From Rhodohalobacter mucosus (lineage in GTDB: Bacteria; Bacteroidota; Rhodothermia; Balneolales; Balneolaceae), in assembly GCF_003150675.1 (NCBI RefSeq), contig NZ_QGGB01000005.1, positions 434,001 through 498,000 on the forward strand: 64,000 nt of DNA, given 5' to 3'. The position numbers and the translations under genes were made by a program. Position 1 is the stretch's first letter. Each line of letters begins with the position of its first letter. The notes under the pieces are model-generated. The model ran no database searches, was not told the DNA's origin, and worked only from the letters and a program-made list of their open reading frames with translations. Below, piece after piece: positions 1 to 64,000 of this stretch.

Positions 1-1
1 T

Positions 2-229
2 GAGCAAAAAAAATCCATATTGGGATATTTTCAGAAACGGCCGCTTACGGTTAATCAAATTGATGAGATAATTTCCATCTACAGAAGTACCGGTACGATT
101 GAGGAAGCCGAGAAGCAAATCGGCAGCTACTATAAACGCGCCGAGTCGGCCCTGGATAAGTTTGTTGATTCAAACTATAAACAAGATCTTTCTAACCTTA
201 TAAATTACCTGAAAAACCGTGAAATTTAG
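2..229 (+). CDS. Polyprenyl diphosphate synthase, C-terminal fragment
   Basis: The reading frame is open to the left window edge, so only about 75 C-terminal residues are visible. They carry the end typical of trans-isoprenyl diphosphate synthases: a KKSILGYFQKRPLT stretch, a G-T-I-E-E-A helix, then a helical tail ending L-I-N-Y-L-K-N-R. In this family the enzyme chain-elongates FPP or GPP with IPP to make the quinone side chain. The catalytic DDxxD motifs lie outside the window, so the product length cannot be judged. A TTG at 20 could be misread as a start, but the alignment to the family continues upstream of it. Recognition rests on the tail only. Confidence 0.65.
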   Translation, partial: EQKKSILGYFQKRPLTVNQIDEIISIYRSTGTIEEAEKQIGSYYKRAESALDKFVDSNYKQDLSNLINYLKNREI

Positions 230-233
230 TTTA

Positions 234-1058
234 ATGCGTACGTTATCCTTTCTGTTGTTGATGTCGGTACTTTTTATTTCATGCCGCAGTAACGATCTGA
301 TCAGGCCCGGAGATACAATAGAAGTGGCTTTCGAAAAAGCAATGAACCAGTACAGGGAAGGAGATTACCCGGAGGCTGCACAAGCTTTTGAAACCGTCGT
401 TTCGATCGGCAGGGGCACGGATATTGGTCAGGAAGCGCAGTATTACCTGGCAGAAAGCTATTATAATGACAGGCGATACCTTCTGGCCGCTTCCGAATAT
501 GAGCGGTATGCGCAGTTTTATCCCAACTCCTTTCGCCGGGAGGTCGTAGATTTTAAGCGGGCTGAGTGCTACTACTTCCTGAGCCCGCGTTACCGGCTCG
601 ATCAAAGCTACACCCGCCGGGCCATTGAGAATCTGAGGCTGTTCAATTCCCGTTTTCCTGATTCCGAATACGCCGAAAAATCAGCTCAGTACATCATAGA
701 ACTGCGGGAAAAGCTCGCGCGTAAGAAATATGAAGCCGCCAACTTCTATAAAAGAACCAGCCGCTATGAAGCGGCCGCGATCTACTACGACCTGGTGATT
801 GATGACTATCCTGAAACGGAATGGGCCGAACGCTCACTCGCAGAACAAATGGAAGCGTATATTCTTTACGCGGAAAACAGCGTTCCAGAGCGTCAGGAGG
901 AGCGGTTCAGACTGGCACTGGAATCGTATAATACATACATGCAGCTCTTTCCCAGGGGCGAATACCGCAGCAGAATGGAAGAGCTTTTTGATAGGGCACA
1001 GGATGGCCTCGATGGTATTGCAGGCAATATCCGGCCCAGTACTTCCTCTACCCAATGA
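234..1058 (+). CDS. bamD: BamD-like outer membrane assembly lipoprotein
   Basis: This is an outer-membrane lipoprotein of the BAM complex that helps insert beta-barrel proteins. I chose the ATG at 234: the protein then opens with a short hydrophobic signal and a lipobox (LFISC, Cys17). A GTG at 219 would overlap the previous gene and push the signal back. The mature part has TPR helices (YREGDYPEAAQAFE, RRYLLAASEYERYAQFYP, SRYEAAAIYYDLVIDDYPE) with the spacing of YfiO/BamD. The length of about 274 residues fits the family. It starts 4 bases after the synthase stop and is followed 10 bases later by nadD, so these genes are probably co-transcribed. A generic TPR lipoprotein is the alternative. 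Confidence 0.8.
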   Translation: MRTLSFLLLMSVLFISCRSNDLIRPGDTIEVAFEKAMNQYREGDYPEAAQAFETVVSIGRGTDIGQEAQYYLAESYYNDRRYLLAASEYERYAQFYPNSFRREVVDFKRAECYYFLSPRYRLDQSYTRRAIENLRLFNSRFPDSEYAEKSAQYIIELREKLARKKYEAANFYKRTSRYEAAAIYYDLVIDDYPETEWAERSLAEQMEAYILYAENSVPERQEERFRLALESYNTYMQLFPRGEYRSRMEELFDRAQDGLDGIAGNIRPSTSSTQ

Positions 1059-1068
1059 GTCCGCTGAA

Positions 1069-1650
1069 ATGATGAAAAGGAGGGTCGGCATATTTGGCGG
1101 AACGTTCGACCCGGTTCATTCCGGACATATCGAAGCTGTACACTCATTTCTGGAGAGTGGTCTGATCGATGAAGTATGGGTGATGTTGACTCCTGACCCG
1201 CCACACAAGCGCCACAGAAGCAAACATACTCCGTATAAACATCGTCTCAGGATGCTGGAACTTGCATTCAGTGAGACGGAGCGCGTAAAAATATGTACTC
1301 TTGAAAGGGAACTGCCACAGCCTTCATATACCCTGCAAACGCTTCAGCATCTCACAACAACCTACCCGGATACCCGTTTTTTTCTATGCCTCGGTGAAGA
1401 TTCGGTCAGCTCATTTCATACCTGGCACCGCTACAGGGACATATTGAGTGATTTTTCACTTATGGCGGTGAAAAGGCCGGGATCAGACGCGGTAGAGGCA
1501 GAGGATGAAGTGCTGGAAAAAACAATTTTTCTGGAACATAAACCGGTTGACATATCTTCAACGGCTATAAGGCAAAATGGATCGGACATGGAGCAGATGG
1601 TGCCTGACACCGTGGCTGCGTATATGGAAGAACATGAACTTTATACCTAA
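1069..1650 (+). CDS. nadD: Nicotinate-nucleotide adenylyltransferase NadD
   Basis: The enzyme joins nicotinate mononucleotide to AMP from ATP in NAD synthesis. The N-terminus has the nucleotidyltransferase signature GIFGGTFDPVHSGH (residues 7-20) with the HxGH motif as HSGH, and the C-terminus has the ISSTAIR motif that closes the ATP site. The open frame extends far upstream inside bamD, but homology begins at the double ATG at 1069/1072, just after the bamD stop. That gives 193 residues, normal for NadD. RsfS often neighbours nadD in other phyla but is not seen here. Confidence 0.93.
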   Translation: MMKRRVGIFGGTFDPVHSGHIEAVHSFLESGLIDEVWVMLTPDPPHKRHRSKHTPYKHRLRMLELAFSETERVKICTLERELPQPSYTLQTLQHLTTTYPDTRFFLCLGEDSVSSFHTWHRYRDILSDFSLMAVKRPGSDAVEAEDEVLEKTIFLEHKPVDISSTAIRQNGSDMEQMVPDTVAAYMEEHELYT

Positions 1651-1659
1651 TTTTACCTT

Positions 1660-2661
1660 ATGAAGAGAGGTGAATTTTTAAAAACAGCACTAACCGGAGC
1701 TGTATCCCTGCCCGCGCTTGGAAGGCTTGCCATTGGGAACGGAACTCTGACTAAGCCCCGTGTATTGCGTGAAGGGGATACTGTGGCTTTGACCGCTCCT
1801 GCAGGCATTGTGTATGATGAAAATGAGTTTATTAGAATGCAGGGTGTTCTGGAGTCGATTGGCTTAAGGGTGATCTTCGGGGAGCATGTTCGTAAGCGAA
1901 ACGGTTATCTGGCGGGCACCGACCGTGAGAGGGCAGAGGATATAAATCGTTTTTTTGCAGATCCCGGCGTGAGCGCAATCGTTGCTGTGAGGGGAGGGTG
2001 GGGCTCGGCCCGTATTCTGCCGCTGCTTGATTTTGATCTGATCAGGGCCAATCCGAAGATCTATTGCGGATTCAGCGACAACACAACACTGCACCTTGCA
2101 CTGCTTCGCTATGCTGAACTGGTTAGTTTTCACGGTCCAAACGGCACGTCGGAGTGGACCGATTTGACCGTTCAGAATTTTAAATCCGTCTTGATGAACG
2201 GCGATCAAACGGTGTACAGATCAAAAAGCGATGTTGAAACCCTGGTCAGCGGCATGGCAGAGGGGCGTCTCATAGGAGGGAACCTGTCCATTCTCACAAC
2301 GTCGCTGGGAACACCCTATCAGCCCGATACGGAAGGTGCAATCCTCTTTGTTGAAGACATTGGTGAAGAGCCCTATAAAGTAGACCGGATGCTCACTCAT
2401 CTTGGTCAGGCGGGTATGCTAGACGGAATCAGGGGATTTATTTTTGGCAGGTGCACCGACTGCCCGGAGCCTTCATCTTCCGGTTTTACGCTGAAGAGTG
2501 TTTTGCTTCACCATATTCGCCCGCTCGGCGTTCCTGCGATTATGGGTGCCGATATCGGACACGACTCTCATAATTTTACGATTCCAATGGGTCTTCAGGC
2601 TGTCCTTGATGCAACCGGAGGCGTTTTCAAGCTTCTGGAGCCGGCCGTAAAAGAGGCCTGA
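1660..2661 (+). CDS. LD-carboxypeptidase (peptidase S66, LdcA/MccF family)
   Basis: S66 serine peptidases cleave the L-Lys(or mDAP)-D-Ala bond of tetrapeptide stems in peptidoglycan recycling, or process microcin-like peptides. The nucleophile is in GFSDNTTL (Ser139), with the VRGGWGSARIL loop before it. The glutamate of the C-terminal domain lies in FVEDIGEEPYKVDR and the histidine in DIGHDSHNFTIPMG, so the triad looks complete. The first 27 residues (MKRGEFLKTALTG...) form a Tat- or Sec-like signal, which is unusual because classical LdcA is cytoplasmic. A periplasmic site is therefore inferred. It starts 9 bases after nadD. Confidence 0.85.
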   Translation: MKRGEFLKTALTGAVSLPALGRLAIGNGTLTKPRVLREGDTVALTAPAGIVYDENEFIRMQGVLESIGLRVIFGEHVRKRNGYLAGTDRERAEDINRFFADPGVSAIVAVRGGWGSARILPLLDFDLIRANPKIYCGFSDNTTLHLALLRYAELVSFHGPNGTSEWTDLTVQNFKSVLMNGDQTVYRSKSDVETLVSGMAEGRLIGGNLSILTTSLGTPYQPDTEGAILFVEDIGEEPYKVDRMLTHLGQAGMLDGIRGFIFGRCTDCPEPSSSGFTLKSVLLHHIRPLGVPAIMGADIGHDSHNFTIPMGLQAVLDATGGVFKLLEPAVKEA

Positions 2662-2741
2662 TGGTTCAGGCGTATCCGTCAGTGTAACCGGCATTTTCCG
2701 GAATGCGTACAGAGCGCAACGTCTTGGTTAGTGTGGAGAGA

Positions 2742-4742
2742 TCAGTATTTCAGAAGTCTTTCCATTGTCTCCTTCAGCCTGAAACTGGCCAGGTAGCCCT
2801 CTTCAAGATTCCGGTTGAATGGAATCGGCATGTTGAGTGAAGAGCAGCGCATAACCGGGGCATCAAGCCATTCGAATGCCCGCTCGTTGATACCGGCCGA
2901 TATTTCGCTCATAGGCCCGAGGATCTCGGATGGTTCCTGAAGCAGCAGGGCCTTGCCCGTTTTACGTATTGAAGATATGACGGTTTCCCAGTCGATCGGG
3001 GCAAGTGACCGCAGATCGATGATTTCAATCCCGTAGCCGAGATTTCTGTACTCTTCAGCGATATCCTTAGCCCAGACTACACCGTAGCCGTACGTGATAA
3101 GTGACAGGTCATTGCCGGGCTGCACAACGCGTGCTTTCTCCAGGGTAACCAGCCGGCAATGATCGGATGTGACCTCTTTAATGCTTCGATACAGTTTTTT
3201 GTGTTCAAAAAAGAGAACCGGGTTCGGATCGTAGAGTGCAGTATAGAGCATATTCTGAGCATCTTCCACGGAAGAGGGCACCAGCACGCGCATTCCCGGC
3301 ACCTGCATGAACCAGCTTTCAGGTGATTGAGAATGAAAGGGCCCTGCACCTACGCCTCCGCCGTGCGGCGCGCGAATGGTTACATTAAGGTCGGGGGTCC
3401 ATCTGTAACGCGATTTGGCAAGGTTATTCACAATTTGATTAAATCCGCAGCTGATGAAATCGGCAAACTGCATCTCAACAATGGGTTTGAAGCCCTCAAT
3501 GGCCAGTCCGATAGCCGCGCCTATTGCCCCTGATTCAATGATCGGCGTATTTCGGATACGGTCTTTTCCAAAGAGTTCGTGAAACCCTTCCGATGCCTTG
3601 AAAACACCGCCGTACTCGGCTACGTCCTGTCCCAGCAGGAGGAATGAATCGTCTTCACTCAGGGCTTGTTTCTGAGCCATATGCACCGCATCGATCACCC
3701 GTTTCTCCGACTTTTCGCGGGCCTTGCCTGTTTCAGTGACTTTTATATCAATATCCTTCCGGCTGCGCAGTCCGGCGTGTTCAAGCTCGGTTTTTATATC
3801 GAAGACAGGTTCATCCGTTTTGAGGGCTTTATTCAGCTGTTTTCTGAAGCTTGCTTCAACCTCTTCCTGAATTGTTTCCAGCTCACTGATGTGTTTTGCA
3901 ATTCCCTCTGTGAGGAGCCACTCTTCAAAGCGAAAAATCGGATCTTTCGGCTGCCATTTTTCAAATTCCTCGTCCGGCACATAAAACGTACCCGAAGCCT
4001 CTTCGTGCCCCCTGATCCGAAAGGTTTTCGCCTCTATCAGAACGGGCTGTCCCTGAATGGCAATTTCCCTGGCCTGCTTTACAGCTTTCTGAACGGCAAA
4101 AAAATCATTCCCGTCAATCCGCATCCCCTCCAGACCGTATCCCGCCGCCCGGTCTGCAAGGTGTTCACAGGCGTACTGTTCCTTCACCGGTGTGGATAGG
4201 CCGTAGCCGTTGTTTTCGATCATAAACACGACGGGCAGTTTCCAGACGCCCGCCAGGTTCAGGGCTTCATGGAAGTCGCCCTCACTGGTAGCACCGTCAC
4301 CGCAAAAACTGAGGGCAATACGGTTCTCGCCCCGAAGTTTGCATGCCAGGGCGATGCCATCCGCAACGGGCATGGTTGCCGCCAGATGTGAGATCATCCC
4401 AAAAATATGATAGTCTGTTGTTCCGAAGTGAAAAGAGCGATCACGCCCTTCTGTGAAACTATTCTGCTTTCCAAATAGTTGACAAAAAAGAGGATATAAA
4501 GGAACACCTCTTGTGGTGAATACACCCAGGTTCCTGTGCATGGGGAGGATGTAATCGTTTTTATTCAGGCTCAGCGCAGATCCTACGGAGATGGCTTCTT
4601 GTCCGATTCCCGAAAACCACTTGCTGATTTTATTCTGGCGCAGAAGCAGCAGCATCTTTTTTTCTATGAGCCTGGGAAGCAGCAAATGGCGATAATATTC
4701 CAGTGCTTTATCTCTGGAAATTATTTTTGATGGGGCTATCAT
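2742..4742 (-). CDS. Fused alpha-beta 2-oxoacid dehydrogenase E1 component
   Basis: A single 666-residue chain carries both halves of a thiamine-diphosphate E1 enzyme. The alpha half (about 1-325) has GIGQEAISVG, MHRNLG and the ThDP/Mg motif GDGATSEGDFHEAL... ending IENN (148-178). The beta half (about 345-666) has LLGQDVAEYGGVFKASEGF, the R-x-R-N-T-P-IIESG segment and the E1b transketolase C-terminal domain. Such E1s decarboxylate branched-chain 2-oxoacids or pyruvate and pass the acyl group to an E2 lipoyl domain. The fused form is common in Bacteroidota, usually called branched-chain E1. No E2 or E3 gene is nearby, so the substrate is uncertain. Confidence 0.9.
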   Translation of the reverse strand: MIAPSKIISRDKALEYYRHLLLPRLIEKKMLLLLRQNKISKWFSGIGQEAISVGSALSLNKNDYILPMHRNLGVFTTRGVPLYPLFCQLFGKQNSFTEGRDRSFHFGTTDYHIFGMISHLAATMPVADGIALACKLRGENRIALSFCGDGATSEGDFHEALNLAGVWKLPVVFMIENNGYGLSTPVKEQYACEHLADRAAGYGLEGMRIDGNDFFAVQKAVKQAREIAIQGQPVLIEAKTFRIRGHEEASGTFYVPDEEFEKWQPKDPIFRFEEWLLTEGIAKHISELETIQEEVEASFRKQLNKALKTDEPVFDIKTELEHAGLRSRKDIDIKVTETGKAREKSEKRVIDAVHMAQKQALSEDDSFLLLGQDVAEYGGVFKASEGFHELFGKDRIRNTPIIESGAIGAAIGLAIEGFKPIVEMQFADFISCGFNQIVNNLAKSRYRWTPDLNVTIRAPHGGGVGAGPFHSQSPESWFMQVPGMRVLVPSSVEDAQNMLYTALYDPNPVLFFEHKKLYRSIKEVTSDHCRLVTLEKARVVQPGNDLSLITYGYGVVWAKDIAEEYRNLGYGIEIIDLRSLAPIDWETVISSIRKTGKALLLQEPSEILGPMSEISAGINERAFEWLDAPVMRCSSLNMPIPFNRNLEEGYLASFRLKETMERLLKY

Positions 4743-4841
4743 TAATGATGATTTTATGTGTAATTTATTTGGTTATCAATAACCCGGTCTGGCAACGGAA
4801 ACGGAAAAGTAACTGACCATATGGACAGGAAAAAAAAACAA

Positions 4842-4876
4842 TTTGTCAAACACCATTTAACCGGAACGTAGCTTTT
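4842..4876 (+). promoter_or_regulatory. Candidate Bacteroidota-type promoter of speD
   Basis: A TTTG at 4842-4845 is followed after 23 bases by TAGCTTTT (4869-4876), one base away from the TAnnTTTG -7 element used by the Bacteroidota primary sigma factor. The -7 box ends 27 bases before the speD start. The match is by eye only and the spacer is at the long end of the known range. Confidence 0.35.
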
Positions 4877-4903
4877 TAATACAAAACTTTCAGGCATTGC
4901 ATA

Positions 4904-5308
4904 ATGGAAGCACTTGGAAAACAAATTTTGGTAGAGTTTTACGATTGCGATCAGGCCAAGATCAATGACGTAGCCTACATCGAAAATTCATTAATCACGG
5001 CAACTGAAGCATCCAATGCTACAATCATTTCCCACAATTTTCACAAGTTCAGCCCCTACGGTGTGAGCGGCGTTGTAGTGATTGCGGAATCACACGTAGC
5101 TATTCACACATGGCCCGAATATAATTATGCAGCCGTCGATATTTTTACCTGCGGAGACACCATTGAGCCCTGGACCATTCAGGAGAAGTTGAAGGAGTAT
5201 TTCGAATCGCAAAATGTCTCCAGCATGGAGATGAAAAGAGGTTTATTTAAAGTGCCCAGAGGTCAAAAGCTCCTCTTCAAGCCCAGCCAGGAGCTTCAAT
5301 CGAACTGA
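4904..5308 (+). CDS. speD: S-adenosylmethionine decarboxylase proenzyme (bacterial class)
   Basis: This pyruvoyl enzyme makes decarboxylated AdoMet, the aminopropyl donor for spermidine. The 134-residue proenzyme has the self-cleavage site AESHVAIHTWPE with Ser63, plus His68 and Cys83 (FTCGD). These are the same positions as in the well-studied Thermotoga maritima enzyme. Cleavage at Glu62-Ser63 would give the beta chain and a pyruvoyl alpha chain. It leads a polyamine block with the arginine decarboxylase and spermidine synthase downstream, after a 218-base gap with no other gene. Confidence 0.95.
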   Translation: MEALGKQILVEFYDCDQAKINDVAYIENSLITATEASNATIISHNFHKFSPYGVSGVVVIAESHVAIHTWPEYNYAAVDIFTCGDTIEPWTIQEKLKEYFESQNVSSMEMKRGLFKVPRGQKLLFKPSQELQSN

Positions 5309-5526
5309 TACCCGATGCATCGAAAAGTTTGGAGAATTGAATTGCGGCCGTAAGAATTGAATCAGTGAGAATATTTTCCCCTGCATTCAGCTTCTTCGGA
5401 GCCCGAAACGGATCTCTTCATTACAGCACGCTTTCAGGCAAATCAGCTTTTCAGGCTCTCTTCTTGCATCCATTTCAAAAATTTAATCAATAACACACGA
5501 AATTCAGGAAAAAGGATCTATCCACT

Positions 5527-6003
5527 ATGATGGTAAATACGCCAAACTGCTATGCTCTTGTACGGGGTGCTGCCGAAGGCCGCACCAGGCTTAATGCTTT
5601 TGATCTGGCTCTGCTCAATGCAGGTGTCGGCGATACAAATCTTATGCGTATGAGCAGTATACTGCCTCCCGCAGCCCGACAGGTTGATATTGGTGAAGTT
5701 GTACTGCCGAAAGGCGGGCTCATTCCCCTGGCCTATGCGAGTATCGACGGCACCATGCCGGGTCAGCTAATCTCCTGTGCCGTCGCCGTGGGTATCCCGG
5801 AAGATGACAGAGAGCCCGGTGTTATTATGGAATTTGAAGATCACGCACCGCTATCCAATGTGGAGGAAATTGTTCGTCAGATGGTGGTTGATGGTTTTGA
5901 TTATCGCAACCGAAAGCTGCGGGAGGTGAAATCCCTTGGCATTGAGCACAAAGTGGAGCGTTGCGGATCCGTTTTCGCCGCGGCCGTACTTTGGTATTTG
6001 TAG
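5527..6003 (+). CDS. pdaD: Pyruvoyl-dependent arginine decarboxylase
   Basis: The protein converts arginine to agmatine using a pyruvoyl group made by self-cleavage. The site is RMSSILPPAAR, with the scissile Ser43-Ser44 pair matching the Ser-Ser pair of the Methanocaldococcus enzyme. The GVGDTNLM segment before it and the VIMEFEDHA acidic segment (99-107) after it are family features. At 158 residues it has normal length. Finding the pyruvoyl enzyme here means polyamines start from arginine. No agmatinase or agmatine deiminase is in the window. The start at 5527 could also be the ATG at 5530. Confidence 0.92.
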   Translation: MMVNTPNCYALVRGAAEGRTRLNAFDLALLNAGVGDTNLMRMSSILPPAARQVDIGEVVLPKGGLIPLAYASIDGTMPGQLISCAVAVGIPEDDREPGVIMEFEDHAPLSNVEEIVRQMVVDGFDYRNRKLREVKSLGIEHKVERCGSVFAAAVLWYL

Positions 6004-6007
6004 AAGG

Positions 6008-6037
6008 GGTGAGTAGTGAGAAGGCAGAAGGCAGAAG
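6008..6037. repeat. Short degenerate tandem repeat after pdaD
   Basis: Right after the pdaD stop the sequence becomes word-like: GTGAGTAGTGAG followed by GAAGGCA twice (6020-6033) and GAAG. Purine-rich repeats of this kind recur in other gaps of the window. No coding or terminator function is visible. Confidence 0.5.
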
Positions 6038-6252
6038 TGAAAAGCATTCACTACGCAAGTGCATTATATTATACATCTTAACACTTTAATACTTAGTGTA
6101 GCCTGCTGCGTTCAGCTCGTGGCCTGAACCCTGATGACCTCTGATTGGAGAGTAGTGATTTGAGAACTCTGATGAACTTTTACTATCAATAAGTACCCCG
6201 CACATTATATCCCCTACACACTGCTGGCAGTGACATACTGTACACTGTAGCC

Positions 6253-6280
6253 CTGACACACTGAACACTGACACACTGAA
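6253..6280. repeat. 13-base direct repeat just before speE
   Basis: CTGACACACTGAA occurs twice exactly, at 6253-6265 and 6268-6280, ending 5 bases before the speE ATG. Further degenerate copies of ACACTG precede it from about 6215. The gap between pdaD and speE (282 bases) holds no gene. The repeat replaces any normal ribosome-binding region, so a role in speE translation is possible but not shown. Confidence 0.7.
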
Positions 6281-6285
6281 TTACC

Positions 6286-7137
6286 ATGCCTTTACAATAC
6301 AACGAATACTACAATGAACGGACCGGCCTGACGGTAGGGCTGAAGAAGCTTCTTTTTTCTGAGCAGTCGGAGTATCAGCTGGTGGAAGTCTATGAAACCG
6401 ACACCTGGGGCAACCTTATGACGATCGATGGTATGGTAATGCTGAGTGAGCGCGACGAATTTGTGTATCATGAGATGATCAGTCACGTTGCCATGTTTAC
6501 GCATCCGGAGCCAAAAAATGTGCTGATTATTGGCGGAGGAGACGGAGGCACGGCGCGGGAAGTGATGAAACACGGCTCAGTAGAGCGGGTTGACATGGTA
6601 GAGATCGACAAGACGGTTGTTGATGCATCAAAGCGCTGCTTTCCCGGTGTGGGCGACTTTGCCAACCCCAGGCTCAACGTACTTTACGAGGATGGCATCG
6701 AATTTGTCAAAAACACCAGGGAGAGCTATGATGTGATCATCATCGATGGATCAGATCCTGTAGGTCCTGCGGAGGGACTTTTTGAAAAGGAGTTTTATTC
6801 CTACTGCTTTGATGCCCTGAGCGAAAACGGTGTACTCACGGCTCAGACGGAAAGTCCCTGGGTGGAATCCTATCATCCAAGCATGAAAAAGGTGTATCAC
6901 GCTGTTGATGATCTTTTCCCTTTATCGGGCATGTACCTGGCCTATATCCCACTCTACCCGGCCGGGATGTGGTCTATGGCCTGTGCCTCCAAAAAGGAAG
7001 ATCCGCTTGGCCGTGCAGCCCACGATAGGGCGGAGGCTGCAACCGGAATTATTTCTACACTCAGGTACTACAATGCGGCGGTTCACCGGGGTGCTTTTGC
7101 GCTTCCCAATTTCGTGAAAGAGATTATCAGTAGATAG
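6286..7137 (+). CDS. speE: Spermidine synthase (polyamine aminopropyltransferase)
   Basis: The enzyme moves the aminopropyl group from decarboxylated AdoMet to an amine acceptor. Visible motifs are the N-terminal beta-strand domain, the Rossmann glycine loop IIGGGDGGTAREV (81-93), the VEIDKTVVDASKR strand and the catalytic loop IIDGSDPVGPAEGLFEKEFY (152-171), where Asp154 and Asp157 are in the usual places. At 283 residues it is of E. coli SpeE size. It completes the speD-pdaD-speE set. Whether it uses putrescine or agmatine cannot be told from sequence. Confidence 0.95.
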   Translation: MPLQYNEYYNERTGLTVGLKKLLFSEQSEYQLVEVYETDTWGNLMTIDGMVMLSERDEFVYHEMISHVAMFTHPEPKNVLIIGGGDGGTAREVMKHGSVERVDMVEIDKTVVDASKRCFPGVGDFANPRLNVLYEDGIEFVKNTRESYDVIIIDGSDPVGPAEGLFEKEFYSYCFDALSENGVLTAQTESPWVESYHPSMKKVYHAVDDLFPLSGMYLAYIPLYPAGMWSMACASKKEDPLGRAAHDRAEAATGIISTLRYYNAAVHRGAFALPNFVKEIISR

Positions 7138-7547
7138 AAAAAGGCTGTCCAAAATCGGGAGAGAGGTCAGCCATGGAGGCCCGGATTTTTGGATTGGAGG
7201 TCTTTGGCCGGAGCCCCAAAACTATGCTCTTCATACCCTGAAAAAAGGAACCAATTCATCTTTTTGACGCATATCCGCATACATCGGATAATCTGCTCAC
7301 TTTTACATGCCGGTGCGGCCTGCCTGCGGTTTGAAATCCGCCATTCATATAAAAGCAGAGTTAATGAATTCAATGGCTTGGAAGCCGGATGTTAATGCGT
7401 TTTTATAAAGCCGGAACGCAGTCCATTTTGGTCAGTATTAGTTGTCACCTAAATAATTTAGGCTTGGAAATGCCTTTAAAAATCTTCTTATATAGAATAT
7501 CATAAAACAATGCAGCGCAATGAAATAAATTGTATATCCAATAAAAT
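7138..7547. other. 410-base gap with no convincing gene
   Basis: This region lies between the convergent speE and DUF445 genes. The short open frames in it overlap on both strands and show no family signature. The only clear structure is the 15-base palindrome CCTAAATAATTTAGG at 7448-7462. The right-hand part, from about 7430, is AT-rich. I see no T-tract hairpin that would serve as a strong terminator. Confidence 0.5.
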
Positions 7548-8675
7548 TTATTGATACAGCATTCTGTCGGCTGTGTACACGCTGATACCTGCTGTTCCAA
7601 GTACAATCAAACTAAGAACCGGCTGCCAGATTACCAGTCCGCCGATGGTGCCCAGCAGTGCTCCCAGGTACTGTATGGTTTTGAGCTGCTCATTGGTTGC
7701 GTTCATGATCATTCTCTCCAGCTTCATTTCATCGTACCGGCTCAGGTTCTCTTCTACAATCTGTTGTACATCAAACCGGTTTACAAGGTTAAACAGGATG
7801 GCCGTGATGGCATCATCCAGTTCTTCACTGCTCTCACTGATTACACCCGGCAGTTCATCGAGCAACTCATCCACAAAACCGATTTTTCGCCTTACTGAAA
7901 AAGGGATTTCATCCAGCGTTGATTCAATGAGTTCATGCAGCTGTTTGCCTTTCAGAAGGGTATAGGTTTTTACTGCTGTTCGTTCAATCGGATTCTTTTC
8001 CAGGCGCTGTTCTATTTCGTCTGCGATTTCAAAACTGATTTGTTTTTTGACCGATTCGTTTTCAAGGAAAAAACTGATGTAGTCCACGACCCACTCTTTT
8101 ACCTCTTCTCTGAATTCCGTCTGGCGGAAAATCTTCCGCAGGTCGATGGCCGCTTTCCTTCGGTATTTCCTGACGGCATCGGAAGACTCAATTTTCTTCT
8201 TGATGATATCAGGGTTTATGAGGTCTTCCGAAACGGCCAGGGATAGCCGGTAGGCAATGCGCTCTTTTTGGGCAGGTATCAGGCCCTGTCCCAGCAGCGG
8301 CCTTTTACTCAGGGGACGGAAGAGCATTGTAATCGCAATCCAGTTTGTGAGGTACCCGATCAGTCCGCTCACGCTGACAATTCTGATGATGCCTTCAAGC
8401 GGAAAAGTCCATCTGAACAATGACAGGGAGTACCCTTCAAAATCCCACAGAAATGAGAAGCCAAAGAATGCACACAGAATCCAGGGCAGCGGTTTCAGAT
8501 AGGTCAGTATCTTCAGTTTGGGCTGAGAGGGCGGAGGTATGAACGGTTTGGTCTCTTCATTTTCGTCTGCGCGATCATCAATGGCAGATGAGATCAGGCG
8601 GCTTAGCCTGCCTATCCCGCTTTCGCCCGCTGCCGGGGAAACATCTTTTTCCGTTTTGGTTTTATCTTCATCCAT
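7548..8675 (-). CDS. DUF445 family membrane protein
   Basis: This is a 375-residue protein of the DUF445 (YheB/YjiN) family, whose function is not established. After a charged N-terminus there are two or so membrane segments around residues 55-120 that include the family hallmark GLIGYLTNWIAITMLFRPL, then QGLIPAQKERIAYRLS. A long helical region follows (LINPDIIKKKI..., FFLENESVKKQI), and a C-terminal membrane anchor (LGALLGTIGGLVIWQPVLSLIVLG). It begins 8 bases after the topoisomerase-like gene stops, suggesting one transcript. Confidence 0.85.
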   Translation of the reverse strand: MDEDKTKTEKDVSPAAGESGIGRLSRLISSAIDDRADENEETKPFIPPPSQPKLKILTYLKPLPWILCAFFGFSFLWDFEGYSLSLFRWTFPLEGIIRIVSVSGLIGYLTNWIAITMLFRPLSKRPLLGQGLIPAQKERIAYRLSLAVSEDLINPDIIKKKIESSDAVRKYRRKAAIDLRKIFRQTEFREEVKEWVVDYISFFLENESVKKQISFEIADEIEQRLEKNPIERTAVKTYTLLKGKQLHELIESTLDEIPFSVRRKIGFVDELLDELPGVISESSEELDDAITAILFNLVNRFDVQQIVEENLSRYDEMKLERMIMNATNEQLKTIQYLGALLGTIGGLVIWQPVLSLIVLGTAGISVYTADRMLYQ

Positions 8676-8683
8676 ATGCTCTG

Positions 8684-10045
8684 TTAAGACGTAAGAATGC
8701 GCTTCACGGTTTCAGGCTCCAGATTCTCTCTGCTTGCACTCTTTAACTCAAGCAGCAGCTGCAGATAGTACTCAGAACGTTTCATCATGGGAAGAACCTT
8801 TCTTCCCGGCAATACAAGCCGGTTTTCAACGGTGATGTACTCTTTGTCAATCCACTCGTTGATGCGGGTCCCAAATACGGAGGGAGTAATAAAGCCGAGC
8901 TTATTCACTCTTTTTCCGAAATCGGATACCGTGCAGACAGGCCTGAGGGACTCTGTTTCTGATTTGTCCCTTTTTTCGGCGGTATAAAAGCAGGCATCGC
9001 CCATAAGGTCGTTGGTCAGAGGTTGGTCAAGGGGTTCGGGCATCGACAGCGAACGAAGAGTGTAGTGGTAAATCAGCCGGTAAAGCTCTCCGGTTTTGGT
9101 ATCCAGTTCACCTTTTACTCTATCAGGTGTTAAATCCAATCTGAGCGGATGTACACTTTCGTGGGGGATATTGGGATCGGCAGTTTCACGCAGAAAACCG
9201 GGCTTGAACACGGTATCGGCTCCTGTTTGTAAAAACCGGGTGTGCAAACCCTCCCAGGTTTCAGAATAGAACGCATTGGCATCGGTTCTGGGATAGCTGA
9301 TAAGCGATTCATTGCACAGATGCAGCCTGTGCTGGAAAAGGCTGAACAGAAGCTGTTCAGCCTCAGTATAGGTGTCTGAAACCCCGTGCTGAACGGCATA
9401 CTCTATAATATCAAAAGTGGAGAGAGGCCTGTAGTTCCTGAATTCATCAAGAGCCGGATCGGGAGATACCGGAAACCATTCATCCGGGGAAGCATATACG
9501 GCATGTGTACTTTTGAAGGTATATCCGTTTTCATCGGCAAATGTCTGATACGGGAGCTTGCCGCTGAATGCCGCTGCCACAGCCGCCATGTCGGGTTCCG
9601 GCAGTGACGATGCACGGTGCCACAGCGTCCGTATCATATGGCGGTTTTTGAGCCTCTCCTCCAGATGCGATGCATTTAATTCTGTGGTTTCACTGAGCAT
9701 TTGAATGATACCGGCTTTGCTGATATGACGAATTTTTCCTCTCTTGAGAAGCGAAGATTTTAAAAAACGCGACAGGCTCCAGGCAATAAAGTCGCCGGAG
9801 GGATCCGTATCGGTTGCCACCACAATATTACCGGCCCACTTCGACTGCTCTTTAAGCTCTTTTCGGAAAACTGCCTGGTCCGGATTGGCCACTGCATTCA
9901 GACGATTCCTGTCCGGATCATATTCCGGTTTCCAGCAGTATCCGCCGGTTGATAGTACAAAGACGGAGGAAGGTGCCACATTCTGAATAAGCCGCGCCAT
10001 AACAGGCGATTCTACAATCAGAAGGGTATAGATGGAATTACTCAC
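8684..10045 (-). CDS. Reduced type IA topoisomerase-like protein
   Basis: The 453 residues follow the layout of bacterial topoisomerase I but are much shorter than the usual 700-900. A Toprim domain opens the protein: LLIVESPVMARLI (Glu12) and VVATDTDPSGDFIAWSL. The canonical DxDxE acidic triplet reads D79-T-D81-P-S83, so its third acid is replaced by Ser. The active-site tyrosine motif survives as LISYPRTDANAF (Tyr251), as does IPHESVHPL, equivalent to HEAIRPT. The GRVQ motif is degenerate, and no C-terminal zinc fingers are present. Activity is therefore uncertain. The gene overlaps ybeY by 4 bases (ATGA). A second, full topA is presumably elsewhere. Confidence 0.75.
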   Translation of the reverse strand: MSNSIYTLLIVESPVMARLIQNVAPSSVFVLSTGGYCWKPEYDPDRNRLNAVANPDQAVFRKELKEQSKWAGNIVVATDTDPSGDFIAWSLSRFLKSSLLKRGKIRHISKAGIIQMLSETTELNASHLEERLKNRHMIRTLWHRASSLPEPDMAAVAAAFSGKLPYQTFADENGYTFKSTHAVYASPDEWFPVSPDPALDEFRNYRPLSTFDIIEYAVQHGVSDTYTEAEQLLFSLFQHRLHLCNESLISYPRTDANAFYSETWEGLHTRFLQTGADTVFKPGFLRETADPNIPHESVHPLRLDLTPDRVKGELDTKTGELYRLIYHYTLRSLSMPEPLDQPLTNDLMGDACFYTAEKRDKSETESLRPVCTVSDFGKRVNKLGFITPSVFGTRINEWIDKEYITVENRLVLPGRKVLPMMKRSEYYLQLLLELKSASRENLEPETVKRILTS

Positions 10046-10515
10046 GAGTCGTTTTCAAGAAGTTCCAGATAACGGTTTTCAAGCCTCGTCATAGTCGATT
10101 TTTCGGCATCCGTCTTATCATTGTACCCTGCGAGGTGAATGAGCCCGTGCACAAAAACCCTGAGAAATTCATCGGCTGTATCCGTACCGAATTCAATGCT
10201 TTGCTCCAGGATCCTTGGGGCGCAGCAAAAGATTGTTCCCTCAAGGTTTTCAGAGCTTTCGTCGTAGCTGAAAGTGATTATATCTGTAATATAATCGTGA
10301 TCCAGGTATTCCCTGTTGATTCTCAGAATTTCCTTCTCATCCACATAGACAAGTTCTATGCTACGGAACCGAATCTTTTCATGCGTCTCCACGATTTGCA
10401 TAAGGTTCCTGAAAGAAGACTCGCCAACCGGTATCTTAATTCCGGACTGATTATGCATGGTGAAAGGCTCATCCGGAAACAGATCTGCGGTGTCAGGAAA
10501 GGTTTTCATCATCAA
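10042..10515 (-). CDS. ybeY: Endoribonuclease YbeY (16S rRNA maturation)
   Basis: YbeY is a metal-dependent RNase needed for 16S rRNA 3'-end processing and ribosome quality control. The protein has INREYLDHDYITDIITFSY and the metal site HGLIHLAGYNDKTDAEK. The first two zinc-type histidines are present; the third is Asn-Asp instead of the Asp-His of proteobacteria, a change I recall as usual in Bacteroidota. The annotated start overlaps the upstream gene by 23 bases. Met20 (about 10458) is an alternative start closer to the normal N-terminus. Confidence 0.9.
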   Translation of the reverse strand: MMMKTFPDTADLFPDEPFTMHNQSGIKIPVGESSFRNLMQIVETHEKIRFRSIELVYVDEKEILRINREYLDHDYITDIITFSYDESSENLEGTIFCCAPRILEQSIEFGTDTADEFLRVFVHGLIHLAGYNDKTDAEKSTMTRLENRYLELLENDS

Positions 10516-10972
10516 ATGAAAAGTCGTCCAGATCAGCAGATTCCGTTAGTGAGAGCGCCACGCCGCACATCATCACATCTTCAGGCAGCTTGGTGAAATC
10601 ACCCGTCAGTATGGACTCGTTAACATTGGCATACATACTGCAACCGGCACTTTGTTCTACAATCAATCCGGTAGTAATTTCACCTTGTTTACCGAAAAAA
10701 GTAACCTGTTTCAGAAGGTCGCTTGCGATAAATGCTGTACAATTATGCAATTGAAGGAAGGTTGTTCCTGAATAGACGGAGACCAGGTTCATGCGCTTTC
10801 CTTCGAGTTCGAGTCCCAGGTGAATTTCGAGAGCCAGCTTCGTACCCGCATCTTCATTGGAAACCTCAAAACGAAAAACATCGGTTCCGAATGGTTTTGG
10901 AGTTACCCCCAGTACATTGCCGATAGCCTGAATATTTTCTTTTGTAAATTCGTGAATCATAGTAGATGGCAT
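10493..10972 (-). CDS. Conserved hypothetical protein upstream of ybeY
   Basis: I do not recognise this 159-residue protein. It has no signal peptide or membrane segment, so it is probably cytoplasmic. The sequence alternates short beta-like stretches (VFRFEVSN, LALEIHLGLEL, MNLVSVYSG) with a loop-rich middle and an acidic tail rich in Asp and Ser (ESADLDDFSFDDENLS). Met5 (10960) is an alternative start. It overlaps the start of ybeY, so it likely heads the hypothetical-ybeY-topoisomerase-DUF445 transcript. The tight coupling to an rRNA-processing gene is the only hint to its role. Confidence 0.65.
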   Translation of the reverse strand: MPSTMIHEFTKENIQAIGNVLGVTPKPFGTDVFRFEVSNEDAGTKLALEIHLGLELEGKRMNLVSVYSGTTFLQLHNCTAFIASDLLKQVTFFGKQGEITTGLIVEQSAGCSMYANVNESILTGDFTKLPEDVMMCGVALSLTESADLDDFSFDDENLS

Positions 10973-11046
10973 TCAAATCAGTTGCAAAGCAAATAAAATC
11001 CGTTTCTAAATATACAATCTGCAGTCATAACTTTAAATCCGCTTTC

Positions 11047-14000
11047 TTACAGATCAATCCCGAACCTCAAAATCTGTTCGCGGCTTTGCTCAATGCTGTC
11101 GGGCAGTGCAAGGCGTCCGTTTGTGATAATATCCACTTCGGCGCCCAGTAATCCGGCCAAATCGGTTTCATCCAGCTCAAAATAGACATTTTGGAGTATG
11201 GTAATACGGCTTACGTTGAAGCTGAGATCCGAAATTTTCTCCTGAACGCGATTTCTCAAATTGTTTATCTGAGAGGTGATGGCCTGAGCCTGCTGCATTT
11301 TTGCTGATTGACGCGCTTCCCTGAGATCCTCTTCCAGGGAACCGATTCTGTCTTCCAGCCCGTTCAGGTCATTCATGTCCCAGCGCAGATCTTCCATCAG
11401 CTCAGCAGCAATGAAATCGGCCAGATCCACGGCCCGTTCTGTTTCATTAACTTTCATATATCGATATGCATACAGTACGGCAACGGTCCAGTCATGCTCA
11501 ATTTTTCTGAATGGAATATTGTCTTCGCCAAACCTTAACCAGTAGGCTGCCTGTTCTGTATTGCCTTCTTGCATGTAGGCATCAGCCAGCTGGGTAAAAC
11601 CGTAACGATAGTTTCCGAGCATCCGCCGCACATTTTCGTCAAAGTAGACATCCGGATTATTCCACTCATTGAACTCAAATTTACTCATCCGCTCTGCGTG
11701 AATATCGGGATCCACATAGCCGAAAGGTCCTGTTTGCCGTTTTTTGGGAACGACGCGGAATGTTTTGCCCTCAAACTGAAAGTAATCTTCAAGGCCAACC
11801 TGCCCCGAACGTGAAACGGTATTTGCAAAGTAGATCGGCCTGATCCACATGTTGTTCTCCAATAGATGGAGGATCATCTTATCCTGTGTCTGCAGGTAAT
11901 ACCTGGGATTGCCCTGGCTGTCGCGTCCTGCAAACCGTCCTTCCAGGTAAAAGCGCACTTCATTGTCGAGAGAATCTACGGGCATGGAGTAGGGAGTGGC
12001 CATCCGAAGCTGGTTGTATGTCATCTCATTCATATCCAGATTGCCTTCAGAGCTCAGAGTGGTGTAGAACGTACTCGTTGAGTCTTCAAGCTGATCGGGT
12101 GTTGCTTCAAATACGGACCGAAGCAGCTCTTTATCGACGGGCACTACAATGTCTCCGGGTTCATGCAGTTCCAGGGACGAGGTCATGGTTTCGATCTCAT
12201 CATCCGTAAGGTCGATTGCGACGGGCAGCGCCTCATGCGTACTTTGATCCCGCAGCTGTTTAATGTACCAGTCTGTATTCAGTAGACTCAGATTAACCAC
12301 GCGCACGTCCGTCCTGATCCCCTCTACCTCCTGTATGTACCAGAGAGGAAATGTATCGTTATCCCCGTTTGTGAATACAATAGCGTTTTCCTCGAGCGAC
12401 ATCAGCAGGTTGTAAGCGTAGTCGCGCGGCACATAATTATTGCTGCGGTCGTGGGCAGGCCAGTTCTGCACGGCCATCCAGAATGGAACCGCAAGGAACA
12501 GGAGCAGACTGGTGGCATAAGCCGAGGGTACATTTTTTCCGGAGAACTTCTTCAGGTAATCGATGATGGCCGTTATTCCGATTCCAACCCAGATAGAGAA
12601 TGCAAAAAAGGATCCTACATACGCATAATCCCTCTCCCTGGGCTCAAATGGAGTCTGATTCAGATAAATCACGATTGCAAGGCCGGTCAGGATGAATAGA
12701 GCGGTAACGGCGGTTGCCCTCGGCCAGTCTTTTCTGAAATGGTAGATGAGTCCAAACAATCCCAGTAAAAAAGGCAGAAAATAGTAGGGGGTATTGGCCG
12801 GATTATCTGCATGCCTTGTATCCCCGAATCCGGCGTACCATCCGGTGTCCTGAATATCCGCATCCCGGCCGATGAAATTCCAGTTCAGATACCGCAGATA
12901 CATGTGATTGATCTGATACGTCAGAAAATAATCCAGATCAGAGCTGAATCTTGAGTAGTAATCCAAATGATTTGGTTGGGCGGAGTGACGCCGGGGGAAA
13001 AGAACTTCTGTAGTACGGTCGATGGAACCGGTTCGGTTATTGTAGGAATTCCCCTGGAAGAGCGGCGACTGTCCGTACTGATCGCGGCTGAGGTAGCTTA
13101 CAAAAGATTCGGTGGTAGACGGGTCGTTCTGATCGATAGGGGGGGATGCCTGCGAACGGATCAGTACCAGCGCGTAGCTTGAGTACCCGATAACAATCAT
13201 CATATAGCAAAGCATCACAATGTTGGCTATTCTCATGCCCTTTTTCTGGGTGTAGTAAACCCCGAATAAAACAGCCAGCACAATCAGCATAACAAAGGTG
13301 ACAGGACCAATAAGCCCATAGGTGATATTCCCGATCCGTCCCGCCATGTCCGGGATCAGAATAATGGTGACCGGGTAGATGGAAAGAAAGGCCGCCACGG
13401 AGATCCCGCCCATCGCCAGAAAGGATGAAAGGGAGAATTCGTATTTCTTAAAATAGATAATGAGTGCAATGAAGAAAATGGCCAGCAGGTTCAGCAGGTG
13501 GACACCGATACCGATGCCGAACAGGTATGCAATCAGTACCAGCCAGCGCTCGGAATAGGGTTCATCGTGATTGGCCGACCATCTCAGGGTCATCCAGACG
13601 ACCAGGGCGGTAAAGAACATGGATGATGCATACATTTCGGCTTCTACGGCGTTGAACCACTGTGTATGTGTAACGGTGAACATGCATGCTGCAATAAGTC
13701 CGCCCGAGTACATTCCGATAAGATCCATGATGTCCATTTCATCAGCGCTTCCCCGCCACTCCTGAATCAGGCGCACAATGATGAGATAGAGAAGCATCAC
13801 GGCAAATGCAGACGCTGTAACGCTGATCATATTGATGCTTAAAGCAACATATTCGGAGGGAACAAACATGGAAACGACACGGCCTACAAGAGCAAAGAAT
13901 GGGGACCCTGGAGGGTGTGCAACCTGCAGCGTATGGGCTACAGCAATATATTCAGCCGGATCCCAGAACGATGTGGTTGGTGCAACGGTGAACGCATAAA

Positions 14001-14082
14001 TAATAAAAGCATATGCAAAACTGAGAAGAGCAAAAAAGATATTTCGCGATTTATGCTGTGCGAATACTGAGGTTAAATCCAT
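11047..14082 (-). CDS. DUF2723 (TMEM260-like) membrane protein
   Basis: This 1011-residue protein has a GT-C-like layout. The first 530 residues hold about a dozen membrane segments. The acidic loop motif FWDPAEYIAVAHTL (39-52) leads into AHPPGSPFFALVGR, typical of DUF2723. The periplasmic half has the second family signature, FTNGDNDTFPLWYIQEVEGI, then VVNLSLLNTDWYI. Its C-terminus is helical with a coiled-coil-like stretch (LEDRIGSLEEDLREARQ). The eukaryotic relative TMEM260 is an O-mannosyltransferase, so sugar transfer from a lipid donor to secreted proteins is a fair inference, not shown. It stands alone between short intergenic gaps. Confidence 0.85.
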   Translation of the reverse strand: MDLTSVFAQHKSRNIFFALLSFAYAFIIYAFTVAPTTSFWDPAEYIAVAHTLQVAHPPGSPFFALVGRVVSMFVPSEYVALSINMISVTASAFAVMLLYLIIVRLIQEWRGSADEMDIMDLIGMYSGGLIAACMFTVTHTQWFNAVEAEMYASSMFFTALVVWMTLRWSANHDEPYSERWLVLIAYLFGIGIGVHLLNLLAIFFIALIIYFKKYEFSLSSFLAMGGISVAAFLSIYPVTIILIPDMAGRIGNITYGLIGPVTFVMLIVLAVLFGVYYTQKKGMRIANIVMLCYMMIVIGYSSYALVLIRSQASPPIDQNDPSTTESFVSYLSRDQYGQSPLFQGNSYNNRTGSIDRTTEVLFPRRHSAQPNHLDYYSRFSSDLDYFLTYQINHMYLRYLNWNFIGRDADIQDTGWYAGFGDTRHADNPANTPYYFLPFLLGLFGLIYHFRKDWPRATAVTALFILTGLAIVIYLNQTPFEPRERDYAYVGSFFAFSIWVGIGITAIIDYLKKFSGKNVPSAYATSLLLFLAVPFWMAVQNWPAHDRSNNYVPRDYAYNLLMSLEENAIVFTNGDNDTFPLWYIQEVEGIRTDVRVVNLSLLNTDWYIKQLRDQSTHEALPVAIDLTDDEIETMTSSLELHEPGDIVVPVDKELLRSVFEATPDQLEDSTSTFYTTLSSEGNLDMNEMTYNQLRMATPYSMPVDSLDNEVRFYLEGRFAGRDSQGNPRYYLQTQDKMILHLLENNMWIRPIYFANTVSRSGQVGLEDYFQFEGKTFRVVPKKRQTGPFGYVDPDIHAERMSKFEFNEWNNPDVYFDENVRRMLGNYRYGFTQLADAYMQEGNTEQAAYWLRFGEDNIPFRKIEHDWTVAVLYAYRYMKVNETERAVDLADFIAAELMEDLRWDMNDLNGLEDRIGSLEEDLREARQSAKMQQAQAITSQINNLRNRVQEKISDLSFNVSRITILQNVYFELDETDLAGLLGAEVDIITNGRLALPDSIEQSREQILRFGIDL

Positions 14083-14171
14083 GTAAAAATGTTGCAGTTT
14101 CGTTTCAGATTCACGGTATCAGGCTCCATACCGGCATTTACCACTGTCAGAGCCCCTAACGAGTATAAATC

Positions 14172-14195
14172 GGTGAATATTTTTTGAAATTCACC
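14172..14195. promoter_or_regulatory. Inverted repeat in the divergent DUF2723/symporter gap
   Basis: GGTGAAT (14172-14178) and ATTCACC (14189-14195) form a 7-base inverted repeat with a 10-base centre, and a further GATTCACC follows at about 14215. The 280-base gap between the divergent genes holds no coding signal. An operator is one reading; chance is another. Confidence 0.25.
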
Positions 14196-14380
14196 ATAAG
14201 TCGCCAAGATACCGATTCACCCTATGATTACACAATTAAAACAGGCCCGAACTGCATTGAGAAACGGTTAAAATCCATCAAATAGCGGCAATTAGATAAA
14301 TTCAGCCTTGCCTGTAAAGTGAAAAATGGTTATCAACAGCCTGAACAAAACTCAGTAAGACAGTGGTAAAAAAAATTGAC

Positions 14381-15880
14381 ATGCCGGATAAAGTAACAAG
14401 TACTGAACGCTTCAGTACCAAATGGGGACTCATATTAAGTGTGCTGGGTATTGCGGTTGGTACCGGCAATATCTGGAGATTTCCCAGAATAGCGGCAGAG
14501 AATGGCGGAGAAACGGGCGCAGGAGCCTTTTTAATCGCCTGGGTTACTTTTCTTTTTATCTGGTCGATACCGCTCATTATAGCGGAGTACGGTATCGGCA
14601 GGAACGGCCGAAAAGGTGTTATCGGGTCGTTCATTAAAATGACCAGTGAAAAGTTTGCCTGGATGGGCTCGTTTATCGGCTTTGTTGCCACAGCCATTAT
14701 GTTTTACTACAGTGTGGTTGCCGGCTGGTGTCTCTACTACCTTATCGAATCTGTTTTTTCAACACTGCCGGAGAACGTCGAACAGGCGAACATGGTGTGG
14801 GAAGGATTCCAGGGATCGATGCTTCCATCCGTTTTTCACCTGATCATGATTACCTGCGGCGGACTGATAATCATAAAAGGCGTAAAAAGCATTGAACGAA
14901 TCAATCTGATTTTGATTCCATCGCTTCTGCTGGTGCTTGTTATTTCACTCATTAAAGCGCTCACCCTTCCCGGTAGCTCAGCGGGCATTGTCTATCTTTT
15001 TACACCCGACTGGGCAACGCTGAAGGAACCCGGTCTGTGGCTCGAAGCTTTGACACAAAACGCATGGGATACAGGTGCCGCCTGGGGTTTGATCCTCACC
15101 TATGGTGCGTACATGCGCAAAAAGGATGATATTGCGATCAGCGCATTTCAGACAGGAATCGGGAACAATATGGTGTCGCTGATGGCGGCGGTTATCATTT
15201 TCTCCACGGTGTTTGGTACACTTGGGGGCATGAATATGAGCGATGGGCAGATTCTGGATGTGATGCGCGATTCGGGCCCTGCTTCAACGGGGCTGACCTT
15301 TATGTGGATGCCACAGCTATTTCAGGAAATGGCTGGCGGTAAAATCTTTGCCATTCTATTCTTTTTGGGACTCACGTTTGCGGCCTTCAGTTCTCTTATT
15401 TCCATGATTGAGCTTGCCACAAAAGTTTTTGTTGATATGGGAATAACCAGAAAAAAAGCGACCATAGCTGTATGCACGGCCGGTTTTATGTTTGGTCTTC
15501 CATCTGCGGTTTCACTCGATTTCTTTGCCAATCAGGATTTTGTGTGGGGCGTAGGCCTGATGGCATCGGGCGGACTTATCTCTTTTGCCGTTATTCAGTT
15601 TGGTGCCGACAAATTCAGAAATACGCTGGTCAACAACGAGGAGAGCCGGTTCAAACTTGGCCGGTGGTGGGTTTTTATCATCAAATATGTGGTGCCCGTA
15701 CAGGTAATCACGCTTCTGGCATGGTGGATTTATCTGAGTGCCACCAGTTTTGCTCCCGATACCTGGTATAATCCGTTAAGCCCGTTTTCGGTTGCTACGG
15801 TACTCGTTCAGTGGGGTATTGTGGTTGTTCTCTTTAAAATTTACAACCGCAGAATCGCTCAGAAAACAATTCTGAATTGA
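14381..15880 (+). CDS. Sodium-dependent NSS/SNF family symporter (first copy)
   Basis: Neurotransmitter:sodium symporters of the LeuT type co-transport amino acids or related solutes with Na+. The first membrane helix has the family hallmark WGLILSVLGIAVGTGNIWRFPRIA, with the unwound Gly-rich Na+-site region, and there are about 11-12 membrane segments. I prefer the ATG at 14381; a GTG at 14363 in the same frame would add six residues. With this start it is 499 residues. A second NSS gene is encoded at 35986-37335, and the two are clearly different paralogues (this one lacks the latter's SNGGAAFLIIYLICC segment). The substrate is unknown. Confidence 0.88.
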   Translation: MPDKVTSTERFSTKWGLILSVLGIAVGTGNIWRFPRIAAENGGETGAGAFLIAWVTFLFIWSIPLIIAEYGIGRNGRKGVIGSFIKMTSEKFAWMGSFIGFVATAIMFYYSVVAGWCLYYLIESVFSTLPENVEQANMVWEGFQGSMLPSVFHLIMITCGGLIIIKGVKSIERINLILIPSLLLVLVISLIKALTLPGSSAGIVYLFTPDWATLKEPGLWLEALTQNAWDTGAAWGLILTYGAYMRKKDDIAISAFQTGIGNNMVSLMAAVIIFSTVFGTLGGMNMSDGQILDVMRDSGPASTGLTFMWMPQLFQEMAGGKIFAILFFLGLTFAAFSSLISMIELATKVFVDMGITRKKATIAVCTAGFMFGLPSAVSLDFFANQDFVWGVGLMASGGLISFAVIQFGADKFRNTLVNNEESRFKLGRWWVFIIKYVVPVQVITLLAWWIYLSATSFAPDTWYNPLSPFSVATVLVQWGIVVVLFKIYNRRIAQKTILN

Positions 15881-15963
15881 TTTCCGGGGAGTGAAGGCAC
15901 TTGGTAGCGATCATATGCGTCCGCACAGTTACCGGTATGGCTGTCAGGAGAAAGAAGGGATTC

Positions 15964-16545
15964 CTAGGTTTTGGACTCTATTCTTTTCAGCGTCTCGTTC
16001 ATCTCCCTTAGAAGGCTGACCATTTCGTCGGGTGCATTCGACTGCGGAAACGATGAGGAAGATCCCGCCGCCGCGAGTGCGCGGCTGTCTTTATCCGTAA
16101 TCTCATCCCGCTGGTCCAGCACCATTTCGCGAAATTCCCTGGCAGAGATAATTCCTATCAGAGACATATCCGTGACGCCCTGGGCGGCATTTCCGGCTGT
16201 TTCAATCATGATTCTGCTCAAGCCCAGATAACGCAGTATGGGGCCTTCCTTAAAGGTAAGGTCCTGAATTTTGTCGAGGGGTATGGTTTTCTCGGTTGTA
16301 AACCATAAACCTTTTTTAAAATGTAGAGACCGGGTGGTAAGCTTGCATTCCAGGTTCTCAAAATAGCGGTTTACGTAAATTCTACCCAATATGAGCCAAA
16401 ACGGGATCAGAATAATCCCAACAACCGTAGCCAGCATCACAATTGCAGCAGAGAGCAATACGTAGGTTTTGAGCCGCTCATCAAATTTTGCCTCATGAAG
16501 CAGTTGTGCGCGTTGTCGTGAAGTTTGAGAACCCTTTTCCATCAT
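15964..16545 (-). CDS. PH-domain (bPH2-type) membrane protein
   Basis: The 193-residue protein has two adjacent membrane helices (about residues 27-55), followed by the YbdS/bPH2-like pattern ECKLTTRSLHFKKGLWFTTEKTIPLDKIQDLTFKEGPILRYLGLSRIMIET as short segments in order. The TTEKTIPLDKIQDL core and the LGLSRIMIET strand are typical. The C-terminal 60 residues are charged and end in a coiled-coil-like helix (LREMNETLKRIESKT). Functions of bPH2 proteins are mostly unknown; a membrane-associated role is inferred. Confidence 0.8.
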   Translation of the reverse strand: MMEKGSQTSRQRAQLLHEAKFDERLKTYVLLSAAIVMLATVVGIILIPFWLILGRIYVNRYFENLECKLTTRSLHFKKGLWFTTEKTIPLDKIQDLTFKEGPILRYLGLSRIMIETAGNAAQGVTDMSLIGIISAREFREMVLDQRDEITDKDSRALAAAGSSSSFPQSNAPDEMVSLLREMNETLKRIESKT

Positions 16546-16610
16546 ACCCTCTGTTTTTTTGAATTCCGGATTTGTACACGAAAAGTATACAAAATCGGGT
16601 GATAATATGT

Positions 16611-17081
16611 TCAGGAACCTGGATCGGGTATGAGCCTGCCACCCCGAACGGTTGCCCCAATCACGATTGCAGAGCTGATAATGATGAAGTTTTTAAAAAT
16701 GTACTGCCCTTCAATGGTAAGGCCGAATGGTATCCGGGTAAATACGATATCCGGGAAAAGGACAATCGGACTAAGTGTGCCCGCCATCTGGAACAATAGG
16801 AGAAGAATGGTGAGCCTGAGCTGCCGTCCGTAGAGCATTAAAAGCCCGATGAATACTTCAAATACAGCCAGTGCAATAAGGGCTGCACCGGATGGCACCG
16901 TTCCAAAGGTGAGGACTTCAATCGTTGAAACTGCCAGCTGCTCTGCGGGGCTCAGTCCGGGAAAGAATTTGAGCGCACCGAACCAGATATAGAGTATCCC
17001 GATACTATAACGAAGAAAGCGAATGCCGTACCGGGCCATCCAGTTTGTAATAAGCGGATCCAGAAAGGCAAAAAGCTTCAT
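16611..17081 (-). CDS. DoxX/DUF417-like membrane protein
   Basis: A 156-residue protein with four membrane segments. The start (MARYGIRFLRYSIGILYIWFGALKFFPG) and the end (EGQYIFKNFIIISSAIVIGA) resemble the DoxX/DUF417 (RclC/YkgB) group of four-helix membrane proteins. RclC has been linked to reactive chlorine resistance in E. coli. Here the downstream gene on the same strand is MsrB's neighbour (msrB lies just upstream), so an oxidative-stress link is suggestive only. Confidence 0.65.
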   Translation of the reverse strand: MKLFAFLDPLITNWMARYGIRFLRYSIGILYIWFGALKFFPGLSPAEQLAVSTIEVLTFGTVPSGAALIALAVFEVFIGLLMLYGRQLRLTILLLLFQMAGTLSPIVLFPDIVFTRIPFGLTIEGQYIFKNFIIISSAIVIGATVRGGRLIPDPGS

Positions 17082-17126
17082 TGCCCTGAAGCGTTAAAAT
17101 AACTTCCCATCATTGCGTCCGGTTGT

Positions 17127-17699
17127 TTATTCCGACTCTTCTTTCGGTATGAATTTCAGTGCAGCGGAGTTCATGCAGTATCGCAGGCCTGTGGGTTCTG
17201 GTCCGTCTTCAAAAACATGCCCCAGGTGGGATTCGCAGCGGCTGCAGATTGTTTCCGTCCGTGTCATGAAAAAGCTGTTATCCTCTTTTTCACCCACTGC
17301 CTCTTCCCGGATAGGTGCATAAAAGCTGGGCCAACCGCTCCGGCTGTTATACTTCGTCTCCGAATGGAAAAGCGGCTGTCCGCATGCTTTGCATACATAT
17401 ACGCCCTCCTCGTAGTGGCTGTTGTATTTATTGGCCCAGGGAATTTCGGTGCCTTTTTTTCTAAGTATCCTGAACTCCTCTGATGTGAGAAGTTCTCTCC
17501 ACTCTTCTTCGGTTCGCGTCACTTTTTTATCGTTCGACGTATCTGCCATAGCAATTTCGTAGGTTAAATGATCCAGATGACTGTGCTGATCCTGAGTCTC
17601 AAATGCTGCTTCAGAAGCGGGAATATCGGGAGTTTCAGCTTCATTGGCTGCACATGCTGTCAGTAATCCAAAAATCAGTGTTGTAAGTATCGTTTTCAT
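17127..17699 (-). CDS. msrB: Peptide-methionine (R)-S-oxide reductase, lipoprotein form
   Basis: MsrB reduces methionine-R-sulfoxide in proteins. The catalytic domain has both zinc CxxC pairs (CKACGQPLF and CSRCESHLGHVF) and the resolving and catalytic region GLRYCMNSAALKF. Before it is a 60-residue linker and an N-terminal signal with a lipobox (LLTAC, Cys16), so this is an exported lipoprotein. That places methionine repair outside the cytoplasm, possibly in the periplasm or on the outer membrane. The gene lies 45 bases upstream of the DoxX-like gene and both may share a transcript. Confidence 0.92.
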   Translation of the reverse strand: MKTILTTLIFGLLTACAANEAETPDIPASEAAFETQDQHSHLDHLTYEIAMADTSNDKKVTRTEEEWRELLTSEEFRILRKKGTEIPWANKYNSHYEEGVYVCKACGQPLFHSETKYNSRSGWPSFYAPIREEAVGEKEDNSFFMTRTETICSRCESHLGHVFEDGPEPTGLRYCMNSAALKFIPKEESE

Positions 17700-17792
17700 A
17701 GGATTGTTATGTTTACAGGTATAACCAAACCAATCTGATTATCATTCTTGAACTGTTACAAATGAAAAACAACCAGAAGCGTCAATGCAGTG

Positions 17793-18452
17793 CTATAGTG
17801 TAAACAGGATTCCGACAAAAATATTCTGTGAATCAATGCCGGGATTTGTTTCTCCCGTATTGCCATTCGAAAGATGCTTCAGCTTGTAGCCGCCTTGAAG
17901 CGCCATGTTCTCGCCTGCCTGATACCGATAACCTATTCCAGCAGCCAGCATATAATTAAACCTTGTACCGGTAACTGTGGGAAATACCCTGTCGAACACC
18001 AGAAAGCCGGCTGAAGCAGTTAAAAATAGGCCGCTGGTTTTTTTTGAGAGCGGAATATCAAAATTGGCTGGGATTAACCCCAGTCCGAACACATTCTCTC
18101 TTGGCCCGTTTGCTCCGTCAATTGGATAGCGGATCCAGCTCGACACAATCAGGTCGGTTGAGATACGTACCGGCACCTTTCCCAGGGTCACTTTTGTGTG
18201 CTGGTAGGATAGCATGATCTGAGACTGACGAGTATTTCGCACTTTACCCCAGGCTTTGAAGGAGTTGGGCGAATAATTTCCGGTTATACCGAAAGCAGGC
18301 CGGAACAGCTCTTCCGGCGAACTCTGACCTTCCTGAGTTTGTGCGCTTGTTTTAACCGAAAAAAGAAATGTAATGATAATCAGGCAGCAAAAATGAACAG
18401 CACACTTCAAAATCACACTAATTTTGATTCTTTGAGTGCACGTACCAGGCAA
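17793..18452 (-). CDS. Acyloxyacyl hydrolase, PagL-like lipid A deacylase
   Basis: PagL-type outer-membrane enzymes remove the 3-O acyl chain of lipid A. The C-terminus ends with the family signature GGYKLKHLSNGNTGETNPGI as KLKHLSN (His193, Ser195) and TNPGID, then the closing strand IFVGILFTL. The N-terminus has a signal ending TSAQ. The called start overlaps the previous gene by 35 bases; a GTG at 18416, just after that gene's stop, would also give a good signal (MILKCAVHFCCLIII...). If active, the enzyme would be in the barrel of the outer membrane. Confidence 0.8.
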   Translation of the reverse strand: MPGTCTQRIKISVILKCAVHFCCLIIITFLFSVKTSAQTQEGQSSPEELFRPAFGITGNYSPNSFKAWGKVRNTRQSQIMLSYQHTKVTLGKVPVRISTDLIVSSWIRYPIDGANGPRENVFGLGLIPANFDIPLSKKTSGLFLTASAGFLVFDRVFPTVTGTRFNYMLAAGIGYRYQAGENMALQGGYKLKHLSNGNTGETNPGIDSQNIFVGILFTL

Positions 18453-18744
18453 CAGCCCATATGTAAACCCAGAAGGCTGCCGTTACGTAAAACTGTCCGG
18501 TTATCAGAAATGCGATATTCAGGAAGTGCAGCAGATGATACACCCAAACCGGAGCATCAGAGACCTTTTTTTTGGTAATGGCTCTGAAGTTAGAGCTTAA
18601 GAGTGTAAACGTACGGGCCAGGGCCATCAGGCCGGTATATATAAAGACGATATATTCCAGATGATAGTCTGACTCAAAAAAGACAACGAATGCAATGACC
18701 AGGGTGGCCAGGATATCAACTGCCGATTGTTTTAGCCAATGCAT
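18418..18744 (-). CDS. Small four-helix membrane protein, function unknown
   Basis: I do not recognise a named family for this 108-residue protein. It has about four membrane helices: VDILATLVIAFVVFF, LEYIVFIYTGLMALA, WVYHLLHFLNIAFLIT and AFWVYIWAVAWY. It ends in a short polar tail. It lies between the cold-shock gene and the PagL-like gene, which it may overlap at its end. Aromatic residues are abundant in the last two helices. Confidence 0.65.
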   Translation of the reverse strand: MHWLKQSAVDILATLVIAFVVFFESDYHLEYIVFIYTGLMALARTFTLLSSNFRAITKKKVSDAPVWVYHLLHFLNIAFLITGQFYVTAAFWVYIWAVAWYVHSKNQN

Positions 18745-18765
18745 AGGAGAGAGGGGAGAGCGGGA

Positions 18766-18792
18766 AAAAGAAAAGGCACCGGGGGTGCCTTT
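18766..18792 (-). terminator. Rho-independent terminator of the cold-shock gene
   Basis: On the minus strand, 7 bases after the cold-shock stop, AAAGGCACC and GGTGCCTTT form a perfect 9-base stem with a three-base loop (18772-18792). It is followed by a T-rich run (TTCTTTTT). This is the strongest terminator in the window and separates the cold-shock gene from the small membrane-protein gene. Confidence 0.9.
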
Positions 18793-18798
18793 ACAGGA

Positions 18799-19011
18799 TT
18801 ATTGAATTTCAATGACTTCCTTAGCCTGAAGTCCTTTATCACCTTCTGCAATAGTGAACTCCACTTTCTGACCTTCCGTCAGTTTTCGAAATCCATCAGA
18901 TTGAATTTCTGAGTAGTGAACAAATACGTCTTCACCACCATCTCTTGTGATAAAACCGTACCCTTTACCATTGTGAAACCATTTTACAGTTCCAACTTCT
19001 CGAGTTTCCAT
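18799..19011 (-). CDS. Cold-shock domain protein (CspA family)
   Basis: The 70-residue single-domain protein binds single-stranded RNA and DNA and can melt RNA secondary structure. RNP1 is KGYGFITRD and RNP2 is VFVHYSEI; the first strand [15 protein letters not shown] and the closing strand [11 protein letters not shown] are typical. A terminator follows and a promoter-like sequence lies upstream, so it is probably monocistronic. The gap of 124 bases to the upstream gene could hold a leader. Confidence 0.95.
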
Positions 19012-19084
19012 ATGTCAATCCCAACTTAGTTCCCATTGATAGTTATAACAGCTTGATCCATGAATGAATCATCACCATCGTGGG

Positions 19085-19116
19085 CTAAAATACTTTGTTC
19101 GGACCTTTTAAGCAAT
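19085..19116 (-). promoter_or_regulatory. Candidate promoter of the cold-shock gene
   Basis: Read on the minus strand, ATTG (19113-19116) is followed after 20 bases by TATTTTAG (19085-19092), close to the Bacteroidota TTTG / TAnnTTTG pair. It leaves a leader of about 70 bases. Both boxes have one mismatch. Confidence 0.35.
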
Positions 19117-19135
19117 AAACATTGAAAAACTGGCC

Positions 19136-19729
19136 TCATAGTACATCAACCTGATCTATGTAAACAATCTGATTGTGATCTAACCTCTTGTTTTGTTTGG
19201 AAAAAGATGACTTCCAGAACAGGTCGGCACGATCATTAATGTCTACGATATATCCGCTGATTGTGACAAGGTGCCCCTCGCGAATTTCAGCCAGCTTGTT
19301 TTTTATCTCTTCATTGGCCGGAACGGCATGCATAAAAAGAATCTGCTGTCTGATCTCGTTTAAGGTAAGGGGAGGACGAATGACTTCTACTTTGAAGTCG
19401 CGTTCATTAATCGGAGTTTGCACCTGGCTCAGGATTCGTTCATCCGACATGTCGCCCCATCCCAATACAAAATCGAAAGGCGCAAGCTGGTTTTTCTCGT
19501 CAAGCCAGTATGTTCGCTGCGACAATACACGGGATGTAGCCTCAATTTTATAACTTGGCTTCAGCGTGTAATGCTGCATCTCTATACCATTGTGACGAAC
19601 CACCTGAACGACAGATGGACGGTCGGGAGCGATTACGCCGGGACCGTGTTTAACGGGTCTCTGGTCCCACATAAAGTAGGAAACCAGTACCACCAAAATG
19701 AGAGAAATATGTTTTAACATGACTACCAC
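19136..19729 (-). CDS. Conserved exported hypothetical protein (GWGxMSD type)
   Basis: The 197 residues begin with a signal or anchor helix (LKHISLILVVLVSYFMW). The body has the stretch YKIEATSRVLSQRTYWL, then APFDFVLGWGDMSD, and near the end VTISGYIVDI followed by WKSSFSKQN. I recall proteins of unknown function in proteobacteria with the same order of motifs (RVLS-R-Y, GWGxMSD, HLIPA, L-SG-L-V, SSLSR). Here MHAVPANEEIKNKL fills the HLIPA position. The role is unknown; it is likely periplasmic or membrane-anchored. Confidence 0.7.
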   Translation of the reverse strand: MVVMLKHISLILVVLVSYFMWDQRPVKHGPGVIAPDRPSVVQVVRHNGIEMQHYTLKPSYKIEATSRVLSQRTYWLDEKNQLAPFDFVLGWGDMSDERILSQVQTPINERDFKVEVIRPPLTLNEIRQQILFMHAVPANEEIKNKLAEIREGHLVTISGYIVDINDRADLFWKSSFSKQNKRLDHNQIVYIDQVDVL

Positions 19730-19874
19730 ACATTAGATTACCCTTGAATTTACCCTGCTTACCAAATAAAGAAGAGGTCAGAAGTAAGTTGTTACAAAAA
19801 AAGCTAAGTGTGGTTTAAATTTTTCTCAGGAACCCCTCCTGCAGATTAGAATCTGTTTATTGATTGTATTGTTC

Positions 19875-21902
19875 TTAAAGCAGGTTTAACTGTATTCCGA
19901 TTGAAAAACTGCGGTCGCTGCCGGGTTCATAAAACCTGCCTCCGAAGGCGTTAACCGCAACCGAACCGTTATAGCGCTTGTCAAACAGGTTGTTCACTGA
20001 AATAAAGGGAGAGAAAGAGAATGTATCTGACACTCCATCGGCGCTGTACGACCATCTTAAATGAAAAAGGCTGTAAGGATCGTTCGTGGCGCTGTTTGCA
20101 CTGTTCACGCTGTATCTGCCAACCCATTCGTTGTCAAGGCTGAATGCATGATTACCGGGTCTGACGGTGAGACTTGCTCCGAAACGGAAATTGGCAACAC
20201 CCGGTACGTCATTACCGTCGAATTGGCCTTCGTTGAACTGCGCTTCCAGTAAATTAACCATTACCCTGGCTGAAATATGACGGGAAGGTTGATAGTAAAC
20301 AGCAGATTCAAGGCCATAGTGAAGGGTGCTGCCTTCATTTCTAAAATAGGTTGGTCCGTCGTCTGCAAGCTGAAAAGGCACAATCAGGTCATTAACGCGC
20401 ATTCCAAAAAATGTAAGGTCATAGCTGAACGCGTTCGTTTGGCCTCTGATACCGTTTTCAATGCTGACCGTGCGTTCAGGATCCAGGTTTTGATTGAAAC
20501 CGCCACTGCCGTTGGGACGATTCACGAGCTCGACAGTTGTCGGACTCTCAAACGCGGTGCTGAAATTGGCAAATATCTGTCCTCCCTGAAACAGGAATGA
20601 TAATCCGATACTCGGATTAAGTGCCAGAAATGAGCGGTCGCCTTCCAGTTCTGCTTCAAGTGTGCGATCCGCGCGAAATGTGAGCCTATCGAACCGCAAT
20701 CCTGCAGAAACCCTGAACTGATCTAAAATGGGAATTCCGGCTCTGAAAAATAGAGCTTGGTTGAGTACAATTTCATTTTGGTCAACTTCAACCGCCCCGG
20801 CCGGGCTTGTTTCCAGTCGGTCATCATCCTGAAATTTCAGCTCTGCTCCTGCATGCAGGTCAAATGCAAGGTCCTGAAACTCATATGAGGTTCTTAAACC
20901 GCCTGCACGGCGGTCAAGGCTTATCACTCCGAAGGGCAGAGGGTTGCTGACGTCACGGTAGGTTCCGTGCAATGTGATATCGAGGAGCCCCGAACTGAAG
21001 CTTTTAAGCCAGCTGGCGGATGCCATCAGCTGATCGAACTCCTTGCCAGCTGAACTCTCAACAAAATTCTGGCGGGCAGTTGTGGGCGAGTTCTCCGCAT
21101 CCTCCTTGGTCAGTGACCCGGGACTTTGCGCTTTGGGCATTCCGGCATAGGCAACCCTGAAACTTAGTGTACTGATAGGTGAAATAAAATAGTCGTTACC
21201 CAGGCTTGCGCGAAACATTCGTGCAGCGCTGTGATTTCTGTAACCTTCGGTTTCAAAGTAAGTTGCATATCCAAAAAGGCGGTTAGAATTGGTGGCTGCA
21301 TTCAGCTGAAGATCCTGTTTCAGTGTATAGTGAGATCCACCATAGGAACGATACTGAAACAAGGGAGCATCCGCCTGCGGTTTTGTGGAGAGATAGAGTA
21401 CTCCGCCGCTTGAATTACCCCAGAATGTGGAAGACGGCCCGCGGAGAAGCTCAATTCGTTTAACAACCGATGGATCTGCCATGTTCATGATAGTTTGGCC
21501 ATCAGCCACCGTTAACGGCATATCATCAAGAAGCACCTGCACCCCCCGTACCCCAAACTGGGACCTCCATCCCAGTCCGCGGATTGTCATACGTTCGCCC
21601 AGGGCATAATTTTCGCGGTTGCTGATAAAAACACCCGGCAAAGTGAAGGCAAGCTCATCCATCGTTTCTGCCGGACGCGATGCCAACTCATGGCCGCCCC
21701 TGATGTAGTAACTTAAAGAGAGCGGGGCCTCAGAAACGCTGATGGAGGAGTAGGCAGCCTCTACTTTTATTTCGTCAAGCTCAACCCTGAGTGAATCTTC
21801 TGCAACTACCTGTGCGTACACAAAGTGTGGCACACAAAGAATTGTAAGAAAAGCGAGCGCGGCTGAGAGCTGAACAAGTGATTGTCTGAAACCATTTTTC
21901 AT
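19875..21902 (-). CDS. TonB-dependent outer-membrane receptor
   Basis: The 675-residue protein has a signal ending VYAQ, a plug domain (ETMDELAFTLPGVFISNREN..., MTIRGLGWRSQFGVRGVQVLLDDMPL, VKRIELLRGPSSTFWGNSSGGVLYLST) and a 22-strand-type barrel. The barrel ends FSIGIQLNLL, with the terminal aromatic/hydrophobic strand typical of the class. The size fits siderophore, heme or vitamin transporters rather than the large SusC type, since no carboxypeptidase-like N-domain is present. The ligand is unknown. The gene is divergent from the DUF2752 gene, 49 bases away. Confidence 0.92.
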   Translation of the reverse strand: MKNGFRQSLVQLSAALAFLTILCVPHFVYAQVVAEDSLRVELDEIKVEAAYSSISVSEAPLSLSYYIRGGHELASRPAETMDELAFTLPGVFISNRENYALGERMTIRGLGWRSQFGVRGVQVLLDDMPLTVADGQTIMNMADPSVVKRIELLRGPSSTFWGNSSGGVLYLSTKPQADAPLFQYRSYGGSHYTLKQDLQLNAATNSNRLFGYATYFETEGYRNHSAARMFRASLGNDYFISPISTLSFRVAYAGMPKAQSPGSLTKEDAENSPTTARQNFVESSAGKEFDQLMASASWLKSFSSGLLDITLHGTYRDVSNPLPFGVISLDRRAGGLRTSYEFQDLAFDLHAGAELKFQDDDRLETSPAGAVEVDQNEIVLNQALFFRAGIPILDQFRVSAGLRFDRLTFRADRTLEAELEGDRSFLALNPSIGLSFLFQGGQIFANFSTAFESPTTVELVNRPNGSGGFNQNLDPERTVSIENGIRGQTNAFSYDLTFFGMRVNDLIVPFQLADDGPTYFRNEGSTLHYGLESAVYYQPSRHISARVMVNLLEAQFNEGQFDGNDVPGVANFRFGASLTVRPGNHAFSLDNEWVGRYSVNSANSATNDPYSLFHLRWSYSADGVSDTFSFSPFISVNNLFDKRYNGSVAVNAFGGRFYEPGSDRSFSIGIQLNLL

Positions 21903-21951
21903 AGTGAGTCGGAATCTTTAAACTGTTAGGGTATAAGCAGGTGATTACGTA

Positions 21952-22278
21952 ATGGTGAAATTTAAAGAATCGTTTGGACATATCTTCTTTTTACATTTTG
22001 AGTGGATTGCACTGGCGGGGATGCTGATCGCGGTAGTGACCATCGATCCAGACTCGGCAGCAGGCTTTTGCCTGATTGAGTGGACAGGAGTTGAACATTG
22101 TCCCGGAGAGGGCATAGGCAGATCCATGTCGAGTGCGATGAGAGGCGATTTTGTCAGATCCTTTCAGCTTCACCCGGCTGGAATTCCAGCTATAATTATC
22201 CTTACGATACGTATTGGAAGTATTTTTAACAGGAACAGTAAAATGAATAACAATAAGGAGTACCATGAAAATATTTGA
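21952..22278 (+). CDS. DUF2752 small membrane protein
   Basis: The 108-residue protein shows the DUF2752 layout: a first membrane helix (IFFLHFEWIALAGMLIAVV), then C-L-I-E-W-T-G-V-E-H-C-P-G, then RSMSSAMRGDFVRSFQLHPAGIPAII and a second membrane helix. The paired cysteines and the HPAG segment are the family marks. The usual CPxCG reads CPGEG here. Function is unknown. It overlaps the TM2 gene by 14 bases, so the two are translationally coupled. Confidence 0.8.
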   Translation: MVKFKESFGHIFFLHFEWIALAGMLIAVVTIDPDSAAGFCLIEWTGVEHCPGEGIGRSMSSAMRGDFVRSFQLHPAGIPAIIILTIRIGSIFNRNSKMNNNKEYHENI

Positions 22279-22609
22279 ATACCTGCCCGAGCTGGAGGGG
22301 GAAGAGGCCCTGTATATCCGGGAACTTATGGAACAAATGCACTCAGACAGCAGGGAGACGTTTGCTAAAATATACCGTGCAAGGCGTAAAGACCCCATTT
22401 TAATGCTCTTCTTGGCACTTATCGGCCTTTTTGGAATAGCGGGCATCCATCGGTTTATGGCAGGCCAGATCGGTATGGGAATTCTTTATGTATTCACTGC
22501 AGGACTCTGTGTTGTAGGTACGATCGTGGATATGATCAACTATAAGAATTTTGCGTTTGAGTACAATCGCAATGTAGCACTGGATATTGTTCAAGAATTG
22601 AATCTCTGA
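22265..22609 (+). CDS. TM2-domain protein
   Basis: This 114-residue protein has an N-terminal helical segment (EALYIRELMEQMHSDSRETF) and a TM2 domain: KDPILMLFLALIGLFGIAGIHRFMAGQ, then GMGILYVFTAGLCVVGTIVDMI. The Gly-rich loop with HRFMAGQIGMGILY is typical. The pairing with DUF2752 is recurrent in Bacteroidota in my experience, but no function is established for either. Confidence 0.85.
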   Translation: MKIFEYLPELEGEEALYIRELMEQMHSDSRETFAKIYRARRKDPILMLFLALIGLFGIAGIHRFMAGQIGMGILYVFTAGLCVVGTIVDMINYKNFAFEYNRNVALDIVQELNL

Positions 22610-22614
22610 CACCG

Positions 22615-23157
22615 ATGATTGACAGACAAACCTCTGAAGAGTTGCTGAATGAATGGATTGAGTCTGAAAATCTGCGTCACCACTCCCGGATGGTAGCCAT
22701 GGCGATGGAAGCCTATGCCAGGGAACTGGGAAAAGACGCCTCCGAAACGGATGTATGGTGGACCGCAGGCTTGCTTCATGATCTGGACTGGGAGAAGTAT
22801 CCGGACGAACACCCCAATAAGGCTACGGATGAAATACTGGCTGAACGCGGGTACCCCGACATCATTCTGGATGCTATAAGGGCGCATGCGCCGGAGCGGA
22901 CAGGCCGCTACCCGGAAACCGAAATTGAGCGGTATCTTTTCGCTTGTGATGAACTTTCGGGTTTCATGAATGCCGTTGCATTGATGCGTCCCAATGGGTT
23001 TTCTGATATGAAGGTCAAATCTGTAAAAAAGAAACTGAAGGATAAGCGTTTCGCCGAAAACGTGCCCCGTGATGATATCAAAAAAGGTGCTGAATTGATC
23101 AAATCCGAATTGAGCGATCATATACAGTTTCTGATAAATGTGTTTCGGGAGCTTTGA
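22615..23157 (+). CDS. HD-domain phosphohydrolase
   Basis: The 180-residue protein has an HD metal site: LRHHSRMVAMAMEA (His22/His23), LLHDLDWEKYPDEH with His55-Asp56, and RAHAPERTGRYPETEIERYLFACDEL. The combination resembles predicted HDIG-type hydrolases of unknown substrate. It follows the TM2 gene by 5 bases and may be in the same transcript. A nucleotide or RNA phosphate ester substrate is only inferred. Confidence 0.85.
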   Translation: MIDRQTSEELLNEWIESENLRHHSRMVAMAMEAYARELGKDASETDVWWTAGLLHDLDWEKYPDEHPNKATDEILAERGYPDIILDAIRAHAPERTGRYPETEIERYLFACDELSGFMNAVALMRPNGFSDMKVKSVKKKLKDKRFAENVPRDDIKKGAELIKSELSDHIQFLINVFREL

Positions 23158-23237
23158 CTGCAACCTTATCGGGGGTTCAGCGTAACAGCTACTATGCCGG
23201 TTTAAAAGGCATATAAACGTTTATCAACAGATTATTC

Positions 23238-24266
23238 ATGAAAAACAGACATTCAGCCATATCCCGCAGGGCGTTGCTGCCCGGCCTGCTGCCCGTCCTT
23301 TTCATCACTTCATCCCTGTTTACAGCCGGCAAACTGTCGGCTCAGACGGTTCTGGCCAAGACCTATCACACTGAGCATGCCAAGCTGACTGAATCGCACG
23401 ATCAGGATGAACCCTATATGTCCAGGTTTTTCAGTATCGAAGACAACCTGAACCTCACCGTCTATACGCCGAACGGGTCGGTTGAAGTAGCTGAAAATTC
23501 ATCGCTTGGGGGTGTGCAGGTAGACCTCTATGTAAAGCGGGAGTTTTCTTTCTGGAGAGGTGCGCAGAGCCTTGAGAACTACAGGATCATTATTGAACGA
23601 ATCAATAATGAGGTGATCGCGACTGTTGAAAACAAGGATACGGGTTCCAGAGTTAGGGCAGGTGATAATAATCAGTTCTCATTTCAGATTCAGGTACCTG
23701 AAAGGGGACAGATAAACGTAAGAACGATGAACGGGCCCATAAATATCGACGGTGTGAAAGGGAAACTCTATATTCAAAATCATGTCGGGGATATCACTGT
23801 TTCTGATTCGGACGGTGAGCTGAAGGTAGCTTCCACGACCGGAAATCTGGCGCTCAACCAGTGCAGGGGAAGCATTTTTGCGAAAAGCGTTACCGGTGAT
23901 ATATCTGCGATAAGCAGCGAAGGAGAACTCAGGCTACGGTCCGAATCGGGCAGCCTGAAAGCCAGTAATACCAGGGGAACACTGATAGCTGCAACCGTTT
24001 CGGGTAATATTGATTCGTCTTTTGAGAAGATTAAAGTTGGAGTCAGTCTTGAAACAGTGAATGGGAATATTGATTTGGCGCTTCCCACCGGGTTAGGTTA
24101 CACAATTTCTGCCAGGGGGATGAATTTTGATTTTTCTTCCATCCGAAGTTACGCCTCGGAGGAAAAATCGGAAATGATGTCAAGGTACATGATGATTCGG
24201 GGTGGAGAACTGCCCGTAAAACTATCCTCCGTATCCGGAAATGTTAAGGTAACTGAATCAGAGTAA
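23238..24266 (+). CDS. DUF4097 exported beta-strand protein
   Basis: A 342-residue protein with a signal peptide ending near SAQT. The body is a repeated pattern of short beta strands such as VRTMNGPINIDGVKGKLYIQNHVGDITVSDSDGELKVASTTGN, as expected for the right-handed beta-solenoid of DUF4097 (adhesin-like, LiaG-type). The regular turn spacing is visible over about residues 150-290. It ends 7 bases before the membrane phosphatase gene, so an envelope-sensing pair is plausible but unproven. Confidence 0.8.
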   Translation: MKNRHSAISRRALLPGLLPVLFITSSLFTAGKLSAQTVLAKTYHTEHAKLTESHDQDEPYMSRFFSIEDNLNLTVYTPNGSVEVAENSSLGGVQVDLYVKREFSFWRGAQSLENYRIIIERINNEVIATVENKDTGSRVRAGDNNQFSFQIQVPERGQINVRTMNGPINIDGVKGKLYIQNHVGDITVSDSDGELKVASTTGNLALNQCRGSIFAKSVTGDISAISSEGELRLRSESGSLKASNTRGTLIAATVSGNIDSSFEKIKVGVSLETVNGNIDLALPTGLGYTISARGMNFDFSSIRSYASEEKSEMMSRYMMIRGGELPVKLSSVSGNVKVTESE

Positions 24267-24273
24267 AAGACGA

Positions 24274-26421
24274 TTGGTTTCAAAGTTATTAATCATACTA
24301 CTGGCGTTCACAGTTCAGACCGGCGCAGAGGCCGATAGTGCTGAAGCTCAGGATACCCTGTCCATATCTGCGGATCAGGATTTTCCGATATCCCTTGAGC
24401 AGGATTTGTCGGATTCCCTGTTTTTCGGTTTGGATGAACTGGAGACCGAAATCGTAACAAATGAACAGCTCACCGACGACGACCGCATTATCTACATCAG
24501 GGATCAGTGGAAGTTCATGGCGGGCGACAATCGTGCCTGGGCTGCTGCCGGCTATGATGATTCAGGGTGGGACATTATTTCCACCAATCTGACATCGGCA
24601 GACCTCTCTTTTCTGGAGTGGGACGGTATCGGGTGGTTTCGGAAAGACCTCATGGTGGAACCGGAGCTGAGAGGCAAACCGGTTGCCCTGATTGTGGATC
24701 GCCATCTGGGGGCGTCCGAGGTCTATCTGAACGGGGAAAAAATCCTTGAGCTTGGAGAGTTTTCAATCTACCCGGAAGAGGTCGAAACCTACAGCTCAGG
24801 TGAGCCGCCGGTCATCGTCTTTTCAGGAGACTCACTTCAAACCATAGCCGTACGGTTTATCAATCCGGATTATGAGCAGACAAATGAACTGCTTGGAAAC
24901 AGCGGGTTCAGGTTCCTGCTGGGCGACTGGGAGCACCATCGGTCCGGAACCTACAACTTTGCCATTTTCTGGACCGGCAGCAATTTATTCTATATCGGAA
25001 TATTACTGGCCTTTTCCCTGATCCATTTCCTCATCTTTTTCTTCTACCCCGTAGAAAAGAGGAACCTCTATTTTTCACTCTTTGTGCTCGGTATTGTTCT
25101 TGTTTCATACCTGCTCTATCGCATAGAAATGAGCCGCTTTACAATAGATGTGATGGAGTACTATCGAATTATGATGATGGCGGAGGTTATGGTTCTTGTT
25201 TTAGCCGCGCGTTTCACTCACAGCCTCGATCCTGAGTCTTCCGGGTTCTATTCCAACATCGTTCTGCTGGCCGGGCTGGCTGTTACGGCACTCATAGCCA
25301 TTTTTCCCGGTACACTGATTTTTTTAAGGGATATCACCATATTTCTTCTGCTGATAGAAATTCTTCGCTCTCTTTTCATGATTCTCTACCGGAGAAAGAG
25401 CGGGGTCTGGATCCTGGGAAGCGGTGTGCTGATTTTCGTTTTGGGATTGATTGTCAGCATTCTGATCAACTTTGAGGTGATAGATGGCAGTGTCTCCTTT
25501 GTAAATATGGGAGCCTCAGGTGCCTTGATTTTTTCGATGTCAATCTATTTGTCAAGGGAATTTGCCGCTACGCAGAAAAAACTTGAGAACAAGCTTCTTG
25601 AGCTTCGCCAGATGTCGCAGAGGGCGCTTAAGCAGGAGAAGATCAGCAAGGAGCGCGAAATTGAGAAACGCCTTCTGGAAGCAGAAAACGAACGAAAATC
25701 CAATGAACTGGAAGAAGCGCGTGCTCTTCAGCTGTCTATGCTGCCCAAAAAGATGCCCGAAACAGAAAACTTTGATCTTGCCGTATTTATGCAGACGGCC
25801 ACTGAGGTTGGCGGAGATTATTACGATTACAGCGTTGACCAGGACGGATCGGTGGTACTTGCGCTGGGAGATGCCACAGGCCACGGGATGAAAGCAGGTA
25901 TTATGGTGGCAGCCGCCAAGAGCTATTTTCACAGTTTGGTTCACGAAACCGATACCCTAACCATGCTGAAACGCATGTCGGCCGGGTTGAAAAATCTGAA
26001 CATGAAACTGATGTATATGGGTTTAATTCTGGTGCACTGCAAAAAAAATAAGCTGGAGATTGCGGTTGCCGGAATGCCGCCCATACTGCACTACAACAGC
26101 AAAACACAGACGGTAAACCGTATAACCCTCAAAGGGCTTCCGCTTGGGGGAAAGGCAAAATTTCCATACAAAATGGAAGATCTGAAGGTGGAAAAAGGGG
26201 ATGTGCTTCTGATGATGAGTGATGGCCTGCCGGAGCTGTTCAATGCCGACCGTGAAATGCTGGGTATTGAGAGGGTGGAGGAGGTTCTTCAAAGCTCCAA
26301 TGGGTACAGTGCGGGAGATATAGTAACCCAACTCAAACAAAGGGCTGAATCGTGGTCCGGAGGACACTCACCCCACGATGATATCACCATGATGGTATTA
26401 AAAGTTCAAAAGTGTTTGTAA
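24274..26421 (+). CDS. Membrane-bound SpoIIE-type PPM serine phosphatase
   Basis: The protein has four parts. A signal peptide is followed by a jelly-roll carbohydrate-binding-like domain (about residues 70-210, with the sequence NRAWAAAGYDDSGWDII, then VYLNGEKI), a 7TMR-type membrane region (about 225-425), a charged coiled coil, and a C-terminal PPM/SpoIIE phosphatase. The metal site is intact: EVGGDYYDY, GDATGHGMKAG, MMSDGLPE and HDDITMMVL. RsbU/SpoIIE enzymes reset anti-sigma-factor antagonists, so a stress or envelope signalling role is likely. The start is TTG. No antagonist or anti-sigma gene is next to it. Confidence 0.85.
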   Translation: MVSKLLIILLAFTVQTGAEADSAEAQDTLSISADQDFPISLEQDLSDSLFFGLDELETEIVTNEQLTDDDRIIYIRDQWKFMAGDNRAWAAAGYDDSGWDIISTNLTSADLSFLEWDGIGWFRKDLMVEPELRGKPVALIVDRHLGASEVYLNGEKILELGEFSIYPEEVETYSSGEPPVIVFSGDSLQTIAVRFINPDYEQTNELLGNSGFRFLLGDWEHHRSGTYNFAIFWTGSNLFYIGILLAFSLIHFLIFFFYPVEKRNLYFSLFVLGIVLVSYLLYRIEMSRFTIDVMEYYRIMMMAEVMVLVLAARFTHSLDPESSGFYSNIVLLAGLAVTALIAIFPGTLIFLRDITIFLLLIEILRSLFMILYRRKSGVWILGSGVLIFVLGLIVSILINFEVIDGSVSFVNMGASGALIFSMSIYLSREFAATQKKLENKLLELRQMSQRALKQEKISKEREIEKRLLEAENERKSNELEEARALQLSMLPKKMPETENFDLAVFMQTATEVGGDYYDYSVDQDGSVVLALGDATGHGMKAGIMVAAAKSYFHSLVHETDTLTMLKRMSAGLKNLNMKLMYMGLILVHCKKNKLEIAVAGMPPILHYNSKTQTVNRITLKGLPLGGKAKFPYKMEDLKVEKGDVLLMMSDGLPELFNADREMLGIERVEEVLQSSNGYSAGDIVTQLKQRAESWSGGHSPHDDITMMVLKVQKCL

Positions 26422-26452
26422 CATTGAAAATCCTGTTTCGTAGAGATTACAC

Positions 26453-27847
26453 ATGAGTAAACGAAATCTGATCCTGACATTTCTCTTTATTGTTCTGAGC
26501 CCGCTTACGCTGGCGGCACAGCAGTCGAATGAAGAAGATCCTTTCAAAAGGGATCCGATCTTCACCCGGCCGCTCGAGGATTTTTTCGGCCTTGAACGCG
26601 ACACCTCTGAGGCCGACACAATCGATACGGACGACACGGCGGAGAAAACAACCCGCGCCGTGAAGCGGCTCTCTTTGCGAGGGTTTGATCTGGGCGGCAA
26701 TCTGGAGGCAGGGCCGTACTACAGCAACGCACTCTACAGTCAGTATCCAAACCTTTCCATGATTCACTATAACCGCGTAAACGGACTGTTTTTCGGGTTG
26801 CGAAAAGAGCGTATGCAGTGGCACAGATACAACAGCTTTTTTAATATTCCGCAGATTCAGCCGCATGGGTTTATTGGAATAGGGACTGCATCCAAGGAGT
26901 GGGAATATGCCCTTGGCGTAGAGAAATTAATTGGAGAAAAGAGACACTTCATGGTTGGCGGTGAAGTGTATAACGCTACCGGTACGGAAGATTATCTGCG
27001 AACCGGTTTGATTGAGAACTCGCTTACAGCCTTTTTTGCGGGATATGATTTTATGGACTACCACAATATGGACGGCTTCGGGCTATACTCCGTATTTAGA
27101 ACCGACAGGTGGTTTGAGGCAGCGTTTTCATACAATCGCGATACATTTACGTCTCTCGAGCAGAATACAGGCTACACGATGTTCGGTCGATCCAGTTCGT
27201 ATAAACCCAATCGCCCGGTTGACGCATTCTCAAACGAGGTGGACCTCGACAGATACAGCTTCTCAGCCGCTTTTAACCCTCGCAACCTGCTTTTGACAAA
27301 CTACCTTACGGTATCTGCGCTCTTCAGGGCAGAACTTGCAGACAACGGTGCAAGTGATGAAGCCTACCGGTACAATAAATATGAGACCACTCTGAGAATG
27401 TACTACAATTTTGAACCCGGGTCGGTTTTAAGATGGCGTGTTCAGGCGGGCGGGATAACAGGAAATGCACCTGACTTTAAAAATTTCTTTCTTGGCGGCA
27501 TCGGTACCCTGCGGGGCACACCGTATAAATTCTTTTCCGGTAATCAGATGATTGCGAGTAACCTTGAAGTTAAGTTCGGACAGCCATCCGGCAGGTCGGG
27601 AGAGTGGATGAGAGATTATAACATCCATTTTCTGCTGTTTCTGGATTCCGGCTGGGTGCGTGAAATTCCTGATCTATTTGATTCATCCGGCGCATTCTCC
27701 GGTTTTGATGAGTTTTCTATCGGAGATATGCAGCATGACGCAGGAGCCGGTATCGGAAGCGGTGCATTCCGCGTAGAAGTTGCCTGGCCGCTGAAAACAT
27801 TTGACAAGTCGCCCGCCCTTTGGATCCGTTTCAATCCTACCTTTTAA
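26453..27847 (+). CDS. Omp85-like outer-membrane barrel without POTRA domains
   Basis: A 464-residue exported protein with a signal ending LAAQ, then an acidic linker and a long beta-barrel. The hallmark is FFLGGIGTLRGTPYKFFSGNQMI, close to the L6-loop RGY/F motif of Omp85 proteins, and the C-terminal strand ends ALWIRFNPTF, with a terminal Phe as in barrel proteins recognised by BAM. No POTRA domains are seen. The relatives are known as surface-antigen or metallophosphatase-linked barrels. A second barrel of this type is encoded at 46340-47551. Confidence 0.75.
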   Translation: MSKRNLILTFLFIVLSPLTLAAQQSNEEDPFKRDPIFTRPLEDFFGLERDTSEADTIDTDDTAEKTTRAVKRLSLRGFDLGGNLEAGPYYSNALYSQYPNLSMIHYNRVNGLFFGLRKERMQWHRYNSFFNIPQIQPHGFIGIGTASKEWEYALGVEKLIGEKRHFMVGGEVYNATGTEDYLRTGLIENSLTAFFAGYDFMDYHNMDGFGLYSVFRTDRWFEAAFSYNRDTFTSLEQNTGYTMFGRSSSYKPNRPVDAFSNEVDLDRYSFSAAFNPRNLLLTNYLTVSALFRAELADNGASDEAYRYNKYETTLRMYYNFEPGSVLRWRVQAGGITGNAPDFKNFFLGGIGTLRGTPYKFFSGNQMIASNLEVKFGQPSGRSGEWMRDYNIHFLLFLDSGWVREIPDLFDSSGAFSGFDEFSIGDMQHDAGAGIGSGAFRVEVAWPLKTFDKSPALWIRFNPTF

Positions 27848-27852
27848 ACAAA

Positions 27853-27886
27853 AGCCTCAGACCGTTCAAAGTCTGAGGCTGTCTTT
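27853..27886 (+). terminator. Hairpin terminator after the Omp85-like gene
   Basis: AGCCTCAGAC and GTCTGAGGCT form a perfect 10-base stem around an 8-base loop (27853-27880), followed by a short T-rich stretch GTCTTT. It starts 5 bases after the stop codon, as expected for a Rho-independent terminator. Confidence 0.85.
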
Positions 27887-28197
27887 AGGGCATTTGGTAC
27901 CTTGCGGTAACCAAAATTCATCTAATAAAATAACTATTTTCCCCGGAAAATGTTGCCAGCCATAAAAATAGATACGTTAAAGGGTGTTAAAAAAAACAGA
28001 CCCGGCGGATAAACAGAGAGGGTACGAGGGAAGGCAGGAAAACGTTATATTTATCTCTTTGATCAACATCATTTTGTCTCAGGTCTGCAATCATCGGCCG
28101 TATGGTTACAAAATCGATTGCGGACTGTCCTTTTTAATAATCTTTAAATAAGGGTCTAATTTGACAAAATCCCGGAACTGCAACTGAACCTGTTATT
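27887..28197. other. 311-base gap upstream of mltG
   Basis: No coding signal is visible. The main structure is the 16-base palindrome-like ATTTTCCCCGGAAAAT at 27936-27951. The stretch just before mltG has TTTGAC near 28161 and TATTTTG ending at the start codon, which may be promoter-related or chance. Confidence 0.45.
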
Positions 28198-29271
28198 TTG
28201 AAATCAGCGTTTTCAAAAAAAGAAACCATCATCCTGCTCATACTTTTTGTGCTGACGGCCATTGTTGTGTCGGGTTACAGAAACTACAGGCTTTATAAGC
28301 CCGATGCATTTTCTTCTGAAGGATTGAGTGAGGTTAAAATCAATTCCCGCATTGGTCTGCCGGAGCTGAGCGAAAAGCTGGACAGCCTGGGTGTACGGTT
28401 TGACGAGGAAGAGCTGTATTGGGCGGGGCGCATCCACGGATGGAGATTTTTCAGGCCGGGATTTTACATTCTTGATGAAACTGCATCCTATCCGGATTTT
28501 CTCTCGAAACTTGCAAGGGGAATTCAGGACCCGACGCAAGTGACCATCCTTCCGGGTACGGATCCGGAGCGGTTCTCCAGGCAGCTGGGGCAGGTCCTTC
28601 TGGCAGACAGCCTTGATTTCAGGCTTCTGTTAACCGATTCATCATCTGTTGCCTCCGACCTGGGCCTTACAGGGGAAGAACTCTTTTCGCGCATGCTGCC
28701 GAATACATACCAGGTGTACTGGACAAGCAGTGCCGAGGATGTAATACGAAAAGTAGCAGATGAATTTGAGCGGACAATTGCCTCAAAATATGAAGAGGAA
28801 CTGGAAAACAGCGAATACACGCTTCAGGAAGTAGTAACGCTGGCATCGATTGTGGAGCTTGAAGCCAAGATCCGGGATGAGAAACCAAAAATTGCAGGGC
28901 TTTATCTGAACCGCCTGCGAAGGGGCATGCCGCTTCAGGCTGACCCGACCGTGCTCTATGCGCTGGGTGAGAGAAGGCGTCTTCTGTTTGAAGATTATCA
29001 GTACCAGCATCCATACAATACATACCTTTTCAGAGGCCTCCCACCGGGACCGATTACCAACCCTGATGAATCGTCGATAGGTGCCGTTCTCTTCCCAGAA
29101 GAACACAATTACTATTATATGGTAGCCAGTCCTGATGGGTCGCACAGGTTTTCCAGAACATTTGAAGAACACCGAAGGGCAAGCGACGAGTGGCGAAGAT
29201 GGATCCGCGAGCAGTATAGAATTCGGGATCAGAGAGAGAGGGAAGAGTCGGCTCAGTCTCAGTCTGATTAG
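28198..29271 (+). CDS. mltG: Endolytic transglycosylase MltG
   Basis: MltG cuts nascent glycan strands and sets their length at the inner membrane. The start is TTG. A single N-terminal membrane helix (ETIILLILFVLTAIVVSGY) is followed by a LysM-like domain and the YceG catalytic domain. The catalytic glutamate lies in VTLASIVELEAKIRDEKPKIAG. Other motifs are MPLQADPTVLYAL, YNTYLFRGLPPGPITNP and the end GSHRFSRTFEEHRRA. The 357-residue length is typical. Confidence 0.93.
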   Translation: MKSAFSKKETIILLILFVLTAIVVSGYRNYRLYKPDAFSSEGLSEVKINSRIGLPELSEKLDSLGVRFDEEELYWAGRIHGWRFFRPGFYILDETASYPDFLSKLARGIQDPTQVTILPGTDPERFSRQLGQVLLADSLDFRLLLTDSSSVASDLGLTGEELFSRMLPNTYQVYWTSSAEDVIRKVADEFERTIASKYEEELENSEYTLQEVVTLASIVELEAKIRDEKPKIAGLYLNRLRRGMPLQADPTVLYALGERRRLLFEDYQYQHPYNTYLFRGLPPGPITNPDESSIGAVLFPEEHNYYYMVASPDGSHRFSRTFEEHRRASDEWRRWIREQYRIRDQREREESAQSQSD

Positions 29272-29460
29272 ACAACAATTTCTCGCCGTTGAGGTGTAGC
29301 ATCCAGAGTATGGCCGAAAAATGAATTTATGAATCAGGCCACCGCTTGGCAGAGAGCCGGCAACCTTGGCCTGGCTTAGAATCGCGAATGAAAATCACTG
29401 GCGCCGTTACATACCGGGTGAGCGGGATCCTCGTGTATGCTTTCACTTTCCGGTTCCTTT

Positions 29461-31281
29461 CTAACCGGACTCACCCGCAGCATCCGCGGTATCATCTGAT
29501 GCATCGATAGATTCAGTTTCAGCCTCCGGAACCGGCTCAGGCCGAAGCCTGTCGGCGGCCTCCGGGGTCAGGCCCCTGATAAATACTGACTGGTTGACCC
29601 TGTTCCCGCTGAAATCGATTGTCAATGACAAGCCGTTGTAGGGCGGAGATTCTCTGAGAGCCCGGTTCAGATATTGGGGATTGCCGGCGGTTTCAAGGCT
29701 TTGCAGCAGGTATGTAGCGGCATCATAACCGATACCGGAAAAACGGTCAGGCTCCTCCCCAAAACGCGTCTCATAATCCTCTTCGAAAAATTGAACAGCG
29801 GCTGTGTCGGCTTGCATTGAAAATGGTGAAAAAGGTTCTGAATAGTAAATCTCAAAAAAGCGGCGCTGAAATGCAGATGGAGTGGCGCGCGCCCACCCTT
29901 CGGACCCCATAATCACAACTTCGCTTCTCATCGCTTCAAGATCGTTAAGCAGAAGGTCGGCAAGAGTGGCAGCTGCCTGCCCCGTAAAAGGCGCATAGAT
30001 GCCCTCGCTTGGGATGTAGTTCAGGGAGTCGATCAATACGCTGTCGGGAGTGAAAACCTGTGTAAAATCGGATATATCGTATCCAAGGCTGGCAAAGTCC
30101 TCTTCAATATGGTAGGATATGAAGGCGCCCAGCCTTTCTGCCTCTCGCCGGAAGCTGTTGCCGGCAGCGGCACCCAGGGATCCTTTTTCAGTAAACACGG
30201 CAAGCGTATCGAGTCCCAGTTCCCTAACCGCAAAGCGGGCCATATTCCTGCCGTGCACCTCAAAGGTGGGGTTCAGCTGGAAAGCATAATTGTAATCCAT
30301 ATTCAGGCTGTCTGAATTGGCAAGCGGTGCCAGCATCGGAACCTGCAGTTGCTCTGACAGAGCAGCCATTCTCATTGCCGGTTCTGAAAACAGCGGACCT
30401 ATCACGGCATCGGCATTCCGGCTCAGTGCAAGTTCAGTAATCGCCTGTGCCGTTGAATCGGGGTTTTCGTGTGAGTTACTGAACAACAGCTGTACTTTCT
30501 TGTCCGGGTTGCGGCTGTTAAATTCTTCGGCAGCTAAAACCATTCCCTGGTACAGGTTTCTTGGGATGGTAAAATCGGGGTCCTGTTCATCAAACACGGG
30601 AAGTACCACCCCCACATGGTAAACCATTCCCTGCGGAGCATTCGGGTAGCGGAATGACGGCCGGTTGATCGGAGCGGCGCTGTCGGGTAAGAGACGATCA
30701 GACAATTCCGCAATGGCAGAAGAGTCGCTCTCCATCTCCAGGAGTTCAGTAACCAGGGCGTTGTAGGTAAATGGATTTACCAGGTTGCGCGCCTGATTGA
30801 CAAGGTCATAGCGTATAGTGCTGTTTTCACTTCTCTGAAGTGTTTCAAAACGTTCGGTTTCGGAAAGATAGTTTATGATCTGGCGATACAAACGCTGTGC
30901 ATCAAAACGCACGCCGCTGCGGCTGTTGGTCTGAATGATTCTGTAGAGCAGCTCAAGGCTAAGATCGTACTGTTTCAGTCTGAAACGTGCGATTGCGGAC
31001 GTATAGAGTGCTTCGGCGAAAAGATCGGTATTGTTGCTGTCAAAGGCCCCGGCAAGTTGATTGAGAGCTGTATGGTAATTGCCGAGGGCAAGATGCGTTT
31101 TGCCCAGAAAAAGGCGTGTCTGATCATTCTGGTCCGGAAGTTCAGAAAAAACGGACAGTGCTTCGGTAAATCGCTCGGCCCTGTAAAGCTCTACACCCTC
31201 ACTAAAAGATTGAGAGCGGACCTCAGGTGAGAAAATAAGTGACAGTGCAAGAAGCGGAATCAGGTGTAGAACTTTTTTCAT
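29461..31281 (-). CDS. LpoA-like protein: TPR plus periplasmic-binding fold
   Basis: The 606-residue exported protein has a signal ending VRSQ, a helical TPR-type region (about 25-200) and a type I periplasmic-binding domain (about 220-580) starting VGVVLPVFDEQDPDF and containing NADAVIGPLFSEPAMRMAAL and VPMLAPLANSDSLN. This layout matches LpoA (LppC) or ABC amino-acid receptors with TPR. LpoA activates the class A penicillin-binding protein PBP1a. No lipobox is obvious at the signal end, so the protein may not be a lipoprotein. Identification as an LpoA equivalent is by layout only. Confidence 0.7.
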   Translation of the reverse strand: MKKVLHLIPLLALSLIFSPEVRSQSFSEGVELYRAERFTEALSVFSELPDQNDQTRLFLGKTHLALGNYHTALNQLAGAFDSNNTDLFAEALYTSAIARFRLKQYDLSLELLYRIIQTNSRSGVRFDAQRLYRQIINYLSETERFETLQRSENSTIRYDLVNQARNLVNPFTYNALVTELLEMESDSSAIAELSDRLLPDSAAPINRPSFRYPNAPQGMVYHVGVVLPVFDEQDPDFTIPRNLYQGMVLAAEEFNSRNPDKKVQLLFSNSHENPDSTAQAITELALSRNADAVIGPLFSEPAMRMAALSEQLQVPMLAPLANSDSLNMDYNYAFQLNPTFEVHGRNMARFAVRELGLDTLAVFTEKGSLGAAAGNSFRREAERLGAFISYHIEEDFASLGYDISDFTQVFTPDSVLIDSLNYIPSEGIYAPFTGQAAATLADLLLNDLEAMRSEVVIMGSEGWARATPSAFQRRFFEIYYSEPFSPFSMQADTAAVQFFEEDYETRFGEEPDRFSGIGYDAATYLLQSLETAGNPQYLNRALRESPPYNGLSLTIDFSGNRVNQSVFIRGLTPEAADRLRPEPVPEAETESIDASDDTADAAGESG

Positions 31282-31341
31282 AGTCTCAAAGCGTGGTATT
31301 GATACATTCCGGTAAATTCGATCCGGGTCTGTTTGTTCCCT

Positions 31342-32892
31342 CTACTCCCACTCAATGGTCGATGGCGGTTTTGAACTGATATCGTAAACCGTCCGGTTTA
31401 TGCCGCGTACTTCATTAATGATCCGGTTGCTTACCTCAGACAGAAACTCATAGGGGAGATGTGCCCAGTCGGCCGTCATACCGTCAACGCTCGTTACCGC
31501 TCGCAGGGCAACGGTAAACTCATAGGTTCGCTCATCGCCCATAACCCCCACCGATTGAACAGGAAGGAGTACGGCCAGAGCCTGCCAGACGTCGTCATAA
31601 AGGCCGTGAGCACGCAGAGAACTGATAAAAATGTCGTCTGCTTCTCTGAGCAAATCGAGCCGCTCTTTTGTTAACTCGCCGATCACACGGATTCCAAGGC
31701 CCGGCCCGGGAAACGGATGCCGGCCGATAAAGCTTTCGGGAATCCCCAGTTCGCGACCCACATTTCTTACTTCGTCTTTGAAGAGTTCACGAACCGGTTC
31801 AATCAGTTCCATCTTCATTTTTTCGGGCAAGCCGCCCACGTTATGATGTGATTTAATGGTGGCCGATGGTCCTTTGAAGGAAACGCTTTCGATTACATCC
31901 GGATAGAGCGTTCCCTGGGCAAGGAACTTAAAATTGTTTTCGGCGGAAATAGCGTCTTCAAATACTTCAATAAATGTATTGCCGATAATTTTTCTTTTCT
32001 CCTCGGGGTCAATCACACCGCTGAGATTTTTAAGAAATAGGTCGGAGGCATTCACGCCTCTCACGGGCAGTTTAAGATGTTCGCGATACGTTGTCAGAAC
32101 ATTTTCGTATTCATGCTTTCGAAGCAGTCCGTTGTCCACAAAAATACATTCCAGCTGATCACCGATGGCTTTGTGGATCAGTGTGGCCACAACGGTTGAG
32201 TCGACGCCGCCTGAGAGAGCACAAAGAACCTTCTCGCTGCCCACTCTGCGCCGGATCTCATCAATCTCGGTTTCAATGAAGGAAGCGGCCGTCCAGTCGC
32301 CGCTGCACCCTGCAATATTGATGGCAAAATTTTCCAGAATTTCACTGCCCTGATCCGTATGGGCTACCTCGGGATGAAACTGTACGCCAAAAATCGGTTT
32401 TGTGTCGTGCTTAACCGCTGCAACCGGGGCATTTTCAGTATGGGCGATGATGTGATAGGGGTAGGGGAGTTCCCTGATATGATCGCCGTGACTCATCCAT
32501 ACCACGGATTCCTCATAAATTCCGCTGAATAAGTCGGAGCGGTCATCAATATTGAGCTTGGCGCGTCCGAACTCACGTTTATCGGCTTTTTCTACGCTGG
32601 AGGGGTTGATGGAATGTGCCAGGGACTGAAGGCCATAACAGATACCAAGTACCGGAATGCCCATTTCAATGTAATCCATGTTCAGCGCAGGGGCTCCCGG
32701 ATCGTACACGCTTTTAGGGCCTCCCGATAGTATAATGCCTTTAGGCGGCTGGCTGCGGAACTCATCGGGAGAGGTATTGAACGGATGGATTTCACAATAT
32801 ACATTCAGTTCCCTCAACCTTCGTGCAATGAGCTGCGTGTACTGAGAACCGAAATCGAGGATAAGCACCCACTCATCATGATGCATTTGCAT
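31342..32892 (-). CDS. guaA: GMP synthase (glutamine-hydrolysing)
   Basis: GuaA aminates XMP to GMP using ammonia from glutamine. The class I amidotransferase half has the catalytic Cys85 (GICYGLQ) and the His/Glu pair in [12 protein letters not shown]. The ATP pyrophosphatase half has [12 protein letters not shown] and the C-terminal dimerisation domain ending [10 protein letters not shown]. The 516-residue length is normal. It lies 154 bases from the upstream gcvH gene, and I see no purine riboswitch in that gap. Confidence 0.96.
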
Positions 32893-33046
32893 GTATACCT
32901 GTATAAATATGTTGAAGTGTACTTTTTGGACCGTGCAGTGAATAGGTCCCTGTAAATAAACTCCGGTTAAATGTTCGTTGTGAAAGAAATAGCAGCGATC
33001 CGCCGGTTCCTGTTAATAAGCGAATCACATAAGTTTGTGAAACCTC

Positions 33047-33427
33047 TTACCCCACTACCTCTTTATAATCGTCAACCGAAAGCAGGGCTTCCAGTTCGGA
33101 AGCGTCTGACAGTTTTATTTTAACCATCCATCCGCTGCCGTATGGGTCGTTGTTCACCAGTTCCGGATCGTCTTCAAGTGACTCATTTATTTCTGTGATC
33201 TCGCCTGATACGGGCGCAAATAGTTCGGAAACCGTCTTCACCGCTTCCACGGTACCAAAAACGTCATCCTGGTCAAATTCTTCACCTTCCGGTTCAAGTT
33301 CCACGAATACAATATCGCCGAGCTCGCTTTGGGCAAAATCGGTAATGCCAACTGTTACGGTACCGTCTCCATTGTCACGTACCCATTCATGTTCCCGGGT
33401 GTATTTCAGGTCATCAGGAAAATTCAT
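33047..33427 (-). CDS. gcvH: Glycine cleavage system H protein
   Basis: GcvH carries the lipoyl arm of the glycine cleavage complex. The lipoylated Lys64 lies in [16 protein letters not shown]. The domain opens with [38 protein letters not shown]-like strands and is 126 residues, as expected. The partner genes gcvT and gcvP are not in this window; the neighbour is accC, 22 bases upstream. Confidence 0.96.
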   Translation of the reverse strand: [126 protein letters not shown]

Positions 33428-33449
33428 AGAAAACTGATTTTTTTACAGG

Positions 33450-34802
33450 TTAATTTTTATCAGGTGTGAATGTAAAAGATTTTTCCAGGTACTGCGTATT
33501 GAAATTACCGCTTTGGAAGTTGGGGTCATCCATAAGCTGTATATGATAGGGTATGGTTGTTTTCACCCCTTCAATAACAAACTCTTCAAGTGCACGGCGC
33601 ATTCGCATGATGGCTTCATCCCTGCTTGGCGCGCTCACGATAAGCTTGGCAATCATGGAGTCGTAATTTGGGGGTATCCTGTATCCGGAGTAGGCGTGTG
33701 TATCGACCCTTACGCTGTGCCCGCCCGGAATATTAAAGGATGTAATTGTACCTGCAGTCGGACGAAAATTATGCTCCGGGTCTTCCGCATTTATCCGGCA
33801 CTCGATCGAGTGGCCGCGTAATTTCAGCGGTTTGGTATCGATTTTTTCACCTGCGGCAACCAATATCTGCTCTTTCACCAGATCGTAGCCTGTAATCTCT
33901 TCTGTTACCGGATGTTCAACCTGTATCCGGGTATTCATCTCCATAAAATAGAAGTTGAGATCCTTGTCAACGATAAACTCGACGGTACCGGCGCCCTCAT
34001 AATCAATGGCTTTTCCGGCATTGATTGCGGCAGTACCCATTTTTTCGCGCACTTCAGGCGTCATAACGGGGGATGGGGCCTCTTCCAGGATTTTCTGGTG
34101 TCGGCGCTGAAGCGAACACTCCCGTTCACCCAAATGGATAACGTTTCCGTGCTGGTCGCCTAAAATCTGAATTTCTATGTGGCGCGGATCCACAACAAAC
34201 TTTTCAATGTAAACGGCCGGATTGCTGAAAGCCGTTTCCGCTTCACTGCGGCAGGTTCGGAATGCCTTTTCAAATCCGTCTTCGTCCTGAACCACCCGCA
34301 TACCGCGTCCGCCGCCGCCGGCGCTTGCTTTAATGATCACCGGATATCCGATATCGGAGGCAATTTTTTTGGCCTCATCCAGATCGTCAATCACTCCGTC
34401 CGATCCGGGAACAACGGGTACCTTATTTTTGATCATGGTCGCTTTCGCGGTAGCCTTATCACCCATTTGGTTAATCATCTGAGGTGAAGGGCCTATAAAT
34501 TTCAGATCATGTTCGGCACAAATACGGCTGAATTCCGCGTTTTCGGCCAGAAACCCGTAGCCGGGATGGATTGCCTCTGCGTTGGTGATCTCAGCGGCTG
34601 CCAGGATAGAGGGAATTTTCAAATAACTGTCTTTGCTGGGTGCGGGGCCGATACAAACAGCCTCATCCGCAAACTTTACATGCAGACTGTGCTCATCAGC
34701 GGTAGAGTAGACCGCGACGGTTTTAATCCCCATCTCCTTGCAAGTCCGTATGATGCGAAGAGCGATTTCACCACGGTTTGCAATTAAAATCTTTTTGAAC
34801 AT
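33450..34802 (-). CDS. accC: Acetyl-CoA carboxylase biotin carboxylase subunit
   Basis: AccC carboxylates the biotin on AccB in the first step of fatty-acid synthesis. The protein starts [20 protein letters not shown] and has the ATP-grasp loop [35 protein letters not shown] and [20 protein letters not shown] with the catalytic Glu and Arg. The 450-residue length is normal. It follows accB by 6 bases, in the typical accBC order. Confidence 0.96.
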
Positions 34803-34808
34803 GAAATG

Positions 34809-35291
34809 TTATTTTTTAATGATAAAAAGAGGCTGATCGAACTCAACGGGCTGACCGTCGTCAACCAATATTTTTTGAACGGTGCCTGAAAATTCAGCTT
34901 CTATTTCATTCATTATTTTCATTGCTTCGACGATACAAAGCGTTTCACCCTTCTCAACTTTATCTCCAGCTTTTACAAAAGGATCGGAATCGGGAGAGGG
35001 TGCTTCGTAAAACGTGCCGACAATCGGTGATTTTACGACATCGCCGTCGGGCTGGCTATCGTCTGCAGCTTGTTTGGGCTCTTCCGCTGCAGGTGCCGGC
35101 TTCGCGTGAGCAGCAGGCTGACCCTGTGGTGGCTGAGCACTCTGTGCGGGCATCTGAAACTGCATGGGCGCAGCGGAGCTTTCGGAAGCTTTTTTCACTT
35201 TCAGTTTAAAGTCCCCTTCTTCAATGGACACTTCATTGAGTTCCGTTTCAGAAATCATGTCCAGAAGTTTCTTAACAAGTTTTAAATCCAT
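34809..35291 (-). CDS. accB: Acetyl-CoA carboxylase biotin carboxyl carrier protein
   Basis: AccB carries the biotin arm. The biotinylated Lys125 lies in [17 protein letters not shown] Pro/Ala/Gln-rich linker (about 40-85) links the short N-terminal region to the biotinyl domain. It lies between efp (9 bases upstream) and accC, the widely conserved efp-accB-accC order. Confidence 0.96.
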
Positions 35292-35300
35292 AAGACGTAT

Positions 35301-35876
35301 TTATTTTGATTTAGCTCGTTCCAGGTAATCACCGGTGCGTGTATCCACGCGTATATTTTCACCCTTGCTGATAAAGAGGGGTACCTGAACTACCGCACCC
35401 CCTGTAATCGTGGCGGGTTTGCTGCCGCCTTGTGCCGTGTCACCTTTTACACCCGGATCGGTATCTATAACTTCCGCTTCAATCTGATCGGGGGGCACTG
35501 CATAGAGAACATTGTCATTGTCAACATCGATGACAAGTGTACAGATCATGCCGTCGGTAACAAACTTTTCATTTTCAACTCTCGACCTTTCAAGCGGAAT
35601 CTGTTCGTACGTTTCCTGATGCATGAAAAAGAACATATCACCATCAGCATAAAGAAATTGATAGGGCTGATGCTCAACACGGATGGATTCGACATTTTCA
35701 CCGGACCGGAATGTTTTGTCGATGTTCTTTTCATTTTCGACACCTTTTAACTTGGTGCGAACAAATGCAGGGCCCTTGCCGGGTTTTACATGCTGAAATT
35801 CGACGATGGTGTAGATTTCACCGTCAACCAGAATGTTCAGGCCATTGCGGAAATCGGAAGTACTGATTTTTGCCAT
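35301..35876 (-). CDS. efp: Elongation factor P
   Basis: EF-P relieves ribosome stalling at polyproline. The tip lysine is Lys34 in FQHVKPGKGPAFVR, followed by TKLKGVEN. Three beta-barrel domains are recognisable; the C-terminal one ends VDTRTGDYLERAKSK. The 191-residue length is normal. No epmA or other modification enzyme is nearby. Confidence 0.95.
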   Translation of the reverse strand: MAKISTSDFRNGLNILVDGEIYTIVEFQHVKPGKGPAFVRTKLKGVENEKNIDKTFRSGENVESIRVEHQPYQFLYADGDMFFFMHQETYEQIPLERSRVENEKFVTDGMICTLVIDVDNDNVLYAVPPDQIEAEVIDTDPGVKGDTAQGGSKPATITGGAVVQVPLFISKGENIRVDTRTGDYLERAKSK

Positions 35877-35985
35877 AATTCAATTAAAATTCAAGATAGA
35901 ATCGAAAAATAAGGCGGCTGTTGTTCGATAACAACCTGACTGCTGAAAGTTTACCAGATTCTTTGGTTTCAGGGATTTTGGCTTT

Positions 35986-37335
35986 TTAAAAAATGGTCCT
36001 TATCAGAATTATCAGGATCAGAACAGGACATATGAATTTAATGAATACGGACCATGCGGTAGTGAACCATGAATCGGCGGCATCTTTAAAACCGTTCTTG
36101 ATTTCATCGATGGCACTTGTTGTTTTCCAGTAGTAACCAACAAAAATACAGATAAGCAGGCCGCCGAGGGGCAAGCCTACTGTACTGAAAATATAGTCGA
36201 TATGATCGATCAGTGATGTGTTAAATGAGATGATAAGCGAGACGGCGAGTACGGAAAGGCCAACACCCAAAGCCGCTTTCTTTCTTCGGACACCATGTTC
36301 GTCAATAACATACGAGGTGGGTACTTCGAGCAGCGAAACGGTTGAGGTGAGTGCCGCAAGGCTAAGCAGGAAGAAGAAAGATACACCGAATACGAGTCCC
36401 AGAATTCCACCCATTTGTGAAAAAAGCTCAGGGAGAATCTGAAAAATTAACGACGGACCGGCAAGAAAATCACCGGCTTCATTATATATCACCACCCCCT
36501 GCGACTGAGCCAGGAATATGCTCGGCATGATCAGAAGGCCTGCAAGAAATGCAATTCCCACATCCGATATGGTCACATATCCGGCCGCTTCAACAATGTT
36601 CTCTTTTTTACTCAGGTACGATCCGTAGGTTATGAGGGCACCCATGCCAAGTGAAAGAGAGAAGAAGGCCTGCCCGAGAGCAGCCAGCACCAGGCCGGTA
36701 GTAATTTTGGAGAAGTCGGGCAGCAGATACGCTCTGATGCCTTCCTGAGCGCCCGGCTGAAACAGAACATAGACGGTCATGATGATAAGTATGAGTACCA
36801 GAAGCGGCATCATCAATTTTGTTGCCCTTTCAATGCCTTCGCTTACCCCACCGCGAATAATTCCAATGGTGCAACCCATAAAAAGGATTGCAAAGATGGC
36901 GTTAACAAAACCGTTGTTGAAATCACCAATAAACGCGGCTGCCTCGTTCATTCCTGTAAACGTAAAAATCTCCACAAAAACATAGCTGAAGGTCCAGCCC
37001 GCAATAATGGTGTAAAAGGAGAGGATCATCACACCGCATAAAATACCCCACATACCCACCAGCGGGAAAAATTTATTGTTGCTCAGGGATTTAAACGCCC
37101 CGACCGGGTTTTTCTGCGAGTTTCGCCCAATGGATAATTCTGCAATCATAATCGGAAATCCGATTAAAAAACAGCAGATCAGGTAGATGATTAAAAAGGC
37201 GGCACCGCCGTTTGAGGCAGCTTCTGTAGGGAAACGCCAGATATTGCCAAGGCCTACTGCGGAGCCGGCAGCGGCCAGAATGAATCCGAATTTAGAGTTC
37301 CATGTACCACGGTTGTCAGCAGATGTTGTAGCCAA
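35986..37335 (-). CDS. Sodium-dependent NSS/SNF family symporter (second copy)
   Basis: A LeuT-fold symporter of 449 residues with about 11 membrane segments. The first helix has WNSKFGFILAAAGSAVGLGNIWRFP in two overlapping pieces, with the unwound Na+-binding Gly-rich region. Other hallmarks are GLGMGALITYGSYL and FLLSLAALTSTVSLLEV. It is shorter than the first NSS copy at 14381-15880. The substrate is not evident. It lies 109 bases upstream of efp. Confidence 0.9.
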   Translation of the reverse strand: MATTSADNRGTWNSKFGFILAAAGSAVGLGNIWRFPTEAASNGGAAFLIIYLICCFLIGFPIMIAELSIGRNSQKNPVGAFKSLSNNKFFPLVGMWGILCGVMILSFYTIIAGWTFSYVFVEIFTFTGMNEAAAFIGDFNNGFVNAIFAILFMGCTIGIIRGGVSEGIERATKLMMPLLVLILIIMTVYVLFQPGAQEGIRAYLLPDFSKITTGLVLAALGQAFFSLSLGMGALITYGSYLSKKENIVEAAGYVTISDVGIAFLAGLLIMPSIFLAQSQGVVIYNEAGDFLAGPSLIFQILPELFSQMGGILGLVFGVSFFFLLSLAALTSTVSLLEVPTSYVIDEHGVRRKKAALGVGLSVLAVSLIISFNTSLIDHIDYIFSTVGLPLGGLLICIFVGYYWKTTSAIDEIKNGFKDAADSWFTTAWSVFIKFICPVLILIILIRTIF

Positions 37336-37418
37336 GAGTGCGTCGGATTAGAATTAGGTGTGAAGACGAGGTAAAATATTCGTGAAGCTGAAAAATTCCA
37401 ACTTTAGTTTTTTGACAG

Positions 37419-39416
37419 CTACGAGTGTCTCAGTTTTCTCAGCACCAGGCCCGACTGGGGTTTTGATTCTGCCTGTCCGCTCACAAGGTCGACCATCTGA
37501 GTGGATGCAAGCTCATTATTCACCAGTACCTCCCAGGTTCCGGCGGGAAGGTGCACATGGGCCGTCTCCGATTTTGTGCCGTTCAGGATAACATAATAGT
37601 CATACAAGTCACCCGAATTGGCTCCGCTGATATAGAAGCTTATGATAAGAGGGTTTGCGTAATGATCGAAGCAGACTTCCGATGGGTCACACTTCCGCAG
37701 GGCAGGCGCCTGTTTTCTGATGCGGATCAGTGATCGATAATAGTCATACAGAGGCTTGTTGAGCGCGATATCGTCAAAATTGATCCAGTTCGTCTCATTG
37801 TCTTTTTCGTAACTGTTGTGATCGATTTTTCCTACGTTCGGGTCTTTGCAGGGTGTTTTGGCAATGATCTTGCTTCTTGCAAACTCCTGACCTGCATGTA
37901 TCATGGTGATACCCTGAGCGGTAAAGAGGCTGACAGCAGCCAGTTTTGCGATATTCATCTCCTCGTCGCTCAGTTCGATATGCTCGCTGCGATCTTCTAT
38001 CACCTGGTCCTGAAGTTCCGGGTTTATGCCGATCCGGATGAAATCACCCAACGTGTACCCGTCATGGCTTTCAAGGTAATTGACGCTATGCTCAGACGTG
38101 TTGTAGAGTCCGCCTTCTCCGTGATTAAGTGTTCCCTTGAAAATGTTTTCAAGCCTTTCACGGCGGGTTTCACGCTGCCAGTCGGAAAATATAAATCCTT
38201 TATCGTGCAGCGGATCAGATCCTTTAATGGAATTCCGGATTCGGTCATTCCAGGAAGACCAGTCGTAGTCTGAGAAGTGGTGAGGGGAGTAATATCCGCC
38301 CCAGGGTTCAGCGATCAGTACCGCCTTTGGGTACTTTTTATGAACTTCATTTCGAATTACCTCCCAGGTTTTCTTGTCGAGAAGAGCGGCAAGGTCGAAT
38401 CGGAAGCCGTCGATATGATATTCCTCAATCCAATAGAGCAGAGAGTCGATGATCATCTGCCGGGCAACGGGATTTTCAGACCGAAACTCATTTCCGGTTC
38501 CGCTTCTGTTCATCAGCTCGCCCTGTTCATTAAAACGCAGATATTCATCGGGGGCAAGGTGGGAGAGCGGGTTCACGTCAAACAGGGATGTGTGATTATA
38601 AACCACGTCCATAATGACCGATATTCTGTTTTGATGCAGTGATTTTACCACGTCCTTGAACTCGCTGACGGCAGCGGCGGTCTTACCCGAAAAGGTTCTG
38701 CTGCAGTCTGAGGCATACGAGCTTTCCGGGGCAAAAAAGAACGATGTCATATATCCCCAGTAGTTGGCCGAATACACATTCCAGGTATTATGAAACCCTT
38801 CATCCGTTCGCTTTCCGTATGGAGGTTCTATCGGGGGAAATTTTTGCAGCGGCAGAAACTCCACACAGTTTACGCCCAATTCACGAAGGTGGGGAATGCC
38901 GCCTCTTTGACCGGTATCGATAAATTTTTGATACGACCCGCTGCCTTTCGCAGAACTGGAGGGGTGTGCAGTAAGGTCTTTGAGGTGCGTCTCATAAATA
39001 ATGAGGTCGCGCAGGTCATCCGGAAAGCAGTGAGTGTCGCCCTCCCAGTCATAATCATCCTCAAATATCAGAGATCTGGCTTCCTGTCTGTAGGTGTTTC
39101 GAACACAAACATGACGGCTGTAGGGATCCGCAAAGGGATAATTTACGTAGGGTGTGTCGGGCGCCTTCTCAAGCTCTTCGAAATCGGCTTGGTAGGCATA
39201 CCATTTCCCGTTCAGACGGTCTTTCAGAGTAAGAGACCAATATCCCGCATCACTCTTATCCATGAAGTGCCGGTCACCCTCAATTGAATCGTGGCTGTCG
39301 TAAAGTATGCAGACCATACTTTCTGCCCCGGGGCAGTAGATGCTGAAATGCGTTTCATTTTCGCGGAGGGTTACCCCCGGATTTTCCCGTTTGATGGCCG
39401 TTTTCATAGATGTCAT
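37419..39416 (-). CDS. Pullulanase-type GH13 alpha-glucan debranching enzyme
   Basis: The enzyme probably hydrolyses alpha-1,6 branches of glycogen or starch. A CBM48-type N-terminal domain (about 10-110) leads into the GH13 barrel. Conserved regions are VIMDVVYNHTS (region I), GFRFDLAALLDK (region II, nucleophile Asp), LIAEPWGGYY (region III, acid/base Glu) and VNYLESHDGYTLGD (region IV). YNHTS and AEPWG are typical of pullulanase/isoamylase enzymes. No signal peptide is visible, so it is likely cytoplasmic. Its stop codon falls next to metG's end, 5 bases apart on the same strand. Confidence 0.88.
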   Translation of the reverse strand: MTSMKTAIKRENPGVTLRENETHFSIYCPGAESMVCILYDSHDSIEGDRHFMDKSDAGYWSLTLKDRLNGKWYAYQADFEELEKAPDTPYVNYPFADPYSRHVCVRNTYRQEARSLIFEDDYDWEGDTHCFPDDLRDLIIYETHLKDLTAHPSSSAKGSGSYQKFIDTGQRGGIPHLRELGVNCVEFLPLQKFPPIEPPYGKRTDEGFHNTWNVYSANYWGYMTSFFFAPESSYASDCSRTFSGKTAAAVSEFKDVVKSLHQNRISVIMDVVYNHTSLFDVNPLSHLAPDEYLRFNEQGELMNRSGTGNEFRSENPVARQMIIDSLLYWIEEYHIDGFRFDLAALLDKKTWEVIRNEVHKKYPKAVLIAEPWGGYYSPHHFSDYDWSSWNDRIRNSIKGSDPLHDKGFIFSDWQRETRRERLENIFKGTLNHGEGGLYNTSEHSVNYLESHDGYTLGDFIRIGINPELQDQVIEDRSEHIELSDEEMNIAKLAAVSLFTAQGITMIHAGQEFARSKIIAKTPCKDPNVGKIDHNSYEKDNETNWINFDDIALNKPLYDYYRSLIRIRKQAPALRKCDPSEVCFDHYANPLIISFYISGANSGDLYDYYVILNGTKSETAHVHLPAGTWEVLVNNELASTQMVDLVSGQAESKPQSGLVLRKLRHS

Positions 39417-39421
39417 TTTAC

Positions 39422-41452
39422 TTACATAACAGGACTGCCGGGTTCGGCTTCTGTTTCAACAAAATGCAGAGTGCCCTCCCTGTCTTCGCCCATCAAAATC
39501 ATTCCGTTGCTCTCGATGCCCATCATCTTTTTTGGCGCCAGATTGGCAACCACCACAACCGATTTCCCCACGATCTCTTCTGCCTTAAAATATTCGGCTA
39601 TGCCCGACAGAATGGTTCGTTTTTCAAAACCGAGGTCAACGGTGATCTGAATCAGTTTTTTTGATTTTTTGACCGGTTCTGCCTCCAGAATGCGTCCGGC
39701 TCTGAGGTCTATCCTGGAAAATGTGCCGAAGTCAGTCTCCTTTTTTAAGTCTTCATAAGGATTATCGGCAGAGTCGGCTGCAGAGGAACGCTCTTTCAGA
39801 ATCTCAATTTCATGCTCAACGGCCTCGTCCTCAATTTTTTCAAAGAGGATGTCGCCCGGTGTGATAAGCTGCCCTGCGGCTATCATAGAAGCACTCACAT
39901 CACCCCAGCCGGCCGTACCGGGTATACCCAGCTGTTCTCTCAGTTTCGACATCTTGCCCGGCAGTACGGGTTCAAAAAGAACGGAAAGTGCAGCCGTGAT
40001 CTGGGAACAAACATAGAGTGTATTGGCACAGGCCTGTGGATTCTCTTTGCGTGTTTTCCAGGGTTCAGTTTCCGTGAAATAGCGGTTACCGGCCCTGGCC
40101 AGGTACATGGTTTCAGCTATTGCTTCCCTGAAGCGAAAACTGTTGTAGGAGGTGCTGATCTTCTTTTTTTGCCGTTCAATTTCGGCAAGTGCGGCTTGAT
40201 CCCTGCTGTCGGGATTTTTCATTTCGGGCACTTCGCCGTCAAAAAATCTTTCGGTGAAACTAAGGGTTCTGAATACAAAGTTTCCAAGTATGTCGGCAAG
40301 TTCACTGTTTACGCGGGTCTGGAAATCCTTCCATGAAAAATCAGAATCCTTGGTTTCGGGCAGGGTTGATCCGATTACATATCTCAGCAGATCGGCATCA
40401 AACTTCTCAAGATATTCTTGCAGCCAAACGGCCCATCCCTTCGAGGTGGATAGCTTGCGGCCTTCAAGGTTCAGAAATTCATTTGCAGGCACATTTTCAG
40501 GCAGAACAAAATCCCCATGCTGCATCAGCATGGCCGGGAACATGATGCAGTGAAATACAATGTTGTCTTTTCCAATAAAGTGGACCAGGGATGTCTCATT
40601 ATCCTGCCACCATGTTTTCCATTCATCCGGTTTTCCCAGGTTTTGGGCCCACTCCTTGGTTGCCGATATATAGCCTATGGGAGCATCAAACCAGACATAC
40701 AATACCTTGCCTTCGGCTTCGGGAAGGGGAACGGGCACGCCCCAAGTGAGATCGCGTGTTACCGCACGATCTCCAAGTCCGCCATCGAGCCAGCTTTTGC
40801 ACTGACCAACCACATTGGCTTTCCAGTCTTTGCGGGAGTCGATCCACTCTTCGAGCTTTTCCTGATAGTCGCCCAGCGGGATAAACCAGTGTTCGGTCTC
40901 TTTGATCACGGGTTTATTGCCTGTAATGGCGCTGACGGGATCCGTGAGGTCGGTAGGAGAAAGTGATGTGCCGCACTTTTCACATTGATCGCCGTAAGCT
41001 TCGGGGTGGCCGCAGTGGGGACACGTACCCTTAACATACCGGTCGGGAAGAAACATATCGGCTTCCTCGTCATAGTACTGTTCCTGGGTCTTCTGTTTAA
41101 AAACACCCTGTTCGTAGAGGTTAAGGAAGAAATCCTGGGACGTTTTTTTGTGCGTTTCAGAACTTGTGCGGCCGTAGTAGTCGAAACTGATACCGAAACT
41201 CTCAAAAACGGCTTTATTGCCCTCATGATAGCGGTTCACTATCTCCTGAGGAGACACACCTTCTTTTTCGGCGGCGATGGTAATCGGAACACCATGCTCA
41301 TCCGAACCGCAAATGTGAAGGATCTCTCTGCCATCTAAACGCTGAAACCGTGTGTATAAATCGGCCGGAAGATAAGCCCCGGCGAGATGCCCGAGATGAA
41401 TGGGTCCGTTTGCGTAGGGCAGGGCAGAGGTGACTAAAATTCGTTTCGGCAT
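39422..41452 (-). CDS. metG: Methionyl-tRNA synthetase
   Basis: MetRS charges tRNA-Met. It has the HIGH motif as IHLGHLAGAY, a zinc-knuckle insertion (CPHCGHPEAYGDQCEKC) and the KMSKS motif as GRKLSTSKGWAV. A C-terminal EMAP-type tRNA-binding domain (about 565-676, FSRIDLRAGRILEAEPV) completes it. At 676 residues it is of E. coli size. It is the first gene of the minus-strand block that ends with the GH13 enzyme. Confidence 0.96.
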   Translation of the reverse strand: MPKRILVTSALPYANGPIHLGHLAGAYLPADLYTRFQRLDGREILHICGSDEHGVPITIAAEKEGVSPQEIVNRYHEGNKAVFESFGISFDYYGRTSSETHKKTSQDFFLNLYEQGVFKQKTQEQYYDEEADMFLPDRYVKGTCPHCGHPEAYGDQCEKCGTSLSPTDLTDPVSAITGNKPVIKETEHWFIPLGDYQEKLEEWIDSRKDWKANVVGQCKSWLDGGLGDRAVTRDLTWGVPVPLPEAEGKVLYVWFDAPIGYISATKEWAQNLGKPDEWKTWWQDNETSLVHFIGKDNIVFHCIMFPAMLMQHGDFVLPENVPANEFLNLEGRKLSTSKGWAVWLQEYLEKFDADLLRYVIGSTLPETKDSDFSWKDFQTRVNSELADILGNFVFRTLSFTERFFDGEVPEMKNPDSRDQAALAEIERQKKKISTSYNSFRFREAIAETMYLARAGNRYFTETEPWKTRKENPQACANTLYVCSQITAALSVLFEPVLPGKMSKLREQLGIPGTAGWGDVSASMIAAGQLITPGDILFEKIEDEAVEHEIEILKERSSAADSADNPYEDLKKETDFGTFSRIDLRAGRILEAEPVKKSKKLIQITVDLGFEKRTILSGIAEYFKAEEIVGKSVVVVANLAPKKMMGIESNGMILMGEDREGTLHFVETEAEPGSPVM

Positions 41453-41637
41453 AGATCAAAAAAATCGATTTAAAAAAAGCTGAAGAAATTACGGTTCAGC
41501 TCGCTAAGTTACCAAATTGGCAGGCAATTTTCTTCCATCAGCTTAATACCCGCAGATATCGGTGCCCGGCGATACTTTCCGGGTTCGGAACGCATGATGA
41601 TCACATAATGCAAGTCGCCGATCCGGGTAGGAGCCAG

Positions 41638-42165
41638 TCAGGTTGAATAAAATTTTTCGAGAATACCGTAAAGTGCCACACCCGCAGCAACCGACACATT
41701 CAGGGAGTGCTTGTTGCCAAACTGCGGAATGTCGACGGAGAGGTCGGCCAACTCTATCAGCTCGTCGTCCACGCCCGTCACCTCATTGCCCAGAATAAGA
41801 CAGATTTTATCCGATTCAGGAGTCCATTCGTTCAGCGGTGTGCTCCGGTCAGTCTGCTCCAGAACCGCAATGGTATAGCCCGCACGTTTCAGAGTATTGA
41901 TCTCTTCAACAGGATTATTGATTTCTTTCCATTCAACGTACTGTTCAGCACCGATGGCTGTTTTGGTGATTTCGGGCCGCGGGGGGACAGGAGTGTGGCC
42001 GGACAGCCTGAGTTCACGAATGCCAAATGCATCGGCAGAGCGAAATACGGCGCCGACATTATGCAGACTGCGGATATTGTGCATCCACAAAATGAAATGG
42101 CTTCCCAAAGGTGAAGTTCGTTTGAGGTTTTTTTCAAGTATCTCGCGAGTGGTCAGTTTCTTCAA
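41638..42165 (-). CDS. SpoU-family RNA 2'-O-methyltransferase
   Basis: The 175-residue protein belongs to the knotted SPOUT class. Motif 1 is WMHNIRSLHNVGAVFRSADAFG, motif 2 is ICLILGNEVTGVDDELIELAD, and motif 3 is PQFGNKHSLNVSVAAGVALYGI. It has the AdoMet site but lacks the N-terminal RNA-binding domain of RlmB, so it resembles TrmL/TrmH short forms. Target RNA cannot be told. Confidence 0.88.
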   Translation of the reverse strand: MKKLTTREILEKNLKRTSPLGSHFILWMHNIRSLHNVGAVFRSADAFGIRELRLSGHTPVPPRPEITKTAIGAEQYVEWKEINNPVEEINTLKRAGYTIAVLEQTDRSTPLNEWTPESDKICLILGNEVTGVDDELIELADLSVDIPQFGNKHSLNVSVAAGVALYGILEKFYST

Positions 42166-42360
42166 GCCGTGTGCCGTTCTTTGAAAGTGTTTTGATGCGG
42201 ATCAAATTATCGGATGATATGTAGTTCCCGGTTAAAAAAGTGGTTGGGAAACAGCCATGAACACCCTATTTTTACCGAGCTAAGATATTTATTAAAACAA
42301 AGGAAAATAGCAGTGAAAACTGCTTTTTCTGTTTATGAAAGTTGAACCGGAATATAAGGT

Positions 42361-42831
42361 ATGAAGAAAAATTATCTATCCAGGGAAGGATACGAGAAAC
42401 TGGATGCAGAACTGAGAGATCTTAAAACCAGAGGCAGAAAAGAAATTGCCGAGGAGATTGCGGAAGCTCGCGCTAAGGGCGACCTGAGCGAAAACGCAGA
42501 GTATGACGCTGCCAAGGAAGCCCAGGGGCACCTCGAAAAAAAGATTGCAGAACTCGAAAATACGCTTGCCACTTCCAGCATAATTGATGAAAAGGATATT
42601 AACACTTCCAAAGCGTATCTGCTGTCGACGGTTACCATTTTAAATCAAAAAATGGGGAAGGAGATGAAATACACCCTTGTTTCGAAAGATGAGGCAGATT
42701 TTAAAGCAGGTAAGATTTCGGTTGATTCCCCCATCGGAAAAGCCATACTGGGCCGCGAAGTGGGAGAAGAGTTCACCGTGGATGTTCCGGCGGGTAAGCT
42801 TGAACTCAAAATTCAAAAAATCGAACGGTAG
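42361..42831 (+). CDS. greA: Transcription elongation factor GreA
   Basis: GreA stimulates transcript cleavage in backtracked RNA polymerase. The coiled coil starts YLSREGYEKLDAEL and carries the tip ARAKGDLSENAEYDAAKEAQ, with its acidic residues, followed by the FKBP-like C-terminal domain (SPIGKAILGREVGEEFTVDVP). The 156-residue length is normal. Confidence 0.96.
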   Translation: MKKNYLSREGYEKLDAELRDLKTRGRKEIAEEIAEARAKGDLSENAEYDAAKEAQGHLEKKIAELENTLATSSIIDEKDINTSKAYLLSTVTILNQKMGKEMKYTLVSKDEADFKAGKISVDSPIGKAILGREVGEEFTVDVPAGKLELKIQKIER

Positions 42832-42862
42832 GTTGAGGTTTAGGTTGAGGTTTAGGTTGAGG
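42832..42862. repeat. 12-base tandem repeat just after greA
   Basis: The unit GTTGAGGTTTAG occurs about 2.6 times in tandem immediately after the greA stop codon. It grades into related words (GTTGAAGGTTAAATGTTGAAAG). The pattern is unlike coding sequence or a terminator. Confidence 0.8.
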
Positions 42863-42869
42863 ATTGTTG

Positions 42870-42884
42870 AAGGTTAAATGTTGA
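42870..42884. repeat. Left arm of inverted repeat flanking the S23-type gene
   Basis: AAGGTTAAATGTTGA here is the exact reverse complement of TCAACATTTAACCTT at 43493-43507. The two arms enclose the four-helix-bundle gene. Surrounding sequence is similar on both sides but imperfect. Confidence 0.7.
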
Positions 42885-43002
42885 AAGTTAAAGGTTTTTG
42901 ATGGTTGATTCATCAGCGTGTAGAAAGAGAACATTTAACATTTATTCTTCAAATTGTAATACCGAGTCCAAAAGATTAATAAATGAATCACTTGAATTAA
43001 GC

Positions 43003-43413
43003 ATGTCAACCGCGAAAAGGTTCGAAGATTTAGAGATATGGCAACTTGCGCGTGAGCTTGTAGCGATGATTTATGAAATTTCGAATAAGGCACTTTTTTC
43101 TAAGGACTACGGTTTGAAGGATCAAATCCGACGTTCCTCTGTTGGAGTGATGAATAACATAAGTGAAGGATTTGAAAGCCGTACAGTGAAGCTTTTTATC
43201 GATTATTTGGGAAGGTCCAAGGGATCCTGCGGTGAAACTCGTTCTGTGCTCTACGCAGCACTGGATCAGAACTATATCTCGAAAGCTGAATTCAATGATC
43301 TTCGTCAGAAATGTGAAAAAATTTCATCCAAAACATTGCGACTCATTCAGTATTTAGAAAAATATGAGTCGAATGATCGTGTACAGGAAGCCGGATTTGG
43401 GTATGATGTTTAA
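43003..43413 (+). CDS. Four-helix-bundle protein (S23/IVS type)
   Basis: The 136-residue protein begins RFEDLEIWQLARELV, followed by SKDYGLKDQIRRSSVGVMNNISEGFES and LGRSKGSCGETRSVLYAAL, the standard motifs of the S23 four-helix family. Members were first found in 23S rRNA intervening sequences and are related to the Avd accessory protein of diversity-generating retroelements. I chose the ATG at 43003; the longer open frame from 42898 has no family match. No rRNA or reverse transcriptase is nearby. The gene lies inside a repeat-flanked segment between greA and ugd and looks like an insertion. The function is unknown. Confidence 0.85.
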   Translation: MSTAKRFEDLEIWQLARELVAMIYEISNKALFSKDYGLKDQIRRSSVGVMNNISEGFESRTVKLFIDYLGRSKGSCGETRSVLYAALDQNYISKAEFNDLRQKCEKISSKTLRLIQYLEKYESNDRVQEAGFGYDV

Positions 43414-43492
43414 TCATGCAGATTTTTTTGGGATACACGTTACATGTCAAAGTTTGAAGGCATTGACGATTGGATCATTAGATTGATTATGA

Positions 43493-43507
43493 TCAACATT
43501 TAACCTT
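43493..43507. repeat. Right arm of inverted repeat flanking the S23-type gene
   Basis: TCAACATTTAACCTT is the exact reverse complement of the arm at 42870-42884, about 610 bases apart. It runs into further AT-rich words (TTTAACTTGTAACGTTCAAC) before ugd. Confidence 0.7.
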
Positions 43508-43565
43508 TAACTTGTAACGTTCAACACGTAATTACGACAAAACTTAAATCGAATAAAATTTAGAA

Positions 43566-44903
43566 ATGAAATTAGGAGTAGTAGGAACCGGTTATGTAGG
43601 CCTTGTATCAGGAGCGTGTTTTGCAGACAGCGGCAATGACGTAATCTGCGTGGATATTGACGAGAAAAAAGTGGAGCGCATGCGCAAGGGCGAGGTGCCG
43701 ATTTATGAGCCGGGGCTGAACCGCGTGTTCGACCGCTCGATTCGCGAGAACCGCCTGCGCTTTACCACCTCGCTGGAGGAGGCGTTTAAAGAGAGCGAAA
43801 TACTGTTTCTCTGCCTGCCCACCCCGCCCGGGGCCGACGGGCAGGCCGACCTGAGCTTTGTGCTGAATGTGGCCGACGACCTGGGCGAGCTGTTCAACAA
43901 GTATCCCGGCTACCGGGTGGTGGTGAACAAGAGCACCGTGCCTGTGGGTACGGCCGACAAGGTTCGCGAGGCGATCTCGGCCAAAACCGACGAGGAGTTT
44001 GATGTGGTTTCCAACCCGGAGTTCCTGCGCGAAGGGGCCGCAGTGGAGGACTTCATGAAGCCCGAAAGAGTGGTGGTGGGAGCCGGCACGCAGCGGGCAG
44101 CCGACGCAATGCGAACCCTGTATGAGCCGTTTGTTCGCAGCGGCAACCCGATCATCATCATGGATGAGCGCAGCTCGGAGCTGACCAAATATGCGGCCAA
44201 CGCCATCCTGGCCACCAAGATCACCTTTATGAACGAAATTGCCAATATCTGCGAGCGCGTGGGCGCCGACGTGGACAACGTGCGCCGCGGGATCGGAACG
44301 GATTCTCGGATCGGCAAGCGGTTCCTGTTTGCGGGCATCGGCTACGGGGGCAGCTGCTTCCCGAAAGATGTGCAGGCCATTCACCACACGGCGGGCCAGT
44401 ACGGCTACGACTTCAAGATCCTGGATTCGGTGATGAAGGTGAACGAGCTGCAGAAGGTGTCGATCGTGGAGAAGATGAAGGAGTACTACGACGGGGACCT
44501 GGCCGGCAAGCGGATTGGCGTATGGGGACTGGCCTTCAAGCCGGAGACCGACGACGTGCGCGAGGCTCCTGCACTCTACATCACCGATGCCCTGGCCAAA
44601 GCCGGTGCAACGATGATCGCTTACGACCCGGAGGCCAACGAGACGTTTCAGGCGGCGGCCACATCGGTCGCCCTGGAGGCGATGGAGTTCACCACCGACC
44701 GGGATGAAGTGCTGAAAGGAGTTGACGCGCTGGTGATCTGCACCGAGTGGAATGAGTTCAGAAGGCCGGACCTGGATCGTTTCCCCAAAATGATGAAAAC
44801 CCCGGTCATATTTGACGGACGTAATCTCTATGACCTGAAGCGCGCAAAAGATGCCGGTTTGATCTACGTTAGTGTAGGGCGGCCTTCAGTTGGTGTAGAG
44901 TAA
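43566..44903 (+). CDS. ugd: UDP-glucose 6-dehydrogenase
   Basis: The enzyme oxidises UDP-glucose to UDP-glucuronate with two NAD. It has the Rossmann start KLGVVGTGYVGLVSGACFA, the catalytic Cys in GYGGSCFPKDVQAI and the GLAFKPETDDVREAPAL segment. At 445 residues it is normal. The codon use is odd: the interior from about 43670 to 44760 is GC-rich (three 60-base lines I counted hold 37-39 G/C), while the first and last 100 bases and the neighbours are nearer the window average. The downstream gene uses its product. Confidence 0.96.
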   Translation: MKLGVVGTGYVGLVSGACFADSGNDVICVDIDEKKVERMRKGEVPIYEPGLNRVFDRSIRENRLRFTTSLEEAFKESEILFLCLPTPPGADGQADLSFVLNVADDLGELFNKYPGYRVVVNKSTVPVGTADKVREAISAKTDEEFDVVSNPEFLREGAAVEDFMKPERVVVGAGTQRAADAMRTLYEPFVRSGNPIIIMDERSSELTKYAANAILATKITFMNEIANICERVGADVDNVRRGIGTDSRIGKRFLFAGIGYGGSCFPKDVQAIHHTAGQYGYDFKILDSVMKVNELQKVSIVEKMKEYYDGDLAGKRIGVWGLAFKPETDDVREAPALYITDALAKAGATMIAYDPEANETFQAAATSVALEAMEFTTDRDEVLKGVDALVICTEWNEFRRPDLDRFPKMMKTPVIFDGRNLYDLKRAKDAGLIYVSVGRPSVGVE

Positions 44904-44956
44904 CCATATGCCGGAAAGGTGTTGACCGACCGGATATCCTATAGAACCAAATCATA

Positions 44957-45901
44957 TTGTCCAGAAGAATTCTCATAACAGGCGGAGCCGGGTTTCTCGG
45001 ATCACATCTTTGTGACAGATATCACAGCGATGGGTGGGATGTTATCTGTATGGATAACCTTGTCACCGGTTCAGAGTCAAATATTGCGCATCTTTTCGGG
45101 AAGGAGAGGTTCAGTTTTATTAAGCATGATGTAACCAACTTCATTATCGTCAAAGGCGACCTGGACCTGATCCTGCACTTTGCTTCACCTGCGTCGCCCA
45201 TAGACTACCTGGAAATGCCCATTCAGACGCTGAAAGTGGGCTCGCTGGGTACGCACAAGGCTCTGGGCCTTGCGAAGGCAAAAAATGCAAAATTTGTACT
45301 CGCTTCAACCAGCGAGGTGTACGGGGATCCGCTCGAACATCCGCAGAAAGAGTCGTACTGGGGAAATGTGAACCCAACGGGCAGCCGGGGCGTATATGAT
45401 GAAGCCAAACGCTTCGCGGAAGCCATGACCATGGCCTATCACCGCTACCACGGAATTCCAACGGGCATTGTGCGAATATTCAACACTTACGGTTCGCGGA
45501 TGAGGCTTCGGGACGGGAGGGCTTTGCCCACTTTTTTCCGGCAGGCACTCCAAAATCAGCCTCTGACGGTTTTCGGTGACGGCTCGCAAACGCGTTCGTT
45601 TACGTACGTGGATGATCTTGTGGAGGGAATTGTACGGCTGGCTGAAAGTGATGAAACCGAACCGGTAAACCTTGGCAATCCTCAGGAAGTAACAATACTG
45701 GAGTTTGCGCGTGAAATACTGGATCTGACAGACTCGAATAGTGAAATTGTTTTTGAGGATCTTCCGGAGGGCGATCCACAAATTCGTCAACCGGATATTT
45801 CAAAAGCCCAAAAGCTACTGAACTGGTATCCTGAGGTTGACCGAAGGGAGGGACTCAGCAGGACAATGGATTACTTTAAGGAACAACTCGGAAAGTTGTG
45901 A
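44957..45901 (+). CDS. UDP-glucuronate decarboxylase (UXS-like SDR)
   Basis: This extended short-chain dehydrogenase probably converts UDP-glucuronate to UDP-xylose. It has the glycine motif [26 protein letters not shown], the catalytic YDEAKR and [21 protein letters not shown]. These match UXS sequences well. The start is TTG at 44957. The position directly after ugd supports a two-step UDP-xylose pathway for surface glycans. The alternative is another nucleotide-sugar epimerase. Confidence 0.88.
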
Positions 45902-45905
45902 TTGC

Positions 45906-46361
45906 ATGATGAAGCGCCTGATTGATCTATATCCCTACCGCCTGACCGATCACGGCCCTGAATTTCTCTTGCTCAGGCGTGCAAAGGGAAAAATATACCA
46001 CGGCCAGTGGAGAATGGTTGGAGGAAAGGTAAAGTCCGGAGAAACGTCCTGGCAGGCAGCATTGAGGGAACTGATGGAGGAAACCGGCCTCGCGCCAAAA
46101 AGATTTTGGACGATCCCCTCGGTAAATACATTTTATGAGTACAAGACAGACACTGTTCATCACATTCCGGCGTTTGCAGCCGAACTGTTGCACTCTTCAG
46201 AGCCTGTTCTGGATGATGAGCACACTGCATGCAGCTGGTTTGATTCCGCTAAGGCTGTGGAAAATCTTCACTGGCCGGAACAAAAACGTCTTGTTGAGTT
46301 AACAGAATCCATTTTAATGCACGATCAAATCCTTGAAGAGTGGCTCGTACCCTTACGCTGA
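45906..46361 (+). CDS. NUDIX hydrolase
   Basis: The 151-residue protein has a complete NUDIX box, GGKVKSGETSWQAALRELMEETGL (G-x5-E-x7-REL-x-EE-x-GL). Homology begins at the double ATG at 45906/45909, 4 bases after the UXS stop; the open frame extends upstream without a match. Substrate is unknown. It overlaps the following barrel gene by 22 bases. Confidence 0.88.
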   Translation: MMKRLIDLYPYRLTDHGPEFLLLRRAKGKIYHGQWRMVGGKVKSGETSWQAALRELMEETGLAPKRFWTIPSVNTFYEYKTDTVHHIPAFAAELLHSSEPVLDDEHTACSWFDSAKAVENLHWPEQKRLVELTESILMHDQILEEWLVPLR

Positions 46362-47551
46362 TATCATTTATTACAGTTATTCTGGCTGCTTTGATCTGGC
46401 CTGCTGACGTGCGGGGTCAGAGTAAAAGCTATGAAATTCTTCCGGCTCCCGACCTTTGGTATAATGACGTGGACGGAATACGCGTGGGAGTCAGGCTTCT
46501 GGGACAGGTACCCGGAACGTTTGAAGACGGACCGCACAGACTGGATGCGGGCTTCTGGGTTGGAACCTGGTTTCCGGACCTTCCGGTTTCCTATTACATC
46601 TCGTACACAGAGCCTATACCGGCCTGGTCGGAATACGGCAGTGAGGCAAGTATACAGCTGATCAGTTCAATAAGAACGGGATATCATATACACGGCGCCG
46701 CCTTTAACAAGCGCTGGCAGCAGGGGTTTGATGAACGGCGCTACCGCGAGGTCAGGGTGCTGAATACGTTCGAAAAAAGATTTGACCTTGAGTACGCTGC
46801 CTTTCCCCGGTTGTGGGGTACGGAGAGCAAACTGCTCACCCACCTCAACCTGGAACTGCAGGATGACAATTCCCTGGGCTGGTATAGCCTGTCAGGATCG
46901 GCAGCAGTGCAATATCTAAATGAACTCTACCCGATCGCATCACTGGCAGCGATTCAGAACATTCCATTCAACGATTACTGGGGATTCCGGCTGAGGGGAT
47001 TTCTGGGTGCAGCCGGTTCGGATGCGGATCCTGAATATCTGTACTCCAGAAGCACACAGCCTTCGATTGAATCCATAGAATCGGGCATCACCCGAGCAAA
47101 AGGCACCATACCGCAGCCCTGGATAGAAAGCGGAAACTTTCATCTTGCCGGCGGACCCAATTTGAGAGGATATACGGGCCAGGATATTGAATCATTTACA
47201 GAAGCTGCAGGACCTGCACTCTACAAATCGTTTGTTTCGGTGAATGCAGAGTTTGACTATCCCAACCCAATTGGAATGCTTTTCAGGCGGATCCCCTATG
47301 TGTCAGAATTTACAAGCTTTGGATCCTACCTGTTTATGGATGCCGGAAGATCGCTGGAAAGCGACAATTCAACGCTTTTTGCAGATGCAGGAGCCGGATT
47401 TTCGCTGTCGCTGAATATTCCTGACTATCTGGGTAAACCACGCGGCTTTGTTCTGCGTTATGAACTACCATTCTGGCTGTCCGAACCGGGTATGCAGGAT
47501 GCTTTCAGGCTCAGGCACTTGTTTGGATTTGGAGCCATTTTTTCATTTTGA
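46340..47551 (+). CDS. Second Omp85-like outer-membrane barrel
   Basis: The 403-residue protein starts at a GTG, with a signal peptide ending near RGQS. The barrel has FHLAGGPNLRGYTGQDI, an Omp85-type L6 loop (RGY), and the last strand ends FGFGAIFSF with terminal Phe. No POTRA domains are present. It resembles the barrel at 26453 in general layout only. Overlap with NUDIX and the 22-base gap to the pseudo-caspase lipoprotein suggest one transcript. A role in envelope biogenesis or secretion is inferred. Confidence 0.7.
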   Translation: MARTLTLISFITVILAALIWPADVRGQSKSYEILPAPDLWYNDVDGIRVGVRLLGQVPGTFEDGPHRLDAGFWVGTWFPDLPVSYYISYTEPIPAWSEYGSEASIQLISSIRTGYHIHGAAFNKRWQQGFDERRYREVRVLNTFEKRFDLEYAAFPRLWGTESKLLTHLNLELQDDNSLGWYSLSGSAAVQYLNELYPIASLAAIQNIPFNDYWGFRLRGFLGAAGSDADPEYLYSRSTQPSIESIESGITRAKGTIPQPWIESGNFHLAGGPNLRGYTGQDIESFTEAAGPALYKSFVSVNAEFDYPNPIGMLFRRIPYVSEFTSFGSYLFMDAGRSLESDNSTLFADAGAGFSLSLNIPDYLGKPRGFVLRYELPFWLSEPGMQDAFRLRHLFGFGAIFSF

Positions 47552-47573
47552 ACCGACTGAATCGGATTGAGGC

Positions 47574-49316
47574 ATGCGAGTCATTTTCTTACTTACCGGG
47601 TTCCTATTCCTGACCGCATCCTGTACGACCAGCCGCTGGGTTGTTACCGATGAGTTTGCGCTCGACAGCAGTGCAGAACCGGAAATCGTTGACCGTACAA
47701 ATATCCTCGTTCTGGAGAGAGAACCTACTCCGGAGAATCCTGTGCTGCTTTATACCCCGTATGAAGTTATTCAGGAGCAGTATCCTCTCAGGGTCGAAAT
47801 GGAACGAACCGTTCAAAAGTACAGGCCCAGATGGGGGTTTATGTTACTGGGCCTTGCAGGAACCCTTTTCGCCTTCGCGGCTGCCAATTCAAATACCATT
47901 CTGACTGATGTGAGCAGATCACAAAAAGTGATTCTTAATGTGACCGGGGGAGTTCTCGGGATACTTTCATTTGTAAATTTACAGCCATCCGGTGACCCCA
48001 TTTACACTGGCGAGTCGGAGCTGATGAGGCGCAGCGGTGTTGAAGTACTGGTCGACTCCACATCAATACCGGGTGTTGAATCGGGAGTTCTTGATGTTGT
48101 ATCCATAACATACCTCGACAGTGTTCTTTTCCGTGAAACCGACCTTGCATTGCCTGAAAACGGACTCGAAATTAATCTCGCATCGCTATCGGGAGATCTT
48201 GGCGACGAGATTCAGGGAGATTCACAGGTCAACGTGCTGATTGAGTATGGCGGCAGCGAATATGCTGAAAATGTGCGCGTAGATCAGTTTATGGCACCCT
48301 TCATTCGAATAACACAACCCGTTGCAACTCTCCATTCATCAGCTGAGGATTCAGAAATCAATGTGGTTTCAGAAGTTGGGCGTGACAGTCAAATGCAGAT
48401 CCTTGCTGAGGGTGAAGATGGCTGGTACAGGGTGAGATACGAAAATACGGAAGCGTATATCAGGGATGATGCGGGAGAACGAAAATGGATGGCGCTTTCC
48501 GGCAGTGAATCATCTCTCGTTTATGAGTTTGCGGAGATACCATTTGGCGGAATTGACGTTGAAAGCGGTGTTCCGGTATTGAAAGAGTCCAATCCGTCTG
48601 ATAAGGCACTTATCGTAACCAATGGAATAGGTAATCAGGCAGGAGCCCGGCAGTACCTGGGCCGCGATCATGATCTTTACAGGCACTACAGCAGAAATGC
48701 GTTCCAGGTTGAAGAGAGCGAGATTCATACATTCAGAGAAAGGGGAGGCGGCGAACTGCTTCGTTTGAGTGAAACGGCCGGTTCCATGTTCGACAGCGGG
48801 TCATTGTATATCTTTGTCACAGGTTTTGCGGATATACGCACAGGTGCTTCAGGCCGCGAGGTGGTAATGGTATATGAAGACCGTGCGGGCGAGGTGAGTG
48901 AGATTCCACTGCTGGAACTATTCAGCGAGATTGCAGACCTGTCGCCGGAAACCCTGTACCTGTTTATCGATCTTGATTACCTGACAGACCCGAATGGCAA
49001 TAGTTCGGAACGGGAGCTCATTTCACTGATCAGCGAGGCATCAGGTATGCTTCTGCGAATGCTTCCGAATTCAGCCATTGTGTTCAGCAACCGCCCGGGG
49101 CAGCAGTCAGGCCTGTATTCAGGTATGAATAGTGAAAATATGCGCCATCACATATTCGCCTACTACTGGGCAGAGGCCCTTCAGCAGAGAAAAACCAGAC
49201 TATCAGACCTGGTAAACCATCTTGACAGCAACGTGGACTACATGTCGAGAAGGCTGCACGACCGACCCCAGGAAATCCAGGCATACGGAAATCTTACCCT
49301 CCAAATCTCCGACTGA
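47574..49316 (+). CDS. Lipoprotein with SH3-like and degenerate caspase-like domains
   Basis: This 580-residue protein begins with a signal and lipobox (LTASC, Cys17). Two hydrophobic stretches lie at 88-104 and 118-134, and an SH3b-like domain at 246-305. A caspase-like (C14) domain follows: KALIVTNGIGNQAGARQYLG (344-363), IFVTGFADIR where GHG with the catalytic His is expected (413-422), and LFIDLDYL where the DAC with the catalytic Cys is expected (463-470). The C-terminal end (HHIFAYYWAEALQQ, then QEIQAYGNLTL) matches the fold. It therefore looks catalytically dead. Recognition of the fold is by motif order, so moderate confidence. Confidence 0.6.
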   Translation: MRVIFLLTGFLFLTASCTTSRWVVTDEFALDSSAEPEIVDRTNILVLEREPTPENPVLLYTPYEVIQEQYPLRVEMERTVQKYRPRWGFMLLGLAGTLFAFAAANSNTILTDVSRSQKVILNVTGGVLGILSFVNLQPSGDPIYTGESELMRRSGVEVLVDSTSIPGVESGVLDVVSITYLDSVLFRETDLALPENGLEINLASLSGDLGDEIQGDSQVNVLIEYGGSEYAENVRVDQFMAPFIRITQPVATLHSSAEDSEINVVSEVGRDSQMQILAEGEDGWYRVRYENTEAYIRDDAGERKWMALSGSESSLVYEFAEIPFGGIDVESGVPVLKESNPSDKALIVTNGIGNQAGARQYLGRDHDLYRHYSRNAFQVEESEIHTFRERGGGELLRLSETAGSMFDSGSLYIFVTGFADIRTGASGREVVMVYEDRAGEVSEIPLLELFSEIADLSPETLYLFIDLDYLTDPNGNSSERELISLISEASGMLLRMLPNSAIVFSNRPGQQSGLYSGMNSENMRHHIFAYYWAEALQQRKTRLSDLVNHLDSNVDYMSRRLHDRPQEIQAYGNLTLQISD

Positions 49317-50176
49317 TGAGTGGATGGATTTACATTCTGCTCAGTTCCTCCTTCTCGATTTTGATTGCGCACCTTCTGAAGGTTACAGAGTTCAGGAAAA
49401 TTCACACCGTAAAAGTTCTAACGGTGAACTATTTTGTGGCTACGGTTACAGCCTTCGCCACAACCGAATCTGCAATAATTCCTGATTTTGCTCAAAATGA
49501 CTCCCTTGCGGCCGTACTTCTTGGAGCGGTTACCGGGTTCATTTTTATAGCCAACTTTTTTATCTACAGCAAGTCCGTAAATCACAACGGTGTGGGAATC
49601 AGCGTTGCAGCGATGCGTATTTCACTGATTGTTCCCGTATTGCTTTCAACGCTATGGTATCTGGAGTATATCAGCGCGATTCAATGGGTTGGAGTGATGC
49701 TGGTTTTTGTAACTCTTTTTCTGCTTTTGCCCAATAAACGCAAACTGCTTCGTGAGCCTTTCAGCGCGGGATGGCTTCTTGTACTTCTGTTTATTGGGAC
49801 AGGCGTAGGTGACGCTGCGCTAAAAATATATGAATCGGACTTTTCCGATATCTGGGCAAAGCAGCAATTTATGGGAGTGGTATTTTTGACGGCTTTCTTA
49901 ATCGGTATGGGGGTGCTGATTCTGCGCAGGGACGTACGGTTCAACAGGCATGATTTATGGATGGGTGCAGCAGTTGGGATTCCAAATCTTTATACGTCGA
50001 TTTTCCTGATTGAAGCCCTTGAGAGGATGAATGGCGCGGTGGTGTACAGTGCAGTTAACGTGATAACCGTGTTGGGTGCAACACTTTTGGGTATTTTGAG
50101 GTGGGGCGACCGGCTGAAGCCGTTTCAGTGGGCCGGCATTGTGTTCACACTCATTTCAATTCTGTTGCTTATTTAA
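49316..50176 (+). CDS. EamA/DMT-family transporter
   Basis: The 286-residue membrane protein has about ten helices in two five-helix repeats, with the second repeat's AVVYSAVNVITVLGATLLGILRWGDRLKPFQWAGI being typical of the EamA domain. The start codon overlaps the stop of the lipoprotein gene by one base (TGATG), so they are translationally coupled. Drug/metabolite transporters of this type export amino acids or other small solutes. The substrate is unknown. Confidence 0.85.
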   Translation: MSGWIYILLSSSFSILIAHLLKVTEFRKIHTVKVLTVNYFVATVTAFATTESAIIPDFAQNDSLAAVLLGAVTGFIFIANFFIYSKSVNHNGVGISVAAMRISLIVPVLLSTLWYLEYISAIQWVGVMLVFVTLFLLLPNKRKLLREPFSAGWLLVLLFIGTGVGDAALKIYESDFSDIWAKQQFMGVVFLTAFLIGMGVLILRRDVRFNRHDLWMGAAVGIPNLYTSIFLIEALERMNGAVVYSAVNVITVLGATLLGILRWGDRLKPFQWAGIVFTLISILLLI

Positions 50177-50379
50177 CGTGAGTTTCCCGAGAAGATCACT
50201 GAGGGGAAAGTGACTTTTTCGGTTCAACCTCTTATATCGAACTGACGTTAATCAGCTTCGAATACAAAAACCGCTTCAGGTTTAATGATTACCTGATAAT
50301 GCAGTTCAGAATATTTTTAACTTCAGAAAAGCTGTTGTGAGCAGCATCCTGTTTTAATCTAATTTTACAGATATTCACC

Positions 50380-51366
50380 ATGAGTCAGATCGACAAAATT
50401 CGTTCCAGAGCATCCCAAACAAAAAGAAAAGTGCTTCTTCCCGAAGCGGAGAAAGATATCCGCGTTATCAAGGCGGCAATTATGCTGAAAGCGGGCGGGT
50501 ATGCCGATCCGGTTCTTCTCGGTAACCGTAGCAGTATTCAAAAACTGGCTGAAACGGAAGGGGTGGAGCTGCCCGACTCACTGCAGGTGAATACCTATTC
50601 CGATCCCGTACAGGACGAGCGGAAATTTCTCTATTTCAAAGAGAAACTAAAGCATAAAAATCCAGAGGAAGAACAGCTTAGGGAGCTGAGCAGACATCCT
50701 CTCTATACAGCCGGCTGGCTTTTGGATACCGGTGAGGCTGATGCCTCCGTAGCAGGTTCTGTAGCTTCAACAGGCGATGTGATCCGTTCCGCACTGAGAA
50801 CCGTTGGTGTTGCCGAAAGCTCTGAGCTGGTATCCAGCTCATTTTTAATGGAGATGCCCGACGGTCGTGTCTTTACCTATGCCGATTGCGGGGTGGTTCC
50901 GTATCCTGATGCCCCGCAACTTGCATCCATTGCCCTCGACGCAGCGAAAACGCATCAGCTTTTGACCGGAGTTGAACCGGTGATAGCATTTCTTTCATTT
51001 TCAACGAAAGGCAGTGCACGGCACGAACGTGTTGACCTGGTAACGGAGGCACTTCGTCTTGCTAAGTCGAAAAAAACGGGATGGCGAATGGATGGCGAGC
51101 TGCAGTTTGATGCAGCAGCCGTTAGAACTGTGGCAGAAAGGAAAGCACCCGATTCTGATGTGAAGGGTGATGCAAATGTTTTCATTTTTCCCAATCTGGA
51201 CGCCGGCAATATCGCCTATAAAATTACGGAACGCCTTGCAGGGGCAAGTGCCACCGGGCCATTGCTGCAGGGATTACAAAAACCGATAATGGACCTATCG
51301 AGAGGATGTTCAGTGGATGATATTGTGAACACTGCCTGCGTGGCATCATTGCTGGCAGCTACATAA
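50380..51366 (+). CDS. pta: Phosphate acetyltransferase
   Basis: Pta interconverts acetyl-CoA and acetyl phosphate. The 328 residues form the short single-domain type. Recognisable parts are KRKVLLPEAEKDIRVIKAA, ASVAGSVASTGDVIRSALRTVG, VFTYADCGVVPYPDAPQLA, FLSFSTKGSARHERV and VFIFPNLDAGNIAYK. No acetate kinase gene is next to it. Short phosphate acetyl- and butyryltransferases are hard to separate by eye, so butyryl specificity is possible. Confidence 0.9.
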   Translation: MSQIDKIRSRASQTKRKVLLPEAEKDIRVIKAAIMLKAGGYADPVLLGNRSSIQKLAETEGVELPDSLQVNTYSDPVQDERKFLYFKEKLKHKNPEEEQLRELSRHPLYTAGWLLDTGEADASVAGSVASTGDVIRSALRTVGVAESSELVSSSFLMEMPDGRVFTYADCGVVPYPDAPQLASIALDAAKTHQLLTGVEPVIAFLSFSTKGSARHERVDLVTEALRLAKSKKTGWRMDGELQFDAAAVRTVAERKAPDSDVKGDANVFIFPNLDAGNIAYKITERLAGASATGPLLQGLQKPIMDLSRGCSVDDIVNTACVASLLAAT

Positions 51367-51701
51367 GATTTATTGCAAAAACCGGCCGTTTTCAGAAATA
51401 ACCTCATTCGAATCGGTACTCTTACTGTTTCCCGGTTTTGAACTTGCTATGGCGGCTTGTGAAATGAAATATGGCATAGCCTGCCTATCGCGCCTATAGG
51501 TGCTTTCAATTGGAGCTTTTTACGGTAAATGCCGTTCTTATAGCACAGCCAAATCCGCTTTAAGATCGTATTGATATTGCTTATATTTATTCATTCCAAA
51601 TAAGCATTACCTATAAATCCGTTTGTTTTGACAGAACTTGTCGGCGCGGATTTGTGTTAATCGATCGAACAAAGCGAAAACATTAAAAAATTGCAGTCAG
51701 A
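51367..51701. other. 335-base gap before sufB
   Basis: No gene is visible between pta and sufB. The likely regulatory part is the right half, which holds the inverted repeat listed separately and a TTTTGACAG stretch near 51628. I see no strong hairpin with a T-tract after pta. Confidence 0.45.
51578..51606. promoter_or_regulatory. Inverted repeat upstream of the suf cluster
   Basis: TGCTTAT (51578-51584) and ATAAGCA (51600-51606) are exact inverted arms around a 15-base AT-rich centre, about 95 bases before sufB. An Fe-S or iron regulator site is plausible from position, but it does not match the known IscR or Fur consensus closely. Confidence 0.35.
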
Positions 51702-53144
51702 ATGAGTGAGACGAAAGCTCTCGAAACAATGATTGGTGAAGAGTACAAGTATGGCTTCACCACGGATGTTGAATACGAAGATTTTCCCAAGGGAATCAAT
51801 GAGGACGTTGTCCGTTTGATTTCAGAAAAGAAAGGTGAACCGGAGTGGATGACAGAATTCCGCCTGAAAGCCTATCGAGCATGGACCGAGATGGAAGAGC
51901 CGGAATGGTTCAATGCTACGTATGAGAAGCCAAAATTTGATACGCTGCAATATTATTCTGCTCCCAAGAATAAGCCCAAACTCAACAGTCTTGACGAAGT
52001 GGACCCCAACATACGGGAGACATATGAGAAACTGGGTATACCTCTCGAAGAGCAGAAAATGTTGTCGGGTGTTGCCGTGGACGCCGTATTCGACAGTGTT
52101 TCGATTTTTACCACATTCAAGGAGAAGCTGGCTGAGGCCGGAGTTATATTCTGCTCCATCTCCGAAGCTATCCAGGATTATCCGGAGCTTGTGAAAAAGT
52201 ATATGGGGTCCGTTGTACCGGCGCGCGATAACTTTTATGCCGCGCTGAATTCCGCTGTTTTTTCAGACGGGTCGTTTTGCTATGTCCCCAAAGACACGAT
52301 CTGCCCGATGGAGCTCTCCACCTATTTCCGGATCAACAATATGAATTCCGGACAGTTTGAGAGAACACTTATTATCGCAGAGGATAACAGTCATGTAAGC
52401 TATCTGGAAGGATGTACTGCTCCCATGTACGACGAGCACCAGCTGCATGCGGCGGTTGTGGAGCTTATTGCAATGGATAACGCAGAAATTAAATACTCCA
52501 CCATTCAAAACTGGTATTCCGGCGATGAAGAGGGCAAGGGAGGCATCTATAACTTTGTAACTAAAAGAGGAGCATGCCGGGGCGACAACTCCAAAATCTC
52601 CTGGACACAGCTTGAAACCGGATCGGCGGTTACCTTGAAATACCCCAGCGTCATTCTTCAGGGCGACAATTCGGTGGGCGAATTTTTCTCTGTGGCCGTA
52701 ACCAACAAAATGCAGCAGGCCGATACGGGTACTAAGATGATCCATCTGGGTAAAAACACCAAGAGCACGATCATCTCCAAGGGTATCTCTGCAGGTAAAT
52801 CCAACAACAGCTATCGCGGACAGGTGAAGTTCAGCAAGAAGGCCGATAACGCCAGAAACTATTCCCAGTGCGATTCCATGCTGATCGGACAAACCTGCGG
52901 CGCTCATACTTTCCCATATATCGAGTCGGCTAACCCAACCGGGAAAATCGAACACGAAGCCACAACTTCAAGGGTGGGCGAAGATCAGATTTTCTACCTT
53001 CAGCAGAGAGGCATCAGCGAGGACGATGCCATCTCCCTTATTGTGAACGGTTTCTGCAAAGAGGTGCTCAAGGAGTTGCCGATGGAATTTGCCGTTGAGG
53101 CCAACAAACTGCTTGGCATCAAGCTTGAAGGCAGTGTTGGATAA
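51702..53144 (+). CDS. sufB: SUF complex scaffold protein SufB
   Basis: SufB is the scaffold on which [Fe-S] clusters are built with SufC and SufD. The 480 residues show the family body with [10 protein letters not shown]-like start, the stretch [22 protein letters not shown], then [22 protein letters not shown] and [21 protein letters not shown] (the conserved Cys). The C-terminal end [14 protein letters not shown] is typical. It opens the suf cluster. Confidence 0.96.
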
Positions 53145-53289
53145 CAGGTCAGCAGGAAAGAAGCCGGTTTGCATACTGCCGGCATCAGGCCATGAAAACT
53201 GAGATGATATTCAGACCGAAGTACGGCTTGATCAGAAAGAATCACATGTTGTATCACAATCGTTTAAACATCAAAAAAAAGAAATAACC

Positions 53290-54063
53290 GTGTTAGAATT
53301 AAAAGATTTACATGTAGAAGTTGAGGGTGAAGGTATTGAGATCCTCAAAGGTGTCAATTTGAAAGTAAATAAGGGGGAAATTCATGCCATCATGGGCCCG
53401 AATGGAAGCGGCAAAAGCACGCTTTCGAAGGTTGTGGCGGGACACCCCGAGTACGAAGTCACCAAAGGCGACATTCTTTATGATGGTGAAAGTGTTCTTG
53501 AGATGGACCCCGATGAGCGGGCACATGCCGGAATCTTTCTGGCCTTCCAATATCCGGTTGAAGTTCCGGGTGTTACCAATACCACTCTGTTGAGGGAATC
53601 CTACAATACCATTGCGGCATCGAGAGGACGTGAAGAACTCGATCCGCTCGAGTTTGACGATTATATCAAGGATAAGCTCGACCTGGTACAGATGAAACCT
53701 GATTTTCTTGAACGAAGCGTTAACACAGGATTTTCAGGCGGCGAGAAAAAGCGAAACGAGATTTTCCAGATGGCCGTACTTCAGCCCCGCCTTTCACTGC
53801 TTGACGAAACCGATTCGGGACTGGATATCGATGCGCTTAAAATTGTATCGGACGGTATCAACAAACTGCACGGAGACGAGGATGCCGTGGTATTAATTAC
53901 TCACTATCAGCGTCTGTTAAACTACATTGAGCCCGATTTTGTGCATGTTATGATGGGCGGCAAAATTGTAAAAAGCGGTGACAAAACGCTTGCTCTCAAA
54001 CTGGAGGAGCAAGGGTACGACTGGCTCGAAGCACACGCAACCGTAAACGGAGAAGCAAGTTAA
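53290..54063 (+). CDS. sufC: SUF complex ATPase SufC
   Basis: SufC is the ABC-type ATPase of the SufBCD scaffold. The Walker A is GPNGSGKST, the signature is [14 protein letters not shown], and the Walker B is [14 protein letters not shown]. The 257-residue length is normal. The start is a GTG at 53290, 145 bases after sufB. It ends on the A of the sufD ATG, so the two are translationally coupled. Confidence 0.96.
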
Positions 54064-55382
54064 TGGCACATCCAACAGACATTGAACCATCCTTTTTGCA
54101 CCGGCTGGCCAAGAATGCGCCGGAAAATGATCATTGGTCAGAAATTCGCAGGGAAGGGCTTAAAACCCTGAATCACGCCTCTTTTCCTCATCGGAAAATT
54201 GAGGAGTGGAGATTTACAGACCTGAAGCCGCTGTCCAGGACAGATTTTTTTCCGATAAATGAGGCCGGAACACTTCCAGCTGCCGATATTGAGCAGTATT
54301 ACATACCGGAATCAGACCGCAGCAGACTGGTCTTTATCAACGGCCGCTACCATGAAAAATACTCATCCATCGGCGGATTGGGTAAGGGCGTTACGGTCGG
54401 CAATCTTGCCGAATTTGAAGACCATGGTGCGGTAGAGCAGTACCTGAATAAACTGGTGAATTACGAAGATGACGTTTTCGTCCCCTTCAACAATCTTATG
54501 CTCGAGGATGGTGCTTTTATCCATCTCGAAGAGGGCGCAAAGGCTGAAGCCCCCATACAGATTTTGAATCTGTACACTGATGCGGGCAAAGCGTATATAG
54601 CTGCGCCCAGAATGCTGGTTGTCGCAGAAAAGGGATCGGATGTCACAATTATCGAAGACCATATCGGACTTGCCCAGAATACATACCTGACCATTCCCGT
54701 TTGTGAAGTTAAAGCCATGGAGGGTGCCCATATTCACCACGTACGCATCCAGCGCGACAGCACGGAAGCCTTTCACGTATCGCGTCCGATTGCCTACGTA
54801 GAAAAGAATTCGGAGTATCACAGCTACACCATTACGCTTGGAGCGGCTCTTTCAAGGAATGAGCCCAGGGTTGTGCAGGAAGCAGAGGAAGTGGACTTTA
54901 CACTCGACGGACTGGTTCTGATCGACGGCGAACAAGTAGCCGACACGCACTCCGTAATGGATCACAGGTTTTCTCACGCCAACAGCCACCAGCTGCACAA
55001 GGTAGTTGTAAACGGCAACGCACACAGCATCTTCAATGGCAAAATTTTTGTCAGAAAAGACGCGCAGAAAATTGATTCCTTTCAGGAGAACAGAAACCTG
55101 CTGCTTTCAAATGACGGGCTTGTAAACACCAAGCCGCAGCTTGAAATATTCGCTGATGACGTACTCTGCTCCCACGGAGCAACTATCGGGCAGCTGGACC
55201 CTGAAGAGGTATTTTATCTCCAGAGCCGGGGCATGACCGAAGAGAAAGCCAAGGAAGTGCTTACGTATGCATTTGCCCTGGAGACGATTGAAAATATGAA
55301 GGTAGACTCCGTCCATCAGCTGCTGATTGATGAAGTGTACAGATATACAAAAGCAAACACCGCAGAGAAAGTACCGGTTTAG
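54063..55382 (+). CDS. sufD: SUF complex subunit SufD
   Basis: SufD partners SufB. The 439 residues include the N-terminal region with EEWRFTDLKPLSRTDFF and the beta-helix core, ending with VLCSHGATIGQLDPEEVFYLQSRGM and a helical tail. The conserved His of the SufD core lies in LCSHGATIG. The start overlaps sufC by one base. Confidence 0.95.
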   Translation: MAHPTDIEPSFLHRLAKNAPENDHWSEIRREGLKTLNHASFPHRKIEEWRFTDLKPLSRTDFFPINEAGTLPAADIEQYYIPESDRSRLVFINGRYHEKYSSIGGLGKGVTVGNLAEFEDHGAVEQYLNKLVNYEDDVFVPFNNLMLEDGAFIHLEEGAKAEAPIQILNLYTDAGKAYIAAPRMLVVAEKGSDVTIIEDHIGLAQNTYLTIPVCEVKAMEGAHIHHVRIQRDSTEAFHVSRPIAYVEKNSEYHSYTITLGAALSRNEPRVVQEAEEVDFTLDGLVLIDGEQVADTHSVMDHRFSHANSHQLHKVVVNGNAHSIFNGKIFVRKDAQKIDSFQENRNLLLSNDGLVNTKPQLEIFADDVLCSHGATIGQLDPEEVFYLQSRGMTEEKAKEVLTYAFALETIENMKVDSVHQLLIDEVYRYTKANTAEKVPV

Positions 55383-55397
55383 CAATAGCAACAACAG

Positions 55398-56642
55398 ATG
55401 ACCCAACCCACAGCCGCCATACCGAAAGTTGATTTCGACAGGATACGGAAAGATTTCACCGTACTGGACCAGCAGGTAAACGGGCACCCGCTCGTCTATC
55501 TTGATAATGCTGCGTCGAGCCAGATGCCTGTTTCGGTTGCGGATCGTCTCGATGCATACCATCGCAACGAACACGCCAATGTACACAGGGGCATTCACAC
55601 GTTAAGCCAAAAGGCAACGGACGCCTTTGAAATGACCCGAAGAAAAGTACAGCAGTTTATCGGTGCATCTTCATCAGACGAAATTGTATTCACAACCGGG
55701 ACTACGGATTCGCTTAATTTGGCGGCCAACTCATACGGGATGGAAAATCTTCAGAAGGGTGATGAAATCATTCTCTCGGAGATGGAGCACCATGCCAATA
55801 TTGTACCCTGGCAGATGGTTGCACAAAAAACAGGAGCCGTGATCAGGGTCATACCCGTACTTGACAATGGCGAGCTGGATATGCAAGCCTACAAAGAGCT
55901 TTTGGGCCCACGCACGAAAATAGTCTCCGTTATCCATGTGTCGAACGCGCTGGGAACCGTGAATCCGGTTAAAGAGATTACGGCACTAGCCCATGAGCAT
56001 CATGCAGTGGTTGTTATTGACGGTGCTCAGTCCGTTCCTCATCAGCCGGTAGATGTGCAGGATATCGATTGTGACTTCTTTACATTTTCATCACACAAAA
56101 TGTGCGGTCCCACGGGATTTGGAATATTGTACGGTAAAAAACACCTGCTCGACAAAATGCCACCGTATCGCGGTGGGGGCGACATGATCGACAAAGTGAG
56201 CTTTGAAGAGACGACGTACAATGTGGTTCCATTTCGGTTTGAAGCGGGAACGCCTCCCATTGCTGCAGGTATTGGCCTCGGCGCCGCAATTGATTACCTG
56301 AATGAGATCGGTATGGAACAGATCGCCAATCGTGAATACGAATTGGTGGATTACGCCGTATCAAGGCTCAGAGAAATTGAAGGGCTGCAGATGATAGGCG
56401 AGTCATCAAATCGTGCGTCAGTCTGTTCCTTTGTTTTTGATGACATTCACGCGTCCGACCTGGGCACAATTCTTGATAAACGCGGAATCGCTGTGCGAAC
56501 GGGCCATCACTGCGCGCAGCCAATCCTGAGAAGATTTAACGTGCCGGCAACAACACGGGCATCTGTATCGTTTTATAACACAACAGAGGATATTGACAGA
56601 TTGGTTGACGGCATCCACTATGCCAAGTCATTCTTTGAATAA
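55398..56642 (+). CDS. sufS: Cysteine desulfurase SufS
   Basis: SufS takes sulfur from cysteine for Fe-S assembly. The PLP lysine is Lys234 in SSHKMCGPTG, and the catalytic Cys372 lies in RTGHHCAQPILRR. The 414-residue length and YLDNAASSQMP start match group II desulfurases. No sufE or sufU gene follows, so the sulfur-transfer partner must lie elsewhere or be provided differently. Confidence 0.95.
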   Translation: MTQPTAAIPKVDFDRIRKDFTVLDQQVNGHPLVYLDNAASSQMPVSVADRLDAYHRNEHANVHRGIHTLSQKATDAFEMTRRKVQQFIGASSSDEIVFTTGTTDSLNLAANSYGMENLQKGDEIILSEMEHHANIVPWQMVAQKTGAVIRVIPVLDNGELDMQAYKELLGPRTKIVSVIHVSNALGTVNPVKEITALAHEHHAVVVIDGAQSVPHQPVDVQDIDCDFFTFSSHKMCGPTGFGILYGKKHLLDKMPPYRGGGDMIDKVSFEETTYNVVPFRFEAGTPPIAAGIGLGAAIDYLNEIGMEQIANREYELVDYAVSRLREIEGLQMIGESSNRASVCSFVFDDIHASDLGTILDKRGIAVRTGHHCAQPILRRFNVPATTRASVSFYNTTEDIDRLVDGIHYAKSFFE

Positions 56643-56657
56643 AAAAGACAACGTATT

Positions 56658-57209
56658 ATGCCAAAAATAAAAGAAATCGAACGAACACCGAATCCGGACG
56701 CCATGCGCTTTGTATTGGCCGAACCTCTGACCAACGGTGTAACCCGCTCATTTGAGAACAGCGGGGAAGCAGAGCATGATGAGCTTGCAAAAGCACTGTT
56801 CAGCATCGATCATGTGATCAACGTCTATTATGTTGACAAGTATATCACTGTAACGCAGGACGGCGGTGCTGTCTGGAGCGAACTGCTCCGAAAACTTGCT
56901 CCGCCAATCCGTGAAGCAACTCCGCAGCTTGATGTTGCAGAAGATGATGAGGTACATGCCACCAGGGAAGTTCAGGAAACTTCAGATCCACGCCTGAAGC
57001 AGATAAATCAAATGCTTGATGAACAGGTACGCCCGTATCTGCTTGCCGACGGCGGAGGACTGAAAATAATCGGCCTGGATGGCAATCGTCTGAAAGTGCA
57101 CTACCAGGGCGCCTGCGGAACCTGTCCTACGGCTACTTCCGGTACACTTTATGCCATTGAAAGCATGGTAAAACGAATAGACCCTGAAATTCAGGTTATC
57201 TCTGTATAG
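56658..57209 (+). CDS. Nfu-type Fe-S scaffold or carrier
   Basis: The 183-residue protein has an N-terminal Nfu_N domain (ERTPNPDAMRFVL..., residues 1-80) and a C-terminal NifU-like domain with the Cys pair CGTCPTA (Cys153, Cys156). Such proteins bind a bridging [4Fe-4S] cluster and deliver it to client enzymes. It follows sufS by 15 bases. Confidence 0.93.
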   Translation: MPKIKEIERTPNPDAMRFVLAEPLTNGVTRSFENSGEAEHDELAKALFSIDHVINVYYVDKYITVTQDGGAVWSELLRKLAPPIREATPQLDVAEDDEVHATREVQETSDPRLKQINQMLDEQVRPYLLADGGGLKIIGLDGNRLKVHYQGACGTCPTATSGTLYAIESMVKRIDPEIQVISV

Positions 57210-57265
57210 CAGGAATATTCACCACGTAATGTGAACCCAAGCAACAGCAGCAAGCAGGATCATTC

Positions 57266-57601
57266 ATGTCTATCACAATCAGCGAAAGAGCAGCCAAACG
57301 GATTGGAGAAATCAGGAAAGAGAAGAATATCTCATCTGATACTCCATTGCGTGTGTCCGTTGTAAGCGGAGGCTGTTCCGGACTCACATACGACCTGAAT
57401 TTTGACTCTGAAAAGGAGATCACTGCAGAGGATAAGCAGTTTGAAGATCATGGCGTCAAAATGGTTGTTGACATGAGAAGCTTTCTGTATCTCGCAGGCA
57501 CAAATCTGGATTATACCGACGGATTGACCGGCCAGGGTTTTCACTTTCACAATCCGAATGCGGTTCGGAGCTGCTCATGCGGCGAATCGTTTTCTCTGTA
57601 A
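57266..57601 (+). CDS. A-type Fe-S carrier (IscA/SufA/ErpA)
   Basis: The 111-residue protein has the three conserved Cys of the A-type carrier family: Cys37 in SGGCSGLTY, and Cys103 and Cys105 in RSCSCGESFSL. It ends two bases after the Cys motif region, as in SufA. It transfers clusters from the scaffold to targets. Confidence 0.95.
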   Translation: MSITISERAAKRIGEIRKEKNISSDTPLRVSVVSGGCSGLTYDLNFDSEKEITAEDKQFEDHGVKMVVDMRSFLYLAGTNLDYTDGLTGQGFHFHNPNAVRSCSCGESFSL

Positions 57602-57606
57602 ACCCA

Positions 57607-57703
57607 GTATCGGGTATCGAGATTCCGGTATTGAGTATTGAGATGAAATGCTTGTACTCAAAATCACATTCAGCCGATTCTTCAGCAATGAACTTCCCGA
57701 TAC
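57607..57703. repeat. Degenerate intergenic repeat after the A-type carrier gene
   Basis: The 131-base gap has TATTGAG twice in tandem (57629-57642), related words (GTATCGGGTATCGAG), and an inverted pair GTATCGGG (57607-57614) / CCCGATAC (57696-57703). It ends in ACTCACTAC, the complement of words in the gap after pdaD. No gene is visible. Confidence 0.5.
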
Positions 57704-57732
57704 CCAAAACACACGACTCACTACTTTAAAAA

Positions 57733-58254
57733 ATGTCTGAAATAGTAAATAAAGTTCAACAGTCCAGGCTGGAAACGGTGGATCTTGAAAAATTTGCCTC
57801 AGATATTTCAGTGAAGGAGCTCGACCTAAAGGACTTCCTGTTCCACGGAATGATTCTCAAAGAGAAAGAGTACCGGGAGAATATCTCAAATCATGACTGG
57901 GAACAATATAAAGACAGCTATGTTGCGGTTTTTTGCTCAACCGATGCAATCATTCCCAAGTGGGCGTACATGCTTGTGGTAAGCAGTCTACAGAACCTGG
58001 CGGCCGACGTTCTTTTCGGTACCCGGGATGATGTGACGGAAACCGTATTAAAAGAGCGCCTTGACAGATTCGACTGGTCTCAATACAGTGACAAATTTGT
58101 ACTTTTAAAAGGCTGCAGTAAAATCAATGTGCCCCCCTCCATTTACATGAAAGCCACCAAGCAACTCCTTCCCCATGTCTCCAAACTAATGTACGGAGAA
58201 GCCTGTTCCAACGTGCCGGTGTACCGTAAGCCGCGTTCCCCGAAAGGGTCATAG
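57733..58254 (+). CDS. DUF2480 protein
   Basis: The 173-residue protein matches DUF2480, a Bacteroidota family of unknown function: VELDLKDFLFHGMILKEKEYRENISNHDWEQY in pieces, then VAVFCSTDAIIPKWAYMLV, FDWSQYSDKFVLLKGCSKINVPPSIY and LMYGEACSNVPVYR. The conserved Cys residues (VFCS, KGC, EACS) are visible. In Bacteroidota it commonly sits in or by SUF clusters, so a link to Fe-S assembly is inferred. Confidence 0.88.
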   Translation: MSEIVNKVQQSRLETVDLEKFASDISVKELDLKDFLFHGMILKEKEYRENISNHDWEQYKDSYVAVFCSTDAIIPKWAYMLVVSSLQNLAADVLFGTRDDVTETVLKERLDRFDWSQYSDKFVLLKGCSKINVPPSIYMKATKQLLPHVSKLMYGEACSNVPVYRKPRSPKGS

Positions 58255-58365
58255 CCCCGCCGCGTCCTCTGGGCGATAGTTTCCCCGCATGAAATAAAAA
58301 AATTGAATCTTTTCTGTAAGGAATCTCTGTTTTTGGGATCATACAAATAAAAGGGGAGATATCAG

Positions 58366-58680
58366 ATGAACCGATCACAGATCCTGTCCACCTTACGGGT
58401 GGAGCTAAGACGAAAGGGAGCAGAGTATCGAACGGAAATAGCGATACGGCAGTGGGTGAAAAAATTTCTGAAAGAGTTATCCATTACGCATTCGCGGCAG
58501 CTTATGGATTGGCAGGCAGATTATTTCATCGCTAACCTGAAAAAAGATGAGCAGTATCCGGCGGCTGAAATCCTGCAGGCGAAGTCGGCCCTTTCTTTTC
58601 TGTTTGAAAAGATCATAAAGGCTAACGGTGACAAGGATAACAGCTACCCGACGGAGGATCAGTTCAGAATTCCGGCCTGA
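58366..58680 (+). CDS. Orphan integrase N-terminal (core-binding) domain
   Basis: The 104-residue protein resembles the SAM-like core-binding domain at the start of tyrosine recombinases, in particular integron-type integrases: EYRTEIAIRQWVKKFLKEL, then WQADYFIANLK, and EILQAKSALSFLFEKIIK. The catalytic domain with its Arg/His/Tyr residues does not follow; 50 bases later the convergent corA begins. It is either a remnant of an integrase or a small stand-alone DNA-binding protein. The match is by pattern memory only. Confidence 0.55.
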   Translation: MNRSQILSTLRVELRRKGAEYRTEIAIRQWVKKFLKELSITHSRQLMDWQADYFIANLKKDEQYPAAEILQAKSALSFLFEKIIKANGDKDNSYPTEDQFRIPA

Positions 58681-58729
58681 TTGCGAAACGTAACAACCGT
58701 AGTCGCAAATGGAGCCGCAGCCTGCCGGG

Positions 58730-59869
58730 TTAAAGCCATTTCTTCCGCCGAAAGAAGTAAATAAGTCCCAGTGTAACAGCGGCCATGAGTGCAATGGAAA
58801 ATGGATATCCGTACTGCCAGTTCAGTTCGGGCATGTTATACGGGCTCATGTCCGTATTGAAGTTCATGCCGTAAATTCCGGCAATAAAAGTTAGGGGGAT
58901 GAAAATGGTTGCAATCATGGTGAGCACTTTCATCACTTCATTCATCCGGTTGCTGAGTGTAGACATATACATTTCGTACAGGCCGGATACCATTTCGCGG
59001 TTGGTTTCGATGCTGTCAATGGCCTGGGAGGCATGGTCGTATACATCGCGAATAAAAAGTTTAACCTCGGGAGAAATGAGCGGTACGTCGTCACGGATTA
59101 GTGAATTCAGCGCATCACGGAGGGACCATACGGATTTTCTGAAGAAAACGAGGTCATGCCTGAGAGAATGAATTCTTTGGATCTGTCTGTCAGTGTCACC
59201 GGAAATAATGAGATCTTCGGTCTGCTCGATGGATTCACCAATATGATCCAGAGCATTGAAATAGTGATCAACAACCGCGTCAATTAACGCATATGCAAGG
59301 TAATCCGTACCATATCTGCGAAGGCGGGTTGTCGACATTTCAAGCCTTTTCAGTATGGGGGCAAAAACGGGTTCATCCGTTTCCTGAAATGAGAGAACAT
59401 AGTTGGTACCCAGGACGATGCTGATCTGCTCTGTGTGGAGATCAACAGGCCCATCGGCAGTTTGTTTGTCTGTTATCAGCCTGAGTACCATGTACATATG
59501 ATCGGGGTAGAGTTCGGTCTTGGGGCGCTGCGTGGTACTTACAATGTCTTCCTGAACAAGAGGGTGCAGGCTGAAGTACTCCCAAACGGATTTCAGTTTA
59601 TCAACATCATGCAGTCCGTTCACCTGAATCCATGTTTTTGATTTACTTGTGAGGTACGGTTCAGACTTTTCGATTTTGGTTATGGGAATGGCTTCGTAGA
59701 AATCCTCATCAAAGTCATGAACAATCATCTGAATGTCTTCGACCCGCTTCGCTCCAGTATGGACGGGGGTGCCCGGCACGCCGCCCGGCTTTTTCCGTAC
59801 CACCTGTTTTAGGTGCTTTCGGTTGAAGAGGCTTGTTGCGGCATGTCCGGATGTGGCTTTGCGGCTCAT
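58730..59869 (-). CDS. corA: CorA-family Mg2+/Co2+ transporter
   Basis: CorA is a pentameric magnesium channel in the inner membrane. The GMN filter motif is at the end of the first pore helix in FIAGIYGMNFNTDM, and the second membrane helix is YPFSIALMAAVTLGLIYFF, followed by a basic tail. The cytoplasmic domain (about residues 60-310) is alpha/beta with a long stalk helix. At 379 residues it is slightly long because of a basic N-terminal tail. Confidence 0.95.
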   Translation of the reverse strand: MSRKATSGHAATSLFNRKHLKQVVRKKPGGVPGTPVHTGAKRVEDIQMIVHDFDEDFYEAIPITKIEKSEPYLTSKSKTWIQVNGLHDVDKLKSVWEYFSLHPLVQEDIVSTTQRPKTELYPDHMYMVLRLITDKQTADGPVDLHTEQISIVLGTNYVLSFQETDEPVFAPILKRLEMSTTRLRRYGTDYLAYALIDAVVDHYFNALDHIGESIEQTEDLIISGDTDRQIQRIHSLRHDLVFFRKSVWSLRDALNSLIRDDVPLISPEVKLFIRDVYDHASQAIDSIETNREMVSGLYEMYMSTLSNRMNEVMKVLTMIATIFIPLTFIAGIYGMNFNTDMSPYNMPELNWQYGYPFSIALMAAVTLGLIYFFRRKKWL

Positions 59870-60113
59870 AGAGTGTGTTTTTTGAAATATAGGAGTACCT
59901 GCGTGTACCGAAAATGCAACAAAATCGGAAAACTATGAAACCGGGCACGTCCCGGGCTTCGGTATGAGTGGCAGCAGCCAGCAGGTCTGATGCGAAATTT
60001 TAGAGCTTTTTTATGTGATGATGAACAGTGACAACGAGTTACAGGCGCTATTTTAAACAAGATTAAGAGAGAATCCATATTCAATTCAAACAATCAAACA
60101 AGAGGTGATCTAT

Positions 60114-62495
60114 ATGGGGTACAAGCTATATTTATATCTGATTCTGCCGGCAGTGACAATTCTGATGCCGGCATTTTGTTATGCGCAGGCGGCTGTTTCA
60201 GCTAATGTCTCAGAACCGCTATACAGACCGGGTGAACAGGTTGAGGTACTGGTATCTCTTGACAGTCCGGAAGATGCCTATTTTTTCTCTGCTGAAATCG
60301 TATACGATCCGGATGTTCTTACTTTTATCAGTGCCAGCCATACCGGTATTTTTTCAGACGGCCTTAGTATTTCGAATGAGCTGTCTGCCGGCCGGATCGG
60401 GGCATCGGCAGTAAGAACCTCACCACTTGCAGCTGCTGCACCGGGTGAGATGATGAGCATTCTCTTTGAAGTTAACAGGTATTCAGCTTCGGGTGAGACA
60501 CTGATTCGGTTTGAAAATTCCGAGCTTGTGAACTCCCTGGATCAGTTGATTGATCACAATGCAATTGCCGATGCCTCTGTTGACGTTGAAGAGGTAATTT
60601 CACACGTGAGGTTGACCACTCCGGCTGCAATTGAGGTTACGGAAGGTGACTCGTTTATTGCGACTGCCGAGCTTTTTGCCTCGGGTATAACCTCATCGGA
60701 TGGCAATGAAGGGCGACTGACTGTATGGATCGGTTTGAACAGTGAAGATACGGATCCTGCCGGATGGGATGAATCGGTTTGGCGGATCATGGAGTATACG
60801 GGTTCGGCAGAGTCGTTCTATCAATACGAGGCGGAGGCAGCGCTGCTGACACCCGTTGGCACCTACTATGTGGCTGCAAGAGCCGAGCTGGATACAAACA
60901 GTGAGTTTTTCTACGGAGGTATCGGGGATTTCTGGAATGCAGCGACCAACCCCTCCGCTTCACTTACTCTCTTCGATCAGCCGCCATTTCGCTATACCAT
61001 TGCTGCATGGAATTTTGACGATGAGAGGTTGACTGTAACTGAGTCAATACCTCAAAATGACGGATCTGCGATCTCGGTAACGGGTGCCGGAAGCCCGGGC
61101 TTTGCAGCCGGAGCGGATGGAAGGGCGGCAAGCGCAAGCGGGTGGAGCGGGTATGATCCGGAAAACCCGAAGTACTGGCTTATCCGGGTATCAACGGAAG
61201 GGCTGGATGATATTCAGCTTTCCTCGAAACACGCGGGTACGTCAAGCAGCCCGCGCGACTTTCAGATTCAGGTGAGTACTGACGGTACTCTGTGGTCAGA
61301 CGTACCGGGGGGATCCCTTACCATGACCACCAGCTTTAACGACGCTGCAGTCGAAAATTTACCACTTCCAGATTTTGCCGATAATGCACCCGACCTGTAT
61401 GTTCGCTGGCTTCAGACATCTGATTTCAGGGTTGATGGTGATTCGATCGTGACAACCGGGTCGAACCGTATCGATGATATTCGAATATCGGGTACAAATC
61501 CCGGTGCAGCCCGGACAGAGGTTTGGGCCGGCGATACAAATAACGACCAGACGGTTGACGAACAGGATGTTCTTCCCCTGTCAGCCTATTGGAACAGCAG
61601 GGGTCCGCTACCCGTTTACCCTACACGTGCATGGACTGGCAGGGATGCAGAAGCCTGGATCCCCATAGAGGCCACCTATGCGGACGCTAATGGCGATGGT
61701 GTTGTTAATCAGAACGACCTGCTACCCATTGGCCTGCACTTCGGAGAGTCTCGTATTGGGGGAAATCAATCTTTACAGGGTACGCCCATGGCTTCGCTGG
61801 AAGTTGGAGAACTGAATGCCGGTGAGGAGAAAAGCTTCTTCATATTTTCTGACGAACCGATTCCCGTAAGCGGGGTGTCTGTGAGGCTTCGTCTTGGCAA
61901 TGCAGCAGAAGAGGACTGGGACGTTGTACAGGCAGAAGGGGCAGAATGGAGCCGGCAATGGAGAGAAAGCGGTAAACTTATGGAGTTTACCCTGAAGAAT
62001 GATGGAGGAATCTCCTCCTCGGTGGCATATCGCGGTGTTATGAGTTCAGATGAGCCGGTGTCCCTTCTGGCGGAAATCCGAATCAGGGCTCTCAGTGACT
62101 TGCATCAGGGGGCGCGCGCAGAGCTGATAAGGGTAACCGCCCTGAACGGGAGGGAGATGACACCGCTTGAGCATGTAACGATCAGTGAGACCCGTGACGG
62201 CGGTTCAGTTGGTCCAGTTACCGAAATACCTGAAAAAACCCTGCTGATGCAGAATTTTCCGAATCCGTTCAATCCAGCCACCAACATCCGATATACGCTG
62301 GCGGTACCTTCTCAGGTGCGTATCGACATTTATAATGCAGCAGGCAGGAGAGTGGCATCACTTGTAGAGGAGTCTCAGTCGGCGGGTGAGTACGTTGTTC
62401 CGTTTAATGCATCGAGCCTGTCGAGCGGGGTGTACTTTTACCGGCTGCAAACGCAGAACTTTACAAAGACAAGGTCTATGGTGTTGATCAAATAA
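60114..62495 (+). CDS. Secreted cohesin/dockerin-like protein with T9SS sorting domain
   Basis: About 793 residues with a signal ending CYAQ. I chose the ATG at 60114 over the GTG at 60105. Residues about 20-165 form a cohesin-like domain (RPGEQVEVLVSLDSPEDAYFFSAEI, then PGEMMSILFEV). A jelly-roll-like middle follows. Two dockerin-like calcium loops, GDTNNDQTVDEQDVLPL (about 472) and ADANGDGVVNQNDLLPIG (about 522), come next, then a second cohesin-like stretch. The C-terminus is a type IX sorting domain (FPNPFNPATNIRY, YNAAGRRVASL, SSGVYFYRLQT). It is thus exported and anchored or released by T9SS. Ligand is unknown. Confidence 0.8.
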   Translation: MGYKLYLYLILPAVTILMPAFCYAQAAVSANVSEPLYRPGEQVEVLVSLDSPEDAYFFSAEIVYDPDVLTFISASHTGIFSDGLSISNELSAGRIGASAVRTSPLAAAAPGEMMSILFEVNRYSASGETLIRFENSELVNSLDQLIDHNAIADASVDVEEVISHVRLTTPAAIEVTEGDSFIATAELFASGITSSDGNEGRLTVWIGLNSEDTDPAGWDESVWRIMEYTGSAESFYQYEAEAALLTPVGTYYVAARAELDTNSEFFYGGIGDFWNAATNPSASLTLFDQPPFRYTIAAWNFDDERLTVTESIPQNDGSAISVTGAGSPGFAAGADGRAASASGWSGYDPENPKYWLIRVSTEGLDDIQLSSKHAGTSSSPRDFQIQVSTDGTLWSDVPGGSLTMTTSFNDAAVENLPLPDFADNAPDLYVRWLQTSDFRVDGDSIVTTGSNRIDDIRISGTNPGAARTEVWAGDTNNDQTVDEQDVLPLSAYWNSRGPLPVYPTRAWTGRDAEAWIPIEATYADANGDGVVNQNDLLPIGLHFGESRIGGNQSLQGTPMASLEVGELNAGEEKSFFIFSDEPIPVSGVSVRLRLGNAAEEDWDVVQAEGAEWSRQWRESGKLMEFTLKNDGGISSSVAYRGVMSSDEPVSLLAEIRIRALSDLHQGARAELIRVTALNGREMTPLEHVTISETRDGGSVGPVTEIPEKTLLMQNFPNPFNPATNIRYTLAVPSQVRIDIYNAAGRRVASLVEESQSAGEYVVPFNASSLSSGVYFYRLQTQNFTKTRSMVLIK

Positions 62496-62528
62496 CACCG
62501 GACTTTGAGATTAGGGCAGCTCAACGGG

Positions 62529-62575
62529 AAGCGGTCTTTCCGGGCGGAATAGGTGACGCCCGTGAAAGGCCGCTT
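62529..62575. terminator. Long hairpin between convergent genes
   Basis: AAGCGGTCTTTCCGGGCG (62529-62546) and CGCCCGTGAAAGGCCGCTT (62557-62575) pair over about 18 bases with one mismatch and one bulge. It lies 34 bases after the T9SS-protein stop and ahead of the convergent citrate synthase stop. There is no T-tract, so a bidirectional terminator is a guess. Confidence 0.5.
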
Positions 62576-62666
62576 TACTGTGTTGCGATACCGGAATAGA
62601 GAGAACTCACCAGGTATCAGTCTGCCTGGGCAAGCTTAAAGCCGGATTCTCTGATAATGGATAGTA

Positions 62667-63836
62667 TCAACGGTCTTCGACCGGGGTCCAATCCAGGTTT
62701 TTCTCAGCGATATAGAGTGCCCGCGGACGAACAAGCCGGTTATTGGCTGCCTGTTCCATGTAGTGCGCCGACCAGCCCGAAATACGGCTCATGGCAAAAA
62801 TACAGGTATAGAGGTCCGGTTTGATCCCGATGCTGTAGTACACCGTTGCAGAGAAGAAGTCTACATTCGGATCTATATCCTTCTCTTCCTTCATGGTTTT
62901 AACCATGGCCTCAGACCACTCGTACAACTTTTGCTGACCGGTCTCCTCAGAAAGTTTTTTCGACATTTTTCGAAGGTGAAACGCACGGGGGTCAAACGTT
63001 TTGTATACACGGTGCCCGAAACCCATGATTTTTTCCCTGCGGCTCAGTTTTTCTTTGGTGAAAGCCACCGGGTCGGCCTTTTCTCCCTGCTCTTTCAGGT
63101 TCAGAAGCATATTCATGACAGCCGTATTGGCACCTCCGTGGAGAGGGCCTTTCAGGGCACCGATCGCTCCTGTGATCGCCGAAAACATATCGGACTCTGT
63201 TGCACAGATGGTTCTTGCCGTAAATGTGGAAGCATTCATGCCGTGTTCCGCATGGAGAATCAAGCATAGGTCCATGGTTTTTTCCGCCGCTTCGCCCGGC
63301 TCTTCGCCATTCAGCATGTATAGGAAATTGAATGCCGTACTGCCTTCTTTTTTGGGAGCGATAATGTCTTTGCCATTGCGAACGCGGTCAAATGCGGCAA
63401 TAATTGTAGGCATCTGCGCTGTAATTGAAACCGCATGGTGTATTGATTCTTCATCGCCGGATCCGGTATCCGGTTTTTCAAAATCTGCCAGCATGGAAAC
63501 GGCTGATCGCAGCACAGCCATGGGTTCTGCATCCTTGCTTGTGGTTTTAATGTATTCAAGAACAGGTGATGGCAGCTCGCGTTGCGAGATCAGTTCATTT
63601 TTGAGGTTCTCAAGCTCCTGTTGATTGGGGAGCCTGTCGTTCCATAAAAGGAAACAGACTTCCTCAAACGTAGCGTTTTCTGCAAGTGTATCAATATTGT
63701 AGCCGGAGTAGATCAGTTCTCCGCTTTTACCGTCAATAAAACTCTTGGTTGTCGAGAAGGCCACAATGCCGTCAAGGCCTTTGTTGATATGGGGATACTC
63801 GGTTTTGTCAATTTGTTCCAGGTTGTGCTGCGCCAT
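62667..63836 (-). CDS. gltA: Citrate synthase
   Basis: The enzyme condenses acetyl-CoA with oxaloacetate. The 389-residue short type has the catalytic His residues in LKGPLHGGAN and MGFGHRVYK, and the Asp in NVDFFSATVYY. The N-terminal region GLDGIVAFSTTKSFIDGKSGELIYSGYN is the typical start of this class. A methylcitrate synthase of the same fold cannot be excluded by eye. Confidence 0.9.
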   Translation of the reverse strand: MAQHNLEQIDKTEYPHINKGLDGIVAFSTTKSFIDGKSGELIYSGYNIDTLAENATFEEVCFLLWNDRLPNQQELENLKNELISQRELPSPVLEYIKTTSKDAEPMAVLRSAVSMLADFEKPDTGSGDEESIHHAVSITAQMPTIIAAFDRVRNGKDIIAPKKEGSTAFNFLYMLNGEEPGEAAEKTMDLCLILHAEHGMNASTFTARTICATESDMFSAITGAIGALKGPLHGGANTAVMNMLLNLKEQGEKADPVAFTKEKLSRREKIMGFGHRVYKTFDPRAFHLRKMSKKLSEETGQQKLYEWSEAMVKTMKEEKDIDPNVDFFSATVYYSIGIKPDLYTCIFAMSRISGWSAHYMEQAANNRLVRPRALYIAEKNLDWTPVEDR

Positions 63837-63948
63837 TCGTATTCGCTGTCTTTTATATAGTTAATTTTTTTATCCCTGCCACTGCGTGTTCTATAAACCG
63901 CCTCGCTCAAAAGGCAACGCTGCAGAAGCAGATAGGGGGCAGATTTTT

Positions 63949-64000
63949 ATGAAATCCTATCGGTTCCGGATTGCAGTCGTTCTGATATGTTTTACGCAGA
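63949..64000 (+). CDS. Start of a further exported protein (truncated by window end)
   Basis: An ATG at 63949 opens MKSYRFRIAVVLICFTQ, which reads as a signal peptide: a basic N-terminus then a hydrophobic core. Only 17 residues are visible. It is divergent from citrate synthase, 112 bases away. Family is unknown. Confidence 0.4.
   Translation, partial: MKSYRFRIAVVLICFTQ

Follow-up and report, generated by a model that had tools for sequence, protein, structure and literature searches.

The C-terminal domain of a 580-residue protein of Rhodohalobacter mucosus is homologous to caspase and orthocaspase domains, and we are highly confident that it both descends from a caspase and has lost the protease function. 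Taken as a whole, the protein is probably best explained as an exported pseudo-orthocaspase, anchored to a membrane by lipid, that serves as a non-catalytic binder or scaffold. Its gene occupies positions 47574..49316 (+) of the analysed DNA, a stretch of 64,000 nucleotides (hereafter the window). The open reading frame starts with ATG, and its extent, strand and product length agree with an earlier sequence-only reading of the window, which had also proposed a lipoprotein carrying an SH3b-like domain and a caspase-like domain with both catalytic residues lost. The last of these proposals is supported by profile comparison, Pfam matches of orthologues, a structure search, residue mapping and relatives. 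Conservation is given below for the 84 full-length orthologues that remain from 94 distinct matches after removal of eight paralogues and two fragments. The alignment (A1) leaves out L031–L033, which are the same or nearly the same as L002–L004, and the fragments L048 and L050.

Domain build and caspase ancestry

The N-terminus carries a putative signal peptide (47574..47624, +) that ends at the lipobox-like Cys17. The lipobox claimed from the letters is borne out, as the hydrophobic N-terminus ends at this residue and the cysteine is aligned in all 84 orthologues. Hydrophobic 19-residue windows begin at residues 1–3 of the query, the residue after the cysteine is Thr or Ser in every orthologue, and a stricter lipobox pattern of our own is matched by 79 of them. 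With a signal peptide and a lipobox cysteine, the product is predicted to be a bacterial lipoprotein that would be cleaved and lipidated at Cys17. The N-terminal domain that follows (approximately residues 18–240; 47625..48293, +) contains the invariant residues W22, R78 and Q81; it matched no family in the profile scan, and the search with the full-length model gave nothing usable for this region. Within it lies a hydrophobic hairpin, a probable membrane contact (approximately residues 86–135; 47829..47978, +), with helices at 87–105 and 115–134 in the low-confidence full-length model. At the two segments the Kyte-Doolittle 17-residue maximum reaches at least 1.2, a threshold that we chose, in 74 and 75 of the orthologues, respectively. 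Such a hairpin would suit the inner or the outer membrane alike, and the outer-membrane placing given in the earlier reading is at most a candidate one.

The proposed SH3b-like domain (approximately residues 241–306; 48294..48491, +) is corroborated by PF08239 matches in orthologues and by a fold match. In the query itself PF08239 covers residues 263–296 at 18.2 bits, below the cut-off of 27; of 45 orthologues, 18 reach E ≤ 1 with this profile, the best at 6.4e-7. The full-length model, a weak one (mean pLDDT 56.4), matches the solved bacterial SH3-like domain 9ovi with E 0.019, probability 1.00 and a TM-score of 0.77 on the target. The structure search with this model gave no match at E ≤ 0.001, and metacaspases appear at ranks 21–22 among its best 50 matches.

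The caspase-fold (p20-like) domain spans residues 320–580 (48531..49313, +). Direct Pfam (PF00656) and NCBIfam scans of the query alone return no caspase match, which is what would be expected if the order of its motifs had arisen by chance, with no relation to caspases. Among orthologues the picture differs: 12 of 45 match PF00656 at E ≤ 1 (best 2e-7), and when six were run singly, four passed the cut-off of 21.4 bits (46.4, 41.6, 39.7 and 25.6), one scored 19.6 and one gave no match. Matches above the cut-off come from orthologues of several genera; of the order's 116 genomes, 33 hold one, orthologues and intact relatives combined. The NCBIfam model NF047832 (caspase, EACC1-associated type) is likewise matched by 12 of 45 orthologues at E ≤ 0.01; run singly, one orthologue reaches 28 bits against a cut-off of 140, and two intact relatives also fall far below it.

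The profile and structure comparisons suggested earlier both point to caspases. With hhalign, the family aligns to nine intact caspase proteins at a probability of 99.5% (E 2.3e-22) and to the intact relative L080 alone at 99.6% (E 9.9e-25), covering the whole domain, whereas the controls, the neighbouring barrel family against caspases and the pseudo-caspase family against the barrel, give 0.2% and 0.4%. As orthologues pass a curated cut-off and hhalign gives 99.5–99.6% compared with 0.2% for the neighbour family, the resemblance goes beyond chance. A Foldseek search with a model of the domain yielded 28 matches at E ≤ 0.001, of which 23 are metacaspases, caspases or MALT1; ranks 1–17 are caspases or metacaspases throughout, and the five remaining matches, with probabilities of approximately 0.4–0.5, are to aldolases or DUF1341. 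The clan CD matches at this threshold have query TM-scores of only 0.31–0.38, and the model is poor (mean pLDDT 53.4, pTM 0.61, built with four sequences). VIA-align 2, which re-aligns Foldseek's own matches only, names caspases, metacaspases, MALT1 or legumain in 49 of 50 rows, with the best score for metacaspase 4 (Z 10.7, rmsd 4.2, 172 aligned); the remaining row is the uncharacterised GSU0716, itself a weak match to a profile of intact caspases (E 0.0075). Against PDB sequences, the family profile gives five matches up to E 10, all on the SH3-like region (best E 0.24), and a single intact relative gives none at E ≤ 0.1; the alignment of nine intact relatives finds metacaspases and MALT1. 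Given the PF00656 matches in orthologues, the hhalign, Foldseek and VIA-align 2 results and the low control scores, a chance arrangement of motifs is extremely improbable.

Catalytic positions and the acidic pocket

All caspase-like motifs named in the earlier reading are present, with IFVTGFAD at residues 413–420, LFIDLDYL at 463–470, QEIQAYG at 566–572 and IVTNGIGNQ at 347–355, one lower than the 348–356 first given. The places guessed for the catalytic residues also proved right: in the hhalign alignment with L080, the His of SGHG falls on F418 (48825..48827, +) and the Cys of DACFSG on D468 (48975..48977, +). At position 418 the orthologues have Tyr in 45, Phe in 20, His in 9, Ser in 5 and other residues in 5. 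At position 468 they have Asp in 56, Glu in 16, Gln in 6, Ser in 3 and His, Phe and Met in one each, so an acid occupies this place in 72 of 84 and Cys in none. The commonest 418/468 pairs are Y/D (34), H/D (9), F/E (8) and F/D (8). The domain is free of any cysteine in 82 orthologues; in the remaining two, cysteines stand at columns 402 or 404 and 456, away from 468. The catalytic His and Cys of PF00656 peptidases are missing, so we do not file the protein as a protease. The combination of a p20 domain with a substituted dyad and both acidic pocket residues, found in the query, is that of a pseudo-orthocaspase.

The pocket that accepts basic residues uses two aspartates, Asp95 and Asp211 in TbMCA2 and Asp365 and Asp462 in MALT1, according to the accessible part of PMC4357240. 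In profile alignments D365 (48666..48668, +) maps onto the first of each pair, on helix alpha1, and D466 (48969..48971, +) onto the second, which precedes the catalytic Cys. D466 is Asp in all 84 orthologues. D365 is Asp in 69, and 13 of the 15 exceptions have Thr or Ser, so the pocket is incompletely conserved. Retention of pocket acids has also been reported for cyanobacterial pseudo-orthocaspases in the portion of PMC6426788 available to us.

These patterns bear on whether the protein could still catalyse a reaction, by some new carboxylate chemistry centred on D466 and D468. The Cys place is not occupied at random, given its predominant acid, and D466, E330, R559 and Q566 are invariant. 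However, position 468 is Gln, Ser, His, Phe or Met in 12 of 84 orthologues, the His place varies over nine residue types, and all four invariant residues are identical in the intact relative L080, so they look structural or pocket-forming. We consider continued catalysis quite improbable.

Distribution, gene neighbourhood and evolution

A survey of relatives, also suggested earlier, covered 58 relatives, 145 genomes of the class and 296 genomes of the phylum. Orthologues are present in 47 of the 58 relatives (own genome counted), in four of the five families sampled in the order (f1 to f5), with one copy per genome wherever the gene occurs; it is missing from all nine genomes of family f4, from G027 (57% complete) and from G029, a member of the organism's own family. 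In the class, the profile matches 67 of 145 genomes, three of which (family f8) match weakly, with a best E of 1.9e-9 over part of the caspase region. In the phylum it matches 65 of 296 genomes, 27 of them outside the order and in the caspase part only, and the proteins from ten of these 27 (L083–L086 and L157–L164) keep both His and Cys throughout.

Caspase domains pair, and c-FLIP is known to act on caspase-8 as a dead partner. The pseudo-caspase could accordingly be imagined as a decoy or regulator that pairs with and modulates an active caspase of the same cell, and some genomes of the order do hold intact caspase relatives. However, a family-level search found no PF00656 match in the own genome, and across the order a match besides the orthologue turns up in no more than 10 of 116 genomes by our sorting. 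Such a role is quite improbable in this genome.

The genes on either side show recurrent order. Directly upstream in the window lies a predicted outer-membrane barrel (46340..47551, +), which had been called Omp85-like; this label was not confirmed, as a Pfam scan of 11 of its orthologues gave no match at E ≤ 0.1, and we treat it as an unclassified family. Downstream is an EamA transporter (49316..50176, +; PF00892, E 3e-12), whose one-base overlap with the pseudo-caspase gene is confirmed by the shared TGATG of stop and start. In 60 loci the upstream flank extends to 2.8 kb or more, and in 52 of these the barrel lies within 4.5 kb: directly upstream in 22, beyond an acetate kinase gene in 29 and elsewhere in one. 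It was not found in eight, of which at least L044 and L046 have it just beyond the fetched stretch. The intervening acetate-kinase-like gene, named by sequence, is seen for example in L034, L035, L036, L045, L049, L113 and L120, and is absent from the gap between barrel and pseudo-caspase in the window itself. Of 84 loci, 65 have at least 1.5 kb downstream, where EamA follows directly in 49 and a phosphotransacetylase lies within 2 kb in 53. Further upstream in the window, positions 42898–43413 encode a four-helix-bundle protein (TIGR02436) just before a gene that resembles UDP-glucose dehydrogenase by sequence.

The barrel family occurs across the order (52 of 58 relatives) and persists in genomes without the pseudo-caspase. 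Both genes are present in 42 of the 58 relatives, the pseudo-caspase alone in five, the barrel alone in ten and neither in one, some of the genomes being incomplete. The barrel is present in eight of the nine f4 genomes and in G029, all without a pseudo-caspase, so the latter gene is dispensable there and is not an obligate partner of the barrel; we rejected the barrel as an obligate partner on this ground. In both L155 and L156 the barrel and EamA genes adjoin each other, the pseudo-caspase apparently having been lost cleanly, and in L152, L153 and L154 the barrel is followed by other genes. We read the barrel linkage as conserved gene order rather than proof of a complex.

A tree was built from 78 orthologues, six near-copies having been excluded, together with 11 intact relatives. 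It unites the Cys-less sequences in a single group (SH-aLRT 91) and likewise the nine H/D sequences, all from family f3 (SH-aLRT 100). Loss of the Cys appears on it as one change; in the simplest account, a single loss of the Cys preceded that of the His. This is a quick tree with several long branches, and it does not settle the deep branching order of the families.

Close pairs show purifying selection on the caspase-like domain: dN/dS of residues 320–578 is approximately 0.03–0.17 in the seven closest (dS <1). In such pairs dN is similar for the N-terminal and the caspase regions, and W22, R78 and Q81 are as invariant as D466, both of which would fit a dead domain that only stabilizes the fold or dimerizes, its cleft without a ligand, and leaves the work to the hairpin and the SH3-like domain. 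Set against this, every one of the 84 orthologues retains D466 while the dyad has changed, and an acid prevails at position 468, so we regard a purely stabilizing domain as unlikely.

A possible role at the envelope and relation to known systems

With the cutting residues lost, the protein probably binds rather than cuts, and we hold it somewhat probable that it is a non-catalytic binder at the cell envelope. After export and lipidation of the N-terminal Cys, the hydrophobic hairpin could make a second membrane contact, and the SH3-like and dead caspase domains would project into the periplasm. There D466, usually together with D365, and the Asp or Glu found at the former Cys place in 72 of 84 orthologues would form an acidic cleft, which could bind a basic peptide or side chain and leave it uncut, and the SH3-like domain may hold a peptidoglycan stem peptide; in this role the protein would be an envelope receptor, tether or scaffold. 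That the ligand is a basic peptide is a tentative proposal on our part and rather doubtful. It is also no more than a speculative scenario that, early in the order, an exported caspase had its nucleophile exchanged for an acid and kept the old site as an acidic cleft, becoming a receptor at the envelope for a basic peptide or a divalent cation by way of a His/Asp stage still seen in one family.

Bacterial pseudo-orthocaspases are already known, as the accessible parts of PMC6426788 and PMC3501461 describe. The present family shares with them a p20-like domain, a replaced dyad and a largely retained acidic pocket, and Tyr, a common substitute for the His there, is the commonest residue here too (45 of 84). 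In those sources 90% of pseudo-orthocaspases come from Alphaproteobacteria and Cyanobacteria, pseudo-variants make up 10 of 1078 Bacteroidetes sequences, and the dyads named are YS, YA, FS, YN, YG, QC, HA and HG. Unlike these, the Cys place here holds Asp or Glu in 72 of 84 orthologues, within a build of lipoprotein, hydrophobic hairpin and SH3-like domain. The Synechocystis protein SyOC (PMC7889975) is likewise a dead bacterial orthocaspase, from another lineage, and its abstract mentions neither a lipoprotein nor an SH3 domain; its deletion is reported there to raise oxidative stress tolerance. Metacaspases and MALT1 (6w8r, 7qp0, 4afr and 9mkd) share the fold and counterparts of the two pocket acids, as far as PMC4357240 shows in the part available. 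They are active Arg/Lys-specific proteases, unlike the dyad-less query.

Closer relatives with an intact domain, L080 and L099 in the order and L157–L161 in the phylum, share the whole domain, beginning with the acidic lead-in and running to the C-terminal end, keep GHG and DACFSG and differ in their N-terminal parts. Some intact relatives carry an acidic loop such as ADLDNDGTIT, and the pattern D.D.DG occurs in none of the 84 orthologues. In L080 (2241–4832) the intact caspase domain sits in an 864-residue open frame together with a YCF48-like propeller and CARDB.

As far as the literature searched shows, and it was available to us in part, the lineage, its build (lipoprotein, hydrophobic hairpin, SH3-like domain and dead caspase) and the prevailing acid in place of the nucleophile are new; the search found no earlier description of any of them. 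The family adds a widespread dead-caspase lineage outside the groups in which such proteins are reported to be concentrated (PMC6426788, in the part consulted). Where caspase profiles match such proteins, the label 'caspase family protein' would mislead. The intermediate form, in which one family has lost the Cys and kept the His, makes the path from protease to binder traceable.
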